From positions 51,186 through 115,185 of the forward strand of contig CAJXVU010000006.1 of NCBI GenBank assembly GCA_913062555.1: DNA of 64,000 nt, read 5' to 3'. The stretch comes from an uncultured Bacteroidota bacterium (lineage in GTDB: Bacteria > Bacteroidota > Bacteroidia > Flavobacteriales > Flavobacteriaceae). The notes under the pieces were generated by a model. It had not been told where the DNA came from, searched no databases, and saw only the letters and a program-made list of their open reading frames with translations. Within the stretch, counting starts at the first letter, position 1. Each line of letters opens with the position of its first letter. The translations under genes were made by a program, and so were the position numbers. Shown here in pieces: positions 1 to 64,000 of the stretch.

Positions 1-534
1 GGTCATTTTGTAAACACTCAGTTTGCTAAGAAAATGGCTAAAATCATTAAAATATCAAAAAGAAATAATGTGCCAGATGTAGATTTGCATCAGCAGCCTT
101 TAATGGATATCAATCAAATAATGAATATGTTGCCACATAGACAACCTTTTTTATTAATTGATAAGGTTTTTGAATTGTCTACTTCTCATGTAATTGCATT
201 GAAAAATGTAACCATGAATGAAGAATTTTTCAAAGGACATTTCCCTGGAGCTCCAGTGATGCCAGGCGTTTTAATTGTTGAAGCAATGGCTCAAACAGGA
301 GGTATTTTAGTATTGAGTACCGTTCCTGATCCAGAAAACTATTTGACGTTTTTTATGAAAATGGACAATGTTAAGTTTAAACAAAAAGTTGTGCCTGGAG
401 ATACATTAATTTTTAAATGCTCGTTAATAACACCTATTAGACGTGGAATTTGCCATATGCAAGGTTATGCTTATGCAAATGGAAAACTATGTGCTGAGGC
501 TCAATTAATGGCTCAAATAACAAAGGTTAAGTAA
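1..534 (+). CDS. lpxC/fabZ: LpxC/FabZ fusion protein, 3' part (FabZ dehydratase domain complete)
   Basis: The reading frame is open from base 1. The residues before the track's ATG at 34 (GHFVNTQFAKKM) look like the end of an LpxC deacetylase, so the ATG is internal and the gene is cut by the window edge. The remaining part is a hot-dog fold FabZ, a 3-hydroxyacyl-ACP dehydratase, with HRQPFLLIDKV and the active-site stretch GHFPGAPVMPGVLIVEAMAQ holding the catalytic His and Glu. In Bacteroidota LpxC (lipid A synthesis) and FabZ (fatty acid elongation) are commonly one polypeptide, which fits lpxA directly downstream. Cytoplasmic. The only uncertainty is the missing 5' two-thirds. Confidence 0.93.
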   Translation, partial: GHFVNTQFAKKMAKIIKISKRNNVPDVDLHQQPLMDINQIMNMLPHRQPFLLIDKVFELSTSHVIALKNVTMNEEFFKGHFPGAPVMPGVLIVEAMAQTGGILVLSTVPDPENYLTFFMKMDNVKFKQKVVPGDTLIFKCSLITPIRRGICHMQGYAYANGKLCAEAQLMAQITKVK

Positions 535-621
535 TTTTAGATCAACAGATTGGGTTTTATATAAAAAAAAACTCAAGACGTCAACTGGATCTAACATTTT
601 AAAAATAATAAAAACAAACAG

Positions 622-1407
622 ATGAATCAACCGCTTGCATATGTTCACCCTGGCGCAAAAATCGCTAAAAATGTTGTCATAGAGCCTTTTACAACAATAC
701 ATAACAATGTCATTATTGGTGAAGGCACATGGATTGGCTCCAACGTTACCATCATGGAAGGTGCGCGTATTGGAAAGAATTGTAATATTTTCCCAGGCTC
801 TGTTATTTCAGCAATACCACAGGATTTAAAGTATAATGATGAAGATACAACCGTTGAAATTGGAAATAACGTTACCATTAGAGAATGTGTTACCATAAAC
901 AGAGGAACTACTGATAAAATGAAGACTGTTATAGGTAATAATTGCTTGATAATGGCTTATTGCCATATTGCCCATGACTGTGTTGTTGGGAATCACTGTG
1001 TCTTTTCTAATAACAGTACATTGGCTGGACATATTACAGTAGGAGACTATGTAATATTGGCAGGAATGACTGCTGTACATCAATTTTGTTCTATTGGAAA
1101 CCATGCGTTCGTCACCGGTGGTTCTTTAGTAAGAAAAGATGTGCCGCCGTTTGTAAAAGCAGGTCGAGAGCCATTATCTTATGTTGGAATCAATTCCGTA
1201 GGACTAAGACGTAGAGGATTTGAATCAGGAAAGATCAGAGAAATTCAGAATATTTATCGATTACTCTACCAACGTAATTATAATAATACCCAAGCTTCAG
1301 AAATAATTGAAGCTGAAATGGAAGCAACACCAGAGCGTGATGAAATTCTTCAGTTTATAAAAAATTCTCATAGAGGTATTATGAAAGGATACTTTAAATC
1401 AAATTAA
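622..1407 (+). CDS. lpxA: Acyl-ACP--UDP-N-acetylglucosamine O-acyltransferase
   Basis: This is LpxA, the first acyltransferase of lipid A synthesis, which moves a 3-hydroxyacyl chain from ACP to UDP-GlcNAc. The 261-residue length is typical. The N-terminal two-thirds is a left-handed beta-helix of hexapeptide repeats (for example VIIGEG, ARIGKN). The catalytic histidine lies in CHIAHDCVVGNH. The C-terminal part, from about residue 195, is the helical domain with the family-typical GINSVGLRRRGF. It lies 87 bases after lpxC/fabZ and 11 bases before efp, so co-transcription is likely. The start at 622 fits the family N-terminus. Confidence 0.95.
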   Translation: MNQPLAYVHPGAKIAKNVVIEPFTTIHNNVIIGEGTWIGSNVTIMEGARIGKNCNIFPGSVISAIPQDLKYNDEDTTVEIGNNVTIRECVTINRGTTDKMKTVIGNNCLIMAYCHIAHDCVVGNHCVFSNNSTLAGHITVGDYVILAGMTAVHQFCSIGNHAFVTGGSLVRKDVPPFVKAGREPLSYVGINSVGLRRRGFESGKIREIQNIYRLLYQRNYNNTQASEIIEAEMEATPERDEILQFIKNSHRGIMKGYFKSN

Positions 1408-1418
1408 TATAATATAAA

Positions 1419-1985
1419 ATGGCAAGTACTTCAGATATAAGAAACGGATTGTGTATAAAATACAACCATGATATTTATAAAATTATAGAATTTTTACACG
1501 TAAAACCAGGTAAAGGCCCTGCTTTTGTAAGAACAAAAATGAAAAGCGTAACTACCGGAAAAGTTTTAGATAATACCTTTTCGGCTGGGCATAAAATAGA
1601 AGATGTTCGTGTTGAGACACATAAATTTCAGTATTTGTATCCAGAAGGAGATCTGTGTCACTTTATGAATGTTGAGGATTACAATCAAATTATGATTAGT
1701 AAAAGTACCATTGATAATCCTGGATTGATGAAAGAAGGAGAAGTTGTAACCATTATCATTAATTCTGAAGATGGGATGCCGCTTTCTGTAGATTTGCCTG
1801 CTAGTGTAATTCTAGAAGTAACAGCTACTGAACCAGGTATGAAAGGGAATACAGCAACCAATGCAACCAAGCCCGCTACAGTTGAAACTGGAGCAACTGT
1901 TATGGTGCCTTTATTTATTAATGAAGGGGATAAAATTAAAGTTGAAACCGAAAAAGGATCCTATAAAGAACGCATCAAGTCATAG
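1419..1985 (+). CDS. efp: Elongation factor P
   Basis: EF-P rescues ribosomes stalled on polyproline stretches. The 188 residues cover the KOW-like domain I and two OB domains. The loop that enters the peptidyl-transferase centre reads HVKPGKGPAFVR, with the potentially modified lysine at residue 32. The C-terminal signature is visible as ETGATVMVPLFINEGDKI. No modification enzyme (EpmA, YmfI or EarP type) is encoded in this window. It sits 11 bases after lpxA and 12 bases before the lpxD-like gene, inside the lipid A block, an arrangement common in Flavobacteriaceae. Confidence 0.96.
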   Translation: MASTSDIRNGLCIKYNHDIYKIIEFLHVKPGKGPAFVRTKMKSVTTGKVLDNTFSAGHKIEDVRVETHKFQYLYPEGDLCHFMNVEDYNQIMISKSTIDNPGLMKEGEVVTIIINSEDGMPLSVDLPASVILEVTATEPGMKGNTATNATKPATVETGATVMVPLFINEGDKIKVETEKGSYKERIKS

Positions 1986-1997
1986 TTCATAAAATTT

Positions 1998-2933
1998 ATG
2001 AAATTTCCTCAGAAACATACCCTAAAACAAATTGCAACTATTATAGATTGTGATTTTGTTGGAGATGATAATTTTCCAGTATTGGGAATGAATGAAATAC
2101 ATGTGGTTACTCCTGGAGATATCGTTTTTGTAGATCATCCAAAATATTATGATAAAGCATTGCAGTCTGATGCTACAATCGTATTGATAAATAAAGATGT
2201 GGACTGTCCAGAAGGAAAAGCACTTCTTATCTCAGATGATCCTTTCCGGGATTTTAATAAACTAACGACATACTTCAAACCATTTCAGGCATCGAGTAAT
2301 TTCATATCTGAGACCGCCAAAATTGGTAAAGATACCGTATTACAACCCAATTGTTTTGTTGGGAATAATGTTGTTATTGGTGCGAATTGCACCATTCATG
2401 CTAATGTTAGTATTTATGACGATACAATCATTGGTGATAATGTTATAATTCATGCGAATACCGTACTAGGTTCTAGTGCGTTCTATTATAAAAATAGACC
2501 CGAGGGATTTGATCAATTAATTTCTGGTGGCCGTGTGGTTATTGAGGATAATGTAGATTTGGGAGCCTCATGTACAATAGATAGAGGTGTTACCGGTGAC
2601 ACTACGATTAAAGAAGGTTCTAAATTAGATAATCAAGTTCAAATTGGGCATGATACTGTAATAGGTAAAAAGTGTCTAATAGCCTCTCAAGTTGGAATAG
2701 CTGGATGTACAATTATAGAAGATGAAGTTACTATTTGGGGACAAGTAGGAATAACCAGTGGTGTAACTATCGGTAAAAAGGCTGTGATTTCAGCAAAGGC
2801 TGGAGTAAGTAAATCTTTAGAAGGAGGGAAAAGCTATTTTGGAATACCTGCTGATGATTTTAGAACAAAATATAAAGAGATTGCTTCCATTCGAAAAATT
2901 CCTGAAATATTAGAAAAACTTAAGGAAAAATAA
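1998..2933 (+). CDS. lpxD: UDP-3-O-acylglucosamine N-acyltransferase (LpxD-type)
   Basis: The protein has an N-terminal LpxD-like uridine-binding domain (about residues 1-100, including VTPGDIVFVDHPKYYDKAL), then a hexapeptide-repeat beta-helix with the catalytic-type histidine in QIGHDTVIGKKC and a short helical tail. LpxD adds the second 3-hydroxyacyl chain to UDP-3-O-acyl-GlcN. The 311 residues are slightly short for LpxD (usually about 340). Flavobacteria often carry a second LpxD upstream of lpxC, outside this window, so this could be a paralogue with shifted acyl or sugar specificity. It is 12 bases after efp. Cytoplasmic. Confidence 0.85.
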   Translation: MKFPQKHTLKQIATIIDCDFVGDDNFPVLGMNEIHVVTPGDIVFVDHPKYYDKALQSDATIVLINKDVDCPEGKALLISDDPFRDFNKLTTYFKPFQASSNFISETAKIGKDTVLQPNCFVGNNVVIGANCTIHANVSIYDDTIIGDNVIIHANTVLGSSAFYYKNRPEGFDQLISGGRVVIEDNVDLGASCTIDRGVTGDTTIKEGSKLDNQVQIGHDTVIGKKCLIASQVGIAGCTIIEDEVTIWGQVGITSGVTIGKKAVISAKAGVSKSLEGGKSYFGIPADDFRTKYKEIASIRKIPEILEKLKEK

Positions 2934-3037
2934 AGATTAATTAAAACTGGATCTGAATGTAATTATTAGAAGTTCAGTCTTAAATTAATTTTCACAAATT
3001 AAACAGTAAATAGCTTTAAAATTAAGTAACAAAAAAT

Positions 3038-3045
3038 TACTTTTG
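3038..3045 (+). promoter_or_regulatory. Bacteroidota -7 promoter element for sucD
   Basis: TACTTTTG matches the Bacteroidota sigma consensus TAnnTTTG exactly, about 35 bases before the sucD start. An upstream TTT-containing -33 element is only weakly recognisable near 3015. This suggests sucD is transcribed separately from the lpx block. Confidence 0.55.
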
Positions 3046-3080
3046 TCAGGTCTTAATTAAATATAAAAACACAAGCACAA

Positions 3081-3953
3081 ATGAGCGTTTTAGTAAATAA
3101 AGATTCAAAGATCATAGTTCAAGGTTTTACGGGTAGTGAAGGGACTTTTCATGCTGGCCAAATGATAGAATACGGAACTAATGTTGTTGGTGGTGTAACA
3201 CCAGGAAAAGGAGGTCAATCACATTTAGATAAACCTGTTTTTAATACAGTTAAAGAAGCTGTAGATAAAGTAGGAGCAGATACAACTATAATTTTTGTAC
3301 CACCAGCATTTGCTGCTGATGCCATTATGGAAGCTGCCGATGCAGGTATTAAAGTAATTATTACAATTACCGAAGGAATTCCTGTTGCAGACATGATTAA
3401 AGCTTCAGATTACATAAAATCTAAAGATTGTCGATTGGTTGGTCCTAATTGCCCAGGGGTAATTACTCCTGAAGAAGCTAAAGTTGGAATTATGCCAGGA
3501 TTTGTATTTAAAAAGGGTAGCGTTGGTATTGTGTCAAAATCTGGTACATTGACTTATGAAGCTGCAGATCAAGTTGTAAAACAAGGGTTAGGAATCACTA
3601 CGGCAATTGGAATTGGTGGAGACCCAATTATTGGAACCACCACAAAAGAAGCTGTAGAATTATTGATCAATGATCCTGAAACCGAATGTGTAGTTATGAT
3701 TGGTGAAATTGGAGGGCAATTAGAAGGTGATGCGGCAGAATGGTATAAAAATAGCGGAAGCAAAAAGCCAGTAGTAGGATTTATTGCTGGAGAAACAGCT
3801 CCTGCAGGACGTACTATGGGTCATGCCGGTGCAATCGTTGGTGGAAGTGATGATACGGCACAAGCCAAAAAACGCATCATGAGAGAATGTGGAATTCATG
3901 TCGTTGATTCTCCTGCTGAAATTGGTAAAAAAGTTGCCGAAGTAATGGCTTAA
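3081..3953 (+). CDS. sucD: Succinate--CoA ligase (ADP-forming) subunit alpha
   Basis: SucD is the CoA-binding and phosphohistidine subunit of succinyl-CoA synthetase of the TCA cycle. At 290 residues it has the normal length. The CoA-binding Rossmann domain is at the N-terminus ([18 protein letters not shown]). The family motif [20 protein letters not shown] follows, and the phosphorylated histidine is in [15 protein letters not shown]. The beta subunit gene sucC is not adjacent, as is usual in flavobacteria. A consensus promoter lies upstream and an intrinsic terminator downstream, so this looks monocistronic. Confidence 0.96.
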
Positions 3954-3985
3954 ACATATAAATATATCAATTGTGATATATTGTT

Positions 3986-4018
3986 AAAAACCTCACAAGA
4001 TTTTGTGAGGTTTTTTTA
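3986..4018 (+). terminator. Rho-independent terminator after sucD
   Basis: The inverted repeat ACCTCACAA / TTGTGAGGT with a GATT loop is extended by flanking A and T runs and followed by seven Ts. It lies 33 bases after the sucD stop codon. Confidence 0.88.
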
Positions 4019-4047
4019 TTTGATGCAACTTGTATTTGCTATATTTG
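4019..4047 (+). promoter_or_regulatory. Promoter of fabG
   Basis: TTTG (4019-4022) and TATATTTG (4040-4047) match the Bacteroidota -33 and -7 elements with a 17-base spacer. The -7 box lies 34 bases before the fabG ATG. The -33 box directly abuts the sucD terminator. Confidence 0.65.
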
Positions 4048-4081
4048 ATTTACAACTATTTATTACACAAAATTTATACAC

Positions 4082-4828
4082 ATGAAAATATTAGAAGGTA
4101 AAACCGCAATAATTACTGGTGCAAGTAGAGGTATTGGTAAAGGAATTGCCCAAGTATTTGCTGCTCAAGGAGCAAATGTAGCATTTACATATAGTTCATC
4201 CGTAGAAGCGGCTCAAGAATTAGAAAAAGAGCTCAACGCACTAGGCGTAAAAGCTAAGGGTTACCAAAGTAATGCCGCAAGTTTCGATCAGGCTCAAGAA
4301 TTGGCTGCTGAAGTTTTAAAAGAATTTGGAAGTATAGATATTCTTATTAATAATGCTGGGATTACAAAAGATAATTTGTTGATGCGTATTAGCGAAGAAG
4401 ATTTTGACAAAGTGATTGAAGTCAATCTAAAATCGGTGTTTAACATGACCAAAGCTGTAATTCGGCCAATGATGAAACAACGCAAAGGCTCAATTATAAA
4501 TATGAGTTCTGTAGTTGGAGTAAAAGGAAATGCAGGACAAACCAATTATGCTGCTTCAAAAGCAGGGATTATTGGTTTTTCAAAGTCGGTAGCTCTTGAA
4601 TTGGGATCTCGAAATATTAGAAGTAACGTGATTGCACCTGGCTTTATAGAAACAGAAATGACTGCTAAATTAGACGAAGAGACAGTAAAAGTATGGCGTG
4701 CAGGTATTCCCTTGAAACGTGGAGGAACACCAGAGGATGTTGCTAATGTTTGCGTATTCCTTGCTAGTGATTTGTCTGCTTATATGACTGGGCAAACATT
4801 AAACGTTGATGGTGGTATGCTAACATAA
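4082..4828 (+). CDS. fabG: 3-oxoacyl-[acyl-carrier-protein] reductase
   Basis: FabG is the NADPH-dependent beta-ketoacyl-ACP reductase of fatty acid elongation. The 248-residue short-chain dehydrogenase shows the cofactor motif TGASRGIGKG, the structural NNAG, and the catalytic Ser/Tyr/Lys set in MSSVVGVKGNAGQTNYAASK. The C-terminus MTGQTLNVDGGM is typical of FabG rather than of general SDRs. It has its own promoter and stands near the lipid A and FabZ block, consistent with a role in acyl-chain supply. Confidence 0.93.
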   Translation: MKILEGKTAIITGASRGIGKGIAQVFAAQGANVAFTYSSSVEAAQELEKELNALGVKAKGYQSNAASFDQAQELAAEVLKEFGSIDILINNAGITKDNLLMRISEEDFDKVIEVNLKSVFNMTKAVIRPMMKQRKGSIINMSSVVGVKGNAGQTNYAASKAGIIGFSKSVALELGSRNIRSNVIAPGFIETEMTAKLDEETVKVWRAGIPLKRGGTPEDVANVCVFLASDLSAYMTGQTLNVDGGMLT

Positions 4829-4908
4829 TTTACAGTTTGGGATTTTAGAATTATGGTTTTTAATCGCTATGATTCTCTAATTGTAGCTCGAAGTTTGGAA
4901 ATAAGATA

Positions 4909-6939
4909 ATGCAAACAGAGACATTAGTATATATTATAATTGCTGGGATAGCAGCGCTTTTATTAGCGCTGTTTCAGTATATATATAAGTCAAAAAAAAA
5001 CAAGCTAAATATTGCATTTGCTGGATTGCGATTCGTTTCAATATTTGCAATGTTGCTACTGCTTATTAATCCGAAGTTTGAAAAGGTTACTTTTTTAAAT
5101 GAAAAACCAAATTTAGCAGTTGCTGTTGATAATTCAGAGTCAATTAACCATTTAAATCAAACAGAAAATACCAATCTACTTTTAAACACAGTAAAAAATA
5201 ATGCTCTATTAAATGATCGGTTTAATATAGATTATTACGATTTTGGAACAACTTTAAAACAAACAGATTCACTTAATTTTGATGCTTCTCAAACAAATTT
5301 GGCGGCTGTTTTTAAAGACTTATCTCAAATTTACAAAAGTACTATAGCGCCAACCTTGTTATTAACTGATGGGAATCAGACTTTTGGAAATGACTATTTA
5401 TATGCTTCTGAAAATTACAAACAAGTTGTATTTCCGATAATTCTTGGGGATACAATTACCTATTCAGATTTGAAAATCCAGCAATTAAATGTCAATAAAT
5501 ATGCATATCTGAAAAATAAATTCCCCGTAGAAATTATTGCGGTCTATAATGGGAATCTAGATGTGAACACACAACTAAGGATAACTTCTGGAAATACAGT
5601 TGTATATAGGGAAAACCTAAGGTTTTCCAAAGTTCAGAATTCTCATACCATCAGTTTAACACTACCTGCAAGTAAAGTTGGTGTAAATGCGTATGTTGCT
5701 ACTGTAGTTGCGCTAAATAATGAGAAGAACACCATTAATAATACCAAGCCATTTGCGGTTGATATTATAGACCAAAAAACCAATGTAGCTATTGTTAGTT
5801 CTATTAGTCATCCAGATCTTGGAACCCTAAAAAAAGCTATAGAAAGTAATGAACAGCGCAGTGTTACTATTGTGAGACCAGATGTATTTATAAATACTAT
5901 TGACAATTATCAATTAGCGATTCTTTATCAACCAAACAGCACATTTAAAGCTGTTTTTGATATTATGGACGCTAAGGGAAGCAATAGGTTCGTAATTACA
6001 GGAACTCAAACACAATGGTCATTTTTAAATAATATTCAATCTAATTATCATCAAAAAGGAGCCTCTTTACTAGAAGAATATCAAGGGGTGAAAAACAATA
6101 ACTATTCAACATTCATACTTGAAGATTTAGATTTTGAATCGTTCCCACCACTGCAAACAGAATTTGAAGAACTAACATTTAATATACCGGAAGAAGTTAT
6201 ATTATATAAAAGTGTAAATAGAACCGTGCTGGATGAGCCTTTGATGGCTACTTTCGAATATAACAATAGGAGAGAGGCCTTGTTATTGGGAGAGAATATT
6301 TGGAAATGGAGAGCTCAAAGTTATTTGGAACATAAATCGTTTCAAAAGTTTGATGATTTCATTGGGAAGCTTGTACAATATTTAGCTACAAACTCACAAA
6401 GAAGTCGTTTAAATTTAAATTATGAGTCTTTTTATAATGGCAATGGTGATATAAAATTTACAGCTCAGTTTTTCAACAAAAATTATGTATTTGATGCTAG
6501 AGCTCGACTGAACATCACTTTAAAAGAAGTTGATTCAGGAGAAGAAACAACACTGCCATTTATTTTAAAACAAAATAATTATCAAATCGATTTAAGTCAT
6601 CTGTCTTCGGGAAAATACGATTTTACTGTAAGAGCAAATGATGCAGAAGTGACCAAATCTGGTCGAATACAGATTCTCGATTATAATGTAGAACAACAAT
6701 TTTTAAATGCGAATGTAACAAAACTACGACAACTTGCTACTAACACTTTAGGAACGAGTTATTTTATAGAAAATACATCGACTTTAATTAATGATTTATT
6801 GGAGGATTCTAGATTTGCAACCATTCAAAAACGAATTAAAAATGTTGTACCTTTAATCGATTTTAAATACCTATTAGCACTCATTGTACTTAGCTTAACA
6901 ATTGAGTGGTTTTTAAGAAAATATAACGGACTTATTTAA
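4909..6939 (+). CDS. Membrane-anchored VWA-like domain protein
   Basis: A 676-residue protein with two N-terminal transmembrane segments (about 6-26 and 38-54) and one near the C-terminus (LLALIVLSLTIEWFL). The central part should be periplasmic. After the second helix comes AVAVDNSESI, a DxSxS MIDAS-like motif (D74), followed later by LLLTDGNQT, as in von Willebrand A folds. A middle stretch beginning NVAIVSSISHPDLG resembles the glutamine-amidotransferase-like region found with such domains. The family is widespread in Bacteroidota but its function is unknown. It is followed 20 bases later by a prohibitin-family gene, so the two may be co-transcribed. Confidence 0.7.
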   Translation: MQTETLVYIIIAGIAALLLALFQYIYKSKKNKLNIAFAGLRFVSIFAMLLLLINPKFEKVTFLNEKPNLAVAVDNSESINHLNQTENTNLLLNTVKNNALLNDRFNIDYYDFGTTLKQTDSLNFDASQTNLAAVFKDLSQIYKSTIAPTLLLTDGNQTFGNDYLYASENYKQVVFPIILGDTITYSDLKIQQLNVNKYAYLKNKFPVEIIAVYNGNLDVNTQLRITSGNTVVYRENLRFSKVQNSHTISLTLPASKVGVNAYVATVVALNNEKNTINNTKPFAVDIIDQKTNVAIVSSISHPDLGTLKKAIESNEQRSVTIVRPDVFINTIDNYQLAILYQPNSTFKAVFDIMDAKGSNRFVITGTQTQWSFLNNIQSNYHQKGASLLEEYQGVKNNNYSTFILEDLDFESFPPLQTEFEELTFNIPEEVILYKSVNRTVLDEPLMATFEYNNRREALLLGENIWKWRAQSYLEHKSFQKFDDFIGKLVQYLATNSQRSRLNLNYESFYNGNGDIKFTAQFFNKNYVFDARARLNITLKEVDSGEETTLPFILKQNNYQIDLSHLSSGKYDFTVRANDAEVTKSGRIQILDYNVEQQFLNANVTKLRQLATNTLGTSYFIENTSTLINDLLEDSRFATIQKRIKNVVPLIDFKYLLALIVLSLTIEWFLRKYNGLI

Positions 6940-6959
6940 CAAAACAATCAATAAAAAAA

Positions 6960-7775
6960 ATGGAAAAATTACCAAAAGTAGCCTTACCCGTATTAGTTGG
7001 AATAATACTTGTAATCATATTATTTTCGAAATCTGCAATTACCATAAACTCAGGTGAAGCGGGCGTATTATACAGAACGTTTGATAATGGAGTTGTAACA
7101 GATGAACCACCTTTAGGGGAAGGATTTCATTTAGTTGCACCTTGGAATAAAGTGTTTGTTTATGAAGCAAGACAACAAGAAATATTTGAAAACATGCAAG
7201 TATTGTCTTCAAACGGACTAGAAATTAAGCTGGAAGCCTCAGCATGGTTTCAACCAGATTATGCTAATTTAGGAAAATTGCATCAAGAAAAAGGACAAAG
7301 TTATGTCTCTAGAGTATTGCAACCTGCTATTCGTAGTGCTGCAAGAAGTGTTGTAGGACGTTATACTCCTGAACAATTATATTCAAGTAAGCGCGATGTT
7401 ATTCAAGATGAGATTTTCGAAGAAACTAAACTAATTGTTGGAACACAGTTCATTCAGCTTAATGAGATCTTGGTGAGAGATGTGACGCTTCCAAATACAA
7501 TCAAGGATGCGATCGAACGTAAACTGAAACAAGAACAAGAATCTTTAGAGTATGAGTTTAGATTGGTAACTGCAGCAAAAGAGGCAGAGAAAGTGATAAT
7601 AGAAGCTCAAGGTAAGGCAGATGCCAACCGTATATTAAGCGCTTCTCTTACTGATAAAATTCTACAAGACAAAGGTATTGAAGCAACATTGAAACTTGCG
7701 GAATCAACTAATAGTAAGGTGGTCGTTATTGGATCAGCTAAGGATGGCTTGCCAATTATTTTAGGAAATCAGTAA
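6960..7775 (+). CDS. Prohibitin / SPFH (band 7) family membrane protein
   Basis: A 271-residue protein with an N-terminal transmembrane helix (about residues 7-24) and an SPFH domain beginning NSGEAGVLYRTFDNGV. A charged, probably coiled-coil region follows (EQESLEYEFRLVTAAKEAEKV) with the family-typical EAQGKADANRILSASLT. Prohibitin-type proteins form large membrane rings and scaffold proteases or lipid microdomains. The specific partner here is not evident. It sits 20 bases after the VWA-like gene and is the last gene before the his leader. Confidence 0.87.
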   Translation: MEKLPKVALPVLVGIILVIILFSKSAITINSGEAGVLYRTFDNGVVTDEPPLGEGFHLVAPWNKVFVYEARQQEIFENMQVLSSNGLEIKLEASAWFQPDYANLGKLHQEKGQSYVSRVLQPAIRSAARSVVGRYTPEQLYSSKRDVIQDEIFEETKLIVGTQFIQLNEILVRDVTLPNTIKDAIERKLKQEQESLEYEFRLVTAAKEAEKVIIEAQGKADANRILSASLTDKILQDKGIEATLKLAESTNSKVVVIGSAKDGLPIILGNQ

Positions 7776-7830
7776 AAAACACAGGTCTAATTTGATAATA
7801 CTTCATTTATTTTAGAATTATTAGAAAAGA

Positions 7831-7863
7831 TTTGGATATCTAAATTTTATTTCTGAATCTTTG
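7831..7863 (+). promoter_or_regulatory. Candidate promoter of the his operon
   Basis: TTTG (7831-7834) and AATCTTTG (7856-7863, one mismatch to TAnnTTTG) are separated by 21 bases. Transcription would begin about 10-15 bases before the leader peptide ATG at 7882, the geometry expected for an attenuated operon. The -7 mismatch keeps confidence moderate. Confidence 0.45.
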
Positions 7864-7881
7864 ACCAGACAAAATAACAAA

Positions 7882-7938
7882 ATGAATTTTATTCAATTAC
7901 ATCATCGCCATTTTCATACTTGCACTCAAGCAGGCTGA
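7882..7938 (+). CDS. hisL: his operon leader peptide (histidine-rich)
   Basis: A short ORF of 18 codons reads MNFIQLHHRHFHTCTQAG and stops at TGA 7936-7938. Four of six consecutive codons (7-12) are histidine, the hallmark of a his attenuator leader. It lies just upstream of an intrinsic terminator and of hisG. A ribosome lacking charged His-tRNA would stall at 7900-7917 and leave the downstream antiterminator arm free. A ribosome reaching the stop codon would cover that arm. It is too short for the ORF track. Assignment is by composition and position, as such leaders have little sequence conservation. Confidence 0.85.
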   Translation: MNFIQLHHRHFHTCTQAG

Positions 7939-7980
7939 AGATGTATTGAATAAAACTAATATATTTAAACCCGTTTGAGT
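7924..7980 (+). promoter_or_regulatory. his antiterminator pairing
   Basis: ACTCAAGC (7924-7931), inside the last codons of hisL, can pair over eight positions (one G-U) with GTTTGAGT (7973-7980). The latter is part of the 5' arm and loop of the downstream terminator, so the two structures exclude each other. Two further G-C pairs (7933-7934 with 7970-7971) follow a single mismatch. This is the classical attenuator arrangement; the pairing is inferred by eye, not folded. Confidence 0.7.
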
Positions 7981-7998
7981 AAATCAAGCGGGTTTTTT
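7967..7998 (+). terminator. his operon attenuator (intrinsic terminator)
   Basis: AAACCCGTTTGA and TCAAGCGGGTTT form a 12-bp stem (one G-U) with loop GTAAA, followed by a T run. It stands between hisL and hisG, so it must act as a conditional terminator and not as the end of an upstream unit. Confidence 0.85.
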
Positions 7999-8064
7999 AA
8001 TACAATTAACTTCGCATCAATTTACTCAAACACAATAAAAGCTTCCCGCTTTCTCGGGCATAAG

Positions 8065-8922
8065 ATGAGTAAATTAAAAATTGCAGTTCAAAAATCAGGT
8101 CGCTTACACGACGATTCTATGAAACTCCTTAGAGACATAGGAATTTCTATAGATAATGGCAAGGATCAACTTAAAGCGTCGGCAAAAAACTTCCCTTTAG
8201 AGGTGCTTTATTTGAGAAATGGGGATATCCCTCAATACCTTAGAGATGGTGTCGTAGATGCCGCTATTATTGGTAAAAATGTGCTTGTTGAAAAAGGAGA
8301 GGATATTAAAAGCATCGAAAATCTAGGGTTTTCAAAGTGTAAAGTTTCGGTAGCTGTTCCTAAATCTATGAATTATACAAATGTAAAAGATTTGGAAGGC
8401 AAACAAATAGCAACCTCATATCCAAATACGGTTTGCAAGTTTCTAACCAAAAACAATGTCAATGCTAATTTGCATATCATTAATGGGTCTGTAGAAATTG
8501 CCCCGAATATTGGATTGGCAGATGCTATTGTAGATATTGTCTCTAGTGGAAGTACATTATTTAAAAATAATCTCGTTGAAAAAGAAGTAATACTTAAGTC
8601 GGAAGCAGTGCTTGCCGTCTCACCTCAAATTTCAAGTGAGAATCAAGAACTATTATCCAAGATTCAATTCAGAATTAAGTCTGTATTAAAAGGGAGAAAC
8701 TCAAAGTATATATTATTAAATGCTCCAAATGAAAAGTTGGAAGAGATCATAAATGTACTTCCAGGAATGAAGAGTCCAACCGTATTACCTTTGGCAGAAG
8801 AGGGCTGGAGCTCGGTACATTCTGTGATAAGCAAAAATCAATTTTGGGAGATTATTGATGAACTAAAATTAAAAGGTGCCCAAGGTATACTCGTTTGTCC
8901 AATTGAAAAAATGGTATTGTAA
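8065..8922 (+). CDS. hisG: ATP phosphoribosyltransferase (long form)
   Basis: HisG condenses ATP with PRPP, the first and feedback-regulated step of histidine synthesis. The ORF track starts at a TTG (7975) inside the attenuator stem. The correct start is the ATG at 8065, giving MSKLKIAVQKSGRLHDDSM and 285 residues. The catalytic periplasmic-binding-like part runs to about residue 205. The C-terminal ACT-like regulatory domain (for example VLPLAEEGWSSVHSVI) marks the long, histidine-inhibited form that needs no HisZ. Its stop overlaps the hisD start by one base (TAATG), implying translational coupling. Confidence 0.96.
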   Translation: MSKLKIAVQKSGRLHDDSMKLLRDIGISIDNGKDQLKASAKNFPLEVLYLRNGDIPQYLRDGVVDAAIIGKNVLVEKGEDIKSIENLGFSKCKVSVAVPKSMNYTNVKDLEGKQIATSYPNTVCKFLTKNNVNANLHIINGSVEIAPNIGLADAIVDIVSSGSTLFKNNLVEKEVILKSEAVLAVSPQISSENQELLSKIQFRIKSVLKGRNSKYILLNAPNEKLEEIINVLPGMKSPTVLPLAEEGWSSVHSVISKNQFWEIIDELKLKGAQGILVCPIEKMVL

Positions 8923-10211
8923 TGAAATCAATAATAAATCCGAGTAAAGAAAACTGGTCACAGTTATTACAACGCCCAACGCAGTCCGTTGAAGAAATTG
9001 AGAATACGGTGCTTCAAATATTTAAAGATGTAGAGCAGCATGGTGATTTTGCTATTTCTAAGTATACCTCAATTTTTGATGGTGTAGATTTAAAAGAAAC
9101 AGAAGTCTCAAAAGTAGAGATTGCAAAAGCTATAGATGAAGTTTCAGAGGAAATAAAGGCTGCTATCGCTATTGCAAAACAAAATATAACAACCTTTCAC
9201 AAGGCGCAAAAAACAAGTATAAACAAACTAGAAACAATGCCAGGGGTACAATGCTGGCAAGAAAAAAGACCAATCGATAAAATTGGATTATATATTCCGG
9301 GAGGAACAGCACCTTTATTTTCTACAGTTTTAATGCTGGCAATTCCAGCACAAATAGCAGGCTGTAAGGATATTGTCCTTTGTACGCCCCCAAATTCAAA
9401 AGGCATGGTAGCTAATGAAATATTATACGCTGCTAATCTTTGTGGAGTAACCAAAATTATTAAAGTTGGTGGTATCCAAGCCATTGCTGGATTAACTTTT
9501 GGCACAGCTAAAATTCCAAAAGTCTATAAAATATTTGGTCCAGGGAATCAGTTTGTCACCGTTGCAAAACAAATGGCAACAAAGTATGGAATTGCAATAG
9601 ATATGCCTGCAGGACCGAGCGAGTTATTAGTAGTAGCAGATGATACTGCTAATGCATCATATGTGGCATCTGATTTGTTAAGTCAGGCCGAACATGGTGT
9701 GGATAGTCAGGTGATTTTAGTATCAACCTCAAAATCATTGATTACAAATGTGAGAGAAGAAATTACTACTCAATTGCAAATGTTACCACGGAAGTCGATT
9801 GCAGAAAAAGCAATTTCAAATTCTAAACTGATCTATGTGAACACTAATGATGTGGCACTCGATTTAATTAATACCTATGGACCAGAGCATTTAATTATAT
9901 GCACCGCAAGTAATGCCTTTTATTGTGACGGCATTGTAAATGCAGGATCCGTTTTTATTGGAAATTATACACCAGAAAGTGCTGGAGATTATGCCTCAGG
10001 AACAAATCACACCCTCCCAACTAATGGGTTTTCTAAGGCCTATTCTGGAGTAAATTTGGAGAGCTTTACTAAAAGCATCACTTTTCAAAACATTTCAAAA
10101 GAAGGCCTATTAAATATAGGAAACACCGTAGAAATTATGGCTGAAGCCGAAGGCTTGCAAGCACATAAAAATGCGGTTTCCATAAGATTAAAAGATATTA
10201 ATCCCACCTAA
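8922..10211 (+). CDS. hisD: Histidinol dehydrogenase
   Basis: HisD performs the last two steps, NAD-dependent oxidation of histidinol to histidine. The length of 429 residues is typical. Family motifs include YIPGGTAPLFSTVLM, PAGPSELLVVADDTA, the zinc and active-site region LLSQAEHGVDSQ, and GPEHLII. The ATG overlaps the hisG stop by one base. It is followed 33 bases later by hisC. Confidence 0.96.
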   Translation: MKSIINPSKENWSQLLQRPTQSVEEIENTVLQIFKDVEQHGDFAISKYTSIFDGVDLKETEVSKVEIAKAIDEVSEEIKAAIAIAKQNITTFHKAQKTSINKLETMPGVQCWQEKRPIDKIGLYIPGGTAPLFSTVLMLAIPAQIAGCKDIVLCTPPNSKGMVANEILYAANLCGVTKIIKVGGIQAIAGLTFGTAKIPKVYKIFGPGNQFVTVAKQMATKYGIAIDMPAGPSELLVVADDTANASYVASDLLSQAEHGVDSQVILVSTSKSLITNVREEITTQLQMLPRKSIAEKAISNSKLIYVNTNDVALDLINTYGPEHLIICTASNAFYCDGIVNAGSVFIGNYTPESAGDYASGTNHTLPTNGFSKAYSGVNLESFTKSITFQNISKEGLLNIGNTVEIMAEAEGLQAHKNAVSIRLKDINPT

Positions 10212-10244
10212 GTCAGAATCAGGTGAAACTCTCATTAAATTAAA

Positions 10245-11303
10245 ATGAAAACAAGCACATTCAATATTGATCAATTCATAAGACCAAGTATTAAGCAATT
10301 AAAGCCTTATACTTCTGCTAGGGACGAATATAAAGACCTCACAGAGAATATGTGTTTTCTTGATGCAAATGAAAACCCCTATGAAAATGGTGTTAATCGC
10401 TACCCTGATCCGCAACAAAGCAGCTTAAAATTAGTGCTTTCAGATTTAAAAAAATGCCCAATAGATAATATCCTTTTAGGAAATGGAAGTGATGAAGTTT
10501 TAGATTTAGTCTTCAGAGCATTTTGTGAACCTAAGCAAGATAACGTGATTACTTTACCACCAACTTATGGCATGTACGAAGTATTAGCAAACTTAAATGC
10601 TGTCGAAGTTAAACAAATACCTCTATCAAATAACTTTCAACCAAACGTTGAAGAAGTGTTAGCTATTCAAAACAAATACAGCAAATTATTGTTTTTATGT
10701 TCACCAAATAACCCTACTGCTAATAGTTTTGACAAAGACAAAGTAGTAGCATTAATCAAAAATTTTAGCGGTATTGTTGTAATTGATGAAGCCTATATTG
10801 ATTTTTCAGAGGAAGAGAGTTGGTTGAGCCGATTGGATGAATTTCCAAATTTAATAGTGACACAAACCTTATCAAAAGCATATGGGATGGCAGGTATAAG
10901 GTTAGGGATGTGTTTTGCATCTTCAGAAATTATTTCTGTATTAAATAAAATAAAGCCACCATATAATATCAACACATTAACACAACAAAAGGCTGTTTAC
11001 CAATTATCGGATAGTCAGTGTTATAATGATCAAATTAAGACCTTAAAAACGCAACGAAATGTTCTCAATAAAGCTCTGAAAACCATCAATTTTATCGAGG
11101 TCATATACCCATCAGATGCAAACTTTTTATTGGTTAAAGTTGATGATGCTTCCAAACGTTATCAACAGTTGGTGGATCTTGGCATGGTGATAAGAAACAG
11201 AACCAAACAATTGCATTGTGAAAATTGCTTAAGAATTACAGTGGGTACACCAGAAGAGAATAAGAAATTAATAGCAACACTTGTATTAATTTCTAAATCC
11301 TGA
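10245..11303 (+). CDS. hisC: Histidinol-phosphate aminotransferase
   Basis: A class I/II PLP-dependent aminotransferase of 352 residues that converts imidazole acetol phosphate to histidinol phosphate. Visible motifs are the ring-stacking region NILLGNGSDEVLDL, SPNNPTAN, and the PLP-lysine site TLSKAYGMAGIRLG. The position between hisD and hisB in a complete his operon fixes the substrate. A 33-base spacer precedes it and about 83 bases separate it from the corrected hisB start. Confidence 0.95.
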   Translation: MKTSTFNIDQFIRPSIKQLKPYTSARDEYKDLTENMCFLDANENPYENGVNRYPDPQQSSLKLVLSDLKKCPIDNILLGNGSDEVLDLVFRAFCEPKQDNVITLPPTYGMYEVLANLNAVEVKQIPLSNNFQPNVEEVLAIQNKYSKLLFLCSPNNPTANSFDKDKVVALIKNFSGIVVIDEAYIDFSEEESWLSRLDEFPNLIVTQTLSKAYGMAGIRLGMCFASSEIISVLNKIKPPYNINTLTQQKAVYQLSDSQCYNDQIKTLKTQRNVLNKALKTINFIEVIYPSDANFLLVKVDDASKRYQQLVDLGMVIRNRTKQLHCENCLRITVGTPEENKKLIATLVLISKS

Positions 11304-11386
11304 ATTCGTTTTAGGAGCGCATAAATTTGAAATATAATAATGAATTAATAGCCCTAAAATATGTTCAGGGAAATAAAAAAAGTATT

Positions 11387-12520
11387 ATGAAACGTGTATT
11401 ATTTATAGATAGAGACGGCACACTAATTAAAGAACCCGCTGACGAGCAAATTGACTCTTTTGCTAAGCTGAAGTTTTACCCTAAGGTATTTCAGTTTTTA
11501 GCTAAGATTTGCAAGGAATTGGATTTTGAGATTGTAATGGTTACCAATCAGGACGGATTGGGAACCGAAGCATATCCAGAAGCTGTGTTTTGGCCAATTC
11601 ACAATTTTATAATTGAGACGTTTTCTTCGGAAGGGGTTGTCTTTGAAGAACAGTTCATGGACCGAACATTCGCCAAAGACAATTCACCCAATAGAAAGCC
11701 AAATACCGGCTTATTAACCAAGTATTTTACCAATGGTTATGATTTAAAAAATTCTTATGTCATAGGCGATCGTTTAACCGATATAGAATTGGCTAAAAAC
11801 TTGGGAAGTAAAGGGGTTTTTATAAATGACAACACCAATTTTGGAACTGAGGAAATTACAGTACAGCGAGAAGCTTTAGATGCGTTTATTGCACTGGAAA
11901 CTAATGATTGGGAAGCAATTTATAAGTTTTTGAAAGCAAAAGAACGTACAGGTCAACTCTCAAGAAATACCAATGAAACTAAAATTGAGATTACATTAAA
12001 TCTCGATGGCACAGGAAAGAGTAATATAAATACAGGCCTCGCTTTTTTTGATCATATGCTCGACCAAATTGCACGTCACGGGCAATTGGATTTAGATATA
12101 AATGTTGATGGGGATTTGGAAGTTGATGAGCATCACACCATTGAAGACACCGCAATTGCATTAGGTGAATTATTTAATGAGGTTTTAGGAAATAAATTGG
12201 GCATTGAACGCTATGGATTTTATTTACCTATGGATGATTGCCTAGCTCAAGTGGGTATTGACTTTGGAGGTAGAAATTGGTTGGTGTGGGATGCCGATTT
12301 TAAGCGTGAAATGATTGGAAAAATGCCAACGGAAATGTTTTTGCACTTCTTTAAATCCTTTACGGATGGCGCCAAATGCAATTTAAATATTAAGGCAGAT
12401 GGCGTCAATGAGCATCATAAAATTGAGGCTATTTTTAAAGCCTTTGCAAAAGCCATAAAAATGGCCGTGAAAAGAGATGTTGAAAAAATGATTTTACCAT
12501 CAACAAAAGGAGTATTATAA
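11387..12520 (+). CDS. hisB: Bifunctional histidinol-phosphatase / imidazoleglycerol-phosphate dehydratase
   Basis: A fused enzyme. The N-terminal HAD-type phosphatase (about residues 1-165) has nucleophile motif [12 protein letters not shown] and motif [12 protein letters not shown]. The C-terminal dehydratase (about 175-377) has metal-binding [23 protein letters not shown] and [12 protein letters not shown]. The track begins at a TTG (11327), but homologous HisB proteins begin [11 protein letters not shown], so I take the ATG at 11387 (377 residues). The two activities flank HisC in the pathway. Fused HisB occurs in Bacteroidota and some Proteobacteria. Confidence 0.95.
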
Positions 12521-12535
12521 ATAAATTATTGAATT

Positions 12536-13117
12536 TTGAACATTATAATTATAGATTATGGCGCTGGAAATATTAAAAGCATACAATTTGCTTTTAAACG
12601 CCTCGGTATTACTGCAGTTTTATCAAATGACCCCGATGAGATTTTAAATGCGGACAAGGTAATTTTCCCTGGAGTTGGCGAGGCCAGTAACGCCATGGAA
12701 AAGCTTAAAGAAACGGGTTTAGATGTCCTAATTCCAAATTTGAAACAACCCGTTTTAGGGATTTGCCTCGGGATGCAACTACTTTGTAAACATACAGAAG
12801 AAGGGAACACTAGAGGTTTAGGAATTTTTGATGTAGATATTAAACGATTTACAAATGCTGTGAAAGTCCCTCAAATGGGATGGAATACCATTGTTAATTT
12901 GAAATCTGAATTGTTTTCAGGAATAAAAGAAAATGAACACATGTATTTAGTGCATAGTTATTATGCCGAGCAATGCACAGAAGCCATTGCCACAACAAAT
13001 TATCAAACCAATTATGCTTCTGCATTACAACATGAAAATTTTTATGGAGTCCAATTTCATCCAGAAAAAAGCAGTACTGCAGGTGCACAAATTTTACAAA
13101 ATTTCATAAACTTATAG
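12536..13117 (+). CDS. hisH: Imidazole glycerol phosphate synthase, glutamine amidotransferase subunit
   Basis: HisH hydrolyses glutamine and channels ammonia to HisF. It is a class I glutamine amidotransferase of 193 residues with nucleophile cysteine in GICLGMQLLC and the His-Glu pair in GVQFHPEKSS. It starts at a TTG codon, giving MNIIIIDYGAGN, which matches the conserved family N-terminus exactly, so the rare start is real. It lies 15 bases after hisB. HisF is two genes downstream. Confidence 0.95.
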   Translation: MNIIIIDYGAGNIKSIQFAFKRLGITAVLSNDPDEILNADKVIFPGVGEASNAMEKLKETGLDVLIPNLKQPVLGICLGMQLLCKHTEEGNTRGLGIFDVDIKRFTNAVKVPQMGWNTIVNLKSELFSGIKENEHMYLVHSYYAEQCTEAIATTNYQTNYASALQHENFYGVQFHPEKSSTAGAQILQNFINL

Positions 13118-13164
13118 CGACTCCCTTTTAGATAGAGTTATCAATAAATAAAGCATCATATAAT

Positions 13165-13917
13165 ATGAGAGTAATACCAGCAATAGATATCATAGAAGGT
13201 AAATGTGTCCGATTGACAAAAGGAGATTATAAGACCAAGAAAATATATAATGAGAACCCTTTGGAAGTGGCCAAAATGTTTGAAGATGCTGGGATCCAAG
13301 ATTTACATGTGGTGGATTTAGATGGTGCCAAAGCAAGTCATATTGTAAATTATAAAGTGCTGGAACAAATAGCTTCAAAAACCAAATTGAATATTGATTT
13401 TGGAGGCGGATTAAAGACGAATGAAGATTTACATATCGCTTTCAATTCAGGAGCGAGCCAAATTACCGGAGGAAGTATTGCTGTGAAAAACCCAAAGATT
13501 TTCGAAGGATGGATCTCTCAATATGGATCTGATAGAATAATTTTGGGTGCCGATTGTAATAATGAAAAAATAGCGATTAATGGTTGGCAGGAAGAAAGTA
13601 CGAAAAGCGTTATTCCATTTATAGAGCGTTACCAGGAAAAAGGTATTGCATATGTGATTTGTACTGATATAGCCAAAGATGGGATGTTGGAGGGGCCTTC
13701 GTTTGAATTATACCGAAGAATTTTAAATACAGGTAATTTGTCAAATAAAGAGCAAACAAATCGCCCTTTAAAACTCATTGCCTCCGGAGGTATTTCGAGT
13801 TTTGATGAATTGCCCAAACTCGCTGAACTGGGTTGTGAAGGTGTCATTATTGGAAAAGCAATTTATGAAAACAGAATTTCATTGAAGCAATTAGAAAATT
13901 ATATAATAAATAAATAA
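13165..13917 (+). CDS. hisA: ProFAR isomerase
   Basis: A (beta/alpha)8-barrel isomerase of 250 residues that opens the ribose ring of ProFAR by an Amadori rearrangement. The N-terminal [17 protein letters not shown], with catalytic Asp8, and the second-half motif [14 protein letters not shown] identify HisA as distinct from HisF. GGI and [10 protein letters not shown] near the end form the phosphate site. The spacer to hisF (51 bases) contains a relic of a dispersed repeat. Confidence 0.95.
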
Positions 13918-13918
13918 T

Positions 13919-13948
13919 TGTCATAGCGAGTGTCCCGAAGCAATCTGT
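13919..13948. repeat. Relic of a TGTCATTGCGAG...GAAGCAATCT-type dispersed repeat
   Basis: The hisA-hisF spacer reads TGTCATAGCGAGTG, then TCCCGAAGCAATCTG. It closely resembles a short palindromic intergenic element (TGTCATTGCGAG ... GAAGCAATCT) known from many bacterial and archaeal genomes. The match is from memory of that motif. Only one copy was noticed in the window. Confidence 0.45.
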
Positions 13949-13968
13949 TTTAAAAAAAAGATAAAATT

Positions 13969-14724
13969 ATGCTAACAAAACGAATTATACCCTGCTTAGA
14001 TATCAAAAATGGACGTACTGTAAAGGGCGTTAATTTTGTAGATTTAATTGATGCTGGTGATCCTGTGGAATTGGCTAGAAAATATGCTTTAGCTGGTGCA
14101 GACGAATTAGTGTTCTTAGATATCTCGGCAACGCTTGAACAAAGAAAAACAACGCTGGATATGGTATTGCATGTGGCCGAGCAAGTAAATATTCCATTTA
14201 CCGTTGGCGGGGGGATTACATCTATTGCTGATGTCGATGCCCTTTTAAAATGTGGTGCCGATAAAGTATCAGTGAATTCCTCGGCTATTAAACGTCCTGA
14301 GCTCATTGACGAATTATCCAATAAGTTTGGAAGTCAGTGTATTGTCGTAGCCATTGATGCAAAATGCGTTAATGACCAATGGATGGTGCATTTGGCTGGT
14401 GGAACCATTCCAACTGATAAAAATCTTTTTGATTGGGCTAAAGAAGTTGAGAAACGTGGTGCGGGAGAGATTCTTTTTACATCAATGAATAATGATGGTA
14501 CTAAAAATGGCTTTGCAAATGAGGCTTTAGCAAAACTATCAGAAACTTTAAACATTCCAATTATAGCCTCTGGAGGGGCAGGATCAATTCAGCATTTTGT
14601 AGATACATTTACACTTGGTAAAGCAGATGCTGCACTGGCAGCTAGTGTGTTTCATTTTGGAGAAATACCAATTTCAGAATTAAAAAAAGAATTGAACAAT
14701 AATAATATAGAAGTCCGACTTTAA
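13969..14724 (+). CDS. hisF: Imidazole glycerol phosphate synthase, cyclase subunit
   Basis: HisF uses ammonia from HisH to close the imidazole ring and release AICAR. The 251-residue barrel begins [16 protein letters not shown], with catalytic Asp11, and carries the second catalytic region [17 protein letters not shown] and the C-terminal phosphate site ([11 protein letters not shown]) are present. It is separated from its partner hisH only by hisA, the usual his order. Confidence 0.96.
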
Positions 14725-14759
14725 TAATCAATCCTGTTTTGGCAGGAAATAAAAAAATT

Positions 14760-15350
14760 ATGGAAATTAAATACAATAACGAAGGATTAGTACCAGCCAT
14801 CATTCAGGATGCCGAAACTAAAGCAGTATTAATGCTAGGCTATATGAATGCAGTAGCATTTCAAAAAACTTTGGAAACTAAAAAGGTGACCTTCTATAGC
14901 AGATCTAAGCAGCGATTATGGACCAAAGGGGAGGAAAGTGGAAATTTTTTAAATTTGGTCGATCTCAAAAACGACTGTGATAATGATACTTTATTAGTTT
15001 CGGTAAATCCAGAAGGACCAACCTGTCATAAAGGAACGGATACCTGTTGGAAAGAAAATAACAATCAACAATTTGGATTTTTATCTCAATTGGAAGATGT
15101 GATTCAGGATCGTAAAGAGAACGCCAATGAAGAACGTTCATATGTCGCGTCATTATTCACAAAAGGGATTAATAAAATTGCTCAAAAAGTAGGAGAAGAG
15201 GCTGTTGAAGTAGTTATTGAAGCCAAAGACAACAACGATCACTTATTTCTTGATGAAAGTGCCGATTTATTATTCCACTATTTAATTTTACTTCAAGCAA
15301 AAGGATTTAAACTCAATGATATCGTAGAAGTTCTAAAATCCAGACATTAA
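14760..15350 (+). CDS. hisIE: Bifunctional phosphoribosyl-AMP cyclohydrolase / phosphoribosyl-ATP pyrophosphatase
   Basis: A fused enzyme for steps two and three of the pathway. The N-terminal cyclohydrolase (about 1-105) shows WTKGEESGNFL, DCDNDTLL and the metal-binding PTCHKGTDTCW. The C-terminal pyrophosphatase has KVGEEAVEVVIEAKD. The track starts at a TTG (14739), but the ATG at 14760 gives the family-like N-terminus MEIKYNNEGLVPAIIQD and 196 residues. This is the last gene of hisGDCBHAF(IE). No clear intrinsic terminator follows. Confidence 0.95.
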   Translation: MEIKYNNEGLVPAIIQDAETKAVLMLGYMNAVAFQKTLETKKVTFYSRSKQRLWTKGEESGNFLNLVDLKNDCDNDTLLVSVNPEGPTCHKGTDTCWKENNNQQFGFLSQLEDVIQDRKENANEERSYVASLFTKGINKIAQKVGEEAVEVVIEAKDNNDHLFLDESADLLFHYLILLQAKGFKLNDIVEVLKSRH

Positions 15351-15389
15351 AAATTTTGTTGTGCTTTTAAATTTCTCGTACTTGTACGC

Positions 15390-16178
15390 ATGTTTAATAA
15401 GAAGTATTATTACGTTTTTAAAGTTCAGTATTTAGGCTATCGTTTTCACGGTTGGCAAAAACAACCCAAATTAAAGACGGTGCATTTAATGATAGACAGA
15501 ACTTTAAAATATATTCTGGGTGATCAAGGGTTCAAAACTTTAGGAGCCGGGCGAACAGATGCCATGGTTTCTGCACAAGAGGCTGCTTTCGAATTGTTTT
15601 TACAAAAAGAGCCTCTGGAAAATATCGATGAATTTTTAGCACTCTTCAATCATAATTTACCACAGGACATTAGGGCCTTATCCATAAAGAAAGTTGATGA
15701 ATCCTTTAATATTATAAAAGATTCAAAACTCAAGGAATATCTTTATATGTTTGCACAAGGGAATAAGTTTCACCCGTTCTGCGCACCCCTGATGACCACT
15801 ATTTTGGAACCTTTAGATATTGAACTCATGAAAAAAGGGGCACAATTATTTCAAGGGCTTCATAATTTTAAAACTTATTGTTATAAAGCTTCCGATAATG
15901 GTATTTATCATCGAGAAATTATAACTTGTGAACTCGTAGAAAATACGGTGCTTACTGCAAATTTCTTTCCAGAACAAACCTATATACTTAGAGTAAAAGG
16001 CAAGGGATTTGGACGAAACCAAATACGATTAATGATGGGAGCACTCATCAAATTGGGTAGGGGAGATATGACGCTTGATGAAATTGTAGAGAGTTTAAAA
16101 CCGGAAAGCACTGTCGTATTGGAATATATTGCTCCACCATCAGGGCTTATTCTTAATAAAATTGAATTTGAAGAGTAA
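15390..16178 (+). CDS. truA: tRNA pseudouridine synthase, TruA family
   Basis: The 262-residue protein starts with the TruA-like RNA-binding strand (KVQYLGYRFHGWQKQP). It has the catalytic aspartate, about D57, in GAGRTDAMVSA, a variant of the canonical RTDAGVHA. A second half motif reads RVKGKGFGRNQIRLMMGAL. TruA isomerises uridines 38-40 in the anticodon arm. The divergent active-site flank suggests it may be a paralogue with a different site preference, a second TruA being possible elsewhere. It lies 39 bases after hisIE and could be read through from the his operon. Confidence 0.82.
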   Translation: MFNKKYYYVFKVQYLGYRFHGWQKQPKLKTVHLMIDRTLKYILGDQGFKTLGAGRTDAMVSAQEAAFELFLQKEPLENIDEFLALFNHNLPQDIRALSIKKVDESFNIIKDSKLKEYLYMFAQGNKFHPFCAPLMTTILEPLDIELMKKGAQLFQGLHNFKTYCYKASDNGIYHREIITCELVENTVLTANFFPEQTYILRVKGKGFGRNQIRLMMGALIKLGRGDMTLDEIVESLKPESTVVLEYIAPPSGLILNKIEFEE

Positions 16179-16245
16179 AAAGCTTTTCGTATTTTTCAGA
16201 AGAATTTCTTTTCATTTTAATTAAAGTCTAATCAAAAAAACAAAT

Positions 16246-16923
16246 ATGAGTACCACAATCCCAAAAGAAGCTTTGACTTTTTTTAATAAACTTCATAAAA
16301 ACAATAATCGAGATTGGTTTAATGAGAATAAAGCAGAATTCAAGGCTATTGAAGCAGAGGTAAAACAGTGTTATACGACCATTTATAATGGCTTGAATAC
16401 TCATGATGAAGTTGATAAAATGAAAATGTTCAGAATTTATCGCGACGTCCGATTTTCAAAAGATAAAACACCTTATAAAACCTATTTTGGGGGAAGCTTT
16501 CATCGAAAGAAGCCTGAATTGAGAGGTGGTTATTATTTACATATTGCTCCAAATAATGAAAGTTTTTTAGCCACTGGATTTTGGGAACCAAAAAAAGAAG
16601 ATCTTTTAAGAGTTCGAAAGGAATTTGAAATGGATGCTGATGATATACGGGATATTATGAAAGAAGCTTCTTTTAAAAAAATATGGGGATCGTTTGTTGG
16701 AGATGAAGTAAAGACAGCTCCCAAGGGTTTTAATAAAGAGGACAAGAATATTGATCTGATAAAAAAGAAGCAATTTATTTTCACAAAAAAAATCACGGAT
16801 ACCGAGATCACATCTCCTAATTTTTTAAGTACTGTAGATCATTCCTTTAAAATAATTCGTCCCTTCTTTGATTATATGAGCGATGTGCTCACTACCAATC
16901 TCAATGGAGAATCTTTGTTATAA
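16246..16923 (+). CDS. DUF2461 domain-containing protein
   Basis: A 225-residue cytoplasmic protein of the conserved DUF2461 (TIGR02453-like) family, recognised by FFNKLHKNNNRDWFNENKAE at the N-terminus, RIYRDVRFSKDKTPYKTYFG, and GGYYLHIAPNNESFLATGFW. The biochemical role of this family is unknown. There is no signal peptide or membrane segment. An intrinsic terminator begins at its stop codon and serves as the convergent end with the SDR gene on the other strand. Confidence 0.85.
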   Translation: MSTTIPKEALTFFNKLHKNNNRDWFNENKAEFKAIEAEVKQCYTTIYNGLNTHDEVDKMKMFRIYRDVRFSKDKTPYKTYFGGSFHRKKPELRGGYYLHIAPNNESFLATGFWEPKKEDLLRVRKEFEMDADDIRDIMKEASFKKIWGSFVGDEVKTAPKGFNKEDKNIDLIKKKQFIFTKKITDTEITSPNFLSTVDHSFKIIRPFFDYMSDVLTTNLNGESLL

Positions 16924-16952
16924 AAAAAGGCTTGAGTAATCAAGCCTTTTTT
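16923..16952. terminator. Bidirectional terminator between DUF2461 and SDR genes
   Basis: AAAAAGGCTTGA, loop GTAA, TCAAGCCTTTTT. The A run on one side and T run on the other allow it to work for both convergent transcripts. Confidence 0.88.
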
Positions 16953-16973
16953 CTTTATAAAATCTAAATTAAT

Positions 16974-17723
16974 TTAAACTTGGCTCAATCCGCCATCAAC
17001 TTCAAGTTCAACCCCATTAATATAAGAAGCTTCGTCTGAAGCTAAGAATAATGCGGCGTTTGCAATCTCTTCAGAAGATCCGAATCGTCCTAATGGAACT
17101 TGAGCTGCGAAGCCTTTCCCCATTTCCTGAACTACGTCCATAGGCAAGTCCATTTTTCCATATAATGGCGTTTCAATTGGCCCTGGAGCAATTGAATTTA
17201 CACGTATTTTACGAGATTTCAGTTCAGAGGTTAATACTCTAGAATACGCCCTTAGTGCGCCTTTACTAGCCGAGTATATCCCTAAACCTTCAAATCCTTT
17301 TTGATGTACTACAGAATTTGTGAATAAAATGGTTCCCCCATCTTTTATTGATGGCAATGCCGCTTTTATTGCTAAGATTGGTCCTTTGACATTGATATTG
17401 AAAATTTCATCAATATGTGCTTCCGTAATTTCAGAAGCAGGGATAGGTTTTGCAATACCTGCATTTAGAAACAAAATATCGATTGCCCCATAATGTTGTG
17501 TTGCCGCTTCAATAAGACGAACATTATCAGCTGCAATTGAAACATCGGCCAAAACGGTTATAAAGTCACCGTTTAATTCTTTTGCAACTTCGTCCAATGC
17601 TTCTTGACGACGTCCTGAAAGGACAACTTTTGCACCTTCTTTTAAATACAGTTTAGCTGTTGCCAAACCAATACCACTATTCGCTCCTGTAATAATGGCT
17701 ACTTTGTTTTGTAATTTATTCAT
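16974..17723 (-). CDS. Short-chain dehydrogenase/reductase controlled by the adjacent TetR
   Basis: A 249-residue classical SDR with cofactor motif TGANSGIGLA, LNAGIA and catalytic YSASK. The substrate is not evident; the close FabG-like relatives are general oxidoreductases. The track start (17756) lies inside the operator palindrome. The ATG at 17723 gives MNKLQNKVAIITGA, the normal SDR N-terminus, and is preferred. It is 50 bases downstream of a TetR gene on the same strand, with a 20-bp palindrome in the gap that also occurs at the TetR promoter. This indicates co-regulation, probably by an electrophile or hydrophobic ligand. Confidence 0.85.
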   Translation of the reverse strand: MNKLQNKVAIITGANSGIGLATAKLYLKEGAKVVLSGRRQEALDEVAKELNGDFITVLADVSIAADNVRLIEAATQHYGAIDILFLNAGIAKPIPASEITEAHIDEIFNINVKGPILAIKAALPSIKDGGTILFTNSVVHQKGFEGLGIYSASKGALRAYSRVLTSELKSRKIRVNSIAPGPIETPLYGKMDLPMDVVQEMGKGFAAQVPLGRFGSSEEIANAALFLASDEASYINGVELEVDGGLSQV

Positions 17724-17737
17724 TTTATCATTTTTTA

Positions 17738-17757
17738 TTTGAAACGAACGTTTCAAA
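17738..17757. promoter_or_regulatory. TetR operator copy in front of the SDR gene
   Basis: TTTGAAACG-AA-CGTTTCAAA is a perfect 9-bp inverted repeat around a 2-base centre, 14 bases upstream of the SDR start. A near-identical copy lies at 18359-18378. Confidence 0.75.
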
Positions 17758-17772
17758 TTGGTTCAAAAAAAA

Positions 17773-18354
17773 TTAAGTTATAGTTTGTAAAATTGAATTT
17801 ACAATACTTTGTAATTGTGTTCTATCTGTAATTAAAATAGCCGTCATTCTAAATCCTTGCAACGACGAAAATAAGTACAACGCGTAGATTTTTGAAGTCT
17901 GATTTGTATTTATGTGTCCGTCTTCCTGCCCTTTTATGATTAAATCTTCCAAAAATTGGAGCGTATGACCTTGGTTTTTCTCCAAAAATACGGTTATCGC
18001 CTTCTCATGGTTTGCCATTTCAGCTTTACAATTCGTAATGAGACAACCCTTATCAAACTTTTCCAACGAAATCAGTTTGACATATAAATCAAATAAACGC
18101 TTAATGGCATCCAAAGGATCTTCGGCCCTTAATAGGGTTTTTGAAGCTTCTCTATTAAATTTAGCTTCATATACATTTAAACATTCGAGGTATAAATCTA
18201 ACTTACTTACAAACGAATTGTAAATACTAGATCGATTCAATCCAGTAGCATCTACCAGATTTTGCAGCGAAGTAGCATTGTAGCCTTTATCGTGAAAAAC
18301 TGTTGTGGCCTGCTCCAGGACTAAGGTTCTATTGAATGATTCTGTTTTTGGCAT
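17773..18354 (-). CDS. TetR/AcrR family transcriptional regulator
   Basis: The N-terminal helix-turn-helix (ATSLQNLVDATGLNRSSIYNSF) is typical of TetR repressors. The C-terminal ligand domain contains GCLITNCKAEMANHE, as in the YcdC/TetR_C subfamily. The track start (18399) would overlap the promoter. The ATG at 18354 (MPKTESFNRTLVLEQATT) gives 193 residues and a normal N-terminus. Its own promoter holds a copy of the palindrome also found before the downstream SDR gene, so it likely represses both itself and the SDR gene until a ligand binds. Confidence 0.88.
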   Translation of the reverse strand: MPKTESFNRTLVLEQATTVFHDKGYNATSLQNLVDATGLNRSSIYNSFVSKLDLYLECLNVYEAKFNREASKTLLRAEDPLDAIKRLFDLYVKLISLEKFDKGCLITNCKAEMANHEKAITVFLEKNQGHTLQFLEDLIIKGQEDGHINTNQTSKIYALYLFSSLQGFRMTAILITDRTQLQSIVNSILQTIT

Positions 18355-18358
18355 TTTA

Positions 18359-18378
18359 ATTGAAATGAACGTTTCAAA
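18359..18378. promoter_or_regulatory. TetR operator copy at the tetR promoter
   Basis: ATTGAAATG-AA-CGTTTCAAA differs from the 17738 copy at two positions of the left arm. It overlaps the -7 element TACTTTTG (minus strand, 18375-18382). A half-site TGAAACG lies at 18399-18405. The overlap is what autorepression requires. Confidence 0.72.
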
Positions 18379-18382
18379 AGTA
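18375..18382 (-). promoter_or_regulatory. -7 promoter element of tetR
   Basis: On the minus strand TACTTTTG matches TAnnTTTG exactly, 20 bases upstream of the tetR ATG, and is partly inside the operator palindrome. Confidence 0.6.
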
Positions 18383-18416
18383 TATAAAATAATTGACATG
18401 AAACGTTAAAATTTTA

Positions 18417-18839
18417 TTAAACTGCAGCTGGGAGTTCAATAGCATCTGAAACTATGGCTTGGATACTATTTATAATGCGCTCTTTTACAAGATTCATCAT
18501 CCGTTTGTTTAATGCCGATGAATTTTCAATGTAAAGCTTATATTCTTCCACAGTAAAAAGTCCTATCACCATACCTTTCATACTATTTCTGAATTTCATA
18601 TCCTTTTGAATTGAATTCTCAATATAGAAAATCCGTTTTTCGGTAGATAATTCATAAAACACATTTTTATGTTTATGAACATAATTTTTGAACACTTCAA
18701 TAAATAAATCGTCTTGGAGTTTAATTATCGGTCGCAGTACTAAATTTTGGAACCGTTCTTCTGCACTCATTTCATTGTTAATGGTAGTCGTCATGAAATC
18801 AGGACGAACACGTTTGAGATCAAAGTTTCTAGTATTCAT
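18417..18839 (-). CDS. Conserved hypothetical protein (small, helical)
   Basis: A 140-residue cytoplasmic protein with no signal peptide or membrane helix. It resembles a family common in Flavobacteriaceae that is often labelled glyoxalase in databases, although I see no glyoxalase metal-binding pattern here. Notable stretches are LRPIIKLQDDLFIEVFKNYV and KGMVIGLFTVEEYKLYIENS. The content appears mostly alpha-helical. It ends 63 bases upstream of the corrected tetR start and is on the same strand. Function unknown. Confidence 0.72.
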   Translation of the reverse strand: MNTRNFDLKRVRPDFMTTTINNEMSAEERFQNLVLRPIIKLQDDLFIEVFKNYVHKHKNVFYELSTEKRIFYIENSIQKDMKFRNSMKGMVIGLFTVEEYKLYIENSSALNKRMMNLVKERIINSIQAIVSDAIELPAAV

Positions 18840-18965
18840 AATGAGAAAGATTTTTACTAAAAATATAGAATCTTTAAAAGAAAATAGTTAGAAGGGCCGA
18901 TTGTTGTTAACTGTGTTATTAACAAATGGGTGGAAAAGGCTTGATTTTTACTAACAGGAATGCGT

Positions 18966-19023
18966 ATAATTAGTATTGAGAATTAAATTTTCATCTTTGA
19001 AAACTGTTCTCAATACTAATTAT
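18966..19023. repeat. Long hairpin: 17-bp perfect inverted repeat
   Basis: ATAATTAGTATTGAGAA (18966-18982) and its exact reverse complement (19007-19023) flank 24 bases. Those bases themselves hold TTTTCA/TGAAAA, which could extend the fold. No long T run follows on either strand, so it is not a standard terminator. It lies 86 bases beyond the stop of the 19109-22126 gene and upstream of the 18839 gene. Confidence 0.7.
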
Positions 19024-19108
19024 TTAAAAAGTCACTCAAATTGACAATAGTATATAACCCAATAAATTAAAATGGACTTTAGTCAATTAAAAGCAGATGC
19101 CAAAGTTC

Positions 19109-22100
19109 TTAATCATTGACAAACTCATCATAAGTTTTAAGTACAAAGTTTTTTAGTTTTGCCTTCTTTTTTAGTTTATCAAAATCTGCTTTAGCCATGA
19201 TGAATCGTGCTTCAATAAGTTTTAAATTGGCCATTTCAGCTGGAGAGGCAACATCATAGCTTCCTGCAATTTTACTATATAAGTCAGCCATTAACTCTCT
19301 TAATTGAGGCTCGGCCGAACTCACATAATTATCCCCAGTTGTAATTACGAGCGTCTTTTTTAAAGTAGTTAATGCCATAGCGATCTTTTCTTTGGGGTTC
19401 GTTTTAAGGATTTCATCCAATTCATAAACTATATAAGCCAAAGCTTCTATCATATGATACATTTTCATAGTCACATCGTGCTTTGTTTTCCTTTCACCTA
19501 CTGATAATCCTGAATTATCATCGTATACAACTTCAAAAATTTGTTCATAAGAAGCTTTCCCTTTTGTAAGGACTGCTTTATAGGAGCCTGCTTTCACTCT
19601 TGGAGAAGCAAATCCACCATAACTGATGGTTTTCCCTTTAGCAACTTTAGGTTGATTCATAGAATAATTCCAATACACAATATTGATGCCTTTTGATTTT
19701 CCCGGACCTAAACTGGTAATTTTACGGCCTTCAAGATCTTGTATTTCCAGAGACATTTTTCCAAAAGTATGCCGTTTGGTTAGTAAATACTTTATCTGTA
19801 CAGCCCTTGAAGGATTGGCTCCAACAAATTGGGTCTCTCCTCCAAAGTTTCCTACGAAACCTCTTTGGTCTCTCATCACAGTTGGTTTGGTTTTAAAGAA
19901 ATGTACTTTTTTTAACATCACCTCTTTATTAATTTCACGAAGCGGAGAAATATCATCGATGATAATAACACCACGACCATGTGTACCCATTACCAAATCG
20001 TTTGTTTGCTTTTGAAGATCAATAAAATGCACTGCAACCGAAGGCATATTCTCGGTAAACTTGTTCCATGTATTACCGCCATTTAAAGTGATATATAGTC
20101 CAAATTCCGTTCCTAGAAACAATAAATCAGGATTGACATAATCCTCTTGTATATTTCTCACAAACCCTTGTACATCATCAGTAATAATACTTTCCCAGGT
20201 AAGACCATAATCTGTAGTTTTATAAGTATATGGAGTCATATCTCCATTGGTGTGCCCTTCAAAAACGGCATATGCTGTGGCTTTGTCGTGTGAACTCGCT
20301 TCAATATGATACACCCAGGTATGCTTTGGTAATCCCGAAATATTATCTATAGTATTGGACCATGTTTTCCCAGCATTTTTTGTGATTTGAACATTCCCAT
20401 CATCAGTACCAACCCAGATTACATCAGCATCTAAAGGTGATTCTGCAATAGTGAAAATTGTCGTATGATTTTCTGCTCCAGAATTATCCATAGAAAGGCC
20501 TCCAGAAGCTTCTTGTTGTTGTTTATTCGCGTCGTTTGTGGTTAAATCTGGAGAAATAATTGTCCAGGAATTACCCATGTCTTCAGAAATATGTAAAAAT
20601 TGACTCCCCATATAAAAGCGATCGGGTTGATGTGAACTAATTGCCATTGGCGCATTCCAATTAAAACGCAATTTAGCATGTCCAATTTGAGGCAGCGGTT
20701 GCACCGTTTTTATTAGGCTGTTATCAACATCGTATCGCCATACGTTTGCTGCACCTTGCATCTCTGAATAAATAATATTTTTGGTAGGGTGCTTTAAGAC
20801 TCTGAAACCATCACCACCACCAATTGAATTCCAATCTCTGGCATTGATACCACCACTAGAATGGGAAGGGCCATACCAGGAACCATTGTCTTGTAGTCCA
20901 CCATATATATTATAGGGTTCAGCGTTGTCTACACTGATATGATAAAATTGAGATAATGGTAAATTTTCAACAATTTCCATTGTGGTTCCTCCATTCCAAG
21001 AACGATAAACACCACCATCGGTTCCAACAAACATACGTTCAGAATCATTTTGATCAAACACAATATCATGAATGTCTCCATGCATATTTCCCAATGTACT
21101 AAAGGTTTTGCCTCCATCTCTGGATATTGAACCCGTTAATCCTGCTTTAACAACGATATCCGGATTTTTTGGGTCAACCGTTATTCTTGAAAAATAGAAC
21201 GGGCGTACGGTAATTCCAAAGTCATTGTTTAATTGTTTCCAACTAGCGCCCGCATCGGTACTTTTGTAAAGACCTTTCTTTTTTGCTGCTTCAGCCTCAA
21301 TAACAGTATATAAAATATTCGAATCTGATGGTGCAACTGCAATCGCCAAACGACCTAATTTCCCTTCTGGAAAGCCATTATGGATTTTATTCCATGTTGA
21401 TCCGCCATCTAAAGACTTGTATAGTGCACTTTTGTCACCTCCAGAGTTGAAAGACCATCCTGTTCTTCTAAATTCCCACATTGAGGCATATAGAATATTT
21501 GGATCGTTGGGATCCATAGTTAAATCGGCACAACCCGTAGTTTTATCGAGATAGAGCACTTTATTCCAGGTTGCTCCTGCATCCAGAGACTTGTAAACAC
21601 CTCGAACATCACTATCTGACCAAAGTGCACCGAGGACAGCGACATAAATTTCATCAGAATTATTAGGATTAACAATGATATTTGCAATGCGTTCAGATTT
21701 ATCAAAGCCAAGCTTTTTCCAATTCGTTCCACCGTCTATAGATTTGTACAATCCATCTCCAATAGATACACTATTACGTGTCCATGTTTCTCCTGTGCCC
21801 ACATAAATCACATTATCTGGATCATTTGGATCAATGGCAACAGCTCCAATTGATTGGCAATAATCATCAAAAACAGGATGAAATATAGTCCCGGCATCAT
21901 TCGATTTCCATACACCACCTCCCGCAGTCCCAGCATAAATGATTTTAGAATTTGTAGGGTGGATCGCTAAATCGTTTATTCTGCCACTCATTAAGGCTGG
22001 ACCAATGTGTCGTACTCTTAGATCTCCAAATAAGGCCTTCCCTCGTTTTATAGCTTCGCTTTCCTGTGCTTGAGTTGTCAACCCAGAAATCATCAATGAA

Positions 22101-22126
22101 AGAATAAGTATTATTCTAATTTTCAT
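19109..22126 (-). CDS. Secreted VPS10/sortilin-like beta-propeller protein with Asp-box repeats
   Basis: A 1005-residue protein with a signal peptide (MKIRIILILSLMISGLTTQAQ), then about fifteen propeller blades rich in Asp-box-like motifs such as SNDAGTIF, SIDGGTNW, SLDAGATW, SRDGGKTF and SEDMGNSW. These folds occur in sialidases and VPS10/sortilin proteins. Flavobacterial members are often called glycosyl hydrolases without proof. After about residue 720 there is a FlgD-like beta-sandwich stretch and a C-terminal helical region (charged, about 870-1005). It is likely exported to the periplasm or surface. It lies downstream of a LolA-like gene on the same strand but behind a terminator. Confidence 0.82.
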   Translation of the reverse strand: MKIRIILILSLMISGLTTQAQESEAIKRGKALFGDLRVRHIGPALMSGRINDLAIHPTNSKIIYAGTAGGGVWKSNDAGTIFHPVFDDYCQSIGAVAIDPNDPDNVIYVGTGETWTRNSVSIGDGLYKSIDGGTNWKKLGFDKSERIANIIVNPNNSDEIYVAVLGALWSDSDVRGVYKSLDAGATWNKVLYLDKTTGCADLTMDPNDPNILYASMWEFRRTGWSFNSGGDKSALYKSLDGGSTWNKIHNGFPEGKLGRLAIAVAPSDSNILYTVIEAEAAKKKGLYKSTDAGASWKQLNNDFGITVRPFYFSRITVDPKNPDIVVKAGLTGSISRDGGKTFSTLGNMHGDIHDIVFDQNDSERMFVGTDGGVYRSWNGGTTMEIVENLPLSQFYHISVDNAEPYNIYGGLQDNGSWYGPSHSSGGINARDWNSIGGGDGFRVLKHPTKNIIYSEMQGAANVWRYDVDNSLIKTVQPLPQIGHAKLRFNWNAPMAISSHQPDRFYMGSQFLHISEDMGNSWTIISPDLTTNDANKQQQEASGGLSMDNSGAENHTTIFTIAESPLDADVIWVGTDDGNVQITKNAGKTWSNTIDNISGLPKHTWVYHIEASSHDKATAYAVFEGHTNGDMTPYTYKTTDYGLTWESIITDDVQGFVRNIQEDYVNPDLLFLGTEFGLYITLNGGNTWNKFTENMPSVAVHFIDLQKQTNDLVMGTHGRGVIIIDDISPLREINKEVMLKKVHFFKTKPTVMRDQRGFVGNFGGETQFVGANPSRAVQIKYLLTKRHTFGKMSLEIQDLEGRKITSLGPGKSKGINIVYWNYSMNQPKVAKGKTISYGGFASPRVKAGSYKAVLTKGKASYEQIFEVVYDDNSGLSVGERKTKHDVTMKMYHMIEALAYIVYELDEILKTNPKEKIAMALTTLKKTLVITTGDNYVSSAEPQLRELMADLYSKIAGSYDVASPAEMANLKLIEARFIMAKADFDKLKKKAKLKNFVLKTYDEFVND

Positions 22127-22145
22127 ATGTTTGAATTTTAAAAAT

Positions 22146-22175
22146 AAAAAAGCGCCTTTTAAAAAAGGCGCTTTT
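22146..22175 (-). terminator. Terminator after the LolA-like gene
   Basis: AAAAGCGCC and GGCGCTTTT form a strong stem around TTTTAAAAAA. The sequence is symmetric, so it can act on the minus-strand transcript from 22944. It separates that gene from the propeller gene. Confidence 0.82.
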
Positions 22176-22182
22176 AATGATT

Positions 22183-22944
22183 TTAGTTTTTGATAGCTGG
22201 CGTTTTTTCAGCTTCTACAGATTTTGCAAAATCGGCATCTTCAACTTCAGGGTTTATGATTATGCTTGTAAAAGTCATTGTCATCCCCTGTATTTCTGTT
22301 GTAAACGGAAAATACAATCCGTCTACCTCCTGATAATCACTAAGTGGTGTTTTCATTAGTTGTCCTTTTGCTGGTCCAGTTGGAACCTCTGCTTCAGTTA
22401 AAATAGGAACAAATGTGTCTGTTTCAAAATAATAAAAACTTATATTAGGAACCACTTCACCTTTAATTGTATGTGGTTTTTTGGTAAGCTTTAGCTTAAA
22501 ACATTCAGTCCCTTCTTGTGTTTCTGTACCCATAAGTTCAATGGTATAGCCTTTGTCTTTATAATTTAAAAATGGATTAGGGAAATCTCTAAATTCTTCA
22601 AGAATCATTTTTGTTTCATCGGCTGGCATTTCTTCAACAGCTTGAGCCATCATATTAAACATCCAAACTTTTGTTCCATCAGTAAACAGTTGCTTTATTT
22701 TTTTACCTTGAAATTCAATTTGGGCGTACATACGTCCGTCCTTCATAGTCACCGTTTCCATTGGTATTTTCATGCCTTGTGCATTTAACTCACCTTTCAT
22801 TTTTATGCCTTGAACTTTAAGTAAATTTTCTTCGCCACCAATAGCTTCAAGATAGTTTGCTACAATTTCAGCTGCTGTTTGGGCATTACCCTGTCCTGAA
22901 AAGCTAAGCACCAATGCTAATACTAATAATCTAAAATTTCTCAT
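22183..22944 (-). CDS. LolA-like outer-membrane lipoprotein-sorting protein / hypothetical secreted protein
   Basis: A 253-residue secreted protein with signal peptide MRNFRLLVLALVLSFSGQGNAQ. The mature part begins AAEIVANYLEAIGGEENL, a pattern seen in LolA/LppX-type half-barrel proteins of Bacteroidota. The remainder is strand-rich (for example MPMETVTMKDGRMYAQIEFQ-like repeats). It may bind lipid or an acylated protein in the periplasm, but it is a divergent member and could have another function. It is monocistronic, followed by a strong terminator. Confidence 0.68.
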   Translation of the reverse strand: MRNFRLLVLALVLSFSGQGNAQTAAEIVANYLEAIGGEENLLKVQGIKMKGELNAQGMKIPMETVTMKDGRMYAQIEFQGKKIKQLFTDGTKVWMFNMMAQAVEEMPADETKMILEEFRDFPNPFLNYKDKGYTIELMGTETQEGTECFKLKLTKKPHTIKGEVVPNISFYYFETDTFVPILTEAEVPTGPAKGQLMKTPLSDYQEVDGLYFPFTTEIQGMTMTFTSIIINPEVEDADFAKSVEAEKTPAIKN

Positions 22945-23142
22945 GTTTTTATAGTGTGTGTGTTAATGTTTATTAATTGGTCACACAATGTAGTGAATTG
23001 TTACATCTGGTTTCCTCTTATTTCTAAAAAAAATGACTCAAAACAAACATAATAGAACTGAAAAGAGTTAGCTAAAATAAAAGTTAAAATGATGCCTTAT
23101 AGAAATGTATCTTTAAGATCTATAATTAATCACTTTTGTAAC

Positions 23143-23892
23143 ATGTGTTATGATATAAAAACAAGTTTAGAAACGCAATTAAAAAGGGCAATACGATTCG
23201 GGCAATTGGATGCTATCTTAGAAATTGAGGAGAAACTTCGTCCATTTTCGGAGTCAAACCTGCATCATGTTTCCGGATATGCTCATCCTAAATTATATAT
23301 CTATACCAATGAATCGCCTAAAATACCAGTCATATCATTATGGGGATTGGTCCCTAATTGGGTAAAAACTGAAGTACAGTTCTTGAAATTTTGGAATGCC
23401 ACTTTAAATGCCCGGGTTGAAACTATTTTTGAAAAACCATCTTTTAAACATTCTGCGAAACACCAACGCTGCTTGATTTATGTTGATGGCTTTTACGAAC
23501 ACCACCATTATAAAGGAAAAACCTATCCGTTTTATATAAAAAACAAAAGTGATCTACCCTTATGTTTTGCGGGACTATGGAGTGACTGGTTAAACCCTGC
23601 AACAGGCGAACTCATCAACACCTTTAGCATTGTGACGAGAAAAGGAAATCCGTTTATGGCTAAAATTCACAATAATCCCAAGTTGAAAGAACCTAGAATG
23701 CCTTTAATGCTCAATAATGAGATGGAAGCAGAGTGGTTAAACATAGCGCCATTAAGTCTCAACAAACTCGCTACACAAGCTTCAGAAATTGAGCTTTCGG
23801 CCCATACTGTTGGAAGGTTGAGAGGCAATGCATATTTGGGAAATGTAGCAGAGGTAAGTGAGCGACATAAATATGAAGAATTAGTGTTTTAA
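23143..23892 (+). CDS. SOS response-associated peptidase (SRAP/HMCES/YedK family)
   Basis: SRAP proteins form a DNA-protein crosslink through an N-terminal Cys2 with abasic sites in single-stranded DNA. The track starts at 23089, but Cys must be residue 2 after Met removal, so the start is the ATG at 23143 (MCYDIKTSLETQLKRA), giving 249 residues. Other active-site motifs are present: LNARVET (Asn), VDGFYEHH (Glu) and KIHNNP (His), with RMPLML after it. The family usually begins MCGR, and the MCYD form with extra residues between the His and RMP is a recognised flavobacterial variant. No SOS box was identified. Confidence 0.88.
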   Translation: MCYDIKTSLETQLKRAIRFGQLDAILEIEEKLRPFSESNLHHVSGYAHPKLYIYTNESPKIPVISLWGLVPNWVKTEVQFLKFWNATLNARVETIFEKPSFKHSAKHQRCLIYVDGFYEHHHYKGKTYPFYIKNKSDLPLCFAGLWSDWLNPATGELINTFSIVTRKGNPFMAKIHNNPKLKEPRMPLMLNNEMEAEWLNIAPLSLNKLATQASEIELSAHTVGRLRGNAYLGNVAEVSERHKYEELVF

Positions 23893-23909
23893 ACAATGGA
23901 CTGAATATG

Positions 23910-23917
23910 TATATTTG
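23910..23917 (+). promoter_or_regulatory. -7 promoter element for the formiminotransferase gene
   Basis: TATATTTG matches TAnnTTTG exactly, 35 bases before the ATG at 23953. A TTT at 23888-23890, 19 bases upstream, may be a weak -33 element. Confidence 0.5.
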
Positions 23918-23952
23918 AAGGAAATATTAATTAACCCATTCAGATATAAAAG

Positions 23953-25644
23953 ATGCAAAAACAACTCATTGAATGCGTACCAAATATAAGTGAAGGACGT
24001 GATCTTGTTAAAATAAATGAAATCGCTAAAATTGTTGAAACCATTGATGGAATAAAACTTTTAGACGTAGACCCAGGAGCAGCCACTAATAGAACTGTTA
24101 TTACCTTTGTTGGTGAACCAGATCAGGTTGTTGATGCTGCGTTTTTACTAATTCAAAAGGCCGCACAACTAATTGATATGAGTAAACATACTGGAGAGCA
24201 TCCTCGTTTTGGAGCTACAGATGTTTGTCCGATGGTACCTATTTCAGGAATTACTTTAGAAGAAACAGCTACTTATGCACATAAATTAGGGGAACGTGTT
24301 GGCAAGCAATTAAACATTCCGGTATATCTTTATGAAAATGCAGCCCAAGAAGATAAACGCGTGAATTTGGCCAATTGTAGAGCTGGTGAATATGAAGGAC
24401 TTCCTAAAAAACTTTCTGACCCTGAATGGAAACCCGATTTCGGACCTGCAGAGTATAGTGATAATGTTGCGACAACTGGAGTAACAGCGATTTCTGCTCG
24501 TGATTTTCTAGTCGCTTATAATGTAAATTTAAATACCACATCAACTAGACGTGCCAATGCGATTGCTTTTGATATTAGAGAAGCAGGACGCTTTAAACGT
24601 GAAGGCAATGCTATTACAGGAAAGAAAATTTTGGATGCTAACGGGGAAGCCATTAGAGTTCCTGGAAAGCTAAAGGCAGTAAAAGGCATTGGTTGGTATA
24701 TTGACGAATATGGGATCGCACAAATCTCTTATAATCTTACTAATATTAGTATTACCTCAATGCATGTGGCCTTTGACGAAACTTGTAAAGCTGCTGATTC
24801 ACGAGGTTTACGCGTAACAGGGTCTGAACTTATTGGTTTAATTCCGTTGAAAGCCATGCTTGACGCAGGAGATTATTTCTTGAAGAAACAAAATCGTTCT
24901 TTGGGAATTTCTGAAGCTGAAAAAATTAAAATAGCAGTAAAATCTTTAGGACTTGATGATTTAAAGCCTTTTAATCCGAATGAAAAGATTATTGAATATG
25001 TATTAAAAGGCGAAACAAAACAGCTCATTGATTTAACGCTAAGCGATTTTGCTGAAGAAACAGCTGGGGAATCTATGGCTCCAGGAGGCGGATCTATATC
25101 GGCTTATGTTGGGACTTTAGGCGTGTCATTAGGGACTATGGTTGCTAATTTATCGGGACATAAAGCAGGATGGGATGACCGTTGGGAAGAATTCTCAAAT
25201 TGGGCTGTAAAAGGACAAGTTTATAAGAATAAATTATTAGCCTTGGTTGATGAAGACACCAATGCGTTTAATAAAATTATTGACGGATTTAGAATGCCAA
25301 AATCTTCTGATCAAGAAAAGGAAGATCGTGCAAATGCGATAGAAGCTGCCACAATTTATGCTACTGAAGTACCTTTAATGGTCATGGAAACGGCTTGTGA
25401 TTCAATAGAAGTGATGATGGCTATGGCTAAAATCGGATTGCAAAATTCACTTTCCGATGCTGGTGTAGGGGCATTATGCGCACGTACTGCCGTTTATGGC
25501 GCCTATTTTAATGTGCGGATTAATGCCAAAGATATTAAAGATAGAACAGCCGCAGATGCACTTTTAGGTCGTGCAAAAACGACTTTCGATAAAACTATCG
25601 CTTTAGAAAATGAGATGATTGATTATATTAATGAGAAAATCTAA
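23953..25644 (+). CDS. ftcD: Bifunctional glutamate formimidoyltransferase / formimidoyltetrahydrofolate cyclodeaminase
   Basis: A fused enzyme of histidine degradation and one-carbon metabolism. The N-terminal transferase (about 1-330) begins ECVPNISEGRD and contains HPRFGATDVCPMVPI, with the catalytic His. The C-terminal cyclodeaminase (about 350-563) has ESMAPGGGSISAYVGTLG and RMPKSSDQEKEDR. The 563 residues match the bifunctional form known from vertebrates and Bacteroidota. It transfers the formimino group from formiminoglutamate to tetrahydrofolate and then makes methenyl-THF. Other hut genes are not in the window. Confidence 0.94.
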   Translation: MQKQLIECVPNISEGRDLVKINEIAKIVETIDGIKLLDVDPGAATNRTVITFVGEPDQVVDAAFLLIQKAAQLIDMSKHTGEHPRFGATDVCPMVPISGITLEETATYAHKLGERVGKQLNIPVYLYENAAQEDKRVNLANCRAGEYEGLPKKLSDPEWKPDFGPAEYSDNVATTGVTAISARDFLVAYNVNLNTTSTRRANAIAFDIREAGRFKREGNAITGKKILDANGEAIRVPGKLKAVKGIGWYIDEYGIAQISYNLTNISITSMHVAFDETCKAADSRGLRVTGSELIGLIPLKAMLDAGDYFLKKQNRSLGISEAEKIKIAVKSLGLDDLKPFNPNEKIIEYVLKGETKQLIDLTLSDFAEETAGESMAPGGGSISAYVGTLGVSLGTMVANLSGHKAGWDDRWEEFSNWAVKGQVYKNKLLALVDEDTNAFNKIIDGFRMPKSSDQEKEDRANAIEAATIYATEVPLMVMETACDSIEVMMAMAKIGLQNSLSDAGVGALCARTAVYGAYFNVRINAKDIKDRTAADALLGRAKTTFDKTIALENEMIDYINEKI

Positions 25645-25680
25645 ATAAATCTTAATTAACCTAAAATAAACGACTACCAA

Positions 25681-26067
25681 ATGAATTATCATACACGAAA
25701 ATGGATAAAACCGGAAGATTTAAATCCAAACAGAACCTTATTTGGTGGTCGTTTACTAGAATGGATCGACGAGGAGGCCGCTTTATATGCCGTCGTTCAA
25801 CTTGAGAACCAGCAAATAGTAACCAAATTTATTACAGAAATTGATTTTAAAAGCTCGGCAAGAGAAGGTGATATCATTGAAATTGGGATAGAAGCCACTG
25901 CTTTTGGTAGGGCTTCATTAACACTGCGTTGTAAAGTGCGCAATATGATGACCAAAGAACTCATTATCACCATCGAGAAAATTGTAATGGTGAATATGGA
26001 TGCTAATGGCAAACCAAAACCACATGGAAAAACCAAGATTGAATTCGTAGAAGACAGACTTAAGTAA
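25681..26067 (+). CDS. Acyl-CoA thioesterase (hot-dog fold, YciA/BFIT type)
   Basis: A 128-residue single hot-dog domain. The family signature is LNPNRTLFGGRLLEWIDEEA, followed by FKSSAREGDIIEIGIEATAFGRAS and a C-terminal VMVNMDANGKPKPH. Such enzymes hydrolyse acyl-CoA esters and are usually hexameric. The substrate chain length cannot be read from sequence. It is 36 bases after ftcD and probably in the same transcript. Confidence 0.87.
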   Translation: MNYHTRKWIKPEDLNPNRTLFGGRLLEWIDEEAALYAVVQLENQQIVTKFITEIDFKSSAREGDIIEIGIEATAFGRASLTLRCKVRNMMTKELIITIEKIVMVNMDANGKPKPHGKTKIEFVEDRLK

Positions 26068-26105
26068 TTTCGCTAAGCTGCAAAAGCTTGACAAACTTTC
26101 ATATA

Positions 26106-26284
26106 TTATATCTCAGCAAAGAAAATCACGCTGCCATTGTATACTCATTGCTTGAAGAAATCTACCATGGGCTTAACTAAGGATAAGCTTATATTCGGCA
26201 ATGCGGATGATTTATAAACGCATTGGCTTTCGTAAAAATGCATCACTCTATAAACCACTCAACAACTTGATTTTATTGAGTTAA
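26106..26284 (+). pseudogene. Possible degraded GNAT acetyltransferase remnant
   Basis: The 374-base gap between the thioesterase and leuC contains short coding-like stretches in different frames. One reads LYLSKENHAAIVYSLLEE (from 26106). Another (26201-26284) reads MRMIYKRIGFRKNASLYKPL, like the C-terminal YxxxGF region of GNAT proteins. No continuous frame joins them, so a frameshifted relic is the best guess. The rest of the gap to the leuC promoter shows nothing recognisable. Confidence 0.3.
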
Positions 26285-26376
26285 GCATAGTTTTGTTGCT
26301 TGTGATTAATCCCATAAAAAATGTTGACTATCGTATCCTTGATGAGCAATTCCGATACATTTTAGGCTAGTTTTTA

Positions 26377-26384
26377 TAATTTTG
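26377..26384 (+). promoter_or_regulatory. -7 promoter element of the leu operon
   Basis: TAATTTTG is an exact TAnnTTTG match, 57 bases before leuC. No convincing -33 box, leucine-rich leader peptide or attenuator is visible between here and leuC. Confidence 0.5.
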
Positions 26385-26441
26385 CGAACTTAAATTTAAC
26401 GTGCTGTTAGTTTTAATTACAGCTTAGAAATTATAGAGTTT

Positions 26442-27839
26442 ATGAGTAAAACATTGTTTGACAAAGTATGGGATTCACATGTGGTTAAATCCGTTAAAGG
26501 TGGTCCCGATGTATTTTTTATAGATCGCCATTTTATTCATGAAGTGACTAGTCCTGTCGCCTTTTTAGGCTTAAAATCTAGAGGTTTAAGCGTAATGTAT
26601 CCAGAGCGTACATTTGCAACTGCCGATCATAATACGCCAACCATCAATCAGCATTTACCTGTTGAAGATCCACTTTCGGCAAATCAATTAAAAACTTTAG
26701 AAGAAAATTCTAAATTACATGGGATTAGCCATTGGGGATTAGGACATGAAAACAATGGAATTGTTCACGTGGTAGGTCCTGAACATGGAATTACACTACC
26801 TGGAGCTACTATTGTTTGTGGAGATTCACATACATCAACACATGGTGCTTTTGGAGCAATTGCCTTTGGCATTGGAACTTCGGAAGTAGAAATGGTATTG
26901 TCTACACAATGTATTATGCAGCCAAAACCTAAAAAAATGCGCATTAATGTAAATGGGCATTTAGGGAATGGGGTAACACCTAAAGACGTGGCATTATATA
27001 TTATTGCAAAATTAACAACTTCTGGTGCAACCGGATACTTTGTAGAATATGCAGGGGATGTTTTTGAAAATATGACCATGGAAGGCCGTATGACGGTTTG
27101 TAACTTAAGTATTGAAATGGGAGCCCGTGGCGGTATGATCGCACCTGATCAGAAAACGTACAACTATTTAGAAGGTCGTTCTCAAACACCAAAAGGAGAC
27201 GCTTGGGATACAGCATTAGCCTATTGGAAAACTTTAAAGACTGATGACGATGCACAATTCGATAAAGAATTGACTTTTGTAGCTAGTGATATTGAGCCAA
27301 TGATTACTTATGGAACAAATCCAGGTATGGGAATTGGTATTTCAAAAAGTATTCCCCTTTCAGAAGCACTTGTTGGTGGAGAGAAGACTACTTATAAGAA
27401 ATCTTTGGACTATATGGGATATCATGAAAATGAACCTATGATAGGCAAACAAGTCGATTTTGTTTTCGTAGGAAGTTGTACCAATGGTAGAATTGAAGAT
27501 TTTCGTGATTTCGCATCTATTATTAAAGGTAAGCAAAAAGCAGAAAATGTGACTGCATGGCTTGTGCCAGGATCACATATTGTAGAAGCACAGATCAAAG
27601 AGGAAGGCATATTGGATATTATTACTGAAGCTGGATTCGCATTGCGTCAACCAGGATGTTCCGCGTGTTTAGCTATGAATGATGATAAAGTACCGGCTGG
27701 GAAATATGCAGTGAGTACTTCAAACAGAAACTTTGAAGGCCGTCAAGGTCCTGGATCAAGAACATTATTGGCAAGTCCGCTTGTCGCAGCGGCAGCGGCC
27801 GTTACAGGAGTAGTAACGGATCCAAGAGATTTATTATAA
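26442..27839 (+). CDS. leuC: 3-isopropylmalate dehydratase large subunit
   Basis: LeuC is the [4Fe-4S] aconitase-type subunit that isomerises 2- to 3-isopropylmalate in leucine synthesis. The length of 465 residues is typical. Cluster cysteines are visible in FVGSCTNGR and [24 protein letters not shown] is the aconitase-family active-site motif. It heads the leuCDAB operon, with a 44-base gap to leuD. Confidence 0.97.
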
Positions 27840-27883
27840 TATTAATCAAAAACATCAAACTTTAAGTTTGATACCACTATAAT

Positions 27884-28480
27884 ATGGCTTACGATAAATT
27901 TAATATACTTAAAAGTACTGCAGTTCCATTACCATTGGAAAATGTAGATACCGATCAAATTATTCCTGCACGATTTTTAAAAGCGACAGAGCGTAAGGGC
28001 TTTGGAGATAATCTTTTTCGGGATTGGCGTTATAATAGCGATGATACCCCTAAAGAGAGTTTTGTATTAAACAATTCAATTTATGGCGGAAAAATACTAG
28101 TTGGTGGACGTAACTTTGGTTCAGGATCTTCAAGAGAACATGCTGCATGGGCGGTTTATGATTATGGCTTCAGATGTGTTGTGTCTAGTTTCTTTGCAGA
28201 TATTTTTAGAAATAACTGTTTGAATATTGGCGTACTACCTGTTCAGGTGAGCGCTGAGTTCTCAGAGCAAATCTTTAATGCTATCTATGACGACCCTAAT
28301 ACGGAATTGGAAATAAACCTTCCAGAACAAACCATTAGCATTTCGTCAACTAGAGCTTCGGAAACTTTCGAGATTAATTCTTATAAAAAAGAAAATTTAA
28401 CTAATGGCTTTGATGACATTGATTATTTACAAAATATAAAAGGTGAGATAGAAACTTTTGCTAAAGATCTTATCATCTAA
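27884..28480 (+). CDS. leuD: 3-isopropylmalate dehydratase small subunit
   Basis: LeuD is the swivelling-domain partner of LeuC. The 198 residues contain NVDTDQIIPARFLK and GGRNFGSGSSREHAAWAVYD, which contributes substrate-binding residues. Its stop codon is followed directly, without any spacer, by the ATG of leuA, suggesting translational coupling. Confidence 0.97.
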   Translation: MAYDKFNILKSTAVPLPLENVDTDQIIPARFLKATERKGFGDNLFRDWRYNSDDTPKESFVLNNSIYGGKILVGGRNFGSGSSREHAAWAVYDYGFRCVVSSFFADIFRNNCLNIGVLPVQVSAEFSEQIFNAIYDDPNTELEINLPEQTISISSTRASETFEINSYKKENLTNGFDDIDYLQNIKGEIETFAKDLII

Positions 28481-30007
28481 ATGGATCAAAGGAGAATTGA
28501 AATAATGGATACCACATTACGAGATGGAGAACAAACCTCTAGCGTATCCTTTTCACCGTCGGAAAAACTAACAATTGCTAAACTTTTGTTAGAAGAATTG
28601 AAAGTTGATCGTATTGAAATAGCTTCTGCCAGAGTATCGGAAGGCGAATTTCAAGCCGTAAAAAGTATTACAAGTTGGGCTGCTAAAACCGGCTATTTGG
28701 ATGCTATTGAAGTCTTAACTTTTGTCGACAATGGTGTTTCAATTGCTTGGATGAAAGATTCCGGAGCCAAAGTTCAAAATTTATTAACCAAGGGCTCTTT
28801 AAATCATTTAACACATCAACTAAAGAAAACTTCTGAACAGCATTTTAGTGAAATTGCCAATGCCGTTAAGCAAGCACAAGATAATGGTATTGTTACCAAT
28901 GTTTATTTAGAAGATTGGAGTAATGGCATGCGAAATTCAAAAGCCTATGTTTTTGAATTCTTAGAATTTCTATCGCAACAACCCGTGAAACGTATTATGC
29001 TTCCTGATACTTTGGGAGTTTTAAGACCTGAGGAAGCTTATGAATTTGTTTCAGAAATAAAGACAAAATATCCTCATTTACATTTTGATTTCCATGCACA
29101 TAACGATTACGACTTGAGCGTATCGAATGTTATGGAAGCCCTAAAAGCTGGAGCCGACGGACTTCATCTTACTGTTAATGGGATGGGGGAGCGCGCAGGG
29201 AATGCCCCTATGGCAAGTGTTGTCGCTGTTATTAATGATTTCATGCCAAATATTCAAACTGCAGTAAATGAACAGGTTTTATTTACGGTGAGTAAATTGG
29301 TAGAAACCTTTTCGGGGTTTATGATTCCGGCAAACAAACCTGTTATTGGCGCTAATGTATTTACACAAACAGCAGGGATACATGCCGATGGAGATAATAA
29401 AAAGAATCTCTATTTTAATGATTTATTACCGGAGCGCTTCGGAAGAAAACGAAAATATGCCCTAGGTAAATCTTCAGGAAAGGCGAATATTCAGAAAAAT
29501 TTACAAGAACTCGGATTGCAATTAAACGATCAGGAGTTAAAAATGGTTACCGCCCGAATCATCGAATTGGGTGATAAGAAACAAGTGGTGACTAAAGAAG
29601 ACTTGCCCTATATCATTTCTGATGTTTTAGACAGTTATGATTATGAAGTTAATGTGTGTGTGGATTCTTATGTATTGACCCATTCTAAAGGCTTACGGCC
29701 TTCTACCACAGTGTCATTGACCATTAAAGGAAAAACTTATGAGCAAAGTGCTCAAGGTGACGGACAATTTGATGCCTTTATGAATGCCCTTCGAAAAATC
29801 TATAAGAAGGATCCTTTAACGACGCTTCCAGAGCTGATTGATTATGCAGTTAGGATTCCACCAGGAAGTCATTCTGATGCCTTATGTGAAACGATTATCA
29901 CATGGAAAACAGCAGAAAAAGAATTTAAAACCCGAGGCTTAGATTCCGATCAAACCGTATCGGCTATTAAGTCTACAGAAAAAATGTTAAATATTATTAC
30001 CAAATAA
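28481..30007 (+). CDS. leuA: 2-isopropylmalate synthase (Bacteroidota-type)
   Basis: The N-terminal HMGL-like barrel (about 1-270) starts IEIMDTTLRDGEQTS and contains the metal-binding HAHNDYD and NGMGERAGNAP. The C-terminal half has the LeuA dimer/allosteric region (for example VNVCVDSYVLTHSKG). The enzyme condenses acetyl-CoA with 2-oxoisovalerate. At 508 residues it belongs to the form close to citramalate synthase, but the position between leuD and leuB favours isopropylmalate synthase. The start directly abuts the leuD stop. Confidence 0.9.
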   Translation: MDQRRIEIMDTTLRDGEQTSSVSFSPSEKLTIAKLLLEELKVDRIEIASARVSEGEFQAVKSITSWAAKTGYLDAIEVLTFVDNGVSIAWMKDSGAKVQNLLTKGSLNHLTHQLKKTSEQHFSEIANAVKQAQDNGIVTNVYLEDWSNGMRNSKAYVFEFLEFLSQQPVKRIMLPDTLGVLRPEEAYEFVSEIKTKYPHLHFDFHAHNDYDLSVSNVMEALKAGADGLHLTVNGMGERAGNAPMASVVAVINDFMPNIQTAVNEQVLFTVSKLVETFSGFMIPANKPVIGANVFTQTAGIHADGDNKKNLYFNDLLPERFGRKRKYALGKSSGKANIQKNLQELGLQLNDQELKMVTARIIELGDKKQVVTKEDLPYIISDVLDSYDYEVNVCVDSYVLTHSKGLRPSTTVSLTIKGKTYEQSAQGDGQFDAFMNALRKIYKKDPLTTLPELIDYAVRIPPGSHSDALCETIITWKTAEKEFKTRGLDSDQTVSAIKSTEKMLNIITK

Positions 30008-30011
30008 ACAT

Positions 30012-31070
30012 ATGAAATTAAATATAGCATTATTAGCAGGAGATGGAATTGGCCCTGAGGTAATCGCACAAGCCGTAAAGGTAAGTGATGCCATTGCCAC
30101 AAAGTTTAACCATGATATTACTTGGACATCTGGAATTACTGGTGCCGCAGCAATTGATGCCTGTGGAGAACCGTACCCAGATGAAACCCATGAGATTTGT
30201 ATGAATGCAGATGCGGTTTTATTTGGCGCTATTGGTCACCCGAAATATGATAACGATCCAACTGCAAAAGTACGTCCAGAACAGGGATTACTTAAAATGC
30301 GTAAAAAATTAGGTCTCTTTGCCAATGTACGCCCAACCTTTACTTTTCCCTCATTAATTGATAAATCGCCTTTAAAACGCGAGCGTATTGAAGGTACCGA
30401 TTTGGTGTTTTTAAGAGAGCTAACTGGTGGAATATACTTTGGTGAAAAAGGAAGACGTGATGGTGGTAATACAGCTTTTGATAACTGTGTGTACACCAGA
30501 GCAGAAGTGATAAGACTGGCAAAAAAAGGATTTGAATTGGCGATGACTCGTACAAAAAAATTATGCTGTGTTGATAAAGCCAATGTCCTAGAAACTTCAC
30601 GTTTATGGCGTGAAACGGTTCAGGCAATGGAGAAAGACTATCCTGAAGTGGAAGTGAGTTATGAATTTGTTGATGCTGTCGCGATGCGATTGGTACAATG
30701 GCCAAATTCATATGATGTATTGATTACCGAAAACCTATTTGGAGACATTTTAACAGATGAAGCTTCCGTAATTTCAGGATCTATGGGATTAATGCCATCG
30801 GCTTCTGTTGGTGAGCATACGGCCTTATTTGAGCCTATTCACGGCTCATATCCACAGGCGACAGGACTTGATATTGCAAATCCATTGGCAACTGTATTAT
30901 CGGCAGCCATGATGTTTGAAGATGCTTTCGGACTTACACAAGAAGCCAAAGCCATTCGTGATGTGGTAAATGCATCACTAGCAGAAGGTATTGTTACTGA
31001 AGATTTATCAGGTGACAAAAAAGCTTATAAAACTAGTGAAGTTGGGGAGTGGTTAGCTAACAACATCTAA
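30012..31070 (+). CDS. leuB: 3-isopropylmalate dehydrogenase
   Basis: LeuB oxidises and decarboxylates 3-isopropylmalate with NAD. The length of 352 residues is typical. Motifs include LLAGDGIGPEV, LFGAIGHPKYDND, FLRELTGGIYFGEKGRR and the NAD-binding IHGSYPQATGLDIANPLA. It starts 4 bases after leuA and ends the operon. A strong terminator follows. Confidence 0.96.
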   Translation: MKLNIALLAGDGIGPEVIAQAVKVSDAIATKFNHDITWTSGITGAAAIDACGEPYPDETHEICMNADAVLFGAIGHPKYDNDPTAKVRPEQGLLKMRKKLGLFANVRPTFTFPSLIDKSPLKRERIEGTDLVFLRELTGGIYFGEKGRRDGGNTAFDNCVYTRAEVIRLAKKGFELAMTRTKKLCCVDKANVLETSRLWRETVQAMEKDYPEVEVSYEFVDAVAMRLVQWPNSYDVLITENLFGDILTDEASVISGSMGLMPSASVGEHTALFEPIHGSYPQATGLDIANPLATVLSAAMMFEDAFGLTQEAKAIRDVVNASLAEGIVTEDLSGDKKAYKTSEVGEWLANNI

Positions 31071-31101
31071 GCAATACATTTTTTACTGTTATTTTAAATA
31101 T

Positions 31102-31149
31102 AAAAGCGATAAAACTGAAGACTATACTTCAATTTTATCGCTTTTTTTT
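31102..31149. terminator. Terminator after leuB, probably bidirectional
   Basis: AAAAGCGATAAAACTGAAG pairs with CTTCAATTTTATCGCTTTT (one mismatch) around ACTATA and is followed by a T run. The mscS-like gene ends 19 bases further on the other strand. Confidence 0.9.
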
Positions 31150-31167
31150 AGCTTGTAAGCTTAATTA

Positions 31168-32409
31168 TTAATTCGAAAAGTCTGCGCTTTTTGGAAGCTC
31201 ATAGATTTTTAAATCGAAATAAGGAACTGCGGCAATAATATGATCGAAGATATCAGACATGATATATTCATAATTCTGCCAGCGTTTATCACTACTAAAG
31301 GCATAAATCTCTAAGGGAATCCCTTGTGTTGATGGTGCTAACTGTCTCGCCATAATCATCATGTCCTTATTCACTGCCGGATGTTGTTCCACATAAGTCT
31401 CAATATACTTTCTAAATACTCCTATATTGGTAAGATTTCTTCCGTTTAAAGGCAAGTCTTTATTAATATTTTTATCAGAATTATAAGTATTTATATCTTC
31501 TTCACGTGTTTCTAAATATGTGGTTATAATATTAATTTTCTTGAGCTCACCAATCTCATTTGCAGAGAGATACTTGATGCTATCTAAACTAATATTTAAA
31601 GATCTTTTTATACGTCTTCCTTCTGAATTTTCCATACCACGCCAGTTTTTAAACGAGTCTGAAATCAGCGCATAAGTAGGAATAGTGGTTATGGTTTTAT
31701 CGAAATTCTGAACCTTAACAGTTGATAAATTAATCTCGATCACATCACCATCTGCACCGTATTTTTCAATAGTAATCCAATCCCCAATATGAACCATATC
31801 ATTGATAGAAACCTGAATACTTGCTACAAAGCCCAAAATGGTGTCTTTAAACATTAAAATAATAATGGCTGAAGCCGCACCAACAGTTGTGATGAACTTT
31901 AAGAACGGCGTTCCAGTAATAATTGCAAAAGCAGATAGAATCCCCAATACCCAAGCAAAAATCATAAAGACTTGAATATAGCTATCAATTGGCTTGTCTT
32001 TAAGTCGTGGTAAGGTTTTAAAATAGTCTTTCAGCGAATTTAAAATACTTCTAACAATCCACAGGGTTAATATAATTCCAAAGACCTGAAGCCCAGTTTC
32101 TACAATATTTTCAAACGATTGAAAATCGATAAACACAGCAGGAACAAGCTCTAAAGCTACAATTAACGGGATGATATGTGCAATATTACGAGGCACTTTA
32201 TTCTTTACTAGAATATCATCAAAATTGGTTTTTGATTTCTCTGCAAACTTATTAAACAGGTTAAGCAGTATTTTTCTAATAATAAAATCGACTACAAATA
32301 CCAATAGCAATACTGCTAAGCCCAGGGCTAGCATGTTCAAGTAGCGTGCAGTGTTAATAGACTGTCCTACAGAAATTAAATAGTCGTATACAAAATGTTC
32401 TAATTTCAT
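31168..32409 (-). CDS. MscS-family mechanosensitive ion channel (YbdG/YnaI-like)
   Basis: A 413-residue inner-membrane protein with about five N-terminal transmembrane helices. These are followed by the pore-lining and MscS beta domain (FVASIQVSINDMVHIGDWIT, then QNFDKTITTIPTYALISDSF). The extended C-terminal cytoplasmic part and the GRNLTNIGVFRKYIE stretch fit the YbdG-type subgroup. These channels release solutes on hypo-osmotic shock. It lies 3 bases after a DUF3817 gene on the same strand, so they form a pair. Confidence 0.9.
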   Translation of the reverse strand: MKLEHFVYDYLISVGQSINTARYLNMLALGLAVLLLVFVVDFIIRKILLNLFNKFAEKSKTNFDDILVKNKVPRNIAHIIPLIVALELVPAVFIDFQSFENIVETGLQVFGIILTLWIVRSILNSLKDYFKTLPRLKDKPIDSYIQVFMIFAWVLGILSAFAIITGTPFLKFITTVGAASAIIILMFKDTILGFVASIQVSINDMVHIGDWITIEKYGADGDVIEINLSTVKVQNFDKTITTIPTYALISDSFKNWRGMENSEGRRIKRSLNISLDSIKYLSANEIGELKKINIITTYLETREEDINTYNSDKNINKDLPLNGRNLTNIGVFRKYIETYVEQHPAVNKDMMIMARQLAPSTQGIPLEIYAFSSDKRWQNYEYIMSDIFDHIIAAVPYFDLKIYELPKSADFSN

Positions 32410-32412
32410 AAT

Positions 32413-32706
32413 TTATGCAGCTTTTAAATATTTTTTATCGATATAGAAGGTTCCAAACGGAAGAATAGAAGCCAATAATACAAAACCAAATTGTTGATTG
32501 TTCCATTTTAAGTCTTGCCTGAGCAATACGGCAAACGCAATATAAGCTACAAATAACAAGCCATGAGGCATTCCTAGAAGTTTTACATATTGCGGATCAT
32601 TTCCAAAATATTTGATTGGTGTTGCTATTCCTAATAATAAAATATATGAGACTCCTTCTAAGAAAGCAATTAATCTAAAAATATTCAGCATTGATAACAT
32701 AAGCAT
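32413..32706 (-). CDS. DUF3817 family small membrane protein
   Basis: A 97-residue membrane protein with about three hydrophobic helices. The pattern FRLIAFLEGVSYILLLGIATPIKY and GMPHGLLFVAYIAFAV is the DUF3817 signature. The family is often coupled to transporters, but its function is unknown. The start may be the first Met or a Met two or five residues later. It immediately precedes the MscS-like gene. The 267-base divergent gap to the EF-G paralogue shows no clear element apart from AT-rich DNA. Confidence 0.8.
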   Translation of the reverse strand: MLMLSMLNIFRLIAFLEGVSYILLLGIATPIKYFGNDPQYVKLLGMPHGLLFVAYIAFAVLLRQDLKWNNQQFGFVLLASILPFGTFYIDKKYLKAA

Positions 32707-32973
32707 TTAAATTTTGTGCAAAAATAGCTAAGCTAGGCAACATTACTTAGTTTTTAACAACTTTTTTAATGTCTGAAATTGTGGATTATATGTGGTAAAA
32801 AATAGTCAGACACAATGTAGATCACAAAAGTTCAGGCATTTAAACTTTTATTTAGTTGAATTATGTCTTAAATTTAGAGGTGCTCTTCGTTTTTGAGTAC
32901 AACCTAACAAAAATCATATTTTAACTTATGGATAGTCCTTAGTTTTATTCTATAACATAAAATCTCGAAACTC

Positions 32974-35073
32974 ATGAAAGTATTTGATGATAAACACATT
33001 AAGAATGTCGTTTTAGTAGGCGCGCATCACAGTGGTAAAACAACATTTGCCGAAACCATGCTCTTTGAAGCAGGAATAATAAATAGGCGGGGAACTGTTG
33101 AGACAAAAAATACAGTTTCAGATTATCATGAGATAGAACATGAACGGGGGATTTCGGTATTTGCGACCCCGCTACATACCGAGTGGCGTAACTACAAGAT
33201 TAATATTATTGATACCCCAGGATTGGACGATTTTTTAGGAGAAATTATATCATCCATTCGAGTTTCAGATACTATCGTTACAGTGGTTGATGCCAAAAAT
33301 GGTGTTGAAGCTGGTACCGAAATCATATGGAATTATGTAGACCGATACCTCAAACCAACGATTTTTGTGGTGAACCAAATTGATCATCCCAATGCCGATT
33401 TTGAAGATTGTTTTAAAGGGATCAAAGCATTGGTTGGGAATAATGCTGTGAAAGTTCAGTATCCTCTATTTATTGATGGGTCACTCTGTATTATTGATGT
33501 ACTCAAGATGAAACTCTATAAATTTTCGGCACAAGGAGGGAAGCCCGAGAAATTAGAAATCCCTGAGGATCAAATAGAACGCGCCAATACATTACATAAC
33601 GAATTAGTAGAAAAAGCCGCTGAAAATGATGAGGGACTATTAGATTTATTTTTTGATACAGGCACATTAAATGAGGACCAAATGCGTCAGGGAATGAAAG
33701 AAGGCATGCTGAACCATGAGCTGTTTCCAGTATTCTGTATCTCTGCACTAAAAGATATGGGAACCGGCCGAGTAATGGGCTTTATTGATAATGTAGCACC
33801 TGCTGCTGCCGACTTAAAGCCTGAGCAAAGTGTTACGGGGGATGAGATTAAGCCTATAGCTGCAGCTCCAACTTCCTTGTTTATATTTAAAACCTTATAC
33901 CTGGCCAATCTTGGTCAGGTTACTTTTTTTAAGGTGAAATCGGGAGAAGTGAAACTCAATGATAAACTTAAAAATTCAAGGACTGGAGAAACCGAAGTAA
34001 TTAATCACCTGTTTATTATGGATGGGAAGAAACGTGAAACGGTTTATAAACTAAGTGTTGGTGATATCGGTGCCACATTGAAACTGAAACATACTGAAAC
34101 CAATGACAGTTTATACAGTGGTAATAAACCTATTGGTATTAAGCCAATTCAATATCCGGAACCTAGAATTACAAAAGCTGTTTATGTTGAAAATAAAAAT
34201 GACGATGAGAAACTTACTGACGCTCTTAAAAAGCTTCACAGCCAGGATCCAACGGTTGCTGTGAGCTATTCTACAGAGTCCAAACAACAATTAGTAGGTT
34301 GCCAAGGCGAATTGCACTTAGCGACCATCAAATGGACCTTGCAAAACGTGTATCAGGTAGATGCCATATTTAAAAAGCCAAAAATAAATTATAGAGAAAC
34401 CATACAGCGCTCGTTTGCAGCTAATTATCGTCATAAAAAACAATCTGGAGGTTCCGGGCAATTTGCGCAAGTACATTTGAAAATTGAACCTTGGACGGAA
34501 GGCATGCCAGAGCCTGAAGGGTACAATATTAGAGGCAAAGAAGATCTCGATTTACCATGGGGTGGAAAACTAATTTTCTACAACTGTATTGTTGGTGGCG
34601 TGATTGATTTGCGCTATTTACCATCCATCATGAAAGGCGTATTAGAAGTGATGGAATCTGGACCGTTAACGGGTTCATATATTAGAGACGTTCGTGTAAT
34701 GGTTTATGATGGCAAAATGCACTCTGTAGATTCTAACGATATTTCCTTTAAAATTGCAGGAGCTCATGCGTTTAAAGAAGCCTTTTTAAATGCGAACCCT
34801 AAATTATTAGAACCAACACGTAAATTAACAGTACGCGTACCTGAGGATATGGTGGGTAATGTGATGACCGACTTACAATCACGACGATCCATAATTCAAG
34901 GGATTGAGAGTATAAATCATTTTCAGGTTCTGAATTGTATTACACCTGAGTCTGAGTTATTTGGCTTCTCAACCGAATTGCGATCACTTACCAAAGGTAA
35001 GGCTACATTCAGTTCACAATTTACTGATTATAAACCGGTACCTGCGAATGTGCAAAAGGCTTTATTGAATTAG
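32974..35073 (+). CDS. EF-G paralogue (EF-G2 type) lacking the switch II histidine
   Basis: A 699-residue translation-factor GTPase with EF-G domains I-V. The P-loop GAHHSGKTT (about 16-24), DTPG (80-83) and NQID are present. At the catalytic position of EF-G switch II (consensus DTPGHVDF) this protein has DTPGLDDF, so the GTP-hydrolysing histidine is a leucine. Domain IV and V sequences are complete (for example SGGSGQFAQVHLKIEP). This fits the Bacteroidota EF-G2 paralogues reported to support slow translation with little GTPase activity. The canonical fusA should be elsewhere. It stands alone with its own upstream region. Confidence 0.85.
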   Translation: MKVFDDKHIKNVVLVGAHHSGKTTFAETMLFEAGIINRRGTVETKNTVSDYHEIEHERGISVFATPLHTEWRNYKINIIDTPGLDDFLGEIISSIRVSDTIVTVVDAKNGVEAGTEIIWNYVDRYLKPTIFVVNQIDHPNADFEDCFKGIKALVGNNAVKVQYPLFIDGSLCIIDVLKMKLYKFSAQGGKPEKLEIPEDQIERANTLHNELVEKAAENDEGLLDLFFDTGTLNEDQMRQGMKEGMLNHELFPVFCISALKDMGTGRVMGFIDNVAPAAADLKPEQSVTGDEIKPIAAAPTSLFIFKTLYLANLGQVTFFKVKSGEVKLNDKLKNSRTGETEVINHLFIMDGKKRETVYKLSVGDIGATLKLKHTETNDSLYSGNKPIGIKPIQYPEPRITKAVYVENKNDDEKLTDALKKLHSQDPTVAVSYSTESKQQLVGCQGELHLATIKWTLQNVYQVDAIFKKPKINYRETIQRSFAANYRHKKQSGGSGQFAQVHLKIEPWTEGMPEPEGYNIRGKEDLDLPWGGKLIFYNCIVGGVIDLRYLPSIMKGVLEVMESGPLTGSYIRDVRVMVYDGKMHSVDSNDISFKIAGAHAFKEAFLNANPKLLEPTRKLTVRVPEDMVGNVMTDLQSRRSIIQGIESINHFQVLNCITPESELFGFSTELRSLTKGKATFSSQFTDYKPVPANVQKALLN

Positions 35074-35169
35074 TTTGAGTTAAGGTTAAAAGGCAAGTTT
35101 ACATCATGGAAAAGCTTTTGTTCATGTAACAAATAATTTAGGCTATCGTCTTATTATAAAAAATAACCG

Positions 35170-36240
35170 TTGAATTTAGACTTGCTAAAAGATATCTCTA
35201 TACTTGTTAATGCCGTAGGTGCTGGCAATTGTTTTCTATTGTCTTATGTGAACCTTCGAAAAAAAGAGCACAGCGTTAAACAATTCAGTTATACGCTTTC
35301 ATTATTGTTCTTTATTCTTGGTACAATTGTACTTAATACCATTTTCAACTTTACCGGTTACAGCAAGTTATTGTATGGTTTTGAACCGCTGACTAATGCG
35401 CTTGCTTTTGCTATTGCTCCGCTTTTGTTCTTGTATTTAAAATCAAGTGATTCTATATCAAAGCACACCAGTATTTGGTCTAAGCACCTTCTCCTTTTTT
35501 ATAGCATATTGATACTCACAATCGTTGCTATTTGGATTCCCAAAAATCCCTTTGGAGCTCTAGTGAAAATACTCATAGAAAGTAAACTAACCCGTGTACT
35601 GTGGAATGTACACTTCTTTGGATATTTAATTATAATCATCCGAGAGTTTCGAAAAAAAAACATAAACCATTGGGGAACCAAGCGAATTCTTATATGGGGA
35701 ATAGCTTCGATATGGTTTTTTAATCTATTATTTTATTTGCATAATATTTGGATCAAACCCCTTCCCAATGTTATCTATTTAAATATCACCTTATTGTTTT
35801 CAGGGATAACTTTATGGCTCTTTTATCAAAAATTTGGAGTTGTAGAAACTGGTGTTAGAGGTAAAATAAAAAAATCTAAAAAAAGACTTTTTGAAAACCA
35901 AGAAAACGACCCCATGGTGGTTATTATCAAGGATAAAAAGTATTATAATGATCCAAATTTGGACATCAGAACTTTATCCGAAGAACTCCGTTTGCCTTAT
36001 CATGAACTCAGCGCTATAATTAATAAGGAGTACAACCAAAATTTTAATGAGTTCATCAATAGCTTCCGTATTCAAGAGGTGATCCATGCACTACAAACAC
36101 AGCAACACCAGTCTTATACCATTATGGGATTGGCAGAAAAGGCTGGCTTTAAATCTGCTTCGGCATTTTATGCTGCGTTTAAAAAGGAAAAAGGAACAAC
36201 CCCCACTCACTATATTAAGCATAGTGTCAAAGCTTTGTAG
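35170..36240 (+). CDS. AraC-family regulator with N-terminal membrane domain
   Basis: A 356-residue protein with about seven hydrophobic segments in the first 220 residues, followed by an AraC-type DNA-binding domain (HELSAIINKEYNQNFNEFIN, then GLAEKAGFKSASAFYAAFKK). This architecture, a membrane sensor joined to AraC, is frequent in Bacteroidota. No in-frame ATG is available near the start, so the TTG at 35170 is the likely start. The M61-like peptidase gene begins 105 bases downstream and may be its target, though this is inference. Confidence 0.82.
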   Translation: MNLDLLKDISILVNAVGAGNCFLLSYVNLRKKEHSVKQFSYTLSLLFFILGTIVLNTIFNFTGYSKLLYGFEPLTNALAFAIAPLLFLYLKSSDSISKHTSIWSKHLLLFYSILILTIVAIWIPKNPFGALVKILIESKLTRVLWNVHFFGYLIIIIREFRKKNINHWGTKRILIWGIASIWFFNLLFYLHNIWIKPLPNVIYLNITLLFSGITLWLFYQKFGVVETGVRGKIKKSKKRLFENQENDPMVVIIKDKKYYNDPNLDIRTLSEELRLPYHELSAIINKEYNQNFNEFINSFRIQEVIHALQTQQHQSYTIMGLAEKAGFKSASAFYAAFKKEKGTTPTHYIKHSVKAL

Positions 36241-36344
36241 CTGTTCTGATTTGTAAATACAAACAGAGGAAACCCCAAACCTTCTTGTAAATTTCATAGT
36301 ATTGTATTGAGTTAAATCACATTCATCAATTAAATCAAAATATT

Positions 36345-37865
36345 ATGAAAACATACGCACACCTAATGGCGCTAATTCTCCTGATCACTCCATTTAACAA
36401 TGCCAATGCCCATGCCGATTGTCATTATTCAGAATCCTTAATAGATAATAATATCGCTTACGTTGTAACCATTGATAAAAACAATCATAGACTTGCAACA
36501 GTAAGCATAACTTTTAAGCCTGAAACCAACCTTTTATATATGGCTCCAGGCGCCAATCAATTACCTGATAGATGGGCTACTTTTGTTCAAAATTTAAAGG
36601 CTACTGATACTAAAGGAAATACAATTCCAATAGAAGAATTGTCTGGCGCCAAGTGGAAGTTGCAGTCGTCTCTCAATGAAAAACTAACATTGAGCTATGA
36701 GGTAAAACTAGATCACGAAGATTATAAATGGAGTGGAGGAATCGATGGCGCCGCATATGCCACAGATTGGGGTGTTTTTTATACCGGAAGATCATTACTT
36801 ATTTTAAATGATAATGATTGGACTAATATTACAGTCGATTTTATAGTACCATCTGATTGGCATGTGACCACACCATGGGATTTGGTAAAAGATGGTGCAA
36901 ACAAATTCATGGTCATCAATCAAACAGCCTTAATGGAATCAATGTTTTTTGCAGGAACACATGAAGAATTATCACTTAAAAGAGATGATTTTGAATTGGT
37001 ATTCGCGCTCGGGGGTGATGAAATTATTGCACAGAAAGAAGAATTTAAAAACCTGGCCGAGGGAGTCTTGGACTATTATATTGAATTGATGGGTAGTGTT
37101 CCAAATCCATCACCGGACAATAAATTTAAAAAATCTATTGTTATCATCAACTCTTCAACACTTACAGATGGTGAACAAATTGGTAATAATATTAGTATGT
37201 TAATTGAAAAAAATGGAGGCCCAATGTCTAAGATGATTTCTAGATTTATGTTTGCTCACGAATTTTTTCACCTGTGGAATGGGAAATCATTTTGGCCTAC
37301 CAATAACGATACTGAATGGTTTAAAGAAGGATTTACAAATTACTATACCCTAAAATCATTGTATCATGTAGGTTTTTTGGATGATGCTTCTTATTTGGAT
37401 ATATTAAACAGTTTCTTTTTTCAGCGTTATAATGCAGATAATGGCATTGGCAAAATAGCAATGACCAATGGGGCCGAAAAACATAATCATTGGGGGTTAA
37501 TCTATAGCGGAGGTCTTTTTGTTGCCATTTCACAGGATATGATCATTCGTAAAGCTACCAATAATAATAAAAACGTGGACCATTTACTGAATGGACTGTT
37601 CCAAAAATATGGAGGGACAAATGATGGATACTCTTTAGATGAACTTCGTGAATCACTTTCAGAATTAAGCGGAAAGGATCAATCTGAATTTTTCAACAGC
37701 TATATTAATGGGACAAAGAGAATTCCCATAGACAGCTATTTATCAATGGCAGCGTTAGATGCGAAAATTGAGAACGGCGCACTGAAGATAGAGAGGAAGA
37801 AGTCGGCAAATCTGCTAGAAGAAAATATGACCAAGGGATTATTTGGAATAATTGATAATAACTAA
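36345..37865 (+). CDS. Secreted M61-like metallopeptidase
   Basis: A 506-residue protein with a signal peptide (MKTYAHLMALILLITPFNNANAHA). The zinc site is FAHEFFHLWNG (HExxH) with the third ligand Glu in WFKEGFTNYYT, as in the glycyl aminopeptidase (M61) and M1 clans. The upstream part is a beta-rich N-terminal domain. A C-terminal PDZ domain, common in M61 enzymes, is not obvious. Probably periplasmic or outer-membrane associated. It follows an AraC-type regulator gene. Confidence 0.82.
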   Translation: MKTYAHLMALILLITPFNNANAHADCHYSESLIDNNIAYVVTIDKNNHRLATVSITFKPETNLLYMAPGANQLPDRWATFVQNLKATDTKGNTIPIEELSGAKWKLQSSLNEKLTLSYEVKLDHEDYKWSGGIDGAAYATDWGVFYTGRSLLILNDNDWTNITVDFIVPSDWHVTTPWDLVKDGANKFMVINQTALMESMFFAGTHEELSLKRDDFELVFALGGDEIIAQKEEFKNLAEGVLDYYIELMGSVPNPSPDNKFKKSIVIINSSTLTDGEQIGNNISMLIEKNGGPMSKMISRFMFAHEFFHLWNGKSFWPTNNDTEWFKEGFTNYYTLKSLYHVGFLDDASYLDILNSFFFQRYNADNGIGKIAMTNGAEKHNHWGLIYSGGLFVAISQDMIIRKATNNNKNVDHLLNGLFQKYGGTNDGYSLDELRESLSELSGKDQSEFFNSYINGTKRIPIDSYLSMAALDAKIENGALKIERKKSANLLEENMTKGLFGIIDNN

Positions 37866-38159
37866 AGTCTTTATAAGTCGCTACAATATTAGTAGAAGTC
37901 AATAACAAATTAAGTTCAACTATCTTTGATCAGTATGCGGTCGCAAATATTTGTTTTGGTTGGGACATTAACTCAATAGCAATTTTATAGAATAATAAAA
38001 AAACCAGATTCTCATATTCCGTATTCATAAAAACACTCATTAATTAGTCTTACTGCGTGCAATAAGACCTAAAATGGGCGTATATAAATTATAATTGATG
38101 TTAAAAATCTAATCTTTGTAAATCAAATATTTCATTAGCATCAATCAATTAATAAAATT

Positions 38160-39317
38160 ATGATAAAATCACAACTTTCAAATTCAAGCGCAATCTTATT
38201 AAGATTTAAACAATTCATAGCCACACTGATTCCTGTAATTATCTGTGCCGTCATGGTATCAACTACGGCTGAAGCCCAAAACAAGGAATCCATCCCTAGA
38301 TTTATTATCACCACGGTAGCTGGGATTGGTGAAAGCGGACCTTTTGGCGATGGTGGACCGGCGTTAAAAGCGTTTATTCAGCGTCCTACAGCGGTGGCAA
38401 TCAGCAACCACGGCTATCTCTATATAGCGAACGAAAAGGATCCTCGTGTTCGAATGGTGAATCCTAAAGGCATCATCTCGACCGTAATGGGAACTGTAAA
38501 TTCTGAAGTCCAGAATGAGGATCGCTTAGCTGTTGAAACCAATTTGATGAATGCCTATGGAGTGGCTACAGACAATGATGACAACTTTTATGTTCTGAGT
38601 CGTGGGCACAGCAAGATTTTCAAAGTGGGTGCCGACGGTATCGCTCAACGCATCGTGGGTTCAGGCCAAGAAGGCTTCGATGGTGATGGGGGCCTGGCAA
38701 TAAACGCCAAGATTAAATTTTCTAACCACCTCGTGGTAGATTCAAAAGGAAACATATTCATTGCAGATACTGGGAATAACCGCATCCGAAAGGTTTCTCC
38801 CGACGGAATTATTACCACTATTGCTGGGACTGGTGAGATGGGATTCAGCGGAGATGGTGGGCCTGCCGTAGAAGCCCGATTTGCTTATCCAGTAGCTATC
38901 GCCATTGACGATCAGGGAAATGTTTACGTTGCCGACTTCAACAATCATAGGATTAGAAAGATATCTACTGATGGTATCATTAGCACGATGGGTGGTACTG
39001 GTGAATCGACATACAATGGAGATGGCATACCAGCTCTCGAGAGTAACATTGGAGAGCCCTGTGGTGTAGTTGTGGATAGCAATGGGTATATTTATATTGG
39101 GGATCAATTAAATAACCGAGTTCGAGTTATCACCCCATTAGGGATGATGTACACAGTGGCCGGCACTGGTGTGCGTGGATATAGCGGTGATGGCGGAGCG
39201 GCGGAGAAGGCACAGACATCCAATCCTGATATCATAGCCATCGACAAGGAAGATAATATATACATCCCTGATCACAGTAACGGCGTGGTGCGAAAGCTCA
39301 CTCGGATTACAGATTAA
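38160..39317 (+). CDS. Secreted NHL-repeat beta-propeller protein
   Basis: A 385-residue protein with a long N-terminal hydrophobic signal region (residues about 20-40, ending TTAEAQ). It is followed by six NHL-type repeats with the recurring FSGDGGPA and GNIFIADTGNNRIRKVSPDG patterns. Such propellers bind ligands or proteins, and the partner is unknown. By hand count, several lines of this gene have 50-55% GC while the preceding peptidase gene has about 33%, so codon use differs from its neighbours. The 294-base gap upstream contains TATCTTTG (37921-37928), a possible -7 element. Confidence 0.78.
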   Translation: MIKSQLSNSSAILLRFKQFIATLIPVIICAVMVSTTAEAQNKESIPRFIITTVAGIGESGPFGDGGPALKAFIQRPTAVAISNHGYLYIANEKDPRVRMVNPKGIISTVMGTVNSEVQNEDRLAVETNLMNAYGVATDNDDNFYVLSRGHSKIFKVGADGIAQRIVGSGQEGFDGDGGLAINAKIKFSNHLVVDSKGNIFIADTGNNRIRKVSPDGIITTIAGTGEMGFSGDGGPAVEARFAYPVAIAIDDQGNVYVADFNNHRIRKISTDGIISTMGGTGESTYNGDGIPALESNIGEPCGVVVDSNGYIYIGDQLNNRVRVITPLGMMYTVAGTGVRGYSGDGGAAEKAQTSNPDIIAIDKEDNIYIPDHSNGVVRKLTRITD

Positions 39318-39373
39318 CCTGAGTTTTTTAGTTTTTTCTTAAAATTTATGCTCATCTATTTATTAAAATAGCG

Positions 39374-39399
39374 TGTGCGAGTAAACACTTTTTGCGCGA
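39374..39399. repeat. Short dispersed intergenic repeat, copy 1
   Basis: GAGTAAACACTTTTTGCGCGAC here resembles GAATAAACACTTTTTACACGAC at about 58848-58869. Both are followed within 60 bases by TAGGAGG. Both lie in gene-free stretches. Confidence 0.5.
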
Positions 39400-39481
39400 C
39401 ACCATAGGAGGTAAGCATAATGCATCTGGAATGCTTATAAATTATTTATAATGTTATATATTTATTTGAAAATAGAATTAA

Positions 39482-40345
39482 TTGAAAAAAATTCAAGAAT
39501 ATCATCTTCACAAAAATGATTACTCCAAAATTCACTTTGAAGTTAAAGAAGCTGGGCCATATTTTAAAAAAAACTTTAGCCATGCCATAAAAGCACATAG
39601 ACATAGTTTTTATCAAGTTTTATGGTTCAAAAGTGCTGGAAGACATTATGTAGATTACGAAATTGTGGAACATCCTGAAAACACTATTTTTTTTATAAAA
39701 AAAAAGCAAATACATTATTTCTGTCCAGATTCAAAAAACGAAGGCTACTTATTTCATTTTAATGATTCATTTATTAATAAGTATGACCGTGATTCTGAAA
39801 CCAAACTAAACTATTTACTTTTCACCGAAATTGGTAATGCATTTATAAATCCTTCCGAATCGCAATTAGTAAAGTTTGAGCAGCTAACCAGCCAAATATC
39901 AGAAGAGATTCAAAATAAGGACTATAATTATGTACAACAGTCTTATTATCTATTTCAATCTGTTTTAACGCTTATAGAACGTATTAAAAAGCAACAACAC
40001 GCATTAGACTATACAGTGGATGTTGATTATGAAATTGCCATACAGTTCAAACAGCTTATTGACAAACATATTAATGAATTTTTAAGTATAGATAATTTTA
40101 GTGATTTACTTGGAATTGGCTCAAAAAAATTGACTGGTATTACAAAAAAATATCTACATAACACGCCAGCGATTGTTATTCATAATAGAAAAATATTGGA
40201 AGCAAAACGGTTATTATCAAATCATAAATTATCAATAAAAGAAGTGGCATATGATTTGGGTTTTGATCAAGCCACTTATTTCACAAAGTACTTCAAAAAG
40301 CATACAGGACTAATTCCAAAAGAGTTTCAAGCGCAAATACCGTAG
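39482..40345 (+). CDS. AraC-family transcriptional regulator (cupin sensor domain)
   Basis: A 287-residue soluble regulator. The N-terminal half is cupin-like (KAHRHSFYQVLWF and related), probably sensing a small molecule. The C-terminal 100 residues are the AraC HTH domain (FSDLLGIGSKKLTGITKKYL, then VAYDLGFDQATYFTKYFKKH). It starts at TTG 39482, as no suitable ATG is in frame nearby. It is 85 bases upstream of an SDR/OsmC pair on the same strand, which is likely its regulon. Confidence 0.87.
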   Translation: MKKIQEYHLHKNDYSKIHFEVKEAGPYFKKNFSHAIKAHRHSFYQVLWFKSAGRHYVDYEIVEHPENTIFFIKKKQIHYFCPDSKNEGYLFHFNDSFINKYDRDSETKLNYLLFTEIGNAFINPSESQLVKFEQLTSQISEEIQNKDYNYVQQSYYLFQSVLTLIERIKKQQHALDYTVDVDYEIAIQFKQLIDKHINEFLSIDNFSDLLGIGSKKLTGITKKYLHNTPAIVIHNRKILEAKRLLSNHKLSIKEVAYDLGFDQATYFTKYFKKHTGLIPKEFQAQIP

Positions 40346-40430
40346 TTTACCATTCACTGTCTCTATTTTGCCATTTTAAATCTTTAATCTGCTACATCTT
40401 TGTAACAGAATTTTAAAACATAGATATAAA

Positions 40431-41186
40431 ATGAAAAAACAAGCACTAATTATTGGTGGAACTACTGGAATGGGAAGAGCTACCGCAGAGCGATTATTAA
40501 AAGAGGGTACAGAAGTAATAATTATTGGTAGAGCCAATAAGAATCTCGAAAAAACCGAAGCAGCACTAACTGCATTAGGCTCTGTAAAAACTGTAGCTTT
40601 GGATTTATCCAATTTAACCGAAGTTCAAGAATTTTCAAATGGCTTAAAAGAATTGTTTCCCAATTTGAAGTATTTAGTAAATGCAGCGGGTTATTTTAAT
40701 CCGATACCTTTTCTAGAACATACTGAAGCGGATTACGATATATATCATAATTTCAATAAGGCCTTCTTTTTTATTACCCAGGCTGTATCCAATATTATGA
40801 AAGAAAATGGTGGAGGATCTATTGTAAATATTGGTTCAATGTGGGCAAAACAATCTGTAAAAGCGACCCCATCTTCTGCATATTCAATGGCAAAAGCAGG
40901 AATTCATGCCTTTACACAACAACTAGCGATGGAATTGGCTGAATACAACATTAGAGTAAATGCGGTATCACCTGCAGTTGTTGTAACTCCAATTTATGGT
41001 GCCTTTATTGAAGAAGATAAAATTGAAGAAACCTTACAAGGGTTCAATGAATTTCATCCCATTGGACGTGTAGGGAGACCTGATGATATTGCAAAAACCA
41101 TTACTTTTTTGTTATCAGACGAAAGCTCATGGGTAACAGGTGCAATTTGGGATATTGATGGTGGTGTTATGGCTGGTAGAAACTAA
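40431..41186 (+). CDS. Short-chain dehydrogenase/reductase
   Basis: A 251-residue SDR with cofactor motif GGTTGMGRATAER (TGxxxGxG variant), NAAGYF, and catalytic YSMAK. The C-terminus GAIWDIDGGVMAG is normal for classical SDRs. The substrate cannot be inferred. It lies 12 bases before an OsmC-family gene and after an AraC regulator, suggesting a small stress or detoxification operon. A CATCTTTG element (40395-40402, one mismatch to TAnnTTTG) precedes it. Confidence 0.88.
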   Translation: MKKQALIIGGTTGMGRATAERLLKEGTEVIIIGRANKNLEKTEAALTALGSVKTVALDLSNLTEVQEFSNGLKELFPNLKYLVNAAGYFNPIPFLEHTEADYDIYHNFNKAFFFITQAVSNIMKENGGGSIVNIGSMWAKQSVKATPSSAYSMAKAGIHAFTQQLAMELAEYNIRVNAVSPAVVVTPIYGAFIEEDKIEETLQGFNEFHPIGRVGRPDDIAKTITFLLSDESSWVTGAIWDIDGGVMAGRN

Positions 41187-41198
41187 ACACAAAGCATA

Positions 41199-41732
41199 AT
41201 GTTAAACGGGATAAATTTAGATGGGCTTGAACAATATGTAGCGCTCATTACAGAAAAGCCTAAGGAAGCCATTTCAAGTTATGGCATAACAGCTAAATGG
41301 TTGGGAGGTGTGAATACTGAAATAACTACACATAACCAGATGGTAGGTTCAAAAGAGATTGAAAAACATTTTAAATTTACTATTGGTGAGCCAGAAGAGT
41401 TATTGGGAAATAATGGGTATCCAACACCTCAGGATTATCTTTTAGGAGGATTGGCAGGATGTATGATGGTAGGTTTTGTAGCTGAAGCCACTTCAAAACA
41501 AATTAAATTGGAAAGCGTAGAACTTATTATTACAGGTGATTTAAATTTAAGAGGCTTTTTAAAAGTTGATAAAGATGCTCCCATAGGATTTGATGAAATT
41601 CAATTTATTTACAATGTAAAAGGTGATGGAACACAGGAAGACTATGATGCTATTATAAAAAATGTACAGCAGTTTTCACCCAATTATAGAACCATTACAG
41701 ATCAGGTAAAACTATCGGTACTAAAAGTATAG
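41199..41732 (+). CDS. OsmC family peroxiredoxin-like protein
   Basis: A 177-residue OsmC/Ohr-fold protein. The first redox cysteine is present in LLGGLAGCMMVG. At the position of the second family cysteine (usually CPV) the sequence reads FSPNYRTI, so the resolving cysteine is absent. This occurs in a subgroup whose peroxidase chemistry is uncertain. It is 12 bases after the SDR gene. An intrinsic terminator follows. Confidence 0.83.
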   Translation: MLNGINLDGLEQYVALITEKPKEAISSYGITAKWLGGVNTEITTHNQMVGSKEIEKHFKFTIGEPEELLGNNGYPTPQDYLLGGLAGCMMVGFVAEATSKQIKLESVELIITGDLNLRGFLKVDKDAPIGFDEIQFIYNVKGDGTQEDYDAIIKNVQQFSPNYRTITDQVKLSVLKV

Positions 41733-41751
41733 AGTTACTTATTACTTTATC

Positions 41752-41796
41752 AAAAAGAGAAACGGAGATTAAATTAAAATCTCCGTTTCTCTTTTT
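41752..41796. terminator. Strong terminator after the OsmC gene
   Basis: AAAAAGAGAAACGGAGATT pairs perfectly with AATCTCCGTTTCTCTTTTT around AAATTAA, and ends in a T run. It lies 20 bases after the OsmC stop and 13 before the next gene. Confidence 0.92.
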
Positions 41797-41808
41797 AAAT
41801 TATAAAAT

Positions 41809-42864
41809 ATGAAACACGACGTAATTATAATAGGAGCTGGACTCACGGGTTTAACTATAGCATATTTGCTTCAAAAAAGAGGGATTAAAGCTACCCTCAT
41901 AGAGTCTAGGTCTAGAACAGGAGGTAGAATTCATACCATAGCAAACGGAAACAATTCCCATTTAGAACTAGGAGCTACTTGGTTTGGAAATAAACACACC
42001 AATTTAAAAAAATTACTAGACGACCTAAATATTGCCTATTTCGAACAATATCAAGAAGGTGAAAGTACTTTAGTTTTTAATACAATGAGTCAACCTCACA
42101 TTTTTGTGACTAATCCAAATGATGAAAAATCATATAGAATTATAAATGGAACGAAGACAATTGTTGATGAGCTTACAAGAACTTTTTCTGGTTCAGTTAT
42201 ACTAAATCAAAAGATAATACAAATCAGTGATAAGGGAAGTTATTTAGAGTTAACATCTAATAATGATATTACGTATAGCGCTAATAATGTAATAGTGACC
42301 ATTCCTCAAAAGCTTATCCCTTCTCAAATATTATTTAAACCTGAGTTACCATTAGAATTAATTGACTCCATGAAGTCAACACACACATGGATGAGTGATT
42401 CAATAAAATTCTTCCTAACATATAAAGCACCATTTTGGAGATCGGATGGTAAATCAGGAATGCTTTTTAGCCAAATTGGTCCCGTTACAGAAGTTTATGA
42501 TCATACCAATTACCAACAAAATCAATTTGCTTTGATGGGGTTTATAAATCAAAATTTAAGAAATTATTCAAAAAATGAACGCAAGGCTAAAGTTATAGCG
42601 TATTTAAGTAAATATCTGTCAATGGAAGCTAAAAATTATATGGATTATAACGAGAAAGATTGGTCTTTTGATGATAATACTTCCACAAAAGAAGCGATAG
42701 AAAGGATTAATTTTCACCCTTCATATGGAAATCCGCTCTATACGAATAAATTCATGAATGATAAGCTATATTTCGCAGGGACAGAGACTTCAAAAATATT
42801 TGGGGGCTATATGGAAGGCGCAATAATCTCTGCTCTTAATACCGTAAATCTTATTAAAAGCTGA
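41809..42864 (+). CDS. FAD-dependent amine oxidase family protein
   Basis: A 351-residue flavoprotein. The N-terminal Rossmann motif is VIIIGAGLTGLTIAYLLQKR followed by ESRSRTGGRIHT. The C-terminal FAD site is YFAGTETSKIFGGYMEGAI. It belongs to the flavin amine oxidase / protoporphyrinogen oxidase superfamily, but the substrate is not evident. No signal peptide. It starts 12 bases after a strong terminator, so it needs either read-through or a promoter inside the OsmC gene. Confidence 0.85.
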   Translation: MKHDVIIIGAGLTGLTIAYLLQKRGIKATLIESRSRTGGRIHTIANGNNSHLELGATWFGNKHTNLKKLLDDLNIAYFEQYQEGESTLVFNTMSQPHIFVTNPNDEKSYRIINGTKTIVDELTRTFSGSVILNQKIIQISDKGSYLELTSNNDITYSANNVIVTIPQKLIPSQILFKPELPLELIDSMKSTHTWMSDSIKFFLTYKAPFWRSDGKSGMLFSQIGPVTEVYDHTNYQQNQFALMGFINQNLRNYSKNERKAKVIAYLSKYLSMEAKNYMDYNEKDWSFDDNTSTKEAIERINFHPSYGNPLYTNKFMNDKLYFAGTETSKIFGGYMEGAIISALNTVNLIKS

Positions 42865-43079
42865 TTCTTATCATATTACTGCTTCCATTGGAGATAATAT
42901 TATGATAAAATGTGTTGTCATATACCGCGTTTTCGAACTTGAATTTTATATCCAGAATGATGTAAAAAGGCAGTAATAAAATAATAAATTGATAATAATT
43001 GCACAAATTGGCTGATTTTCAATTTATTGGCGCCATCTTTGCAAAATAATAAAGTATTAATAAATTAAATTACATTACA

Positions 43080-43271
43080 ATGAGTAAAGGAACAGTAAAA
43101 TTTTTCAACGACGCTAAAGGTTTTGGATTCATCACTGAAGAAGGAGTTGAAAAAGACCACTTTGTACACATTTCTGGATTAATCGATGAGGTTAGAGAAG
43201 GCGATGAGGTAACATTTGACCTTCAAGAAGGTAACAAAGGATTAAACGCAGTAAACGTAAAAGTGAACTAA
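43080..43271 (+). CDS. cspA: Cold-shock protein, CspA family
   Basis: A 63-residue OB-fold RNA chaperone with RNP1 KGFGFI and RNP2-like DHFVHISG (canonical DVFVHFS). The full-length domain is present. Such proteins melt RNA structures at low temperature. The 215-base upstream gap includes CATCTTTG (43034-43041), a near-consensus -7 box. A strong terminator follows, so it is monocistronic. Confidence 0.95.
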   Translation: MSKGTVKFFNDAKGFGFITEEGVEKDHFVHISGLIDEVREGDEVTFDLQEGNKGLNAVNVKVN

Positions 43272-43292
43272 ATATATCTCTTTAGATTTTAG

Positions 43293-43324
43293 AAAAAAGC
43301 CCGTCCTAACAGACGGGCTTTTTT
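43293..43324 (+). terminator. Terminator after the cold-shock gene
   Basis: AAAAAAGCCCGTC, loop CTAACA, GACGGGCTTTTTT. Located 22 bases after the stop codon. Confidence 0.93.
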
Positions 43325-43393
43325 ATTATCTAATATTTTGATTTAAATCGATTAATAAGAAGTACTTTCGCGCCTTATAAAATTTTCAGGCTT

Positions 43394-43843
43394 ATGAAGC
43401 GTATTAATGAGTACAAGAAGTTATTTGGAGTAGAAAAGGATATCGATCTAAAACTACTTAAAAAAAGTTACCGTAATTTGGTAAAAGAGTGGCATCCAGA
43501 TAAATTTCAAGATGGAGATGTATTGAAGCAAGAAGCAGAAGTACAGAGCCGCGCAATTATAGATGGTTACCATTTTTTGGTTAGCATGGCTCCTGAAACT
43601 AAAGAAAAGGACTTACCTGCATACAAAGAAACGATTTCAACTGCTGGTATTGAAGATTATCAACACAAGGGACTTTTGATGGAAATTACCTATACGGATG
43701 GCACTACCTATGAATATTTTGGAGTGACAAAACCCATATACATCAAAATGATCAACAGTGGAAACATCAATCGTTTTGCTAAACGAAATATCTACCCAAA
43801 ATTCACCCACCGCAAATCTAAAAAGACTCGAGAAGAGGCTTAA
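43394..43843 (+). CDS. J-domain plus KTSC domain protein
   Basis: A 149-residue protein. Residues about 5-65 form a DnaJ J-domain with the HPDKF tripeptide (KEWHPDKFQDG) needed for Hsp70 stimulation. The C-terminal part, from about 90, looks like a KTSC domain (ITYTDGTTYEYFGV, then INSGNINRFAKRNIYPKF). KTSC domains occur with nucleic-acid proteins and in small phage-like proteins. The combination suggests an Hsp70 co-chaperone with a specific client, possibly RNA related. No operon partner is adjacent. Confidence 0.78.
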   Translation: MKRINEYKKLFGVEKDIDLKLLKKSYRNLVKEWHPDKFQDGDVLKQEAEVQSRAIIDGYHFLVSMAPETKEKDLPAYKETISTAGIEDYQHKGLLMEITYTDGTTYEYFGVTKPIYIKMINSGNINRFAKRNIYPKFTHRKSKKTREEA

Positions 43844-44070
43844 TGGTGCGTGTTAGATAGTATCACCAAAATCTCAAACCGAAAAAAGGCTATCACTGAA
43901 CGCCTCTAAGTTTAGGAACATTTATACAAAAGATATTTACAAACTAATAATTTCTACATGAGCTCTTCTATGTATAATAGGAGAGAGAGACTGTTAAGCA
44001 TGGAGTATTGAGTGTAACAAAAAAAAAACATATTAGTCTTTTAATTAGTCATACTTACTAATCAAAAGAA

Positions 44071-45009
44071 ATGGAAATAAGAAAAACAATATACTGTTTG
44101 ATGCTAATTGGCTTTGTCTCTAATTCCATTTTTGCACAGCTTACCCAAAACAGAGCACATGATCCTTATCAGGCAAAATTTGTATATCAGGATTTAAAAC
44201 AATTCATAAAAGTATATCATACACTTACTGAAGATAGTGACACCATTGCAATAATTCAAAAAGACTATTTGGACAAAGGATCTCTCGGTTTAAAAGAATT
44301 CATTAGCAAATACAATCTAACAGCCAAGAGCATGGCACGAGCAATGTATAAATATCCCGATTCATATTCGAATATAAAAGATAAGTTAAACGCGCTTAAA
44401 CTTTGCGAAAGGAAGTTTTCAAAAGCGGCTTATAATAAAATAAAAGTACTCATTCCCTCGGCTGAATTTCCCCCGACTTACTACTTGGTGGCAGGGCGAA
44501 GAGGCATTGGTTCAGGATCTATTGCCGGACCACTAATATCTATTGAAAAGGATGATATTGCCGAATATTATAAAGGAAATGTGGGGACATTAGTTCATGA
44601 AATGATTCATATGCAACAATTGAGGGTTTTGAAAAAAGAGTACTTCACCATCTTTAATGAGAAAAAATCCTTGCTATCAAAATCGGTAAGAGAAGGTGTA
44701 GCGGAGTTTTATGGACAATTGATAAGTGATTTTCCAAGCTATAAAGAACAATTCTTGCCTTATTTAAATACACATGAAAAAGAACTATGGACTGCATTTA
44801 CAAGAGATGCCAAAAATAGAGATTTTGGTGATTGGTACGGAAAGCCAAATAAAGCAGGGCAACCGAATGATCTGGGCTATTTAATAGGATTAAAAATGGC
44901 AGAAGCTTATTTTAATTCCTCTAGCGATAAACAGAAAGCAAGTGAATATCTAATCTCTATAGTGGACTATGAAGCGTTTTTTTTAGCTTGTGGTTATAAT
45001 CCAGAATAG
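44071..45009 (+). CDS. Secreted HExxH-motif putative zinc protease (DUF2268-like)
   Basis: A 312-residue protein with a signal peptide (MEIRKTIYCLMLIGFVSNSIFAQ). The motif GTLVHEMIHMQQLRV holds HExxH, and SVREGVAEFYGQLISD supplies a possible third ligand (Glu) downstream, as in DUF2268-type predicted Zn proteases. Later GYLIGLKMAEAYFN is also typical of that group. It is probably periplasmic or a surface protein. The 227-base gap upstream shows no recognisable element. Substrate unknown. Confidence 0.7.
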   Translation: MEIRKTIYCLMLIGFVSNSIFAQLTQNRAHDPYQAKFVYQDLKQFIKVYHTLTEDSDTIAIIQKDYLDKGSLGLKEFISKYNLTAKSMARAMYKYPDSYSNIKDKLNALKLCERKFSKAAYNKIKVLIPSAEFPPTYYLVAGRRGIGSGSIAGPLISIEKDDIAEYYKGNVGTLVHEMIHMQQLRVLKKEYFTIFNEKKSLLSKSVREGVAEFYGQLISDFPSYKEQFLPYLNTHEKELWTAFTRDAKNRDFGDWYGKPNKAGQPNDLGYLIGLKMAEAYFNSSSDKQKASEYLISIVDYEAFFLACGYNPE

Positions 45010-45035
45010 TCTAAAACTCAAAAAGCGTTTTTAAT

Positions 45036-45680
45036 TTATTCAAATGTATGACGTTGCTCTTCTGTTGAAGATGCTTTTAGCAATTGGTGAAATGTTTTTA
45101 TCGTATTAAAATCTCGAGTAATTTCTCCAGATACCGCAATTCCAGAAATACCCGTTTCTAATATAGCTTTAACATCTGCTGTTGTTATACCTCCAACACC
45201 TATGATTGGAGTGTCGGTTTTTAAAGCTTCTGAAATTGCTATATAACCGTTTAATCCTAAAACCGTACCTAAGTTGGCTTTGGTTGTTGTTAATCTGAAG
45301 GGGCCTAAACTAATATAATCTACTTCTTTAGTAATTAATGTTTCGCATTCTTGCACGGTATTTGCTGTGCCTCCAATAATTTGCCATGTGTATAAATGCG
45401 CTCTAACAATAGTAGGGCAGGTATCCGTCTGTCCTAAGTGTACCCCATCTGCTTTAGCTTCTTTTGCTATTTTATAATGATCATTAATAATTAATCTAGT
45501 TTGAAAATGAGAAGTGATTTCTCTAGCGGCCATGGCTAATTTTAAAATTTTCTTTTCTGAAACACCTTTTAAACGTAATTGCACTAATTCTGCACCAGAG
45601 GTACATGCTTTTTGGATGTTATCCAAATGCGCTTTTGGAGAACTTCCTTGAGATATATAATGTAGTTTAGGTATCATCAT
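45036..45680 (-). CDS. thiE: Thiamine phosphate synthase
   Basis: ThiE couples the thiazole and pyrimidine moieties of thiamine. The 214-residue barrel shows QLRLKG, LIINDHYKIAKEAKADGVHL, GQTD and the C-terminal IGVGGITTADVKAI with phosphate-binding residues. It stands apart from other thi genes here, and no TPP riboswitch is visible upstream. It may be a second copy (TenI-like), but GQTD and the phosphate sites favour a real synthase. The neighbour on the same strand is a half-helicase gene. Confidence 0.83.
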   Translation of the reverse strand: MMIPKLHYISQGSSPKAHLDNIQKACTSGAELVQLRLKGVSEKKILKLAMAAREITSHFQTRLIINDHYKIAKEAKADGVHLGQTDTCPTIVRAHLYTWQIIGGTANTVQECETLITKEVDYISLGPFRLTTTKANLGTVLGLNGYIAISEALKTDTPIIGVGGITTADVKAILETGISGIAVSGEITRDFNTIKTFHQLLKASSTEEQRHTFE

Positions 45681-45742
45681 GTCTTCGTATTTTGTTAAGG
45701 GCTTATCGCTATAAGTAAGAATTGATTCTATGTATTGCCTCC

Positions 45743-46354
45743 CTACGCAGTGACTACTCTAGAATGTTCCATAAAATAGGCCTCAAAGCGTTTTAGTTTC
45801 GGATGCATTTTTTCGGAGTATAGTACATACTGGCATTTTTTAATACTTTGAGTAATCGACATAAGCGCAATATATGCGGATTGTTGAATAAGAAAATCGG
45901 CGTCGTCTATACTAAATATCTTCAATTGAGAGCTGCTTACTCCATTTGATAAAAACAACTTATTCAATGTGCCTATCGTGGAAATAAGAATGTCTATCCC
46001 TTCATAGATTTCAGATTTTTGCAGATCAATATGTAGCTTTTCATGCCCCACATAAACCCGTAAAGAATTATGTTTAGTATGTGCTAAAAAAGCATCATAT
46101 AATTCTATTGCCCTTTCCCTATTTTCTACAAGAACAATCGCCCTTGGTGTGTTTCCAACGGCTTCGCATTTCAATTTTTGTAAGGTCGTAAGTATCAATG
46201 TGGTCGTTTTGCCACTATTTTTTGCAGCATTGCAAAAAACATTGGCACCACTTTTTATTATAGGAATACTGCGACGCTGAAAAGACGTAGGTGTTGTTAT
46301 TTCTTGATCCGCTAGCATCTCTTTGATATCGGAATGTAATTTTTTAAAAGGCAT
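45743..46354 (-). CDS. Half-length DEAD-box helicase-like protein (RecA domain 1 only)
   Basis: A 203-residue protein matching the first RecA-like domain of DEAD-box RNA helicases. It has a Q-motif-like TPTSFQRRSIPII, Walker A AAKNSGKTTT, and ISTIGTL in place of motif Ib. Motif II is IDDAD instead of DEAD. Motif III (SAT) is replaced by LYSEK. The entire second domain with motifs IV-VI is absent and the ORF ends normally, so helicase activity as such is unlikely. It may be an ATP- or RNA-binding regulatory derivative. Similar short proteins are annotated in flavobacteria as helicases. Confidence 0.72.
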   Translation of the reverse strand: MPFKKLHSDIKEMLADQEITTPTSFQRRSIPIIKSGANVFCNAAKNSGKTTTLILTTLQKLKCEAVGNTPRAIVLVENRERAIELYDAFLAHTKHNSLRVYVGHEKLHIDLQKSEIYEGIDILISTIGTLNKLFLSNGVSSSQLKIFSIDDADFLIQQSAYIALMSITQSIKKCQYVLYSEKMHPKLKRFEAYFMEHSRVVTA

Positions 46355-46454
46355 AGGAATTAAAGCGATTACTGTTTGGCGTAGTATTTATAATAATTAG
46401 GACAAATATACTACCTGCGATCGACATAAATGGGTGTAATTATAATATTAAAAA

Positions 46455-46483
46455 TTGATTAATAGAAATATTGTTTATATTTG
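46455..46483 (+). promoter_or_regulatory. Promoter of the tetR/GNAT operon
   Basis: TTG (46455-46457) and TATATTTG (46476-46483) match the Bacteroidota -33 and -7 boxes with an 18-base spacer. The operator palindrome begins two bases after the -7 box. Confidence 0.7.
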
Positions 46484-46484
46484 C

Positions 46485-46506
46485 AAACTGACTGGTCAGT
46501 CAGTTT
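46485..46506. promoter_or_regulatory. 22-bp palindromic operator for the 46519 TetR
   Basis: AAACTGACTG-GT-CAGTCAGTTT has perfect 10-bp arms around a 2-base centre. It covers the expected transcription start, 12 bases before the tetR ATG. It contains the TGACTGGTCAGTCA type of core seen at TetR/AcrR operators. Confidence 0.82.
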
Positions 46507-46518
46507 TATATTTAGTTT

Positions 46519-47079
46519 ATGAAAGACAACCGAGAATTAATCATTGAAGTCGCCACTAAATTTTTTTCAGAAAGAGGATTTGAGAATACCTCCATGTCCA
46601 AAGTATGTGAAGCGGCCAAGGTCTCTAAAGGATTAATCTTTCATCATTTTAAAACTAAAGATGATTTATTACGAGAAATATTTAAGAAAACAACAGACCT
46701 AATTATTGAAATTAACAATACTAATCAGCAAGATTATACACCAAAGGAGGAACTGTTAGAACTTATAAATTCCTTTTTTATACAGTTGGAAAAGGACAAA
46801 TTATTCTTCCAATTGAATTTGAGTATGATCGTACAACCAAAAACGAGAATGCTGTTAAATGACTTAATACAAGAACGGTCATCATTTATTCTGCAATCAG
46901 TCAAAGGTGTTTTTGAAAAAATTGATTCTAAAAATGCGCTTATTATGAGTTATCTATTTATTGCAGAACTGGATGGAATCGCGCTTAATTATTTAGGGAT
47001 TTTTGATACCTATCCATTAGAAGAAATAAAAGCCCAATTATTACAAAAATACACAAACAATGAAATTTATAAAAACTGA
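46519..47079 (+). CDS. TetR/AcrR family transcriptional regulator
   Basis: A 186-residue repressor with N-terminal HTH (TSMSKVCEAAKVSKGLIFHHF, and KTKDDLL). The C-terminal ligand-binding domain is helical and not assignable to a ligand. A consensus promoter with a palindromic operator precedes it, indicating autoregulation. Its 3' end overlaps the next gene, a GNAT acetyltransferase, by 20 bases, so the two are co-expressed. Confidence 0.9.
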   Translation: MKDNRELIIEVATKFFSERGFENTSMSKVCEAAKVSKGLIFHHFKTKDDLLREIFKKTTDLIIEINNTNQQDYTPKEELLELINSFFIQLEKDKLFFQLNLSMIVQPKTRMLLNDLIQERSSFILQSVKGVFEKIDSKNALIMSYLFIAELDGIALNYLGIFDTYPLEEIKAQLLQKYTNNEIYKN

Positions 47080-47860
47080 TAATATTGAAGAAATTAATGC
47101 CTTACGAGTTGAACTATATCAAAAACTTACCGCTCCAATTGATGTCATGTGGGAAAAGCTATATATAGATTCTGCACAGCATTTCTTTATAGAAAATAAT
47201 GAAGAAAATATTGGGTACTGTTGTATTGATGATAAAGGAAGTTTGCTACAACTTTTTCTTAAAAAGGAGTATCATACTTTGATGAATAAAGTGATCACTT
47301 CTTTAATTGAAGCGAAAAAAATCAGTTCGGCAAGTTTAAGTTCTAATGAACCTATCTCATATAATACCTGTTTGCACCATTCAAAATCAATAGCCACAAA
47401 TACATTTTGTTTTCAACACTCAAATACAATAATAGACTCAAAATCTTCATTAAAATTAGAGTTAGCTCTAGAAGATAATATACCATCAATTAAATCTTTT
47501 TTAAAAGAACAAATCGGTATGGATGATACTTTTGGTTATACAGAAAATCTTGTTGCAAGAAAAGAGATCTATACGGTCACCAATAATGATGAGATCATTG
47601 CTACAAGTGAATGTAGATGGAGTGACTCTCAACCAGAGATTGCAGATTTAGGCATTATAGTGAACAAGAATCATCGAGGAAAAGGAATCGCAACGCAAGT
47701 CTTACAAATTCAAGCAAACAGGGTACTTAAAGCAAATAGAAAACCAATATGCTCAACCACTTTTGATAATATCGCTTCACGAAAAGCAATAGAACGGGCC
47801 GGTTTTTATTGTTCTAATATCATTTTTGATATGAATTTTGTTAACGATAACAACAAGTAA
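47060..47860 (+). CDS. GNAT family N-acetyltransferase
   Basis: A 266-residue protein. The C-terminal 110 residues form a GNAT domain with motif A IVNKNHRGKGIATQVLQIQA and the later FDNIASRKAIERAGF. The N-terminal half (about 1-140) is less conserved and may be a degenerate GNAT-like domain. It overlaps the tetR gene and is read from the same operator. Substrate unknown; the regulator partner suggests a role in small-molecule modification. It ends 2 bases before the rsgA remnant. Confidence 0.82.
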   Translation: MKFIKTDNIEEINALRVELYQKLTAPIDVMWEKLYIDSAQHFFIENNEENIGYCCIDDKGSLLQLFLKKEYHTLMNKVITSLIEAKKISSASLSSNEPISYNTCLHHSKSIATNTFCFQHSNTIIDSKSSLKLELALEDNIPSIKSFLKEQIGMDDTFGYTENLVARKEIYTVTNNDEIIATSECRWSDSQPEIADLGIIVNKNHRGKGIATQVLQIQANRVLKANRKPICSTTFDNIASRKAIERAGFYCSNIIFDMNFVNDNNK

Positions 47861-47862
47861 TA

Positions 47863-48047
47863 ATGACAATTAATGATTTAGGATATAACGAAGCAATAGA
47901 AAAGTATAGGAAAACGGAACAAAGGCCGACTTTTGGTATTGGGGGAGTTATTTCGGAACATAAAGATCGATATACAATAAAGAATGATATTGCAGAATAA
48001 GTACTAAATAATAGAATTTTGTTTTCTGCAATCTCAGAAAACTTCGG
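47863..48047 (+). pseudogene. rsgA: 5' remnant of rsgA (ribosome small subunit-dependent GTPase A)
   Basis: An ORF of 45 codons (47863-48000) begins MTINDLGYNEAIEKYR and continues GGVISEHKDRYTIKND, very like the N-terminal OB-fold of Bacteroidota RsgA. After the TAA at 47998 the same frame reads VLNNRILFSAISENFG before another stop, which again fits RsgA (LRFTA-type strand). The GTPase domain is missing. A functional rsgA is presumably elsewhere. It lies 2 bases after the GNAT stop, so the fragment may have been brought in with the tetR/GNAT pair. It is too short for the ORF track. Confidence 0.65.
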
Positions 48048-48094
48048 CTAAAACAGCACAAAGCCTTAAGAATTAACCTTTTATTTAATAGCTT

Positions 48095-48802
48095 TTAATT
48101 ATTAATTAACTTAATAATTTCTTTATAGGACGCTCCAATCGGAATTTCAATACCGCCAAGCAAGACAACATCTTTTGCGGTTAAAGTCGCAATTTTTTTG
48201 GTATTAATAATATAAGAACGATGGACCCTCAAAAAATAGGAAGGGAGCTTTTGAGCAAAAGTGCTTATTTTATCTTTTGTAATTATGGTCGCATTTACAG
48301 TATGAATTCTCACATAGTCCTTAATACTGTCAATAAACAGAATGTTGTTAAACTCAATTCTAATCATCTTTTTGTTTGAATTAACAAAGATGTGATCTGA
48401 TGTGATATCCATTTCTAATGATTCGCGAGAAGTTGGATGCATGGCGGCATTCAATGCCCTGTATTTATTGATAGATTTATAAAACCGAATAAAGGATATT
48501 GGCTTTAATAAATAATCAATGATATCTAATTCATAACCTTCCAATGCATATTCTCTGTAGGCAGTTGTTAATATCACCTTTGGTTGTATAGTCGTATTCT
48601 TTATGAAGTCGATACCTGTAACTACAGGCATTTGGATATCTAAAAATAGAAGGTCAACGGTAGAATCTTGAAGAAAATGTCCCGCAGCTATAGGGTTGTC
48701 AAATGTTGATACAAGTTCGAGGTCTGGCACTTGCATTATGTGTTTTTCAAGCACCTTAATGGCTAGCGGCTCATCATCTATGACCATACATTTTATTCCC
48801 AT
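48095..48802 (-). CDS. LytTR-family response regulator
   Basis: A 235-residue response regulator. The receiver domain has acidic pocket MVIDDEP, phosphorylated Asp in LLFLDIQMP and the switch Thr/Lys region LTTAYREYALEGYELDIIDY, then LLKPI. From about residue 130 a LytTR DNA-binding domain follows (YVRIHTVNATIITKDKI, then FLRVHRSYIIN). It starts one base after the end of its kinase gene, forming an operon. The pair is transcribed away from the FGE-like gene at 50142, its probable target region. Confidence 0.92.
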   Translation of the reverse strand: MGIKCMVIDDEPLAIKVLEKHIMQVPDLELVSTFDNPIAAGHFLQDSTVDLLFLDIQMPVVTGIDFIKNTTIQPKVILTTAYREYALEGYELDIIDYLLKPISFIRFYKSINKYRALNAAMHPTSRESLEMDITSDHIFVNSNKKMIRIEFNNILFIDSIKDYVRIHTVNATIITKDKISTFAQKLPSYFLRVHRSYIINTKKIATLTAKDVVLLGGIEIPIGASYKEIIKLINN

Positions 48803-48803
48803 T

Positions 48804-49880
48804 TTACGTTAAATTAATGTTTAATAATACTTGAAAATCTTTATCTGTTTTGGTGCTTTTCAAGTTATAGTTATCTTTATAGTTCAGTTCTAATTGTCGT
48901 TGTGCATTGGAAAATCCAATTCCAGAACGTGATTCATCTTCCTTATTGTCTGGACTATTAGCAAAGATCGTATTAAAAACTTTAAACGAAAGTTTTTCTT
49001 CGTTTGTGGTTAATTCAATTTGAATTACCGAGTCCTTGATAATATTACTCGCCCCGTGTTTAAAAGCGTTTTCGACAAATGAGATCAGGATTAAGGGTGC
49101 GATCATTACGGTGGGACTATGAAGATGGTATGTAAAGTTCAATGTTAACTTATTGCCATACCGTAGCGATTCCAAATCTAAATAATCCTGTATAAAGCCA
49201 ATTTCTTTTGTTAATGGAACTTCATCATCTTTACACTGATAAAGCATATAATCTAACATGTCTGATAGTTTCAAAACAACTTCAGGTGCTTTTTCAGACT
49301 GGTATAATGTTAATGCATATAAATTATTTAAAGTATTGAACAAAAAATGCGGATTTGTTTGTGCCTTTAAAAATTTAAGTTCAGTATTTGCTTTTTCTTT
49401 TTGTAAAACTTCAAGTTGATGACGTTCTTCAAAACGGTCTTTAAATGCCTTCGTCATAAACATTAAAAAAACGAATACATAGACTGATGGAAAATAAACT
49501 ACAGCCAAATGAAATGGGTCTTTTACTATTTCTAGTAAGCTTTCCTCTTCGAAGTATTCAGGAGTAAAAATTTCGGACAAGTACAGCCCTGAAAACCTTG
49601 AGAAAACTAAAAATACATATACAGATATCAAAAAAGAGCATCCAAATTTGAGATATTTCTTTTTAAATAAAAGTTTAGGAACCTGATAATAAACTAAAAA
49701 ATAACTTGCTAATAATTGGGCAGGTAAAAAACTCAAACTACTGATTAGCGTCTTTTTAACACTACCATCATTTAATGCCGCTAATACAGGTAAACTTATA
49801 ACTAATAGAAACCAAAATATGAAATGTGAAACAACCCTATTCTGAATAACCCAATCTATAAAGTTCTTTTTTTTAACCAT
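48804..49880 (-). CDS. LytS/YehU-type sensor histidine kinase
   Basis: An inner-membrane kinase with about four transmembrane helices in the first 150 residues, a short coiled coil, and the His_kinase domain with phospho-acceptor motif LKAQTNPHFLFNTLNNLYAL. The N and G boxes are visible in PLILISFVENAFKHGASN and SGIGFSNAQRQL. The track start (49952) adds 24 residues. The ATG at 49880 (MVKKKNFIDWVIQNR) is the usual beginning of this family. Partner of the adjacent LytTR regulator. Confidence 0.88.
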   Translation of the reverse strand: MVKKKNFIDWVIQNRVVSHFIFWFLLVISLPVLAALNDGSVKKTLISSLSFLPAQLLASYFLVYYQVPKLLFKKKYLKFGCSFLISVYVFLVFSRFSGLYLSEIFTPEYFEEESLLEIVKDPFHLAVVYFPSVYVFVFLMFMTKAFKDRFEERHQLEVLQKEKANTELKFLKAQTNPHFLFNTLNNLYALTLYQSEKAPEVVLKLSDMLDYMLYQCKDDEVPLTKEIGFIQDYLDLESLRYGNKLTLNFTYHLHSPTVMIAPLILISFVENAFKHGASNIIKDSVIQIELTTNEEKLSFKVFNTIFANSPDNKEDESRSGIGFSNAQRQLELNYKDNYNLKSTKTDKDFQVLLNINLT

Positions 49881-50141
49881 AGCGTATAAATATATAAAAT
49901 ATGACTCTAGAATTTCTTTAAAAAAGACGAATCTTGATAATCTATTGCCCAAACCATGTTTTCTACGGATTTTGAATATTTTCTGTTACTAATAGGTTTA
50001 TTTCCGCTAGTAGCTTTCGTTCATCTATTTTACAATATTTCCATTATCACTTTCGATACGTTTGTCTAAAACTAATATTAAATTGAGGAGTTAGAGGTAT
50101 AGTTGCTTCTAATGAACCGAAAATAATAGAAACTAAAAACT

Positions 50142-50900
50142 ATGAAAAACATAACACGATTAATTTATGTAGCCCTTCTATTAATAACAAGCATTAGCTT
50201 TGGACAGAACCTACCAAAATTTGTGCATGTAGAAGGCGGTACTTTTACTATGGGAGACGAAAGAGGCTTGGGCAATGAAGATCAACGACCTACCCATGAG
50301 GTTACCCTAGAGAGTTTTAATATAAGCCAAACCGAGGTTACCGTAGCCCAATATCGCTATTATTGTGATACCACAGGAGTAGCTATGCCCAAAGAACCTA
50401 GTTGGGGTTGGCAAGACAACCACCCTATGGTAAATGTAAGCTGGCGTGATGCTATGGATTATGCAGATTGGCTTTCTAATGAGCTAGACCAAGAAGTACG
50501 TCTCCCTTATGAGGCAGAATGGGAATATGCAGCACGTGGTGGTAATAAATCTAAAGGTTACAAGTACAGTGGCGCGAATAACATAGCCGATGTGAGTTGG
50601 TATGATGTTAATTCTGACAATACAACAAATGCTGTAGCTGGCAAAAAAGCCAACGAATTAGGCCTTTACGATATGAGCGGTAATACTTTAGAATGGTGCA
50701 TGGATAAATATGGAGGCTATACCAACAGCCCTAAAGATAACCCTAAAGGTGCTACTAAAGGGGATAGAAGGATCATACGTGGTGGTGGATGGCAACTTGA
50801 TCCCACTTTTAGCAGTGTTGCTTTTCGTTACGCAAGTTCCTTTACTGGTGAGTTATATGAGTATTTTGGGTTTCGGGTGGCATCGAATAAAAAAAAATAA
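50142..50900 (+). CDS. Secreted formylglycine-generating-enzyme-like (SUMF1/FGE-sulfatase) protein
   Basis: A 252-residue protein with signal peptide MKNITRLIYVALLLITSISFGQ, then a complete SUMF1/FGE fold. It has GGTFTMGDERGLGNEDQRP, SQTEVTVAQYRYYCD, LPYEAEWEYAARGG, LGLYDMSGNTLEWCMD and RIIRGGGWQ. The C-terminal end is YFGFRVAS, without the cysteine pair used by true formylglycine-generating enzymes. It is therefore probably a binding or otherwise modified enzyme, as often seen in Bacteroidota. It is divergent from a LytTR/LytS pair and followed by PD40 lipoproteins. Confidence 0.8.
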   Translation: MKNITRLIYVALLLITSISFGQNLPKFVHVEGGTFTMGDERGLGNEDQRPTHEVTLESFNISQTEVTVAQYRYYCDTTGVAMPKEPSWGWQDNHPMVNVSWRDAMDYADWLSNELDQEVRLPYEAEWEYAARGGNKSKGYKYSGANNIADVSWYDVNSDNTTNAVAGKKANELGLYDMSGNTLEWCMDKYGGYTNSPKDNPKGATKGDRRIIRGGGWQLDPTFSSVAFRYASSFTGELYEYFGFRVASNKKK

Positions 50901-51006
50901 CAAAGAAAGGCTAGCAAAAGCCCAAAAAGGCAATAATCAAATTTAACTAATTTATAAATTGAGGAATCAGTGGTCTGCCAACCTCTAATTAATACATCTA
51001 AAAACA

Positions 51007-51915
51007 ATGCATAAAGCGAATATTATTTTAATACTTTTTTTAGTGTTACTTTTAAATGCCTGCAAAGCGAACAAGCAACAGCAAACAACCAGTAATGCTG
51101 CAACTATTGAAAATTCATATCTTAATCAAACTCTACCAGGTCTAATTCCAGAAATGTTTGCTCCTGGCTTAGTTTCAACCGATAATTGGGAAGTAGGTGG
51201 TGTCTTTACACCAGATTTAAAAGAATTTTATTTCCTCAGAGAAATTGGAGAAAAGGAGGAAGATTTAAAGCAAGTATTCATGATGATTGAACAGAAAGAC
51301 AATGGAAATTGGGAAGAGTCTCAGATTTCAGGTCGGGTAGGTCAGGCTTTTATTTCACCAGATGGTAAAATCATGCATTTAGGAAGAAGGTATAAAGTGC
51401 GTACCGATTCCGGTTGGTCAGAGATTAAAAGGTTAGGGGCTCCTTATGATACCATTCCCATCATGCGAATGACGTCTTCGGCAAAAGGAACCTATGCTTT
51501 TGATGAAGCTGTGGAAGGTAGGAGTATTCTTCGTTATTCACGATTGATTAATGGCAAACGTGAAGAACCCAAACCTTTTCCCAAAGAGATTAACACCGGA
51601 AAGCACAATGCACATCCTTTTATAGCTCCTGATGAATCCTATGTTCTGTGGGACGGTCAACGAGACAATGGTCCCAGGAATGCCGAAATCTATGTGAGTT
51701 TTAAACAACCCAATGGTACATGGGGTCAAGCCATCAAACTGGGTAAAGAGATCAACACTAAAGCTTCAGAATTTGGTGCACGTGTGACCCCCGATGGAAA
51801 ATATTTATTTTTCAATAGGAATACGGGCAAAGTAAAGCCAACAGACAAATACGAAAATACAGATATCTTCTGGGTGGATGCAAAAGTTATTGAAACACTC
51901 AGGCCAAAGGACTAA
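51007..51915 (+). CDS. PD40-repeat beta-propeller lipoprotein, paralogue 1
   Basis: A 302-residue lipoprotein with lipobox LLLNAC (Cys about 19). The mature part is a WD40-like PD40 propeller: FAPGLVSTDNWE, FTPDLKEFYF, FISPDGKIMHLG, FIAPDESYVLWDGQRDNG, and VTPDGKYLFFNRN. It ends DAKVIETLRPKD. It is 16 bases before paralogue 2, and a third related gene lies at the window end. These domains resemble TolB-type propellers and bind peptides or glycans; the role here is unknown. Confidence 0.8.
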   Translation: MHKANIILILFLVLLLNACKANKQQQTTSNAATIENSYLNQTLPGLIPEMFAPGLVSTDNWEVGGVFTPDLKEFYFLREIGEKEEDLKQVFMMIEQKDNGNWEESQISGRVGQAFISPDGKIMHLGRRYKVRTDSGWSEIKRLGAPYDTIPIMRMTSSAKGTYAFDEAVEGRSILRYSRLINGKREEPKPFPKEINTGKHNAHPFIAPDESYVLWDGQRDNGPRNAEIYVSFKQPNGTWGQAIKLGKEINTKASEFGARVTPDGKYLFFNRNTGKVKPTDKYENTDIFWVDAKVIETLRPKD

Positions 51916-51931
51916 TTCATAAAGCAAAACA

Positions 51932-52840
51932 ATGAAAAAAGCACATTTTATTTTAATACTTGTATCGGTACTATTTTTAAATGCCTGTAATACTAAAAAA
52001 GAACAGACAAAAGGGAATGTTGTCTCAACTATAGAAAATCCATATCTAGGGCAGAAGCCACCAAGAATGACGCCTATTCCATTTGCACCTGGACTTGTTT
52101 CTACTGAAATTTATGAATATGATGGTGCATTTACACCTGATATGAAATCATTTTATTTTATCAGAAGAGGGGAAAAAAATATAAAATCAACTTTTTACGA
52201 ATACAAGTACAATGATACCACAGAGGTTTGGGGAAAATCAGTAGTGGCTTCTCCTTGGATTGGACGACCAGTAATTTCTCCAGACGGTAACACCATGCAT
52301 TTAGGTGATCGTTATCTAAAAAGAACTAACTCTGGATGGTCTAAAATACAAAATCTTGAGCCTCCTATTGTAAGTAATGATTCTATGTATATTATGAGGC
52401 TATCTGAGGCTGCTAACGGAACTTATTATTTTGATACTTATAAAGAGGGAGATTCAACATTCCCAATAAGGTATTCACGATTATTAAATGGAAAATATGA
52501 AGAGCCCAAAGCGTTACCCAAAGCTATAAACACTGGTGCTTTTTTAAGTCACCCTTTTATTGCTCCTGATGAATCCTATATATTATATGATGCTCAAAGG
52601 GAAAATGGTTATGGAGATGCAGATATTTATATCAGTTTTAAACAGAAAGATGGTACTTGGGGTAATGGAATTAATTTAGGTGATAAAATAAATACAGATG
52701 CTTGGGAAGCTTCTGCAAGTATAACACCCGATGGCAAATACCTTTTCTTTAGTAGAAATGTAGGCTCTGAAGATTATGAGAATGTCGATATTTTTTGGGT
52801 GGATGCTCAGATTATTGAAACACTCAGGCCTAAAGAATAA
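51932..52840 (+). CDS. PD40-repeat beta-propeller lipoprotein, paralogue 2
   Basis: A 302-residue lipoprotein with lipobox LFLNAC, the same length and layout as the preceding gene (FAPGLVSTEIYE, FTPDMKSFYFIRR, VISPDGNTMHLG, FIAPDESYILYDAQRENG, ITPDGKYLFFSRN, DAQIIETLRPKE). The two are tandem duplicates with considerable divergence. It is expected in the outer or inner membrane facing the periplasm or outside. Confidence 0.8.
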   Translation: MKKAHFILILVSVLFLNACNTKKEQTKGNVVSTIENPYLGQKPPRMTPIPFAPGLVSTEIYEYDGAFTPDMKSFYFIRRGEKNIKSTFYEYKYNDTTEVWGKSVVASPWIGRPVISPDGNTMHLGDRYLKRTNSGWSKIQNLEPPIVSNDSMYIMRLSEAANGTYYFDTYKEGDSTFPIRYSRLLNGKYEEPKALPKAINTGAFLSHPFIAPDESYILYDAQRENGYGDADIYISFKQKDGTWGNGINLGDKINTDAWEASASITPDGKYLFFSRNVGSEDYENVDIFWVDAQIIETLRPKE

Positions 52841-52968
52841 TCCATAAAACAAATTGAGCTTCGTGGCCATTAAAAGTTATACTTCTCCCTAAGACCTACA
52901 ATTTTTTAAGAAGACCTCGTATGTTTTTTTATATTTATAGCTTCATTCTAATCTAATGAATCCTTAAA

Positions 52969-53952
52969 ATGAAAAAAAACATTCTTATTGTAATTCTATT
53001 AATCTTTGCAGGATACTTTGGCTACGACCATCTTTCTAATCAAGAAACAAGTTTTAAAAAGGACATCGAGTTTGCAGCGAATACTAATTTTGATTTTGTG
53101 GTAACTCCTATTGCTGAAAATGTTTATAGCATCGTTTCACCATCATTTGGTTTGCCTACCCCTGAAAACAAAGGCTGGAATTCCAATAGTCACTTTGTTG
53201 TTACTAAAAAAGGAGTATTGCTTTTTGATACTGGATCCTCTGAATTAATAGGGAACAAAATTAAAAGCGCCATTAAATCAGTCACTGATCAACCGGTGCG
53301 TTGGGTGATTAATTCCCACAGTCATGCCGATCATTGGCTAGGTAATGCGGCGTTTACAGATACTGGTGCTGAAATTATTTCAAGTAATGCAGCGCTGACA
53401 GCCATGAAAGAGGATGGACAGGGCGCTGTGGCATTTTATTCCCGCGTGACTAAAGGGACAATCGGAGCTACACAACTTGTATATCCGACTTTGTTATTGG
53501 GTAAAGGACAAACGCGTAATTTTGGGGGAGTAGCTGTTGAATTCATTTTCTCTAATGATGGACATTCTCCAGGAGATATTTTGATGTGGTTACCAAAACA
53601 GAAAATCATATTTGGCGGAGATGTATTAAGTTCGGATTGGATGCCGATTATTACAGGCCATGGTAATGTTCCGAATTTTATTAACACCCTATACACTATT
53701 GCAAAGTTAAACCCCACAATCGTTTTAACAGGACACGGTAAAGCCACCACGGTAAAGTCGGTAATACGAGATGCCGATTTATTATCAAGCGTTTGGACAC
53801 AAGTCAAAGCGGATTTTGGAAATGGTAAAAATCCCAATGCAACCCTGTTAGATATCAAAGCAAAACTGGGGCCAAAATATAGACTCTTATATAATGATTT
53901 CGTCACCGAAATTGAGAGACATGTTAAACTGATGTATACATTACAGCAGTAG
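52969..53952 (+). CDS. Metallo-beta-lactamase fold hydrolase (secreted or membrane anchored)
   Basis: A 327-residue protein with an N-terminal hydrophobic anchor (about 4-21). The MBL active site is complete: NSHSHADHWLGN (HxHxDH), DGHSPGDILMW (His), FGGDVLSSDW (Asp) and LTGHGKAT (His). It resembles the broad SoxH/QuiP-like and B1-like lineage. The substrate is unknown, and beta-lactam hydrolysis cannot be claimed from the motif alone. It is 128 bases after the second PD40 lipoprotein on the same strand. Confidence 0.85.
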   Translation: MKKNILIVILLIFAGYFGYDHLSNQETSFKKDIEFAANTNFDFVVTPIAENVYSIVSPSFGLPTPENKGWNSNSHFVVTKKGVLLFDTGSSELIGNKIKSAIKSVTDQPVRWVINSHSHADHWLGNAAFTDTGAEIISSNAALTAMKEDGQGAVAFYSRVTKGTIGATQLVYPTLLLGKGQTRNFGGVAVEFIFSNDGHSPGDILMWLPKQKIIFGGDVLSSDWMPIITGHGNVPNFINTLYTIAKLNPTIVLTGHGKATTVKSVIRDADLLSSVWTQVKADFGNGKNPNATLLDIKAKLGPKYRLLYNDFVTEIERHVKLMYTLQQ

Positions 53953-54020
53953 AAGATTTTCCTAAAAATGAAATGCTTCTAAAACATTGAGAATAAATAT
54001 TTTTCATGGAATCCAAAAAA

Positions 54021-54089
54021 AGAAGCGAAAGTGAAGCTTCACGATTTCTTATGCAATAGATCTTTATGAGTAAATGAATGTAGAATACA
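54021..54089. repeat. Imperfect direct repeat, left copy
   Basis: About 69 bases starting AGAAGCGAAAG and containing GAAGCTTCACG and ATGAGTAAATG. By eye it matches the 54962-55030 copy at roughly 56 of 69 positions. The two copies flank the gene at 54099-54791. Confidence 0.75.
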
Positions 54090-54098
54090 TTAAATAAA

Positions 54099-54791
54099 TT
54101 ATTTATTTACAAATTTCACCACTTTAATTAAATCGTCTTCTTTATTTAAAGATAATTTGTTGTTACTAATATACTTAACAATAGATTCTTGACTAACTTT
54201 ATCTGATTGAAAGAGCTTAGAAAAAGACTTTTTTGACAATTTCATCTTGATTAAATTACTATCACGATATAGATAATATTTTGCCTTCTTAATATATTTA
54301 TTAGTTTTTCTATTAACCATTGGGTTTTTTGATCCTTCTGAATAGATTACACTATAATATCTATAAATTGAAAATTTATCGTTAAAAAGTAATTCGAAAA
54401 TTTGCTCCTCTTTATTGATTTTAAATATTCGAAAAACTTTATCGTTAATTACTATTTTGATTAAGTTTTCGTTATCGAATGTAAAAACAGAATTTTCATC
54501 ATAAAGAGCTTCAAGTTTACCATCATACAAGTTGATGTTTGCTCTTTTTATTTTAACCCTTCCTTTATCTTTTATATAAATAACACCTTCAGTATTCCAA
54601 TTTTCAAAATAATAAGCAGAGCCCTCAGTCTTAGTTCTTGCATTAACAAAACCAACGCCCATATTAACAAAGGCATGGACTCCAAACCCTTGTCTTGTCA
54701 CATTACTTTTATTTGACTCTTTGGCTTTCTCTTGAGCAAATGAAGGCGAAATGAACATAATTTGTATTAATAAAAAAACTATTTTTTTCAT
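54099..54791 (-). CDS. Orphan secreted hypothetical protein
   Basis: A 230-residue protein with signal peptide MKKIVFLLIQIMFISPSFAQ. The mature part is lysine- and asparagine-rich and strand-rich, with no motif I recognise. It is flanked on both sides by copies of an about 69-base direct repeat and stands against the direction of its neighbours, consistent with an inserted or duplicated segment. Base composition is very AT-rich. Function unknown. Confidence 0.6.
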   Translation of the reverse strand: MKKIVFLLIQIMFISPSFAQEKAKESNKSNVTRQGFGVHAFVNMGVGFVNARTKTEGSAYYFENWNTEGVIYIKDKGRVKIKRANINLYDGKLEALYDENSVFTFDNENLIKIVINDKVFRIFKINKEEQIFELLFNDKFSIYRYYSVIYSEGSKNPMVNRKTNKYIKKAKYYLYRDSNLIKMKLSKKSFSKLFQSDKVSQESIVKYISNNKLSLNKEDDLIKVVKFVNK

Positions 54792-54961
54792 AACATTTCT
54801 AAAATTAATTGTACCAATATCTCGTTCAGGTAATTAGCTAACCAATAACAACTTTGTTATAGTTCTTATAGTTGAATTGTTTCTTTTGACTTTAAATATA
54901 TTCAAATATCTATATACAAAGAAAATAATCATGTTTAATTTACATATTACTACTATAGGAG

Positions 54962-55030
54962 GGAAGCCAAAGCAAAGCTTCACGCTTTCTTAAGCAATAG
55001 ATATCCATGAGTAAATGTATGTGGAATAAA
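54962..55030. repeat. Imperfect direct repeat, right copy
   Basis: Same orientation as the 54021-54089 copy (GGAAGCCAAAG, then AAAGCTTCACG, then ATGAGTAAATG). It lies in the 363-base gap between the orphan gene and the lipoprotein-like gene. The rest of that gap shows only AT-rich DNA. Confidence 0.75.
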
Positions 55031-55154
55031 AAAAATTTGCTTAATATTTATTATTAGTATAAATTTATGTCATAACAACTATTCGTTGATAATTAAATTC
55101 CCACTACTCAAATCTAGTATTGAATAAGACTTTCTTCAAAAAATCTTATTTATA

Positions 55155-56849
55155 ATGAAGTCTTTAAAAAGGTCTAAATTTCGTCCGCTTAATTTTTTTA
55201 TTAAAAACAAAAAAACAGCCTCTTTTCTATCTGTTTTTTTAACACTACTATTTTTAAACCTGGTTATAGGTTGCTCATATTATAACGTCAGAAGTTTAAC
55301 AACTAGTTCTGAAACCATAGCAGCTCAAATAGATGAATTCTCTAAAAATCAACAATATGTTATTGTTCATGTTGGGTCAGATATTTGGCATTTAAGTAAC
55401 CTAGAAGTTAATGAAAGTGATAAATCTATAGCAGGTGTTGTTCAAGAACTGGCTTCTAAACACATATCCAAAAAGCCAAGAGAAAGTAAAACAACGCATA
55501 TTTACAAAGGTGGTAAAGACGTTTTAAATGAGGTGCATTTCTATATTACCACAAATACCACACGTAGTATTGGTGATCATACAACTATTCCTTTTTCAGA
55601 AATTAATTCAATTTCTGTAAACGATAAAAATACTGGACGAACAGTCTTAAATGTTGTTGGAGGTGTTGTTGGAACAATAGCTTTAATTTCCATAATTGCT
55701 TTGTTACTTAAGAGTTCCTGTCCGTTTATATATGTCAATAATGGAGAAGAATTTGTTTTTACTGGTGAACTCTATCCGGGAATTTTAACAGCCAATCAAC
55801 AGCGGGATGATTATTTATTACTCCCCAATATAAATGAAGTCAATAATGAATATATAATTAAGATTACTAATGAATTAAAAGAAGTTCAGCATACTGATTT
55901 CGTTCAATTAATGAAGATAAATCATCCCGATAATACAATCGTTTTGCTAGATAAATATGGAAAACCACATACGTTTTCAAATATTATTGCTCCAAATAAT
56001 GTCTTGATAGATGGCTTAAATAAAGATAAGAGTCCTGCATTAACTAAAGACAGCAATTCTTATTTGTTTAATTCAGAAATTAACAGTTCTAGTAGTAAAA
56101 GAAATATTGAACTCGAATTTAATAAGCCTAAGAATGTTGAAAATGGAAAGCTCATGTTAACAGTTAAAAACTCAATGTGGCTCGATTATGCGTTTGGAAA
56201 GTTTAATGAAAAATTTGGTGATTATTATCCGCAATTTCAAAAAGATCAACAAAAAACTTCAAACGAAAAAAGCACGAAATGGATTAACGAACAAAATATT
56301 CCATTGTCTGTGTACTTAAAAACCTCTAATGGTTGGAATTTAATAGATAGAATTAATACCGTTGGTCCAATGGCTTCAAGAGATATTGCAATCCCAATAG
56401 ATTTAAGTAGCGTCATTGGGGAAGAAGTGGTCATTAAACTTGAAACGGGGTTCATGTTTTGGGAAGTCGATTATGCAGGTATTGATTTTACTGAAAATGT
56501 TTCACTAGACATTAAATATATTAGCCCGTATGAGGCTTTGGATGGGCAAAATGAAAATGTTACTGAATTACTATCAGCGATAGATCAAAAATACTTTGTT
56601 CAGCCAAATGTAGGTGATGAAGTTGTGGTTACTTTTAAAATGAATGAAACGAATCCAGGATTAAAAAGTACGTTCTTTTTAAAAAATAGAGGGTATTATA
56701 ATTATTTAAGAAATTATGAAGGAAAGCCGGATTTCCAAAAGCTCAAATTATTTAGAGAAGCTGATGCCTTTACCGATTTTTCAAAATATGAATATGAAGC
56801 ATTAATGGATTATGAAAGTCAATTTTATGTAGCATCAAGCAGTAAATAA
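55155..56849 (+). CDS. Putative lipoprotein of unknown function, first gene of the radical SAM operon
   Basis: A 564-residue protein. A hydrophobic segment ends in a lipobox-like LVIGC (Cys about 40), which is late because of a 20-residue basic N-terminus. A second hydrophobic helix (VVGGVVGTIALISIIALLL) follows at about 175-195. A motif IPFSEINSISVND before it resembles short sensor-like domains of Bacteroidota lipoproteins. The C-terminal 350 residues are beta-rich with no recognisable domain. It is 8 bases before the radical SAM gene, so both should be translated from one mRNA. Confidence 0.65.
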   Translation: MKSLKRSKFRPLNFFIKNKKTASFLSVFLTLLFLNLVIGCSYYNVRSLTTSSETIAAQIDEFSKNQQYVIVHVGSDIWHLSNLEVNESDKSIAGVVQELASKHISKKPRESKTTHIYKGGKDVLNEVHFYITTNTTRSIGDHTTIPFSEINSISVNDKNTGRTVLNVVGGVVGTIALISIIALLLKSSCPFIYVNNGEEFVFTGELYPGILTANQQRDDYLLLPNINEVNNEYIIKITNELKEVQHTDFVQLMKINHPDNTIVLLDKYGKPHTFSNIIAPNNVLIDGLNKDKSPALTKDSNSYLFNSEINSSSSKRNIELEFNKPKNVENGKLMLTVKNSMWLDYAFGKFNEKFGDYYPQFQKDQQKTSNEKSTKWINEQNIPLSVYLKTSNGWNLIDRINTVGPMASRDIAIPIDLSSVIGEEVVIKLETGFMFWEVDYAGIDFTENVSLDIKYISPYEALDGQNENVTELLSAIDQKYFVQPNVGDEVVVTFKMNETNPGLKSTFFLKNRGYYNYLRNYEGKPDFQKLKLFREADAFTDFSKYEYEALMDYESQFYVASSSK

Positions 56850-56857
56850 AATAAGCC

Positions 56858-58078
56858 ATGATAGCCGAAATTCAAGAAAAAAGAATACCACAAGAAGCAT
56901 TGATGTCAGTACCATTTGACGCTACGGATAATCGTCAAAATATCGCGGGCTTCAGAATGAAATTAATTCATATTAAGCTAAAAATAAGTTTAATAAAAAT
57001 AGCAATACGATGTTATAATAATCCTCTAGATTGGATTAAATCACTTCATTATTTAGTTAAATTAAGACGACGGTTTCTAGGAGATAATAAACTTCAAAAA
57101 TTAGTCTATTCTGGCGGCAAATATTATATGGGACTATATACCCCCGGTTGGAATAGCGCTATTTACGAGCAGTTTATGACTTCTCAGCTTAACGATTTCA
57201 AACCTTTAGATAGTGGCGTTGTAAATAGATTTAATACAATATTTTTAGCCATTACAAAGAAATGTGCTTTGCAATGCGAACATTGTTATGAATGGGATAA
57301 CTTAAATAAGAAAGAGGTTCTATCAGAACCAGAACTTCATAAAATTGTTGAAAAAATTCAAGATAAAGGAGTGAGTCAAATTCATTTATCAGGTGGCGAA
57401 CCATTACTAAAAATGGAAACTCTAATCAATGTTTTAAATCAAGCCAAGAAATCAACCGATTTTTGGGTAGCAACATCAGGATTTAAACTAACTGATAATA
57501 ATGCAAAACGTTTAAAAAAGGCTGGATTAACCGGGGTAATGATTAGTTTAGATCACTTTATTCCTGAAGTTCATAATGACTTCAGGCATTTTAAAGACGC
57601 TTATTATTGGGTGGAAGAGGCCGTGAAAAATGGAAATAATAATGAGTTGGTAACGGTTTTATCACTCTGTGCTACTCGAGATTTTATTTCTGAAGAGAAC
57701 TTAATGTCTTATATGGAATTAGCAAAAAGACTTAAGGTGTCTTTCGTTCAAATTTTGGAGCCGAAAGCAGTGGGACATTATGCCAATAAAGATGTTTCGT
57801 TGCCAACAGACCAAATTAAATTATTGGAAGATTTATTCTTAAAAATGAATTTCAGTACAGAGTATAACACTTATCCAATAATAACATATCACGGTTATTA
57901 TCAGCGTAGGCAAGGTTGTTTTAGTGCTGGAATAAAAGGCATGTATATCGATACAGATGGCGATATGAACGCTTGTCCATTTTGTCACAAGAAAACAGGA
58001 AATGTATTAGACGATGCCTTTGATAAAAACCTAGAAATATTGAAATCTGAAGGCTGTCACAGTTATAATCTCAATTAA
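56858..58078 (+). CDS. Radical SAM protein with partial SPASM-like C-terminus
   Basis: A 406-residue radical SAM enzyme. The [4Fe-4S] motif CxxxCxxC is at C136, C140, C143 (KKCALQCEHCYEW), and HLSGGEPLLK is the SAM-binding GGE motif. The C-terminus GMYIDTDGDMNACPFCHKK holds cysteines for a possible auxiliary cluster, shorter than a full SPASM domain. The first 120 residues are a separate basic region. Family members modify peptides, lipids or cofactors; no precursor peptide ORF was found nearby. It lies between a lipoprotein gene (8 bases) and a fatty-acid-hydroxylase gene (8 bases). Confidence 0.85.
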   Translation: MIAEIQEKRIPQEALMSVPFDATDNRQNIAGFRMKLIHIKLKISLIKIAIRCYNNPLDWIKSLHYLVKLRRRFLGDNKLQKLVYSGGKYYMGLYTPGWNSAIYEQFMTSQLNDFKPLDSGVVNRFNTIFLAITKKCALQCEHCYEWDNLNKKEVLSEPELHKIVEKIQDKGVSQIHLSGGEPLLKMETLINVLNQAKKSTDFWVATSGFKLTDNNAKRLKKAGLTGVMISLDHFIPEVHNDFRHFKDAYYWVEEAVKNGNNNELVTVLSLCATRDFISEENLMSYMELAKRLKVSFVQILEPKAVGHYANKDVSLPTDQIKLLEDLFLKMNFSTEYNTYPIITYHGYYQRRQGCFSAGIKGMYIDTDGDMNACPFCHKKTGNVLDDAFDKNLEILKSEGCHSYNLN

Positions 58079-58086
58079 ATACAAGA

Positions 58087-58806
58087 ATGCCTATCAATGA
58101 TTTATCGCATACTGAAATTTGGATTATAGGAACTATCCTATTTATACTTCGCTATGTATTCATAGCTGGGTTATTTTTTTATATCTTATATGTATGGAAA
58201 AAGAATAGATATTCAAGTTTAAAAATTCAAAAGAAATCCCCAATACCTTCTCAAATTAGAAGAGAAGTCATTTATTCCTTGTTGACATTCATTATATATG
58301 GTAGTAGCATTTGGTTATTTTTATTATGGATTGACAATGAAGAAACCAAATTATATACAGCTGTTAGTGACCATGGTATGCTCTATTTTATAACTAGTAT
58401 TTTTTTAATGGTCATTATTCATGATACTTATTTTTACTGGACACATCGATTAATACATCACTCAAAATTATATAAATATATACACAACATACATCATAGT
58501 TTTAAAAGTCCCACGCCTTGGGCTTCATTTGCATTTCATCCTTTTGAAGCAATTATTTCGCTAGGATTTATACCCATAATATTATTTACAATACCATTTC
58601 ACCATATGGCATTAATAGTATTCATAACTTTTTTAACGGTTTACAATATTATTATTCATTTAGGTTATGCTATTCCAAGATTAAGTCAATTCAAATATTC
58701 AAATACCCCAGAGGCTCATGATTATCATCATCTTAATTCTAAAAGCAATTACGGATTATATTTTACATTCTGGGATAAAATAATGGGGACTTATTATACC
58801 AAGTAA
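58087..58806 (+). CDS. Sterol desaturase / fatty acid hydroxylase family membrane enzyme
   Basis: A 239-residue integral membrane protein with four or five helices. The di-iron histidine clusters are complete: HDTYFYWTHRLIHH, HNIHHSF and HDYHHLN. Such enzymes hydroxylate or desaturate acyl chains or sterols using O2. It is the last gene of the three-gene operon and is 8 bases after the radical SAM gene. The two enzymes could act sequentially on a lipid or lipidated substrate; this is inference. Confidence 0.87.
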   Translation: MPINDLSHTEIWIIGTILFILRYVFIAGLFFYILYVWKKNRYSSLKIQKKSPIPSQIRREVIYSLLTFIIYGSSIWLFLLWIDNEETKLYTAVSDHGMLYFITSIFLMVIIHDTYFYWTHRLIHHSKLYKYIHNIHHSFKSPTPWASFAFHPFEAIISLGFIPIILFTIPFHHMALIVFITFLTVYNIIIHLGYAIPRLSQFKYSNTPEAHDYHHLNSKSNYGLYFTFWDKIMGTYYTK

Positions 58807-58843
58807 AATTCAAAAACTCGACCGCATAAAAATCAAATAGATA

Positions 58844-58869
58844 GAGCGAATAAACACTTTTTACACGAC
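58844..58869. repeat. Short dispersed intergenic repeat, copy 2
   Basis: GAGCGAATAAACACTTTTTACACGAC resembles the 39374-39399 copy. A TAGGAGG also follows about 30 bases later. Both lie between genes. Confidence 0.5.
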
Positions 58870-58945
58870 GACGCACGTCCGTCAAAGTCTTTTAGCCTAG
58901 GAGGATAGGAGTGAAGTGGTTATTTGTGGAATTGGAATTACTATT

Positions 58946-59641
58946 TTATGATTTTGCTAAAACCTCCAATTTTTTAAAAACAACAACCTTATACATAGTA
59001 CTGACTGGGACTTTATTATTTTCAATTAACAAATGAGTTTTAGTTGCTTTTGTAACGCTGGTTAAATTGGCAATATATGATTTATGTGTCCGTTGAAAAT
59101 TCTCAGGTAATAAGCTCGTAATATTAATCAATGTTTCAGAGATCAGGTACATTCTTGCATCTGTAAAAATTTTCAAATAATTTCCAAAACTCTGAATATA
59201 CAGAATGGATGCAAATGCAATATTAACAGGCATTCCATCATGTTTTATCTGTAATTCTTCTGCTTCACTATTTTTTTCAGGTTGTGTTATTGTGGATTCT
59301 GAAACTTTGTTTATTGCCTTTAAAAAGCGCTCAAACTTTATAGGTTTCAATAAATAATCTACCACGCCATAGTTATAACTTTCTAAGGCATAGTCAGAAT
59401 AGGCTGTAGTCAAAATAACTTTCGGTGGATTGAGCATAGAACGCAAAATTTCCATCCCAGAAAGTTCTGGCATTTCAATATCTAGAAAGATGAGATCAAG
59501 GGTGTTTTTCTGCGTAAAATTGATAAACTCAATTGGATTCCCTGTACTTAATACCAATTCTAAATTGTCAATTTTAGAACAATACTCTTCGATCACTTTA
59601 CGTGCTAGTATTTCATCATCTACGATTCCAACTTTAATCAT
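58946..59641 (-). CDS. LytTR-family response regulator (second pair)
   Basis: A 231-residue response regulator with receiver motifs GIVDDEI, LIFLDIEMPELSG and LLKPIKFERF, and a C-terminal LytTR DNA-binding domain (NYLKIFTDARMYLISE, FQRTHKSYI). It resembles the 48095 regulator in layout and in the receiver core (PKVILTTAY...YALE). It overlaps the kinase gene by 8 bases. It is transcribed away from the beta-lactamase-like gene at 60882. Confidence 0.92.
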   Translation of the reverse strand: MIKVGIVDDEILARKVIEEYCSKIDNLELVLSTGNPIEFINFTQKNTLDLIFLDIEMPELSGMEILRSMLNPPKVILTTAYSDYALESYNYGVVDYLLKPIKFERFLKAINKVSESTITQPEKNSEAEELQIKHDGMPVNIAFASILYIQSFGNYLKIFTDARMYLISETLINITSLLPENFQRTHKSYIANLTSVTKATKTHLLIENNKVPVSTMYKVVVFKKLEVLAKS

Positions 59642-60650
59642 TTCCAGTTTTTTTTAGTGTTGAAACTGATACATCAATAGATAAATCTAACTGATATATT
59701 GTTTCTCTATCATCAATTTTTAAGAGGTGAGAATTGGGATATAATAGCTTTAAACGTCTTTTTACATTTTCAAGTCCCATTCCTTTTCTTTTAGATGCAG
59801 CAACCATGGGTGGCTTTGAATTCACCACACAAAAATGAAGGGTGTTGTTTTTTATCGCAACAGAAATATCAATTGTACTCTGCTCATTGGTACTTTGAGC
59901 ACCATGTTTAATCGCATTTTCAACAAATGGAATTAGCAACATAGGAGCAATCTTTAAGTCCAACAAGTTTCCATCAATTAAAAATTCTACCGTACATCGT
60001 TTACTCAATCTCTTTTCTTCCAATAACAAATAGTTTTCTATAAATTCTAACTCTTCTTTTAATAAAACGCTGTCTTTTTTAGAACTCTCTAATTGATACC
60101 TCATTAATTCTGAGAGTTGCATAACAAGATCGGGCGTTTCTGGAGATTGCTGTCTGGCTAGTGAATAAATACTATTTAAGGAGTTGAATAAAAAATGAGG
60201 ATTCACCTGCTCTTTTAAATAGGTAAGCTCTTGCTCTTTTTGTAATTTATCTTTCTCAATATTTTTTCTTTGGATGATCATATTTCTTCTTAAAAAAAAA
60301 GCAGCCATACCAGTTCCAGTCGTATACATAAAAAAGAAAAAGAATTTAGAAATACCTGACCAATGTATCGAATTTCCTTTGAAACAAGCACCAATAATTA
60401 TGCTCCCAACAAGTAATACTCCATATAAAAAATAACGTCTCTTATCAAAGACAAAAGGAATGAAAACAAAATGATTTATCCAAATGAGGACCATAATATG
60501 AACAGCATAACTAAGGGCCCAATCAAAATAGATATACGAACTATCAAATTGATCCATATTTATCAATCCACTTAATAGTTCAAGTATGAGTACCAATAAA
60601 AAGGCTCCTATGTTAATGAGTAGTGTAAGCTTTAAAGATTTTTTAATCAT
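59634..60650 (-). CDS. LytS/YehU-type sensor histidine kinase (second pair)
   Basis: A 338-residue kinase with four N-terminal transmembrane helices, a short coiled coil, and a His_kinase domain with YLKEQVNPHFLFNSLNSIYS. The ATPase part contains PMLLIPFVENAIKHGAQ and KGMGLENVKRRL. There is no large periplasmic sensor loop, so it probably senses within the membrane. Its 3' end overlaps the regulator gene. Confidence 0.9.
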   Translation of the reverse strand: MIKKSLKLTLLINIGAFLLVLILELLSGLINMDQFDSSYIYFDWALSYAVHIMVLIWINHFVFIPFVFDKRRYFLYGVLLVGSIIIGACFKGNSIHWSGISKFFFFFMYTTGTGMAAFFLRRNMIIQRKNIEKDKLQKEQELTYLKEQVNPHFLFNSLNSIYSLARQQSPETPDLVMQLSELMRYQLESSKKDSVLLKEELEFIENYLLLEEKRLSKRCTVEFLIDGNLLDLKIAPMLLIPFVENAIKHGAQSTNEQSTIDISVAIKNNTLHFCVVNSKPPMVAASKRKGMGLENVKRRLKLLYPNSHLLKIDDRETIYQLDLSIDVSVSTLKKTGND

Positions 60651-60881
60651 AACCCCTTTTAGTAAAGATTTAACAAAGATACTATCAATACATACAAACT
60701 TCCATAATTTATTTACAAAAGCGGTATATCAATGACCAAATGGTTTCATCATTTAATGTTTGTGTTTATCAAGTTTAAAATCTTAAAGATGGATTATAAT
60801 TTACTTTTATCCAATATTTAATTTAAGCAAAGCCATAAAACCTATTAATAATCAATCGTTCAATTAAAAATTTTATAATTA

Positions 60882-62711
60882 ATGAAAAATATTATCTCAG
60901 TCCTCTTCATCATAATTCTTTTTCAATCATGTTCAGAAGTATCAAATACTGATACTACAACTGGTTTAATAAAAAAGGTAGAAACTGGTCTCACAACTCG
61001 GGTATACATAAAGGGCGATTCGACATGGTCCATAGAAGAACGTATGAAACACTACGGAATTCCGGGAGCCAGTATTGCAGTAATCCATAATGGTGAAATT
61101 GCATGGACAAAAGCTTACGGTGTGATGGATAAGGAAAGTCAAACTCCAGTAACAACACAAACCCTCTTCCAGGCAGCGGCTACTAGTATGCCGGTAACGG
61201 CCTATGGTGCATTACGTCTTGTAGAAGAAAAGAAACTCAGCTTAGATGAAAATATTAACAGCTATTTAAAATCCTGGAAAGTACCAGAAAATGATTTTAC
61301 CAAAGAAAAGAAAGTCACCATAAAAAATATTTTAAATCATTCTGCCGGAATACATCCTCGTGGAACGGGACGATATAGTATAAATGAAACAATTCCAACT
61401 CTTGTAGAGATACTAAACGGAACTCCTCCAGCTATAAATGACCCGATTACTGTAAATAAAGAGCCTGGTGAAAGTGTTCGTTTTGCATATGCTAGCTATG
61501 TGCCTATTCAACAAATGATGCTGGATGTTGACGGGAAAACCTTCCCAGAAATCATGCATGAACTCGTGTTACAACCCTTAGAAATGAACAACAGTACGTT
61601 TAATCAATCGCTCACAGCAGCCCAATTAAAGAAGGTAGCAACAGGTTATTTACAAGATGGCACCATGGTAGAGGGCAGAAGAAAGATCTATCCTGCATTG
61701 GCTTCAAATGGGTTATGGACAACTGCCGAGGACTATGCAAAATTTTTAAGCAATGTACAGCAAACACTGAAAGGTAAGAGCACTAAAGGATTATCGAAAG
61801 AGCTAACAGAATTAATGGGTACACCATATGGAGTGAGTAATTCTGGTTGGTCATTCACACTCGGGTTAGGGTTTCAGCTTTTTAATAGAAACGATGACAT
61901 CTACTTAAGGCATCACGGATGGAATACAGGTTTTTATGCTGAGATAATGGCTCATAGAGACAAAGGTTATGGTGTGGTAGTAATGACCAATTCTACGTTT
62001 CCGGATTTTAATGCTGAAGTGATTCGTGCTGTGGCCCAGGTCTATGATTGGGCTAATTTTGTTCCGGTACATCAAAAGATAGAAATTGAACCATCATATG
62101 CGGATGAAATTACCGGTAGATACCAATCCGACGATGTAATTGTAAAAATCTTTCAAAAGGACAATCAATTGTTTTACAAAAACATACTTGATGAACAGGG
62201 AGTAGAACTCATTAAAGTCTCGGATAGCCTTTTCGTTCGAAGAAATTCCAGTCGATTTATTCAGTTTAAACCAGATTCTAAACAGGGAGCAGTCAATTTA
62301 CAGTATCTGAATCGAAACGATGGAGCAATAATTTCAACCTTAGTTAAGGTCGCTAATAATAAAAAAAGTCCAGTAGAATTCCTTCTTGAAGACGACTTTG
62401 AAAACGCACTTATTGCCTATAAAAAATTAAAGGAGCTCGACCCCAACCATCCAACTGTTACCGAAGACTACATAAATGATATTGGTTACGATTTTTTCCA
62501 CGGGGATAGAATGACATTATCACTAAACACTTTCAAAGTTAATATGATGCTCTATCCTGATAGCTATAAAGTATATGATAGTTATGCAGAAGCCTGTATG
62601 AAAGCAGGCGACAATGATTTGGCAATTTTAAATTATTCGAAATCACTTGAATTAAACCCTCAAAATAACCTTGCAAGGAGTAAGCTTGTAGAATTGCAAA
62701 AAGCTGAATAA
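60882..62711 (+). CDS. Beta-lactamase-like lipoprotein with missing catalytic residues and C-terminal TPR
   Basis: A 609-residue lipoprotein (lipobox LFQSC, Cys 17). Residues about 50-390 form a class C beta-lactamase/serine hydrolase fold. The SxxK motif of the family (FQAASISK) reads FQAAATSM here, so the catalytic Ser (residue 100) is Ala and the Lys (103) is Met. The YxN-like region is YASYVP and the third motif is HHGWNTGF. It is therefore likely non-hydrolytic, a binding or sensor protein. The last 130 residues have TPR-like repeats (NDLAILNYSKSLELNPQNN). It is divergent from the second LytTR/LytS pair. Confidence 0.83.
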   Translation: MKNIISVLFIIILFQSCSEVSNTDTTTGLIKKVETGLTTRVYIKGDSTWSIEERMKHYGIPGASIAVIHNGEIAWTKAYGVMDKESQTPVTTQTLFQAAATSMPVTAYGALRLVEEKKLSLDENINSYLKSWKVPENDFTKEKKVTIKNILNHSAGIHPRGTGRYSINETIPTLVEILNGTPPAINDPITVNKEPGESVRFAYASYVPIQQMMLDVDGKTFPEIMHELVLQPLEMNNSTFNQSLTAAQLKKVATGYLQDGTMVEGRRKIYPALASNGLWTTAEDYAKFLSNVQQTLKGKSTKGLSKELTELMGTPYGVSNSGWSFTLGLGFQLFNRNDDIYLRHHGWNTGFYAEIMAHRDKGYGVVVMTNSTFPDFNAEVIRAVAQVYDWANFVPVHQKIEIEPSYADEITGRYQSDDVIVKIFQKDNQLFYKNILDEQGVELIKVSDSLFVRRNSSRFIQFKPDSKQGAVNLQYLNRNDGAIISTLVKVANNKKSPVEFLLEDDFENALIAYKKLKELDPNHPTVTEDYINDIGYDFFHGDRMTLSLNTFKVNMMLYPDSYKVYDSYAEACMKAGDNDLAILNYSKSLELNPQNNLARSKLVELQKAE

Positions 62712-62752
62712 AAACATGTCAAAAAAAGAATTCAATTAAAAAAGTATAACTA

Positions 62753-64000
62753 ATGAAAACCATTAAACTTGTAGTACTAACAATTGCTATATCGCTAAAC
62801 ACAGGCTATGCTCAAGAAAATAGTGCAAACGATGCTGGCCATCCAACTTTAGAAGATCGCTATTTTGGAGAAAAGCCACCGGGCTTAATTCCTAAACTTT
62901 TTGCTCCTAACATTGTCTCTCCAGAAGGGTTTTTTGAAGGTGGCAATTTTTCACCAGATATGAAGGAGTTCTATTTCTCTAGGAAAAATGGGAAATACGA
63001 AAAACGCACATTTTTTGTTATTCGATATGAAAATAATCGTTGGGGACACGAATCTGAGACCGATATAAAATGGCCACAATTCTCTGAGGATGGTACTATG
63101 ATATACGGTGGAAAGGAATATAGGGAACGAACTACCAATGGTTGGTCGGAACCCAAAAGTCAAGGAACATTCTTGAAAGACCAGGCACATGGTATCTCGC
63201 TTTCAGCAAATGGTACCTATTATTTTGGTTTTCGAGAAAAGGAAGGCAGGGGATATGGTTCTATCCGCTATTCACGCTTGATAAACGGCAAACGTGAAAA
63301 CCCAGTAAAAATGAGCAAGGCGATTAACACAGGAAGATTTATTGCCCATCCCTTCATTGCTCCAGATGAATCCTATTTAATGTGGGATTCTGAGAAAGAT
63401 GGCGGAAATGGTGGTAGCGACTGTTATATTAGTTTCAGGCAGAAAGATGGTTCATGGGGAGCAGCTATTAACTTGGGTGAACAAATAAATACAGCATCAG
63501 ATGAAAGTAGCCCAAGTGTAACACCCGATGGAAAATATTTAGGCTTTTCGAGGGGTGATTGGGTGGTTAAAAAAGATGGAAGTACCAATTGGGTAGGAAA
63601 AAGTTATTGGGTAGATGCTCAGATTATTGAGACCCTTAGGGCTAAATCATCGCCCTATACAATTGCTTATAATTCAATAGTAACCGGTTATGTAGAAATT
63701 TATTTAGGTGATGCAGAAGGTACATCAACTATTAAAAGTACAAATGCGAAAGGTGGCTACTTGGCTTGGTCTCCTGACGGAAAACAATTTGCTTTTTATC
63801 ACAAATATGATGACAGAAAAACATGGTCCATTCATACCATGAATATTGATGGTACGAATAGGCAGCGTTTAACTCATGAAAAAAACAAATGGGATAATTC
63901 ACCAGCATGGTCGCCTGATGGCTCAAAAATTGTTTTTGCAAGAGAATATTGGGATTCGGAAAAAAATTGGCATCCAGAAATTTGGATTATGAATGCAGAT
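62753..64000 (+). CDS. PD40/TolB-like propeller protein, partial (runs off the right edge)
   Basis: Absent from the ORF track because no stop occurs before base 64000. The frame from ATG 62753 is open for 416 codons and starts with signal peptide MKTIKLVVLTIAISLNTGYAQ. It has the same first 300 residues as the lipoproteins at 51007 and 51932 (FAPNIVSPEGFFEG, FSPDMKEFYFSRK, FIAPDESYLMWD, VTPDGKYLGFSRG, DAQIIETLR). The two paralogues end there, whereas this protein continues into TolB-like repeats (YLAWSPDGKQFAF, then SPAWSPDGSKIVFARE). It is 41 bases after the pseudo-beta-lactamase gene. Its end is not in the window. Confidence 0.85.
   Translation, partial: MKTIKLVVLTIAISLNTGYAQENSANDAGHPTLEDRYFGEKPPGLIPKLFAPNIVSPEGFFEGGNFSPDMKEFYFSRKNGKYEKRTFFVIRYENNRWGHESETDIKWPQFSEDGTMIYGGKEYRERTTNGWSEPKSQGTFLKDQAHGISLSANGTYYFGFREKEGRGYGSIRYSRLINGKRENPVKMSKAINTGRFIAHPFIAPDESYLMWDSEKDGGNGGSDCYISFRQKDGSWGAAINLGEQINTASDESSPSVTPDGKYLGFSRGDWVVKKDGSTNWVGKSYWVDAQIIETLRAKSSPYTIAYNSIVTGYVEIYLGDAEGTSTIKSTNAKGGYLAWSPDGKQFAFYHKYDDRKTWSIHTMNIDGTNRQRLTHEKNKWDNSPAWSPDGSKIVFAREYWDSEKNWHPEIWIMNAD

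Follow-up and report, generated by a model that had tools for sequence, protein, structure and literature searches.

The gene at positions 32,974–35,073 (forward strand) of the analysed window, a 64,000-nucleotide stretch from a 3.8 Mb Flavobacteriaceae genome assembly, is best explained as encoding a flavobacterial orthologue of Bacteroides thetaiotaomicron EF-G2 (BtEF-G2), which on balance probably translocates slowly with little or no GTP hydrolysis and is switched on by an FNR-family regulator at low oxygen. The family and clade of the protein, its motif changes, its insertion, its predicted fold and the promoter element common to its orthologues were established by computation.

This fusA2-like coding sequence (EFG II, Bacteroides EF-G2-type) is an intact, full-length open reading frame of 699 codons with an ATG start, its coordinates including the stop, and the 699-residue product contains all of the EF-G domains I–V (Pfam PF00009, EF-G_D2, EFG_III, EFG_IV and EFG_C). 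The sequence-only reading had described an EF-G paralogue with DTPGLDDF in place of DTPGHVDF, and the reading frame, the Pfam domains and the alignment agree with that description. The second EF-G of the genome is a canonical FusA, which keeps DTPGHVDF and is 31% identical to its paralogue. The closest named orthologue of the window protein is from Pontimicrobium aquaticum (78%). The AlphaFold model (pLDDT 90.8) has 8dmf, titled as ribosome-bound B. thetaiotaomicron EF-G2, as its top PDB match (TM 0.93), and the nearest PDB sequence is the 718-residue chain of 7uvp and 8dmf. In the PDB copy, this chain is labelled 'Tetracycline resistance protein TetQ'. The neighbours of the gene are leucine biosynthesis genes, a mechanosensitive channel, a DUF3817 protein and an AraC-type regulator, a setting that suggests no operon.

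The P-loop, GAHHSGKTT (33,019–33,045, residues 16–24; all features described here are on the forward strand), reads GAHHSGKT where EF-G has AHIDAGKT, so that His19 replaces the EF-G Asp. Switch I (G2), ERGISV (33,142–33,159, residues 57–62), has Ser61 for the Mg-binding Thr, as is typical of EFG II. In switch II (G3), DTPGLDDF (33,211–33,234, residues 80–87), the catalytic His of EF-G is replaced by Leu84 (33,223–33,225), which aligns with the His of DTPGHVDF in Thermus EF-G and in FusA of the same genome; the alignment with these two proteins places no other His at the catalytic position. The G4 motif is NQID (33,373–33,384, residues 134–137), with Gln for the Lys of NKxD. The P-loop and NxxD-type motifs had been described as kept, which holds in part: the P-loop is present and the Asn and Asp of G4 remain, but neither the Asp of the P-loop nor the Lys of NKxD is retained. 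Domain IV contains an insertion region (PWTEGMPEPEGYNIRGKEDLDLPWGGKLI, 34,489–34,575, residues 506–534) that is 17–21 residues longer than in EF-G. At the tip of domain IV is His583 (34,720–34,722), the counterpart of the EF-G His that is needed for translocation, and this tip His is present in all 217 EFG II proteins compared.

The window protein almost certainly belongs to the Bacteroides EF-G2 clade. Among NCBIfam models, EFG2_Bacteroid fits it best (919.9 bits), followed by a general EF-G subfamily model. As this best-scoring model is matched below the 1000-bit cut-off of NF058620, the protein is an orthologue outside the named NF058620 set. In an 82-row tree, built without the insertion columns, two FusA/EFG I rows are separated from all 80 EFG II rows with support of 100, and the window protein and BtEF-G2 lie inside one 63-row clade (SH-aLRT 100). 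This phylogeny, which the sequence-only reading had proposed as a check, bears out the suspected kinship with Bacteroides EF-G2 (fusA2, BT2167; 7uvp, 8dmf), as do the identity of 47% over 698 residues and the top structural match. The domain IV insertion was gained once on this tree and marks the 63-row clade; it occurs only in part of the Bacteroidota. At the EFG II signature positions of Margus et al. (PMC3150367), the window protein is identical at five of six type I positions (G16, L25, T291, G333, K352 and S61) and at five of seven type II positions (D216, V250, L264, K471, K472, E513 and G603). It differs from the subfamily in having Phe25 for Leu, as do 10 other members of the set, Val for L264, and Met for E513, the last as in BtEF-G2. 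It branches with EFG II apart from EFG I, and its switch I, RGISV, carries the Thr-to-Ser change (Ser61) of EFG II, in which the RGITI of switch I is relaxed.

The window protein shares with BtEF-G2 the domain IV insertion, the NQxD motif, an xDDF switch II and the lack of the catalytic His. NQxD is found in 122 of 165 members of the insertion clade, and Lys in 51 of 52 EFG II proteins that lack the insertion. The Asp following the His position is present in 156 of the 165, and the switch I Ser is also listed among the changes of this clade. The two proteins differ at the His position itself (Leu in DTPGLDDF, Ser in the DCPGSDDF of BtEF-G2), which agrees with the "different replacement context" noted beforehand, as well as in the P-loop (GAHHSGKT against GSSGSGKT) and in switch I (RGIS against YGYS). 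The insertion is about 9 residues shorter in the window protein, at 17–21 residues compared with 25–29. The only long insertion of BtEF-G2 relative to FusA comprises 25 residues (520–544), with 4 more relative to Thermus EF-G, and the equivalent figures for the window protein are 17 and 4. A 26-residue region unique to EF-G2 is reportedly needed for its function and said to cause the absence of GTPase activity; we infer that this region is the domain IV insertion. A single insertion, rather than the switch II residue, distinguishes the clade, and this shows which part of the protein to test.

The switch II residue was read in proteins from the genome-search loci and from 80 named loci. Among these proteins, His is found at this position only in FusA/EFG I. 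None of the 216 EFG II proteins in which this position could be read has it; they have Leu (123), Tyr (42), Phe (29), Ser (12), Ala (6), Met (2), Thr (1) or Val (1), and the 82-row tree shows no fewer than 22 switches of residue there. The absence of His, together with these many changes, indicates that its loss dates from the base of this EFG II set or earlier and that the replacement has been drifting. Leu84 is neither chance nor error, since DTPGLDDF is present in nearly all Flavobacteriaceae orthologues read. Leu, the usual state in Flavobacteriaceae, is also found in a Bacteroidota clade without the insertion (L007, L011), and thus arose more than once. These two loci and their relatives form a separate clade with DTPGLLDF and TKLD, in which the Leu is independent.

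The replacement of His by Leu had been taken to predict weak or absent GTPase activity, an argument that does not survive comparison with two characterised members of the subfamily. Thermus thermophilus EF-G-2 (1wdt, 2dy1; DAPGYGDF) and Mycobacterium smegmatis EF-G2 (9k0z, 9k10; DTPGYADF) are EFG II-type proteins that lack the catalytic His and have Tyr in its place, where the window protein has Leu. The Thermus protein is reported to bind and hydrolyse GTP and to work in poly(Phe) synthesis, while the M. smegmatis protein, which comes from a different phylum than the window protein, is reported to have no ribosome-dependent GTPase (PMC3150367). As Tyr accompanies both reported outcomes, and as all EFG II proteins read are without His, GTPase activity cannot be predicted from the switch II residue, and His loss was rejected as a predictor. 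The His-to-Leu change is best regarded as a lineage marker, not a mechanism.

Weak or absent GTPase activity is nevertheless plausible for the window protein, given its kinship with BtEF-G2, which according to published papers supports GTP-independent translation and translocates without GTP hydrolysis. By analogy, the window protein probably translocates while hydrolysing little or no GTP. It is possible, though rather unlikely, that the protein still hydrolyses GTP as Thermus EF-G-2 does, with other residues or the ribosome taking the place of the His, and that expression or rate is all that separates it from FusA. The reported activities of the Thermus protein, with which it shares five domains, the lability of the switch II position on the tree, and the GKTT P-loop, DTPG and near-normal RGIS switch I that it still possesses are all compatible with such an enzyme. 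However, Thermus EF-G-2 is only 30% identical to the window protein and has TKLD, and it lacks the insertion, NQID and xDDF that the latter shares with the BtEF-G2 clade; the nearest characterised relative, BtEF-G2, is the one reported to be without GTPase.

A main role in ribosome recycling, rescue of stalled ribosomes or ribosome protection at low oxygen or during starvation, instead of in elongation, seems improbable. In its favour, EF-G paralogues of mitochondria and Borrelia are recycling-only factors (PMC3150367, PMC4342817), and the divergence of EFG II lies mainly in domains I–III. Yet the domain IV tip His and the loop glycines for translocation are invariant, domain IV is enlarged, and a member of the same clade, BtEF-G2, reportedly supports translation.

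An FNR-type box (TAACAAAAATCATATTTT, 32,905–32,922; consensus TRAC-N4-RTCATNTTTT) is located upstream of the gene, followed after 17 nt by a Bacteroidota-type −7 element (TAGTTTTA, TAnnTTTR; 32,940–32,947) that ends 26 nt before the ATG. The centre of the palindromic box precedes the inferred transcription start by about 42 nt, a distance that matches the spacing of about 41.5 nt at class II CRP/FNR activator sites. The resulting composite, TRAC-N4-RTCATNTTTT-N17-TAnnTTTR (32,905–32,947 in the window), is common, with fixed spacing, to the upstream regions of Flavobacteriaceae EF-G2 orthologues. Of 49 regions upstream of Flavobacteriaceae-type EF-G2 genes, 15 contain it exactly and 28 with up to three mismatches, numbers that overstate independence because related sequences are counted separately; reversed-pattern and shuffled controls gave 0 and 0. 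About four in ten of the EF-G2 upstream regions examined contain no recognisable box. From these sequences, FNR-type control of the EF-G2 promoter appears likely. The left half-site of the EF-G2 boxes is mostly TAAC (L042–L058, L146 and others), with TGAC in some EF-G2 promoters and TGAC or TGAT elsewhere in the regulon. The TAAC boxes may bind FNR more weakly, or another CRP/FNR paralogue may bind there instead.

The promoter of the window gene is unlike that of B. thetaiotaomicron fusA2, which is controlled by BT4338 on carbon limitation (PMC6989115). The BT4338 site, TATGTT-N4-AACATA, has no match with up to one mismatch in the 49 Flavobacteriaceae-type upstream regions; in the Bacteroidales, two loci (L206 and L224) have it at −123, as an exact or nearly exact match. 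Near-matches before the window gene, at 32,789 and 32,944 (2 mismatches), are within chance and were dismissed. The FNR-type box at the EF-G2 promoter is what is new here. A text search of the available literature collection found no report on flavobacterial FNR and EF-G.

In the same genome, the composite (up to one mismatch) is also present upstream of ccoN, hemN and a cytochrome c gene, as well as upstream of genes for a UspA-like protein, the copper nitrite reductase NirK, a NorC-like cytochrome and NadA. The UspA-like and NorC-like proteins were named from sequence, the latter having no strong NCBIfam match. The genome encodes two copper nitrite reductases (on contigs C13 and C53), and an FNR-type box is found at the C13 copy. 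Eight relatives, picked because their EF-G2 site fits the composite, have 44 exact composite sites, compared with 0 control sites. The annotated sites in these genomes precede ccoN, hemN, cytochrome c, norC, uspA and EF-G2 genes, in addition to hydrogenase-like and sulfide-quinone-reductase-like genes. As read from these gene contexts, the fixed-spacing FNR-type composite defines a predicted low-oxygen regulon in this genome and its relatives. The regulator would be a member of the FNR family. Four proteins with an HTH_Crp_2 domain are encoded in the genome, and an Fnr-like gene, whose product has N-terminal cysteines, adjoins the cco cluster on contig C21.

Orthologues of EF-G2 are present in 95 of 400 sampled Flavobacteriaceae genomes, with a patchy distribution. 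Their presence is not linked to denitrification: nirK is found in 18 of the 95 genomes with EF-G2 and in 55 of the 305 others (Fisher p 0.88). Outside the window's own class, the wide EF-G family model matches a second time in nearly all Bacteroidota sampled. Two contigs titled Deltaproteobacteria and Desulfobulbaceae (L162 and L191) carry a Bacteroidota-type EF-G2, and are probably misbinned MAG contigs or mislabelled records. The lost catalytic residue and the patchy distribution might suggest that the gene is decaying and that the Leu arose recently by degeneration. This reading is extremely improbable and was rejected on conservation, since the reading frame is intact and full-length, the protein is 62–80% identical to orthologues of many genera, nearly all of which have Leu, and the promoter is conserved.

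We know of no activity described for any flavobacterial EF-G2 member. The loss of GTPase, the translocation, the identity of the regulator and the physiological role that we infer would come together as follows. The gene encodes an EF-G paralogue of five domains, in which the nucleotide site is degenerate and domain IV carries an insertion, and the protein would bind the ribosome at the EF-G position. Its retained domain IV tip would then move tRNA and mRNA slowly, most likely with little or no GTP hydrolysis. An FNR-family regulator would switch the gene on at its class II-type promoter, along with those for the cbb3 oxidase, HemN and denitrification, and EF-G2 would take over from FusA, or supplement it, when oxygen, and hence energy, is scarce.

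It has long been asked whether translocation requires GTP hydrolysis, and BtEF-G2 is the natural translocase reported to work without it. We suggest tentatively that in the roughly one quarter of Flavobacteriaceae genomes that have it, EF-G2 is under FNR control and replaces or supplements FusA at low oxygen. GTP-sparing elongation might then be part of a general anaerobic or energy-stress programme of the Bacteroidota and not a gut-colonisation feature of Bacteroides, control of it having passed between regulators of the CRP/FNR family, with BT4338 acting in Bacteroidales and an FNR-type protein in Flavobacteriaceae. The FNR-type promoter would make aerobic, culturable marine bacteria available for the study of GTP-sparing translation, with oxygen limitation as a simple trigger.
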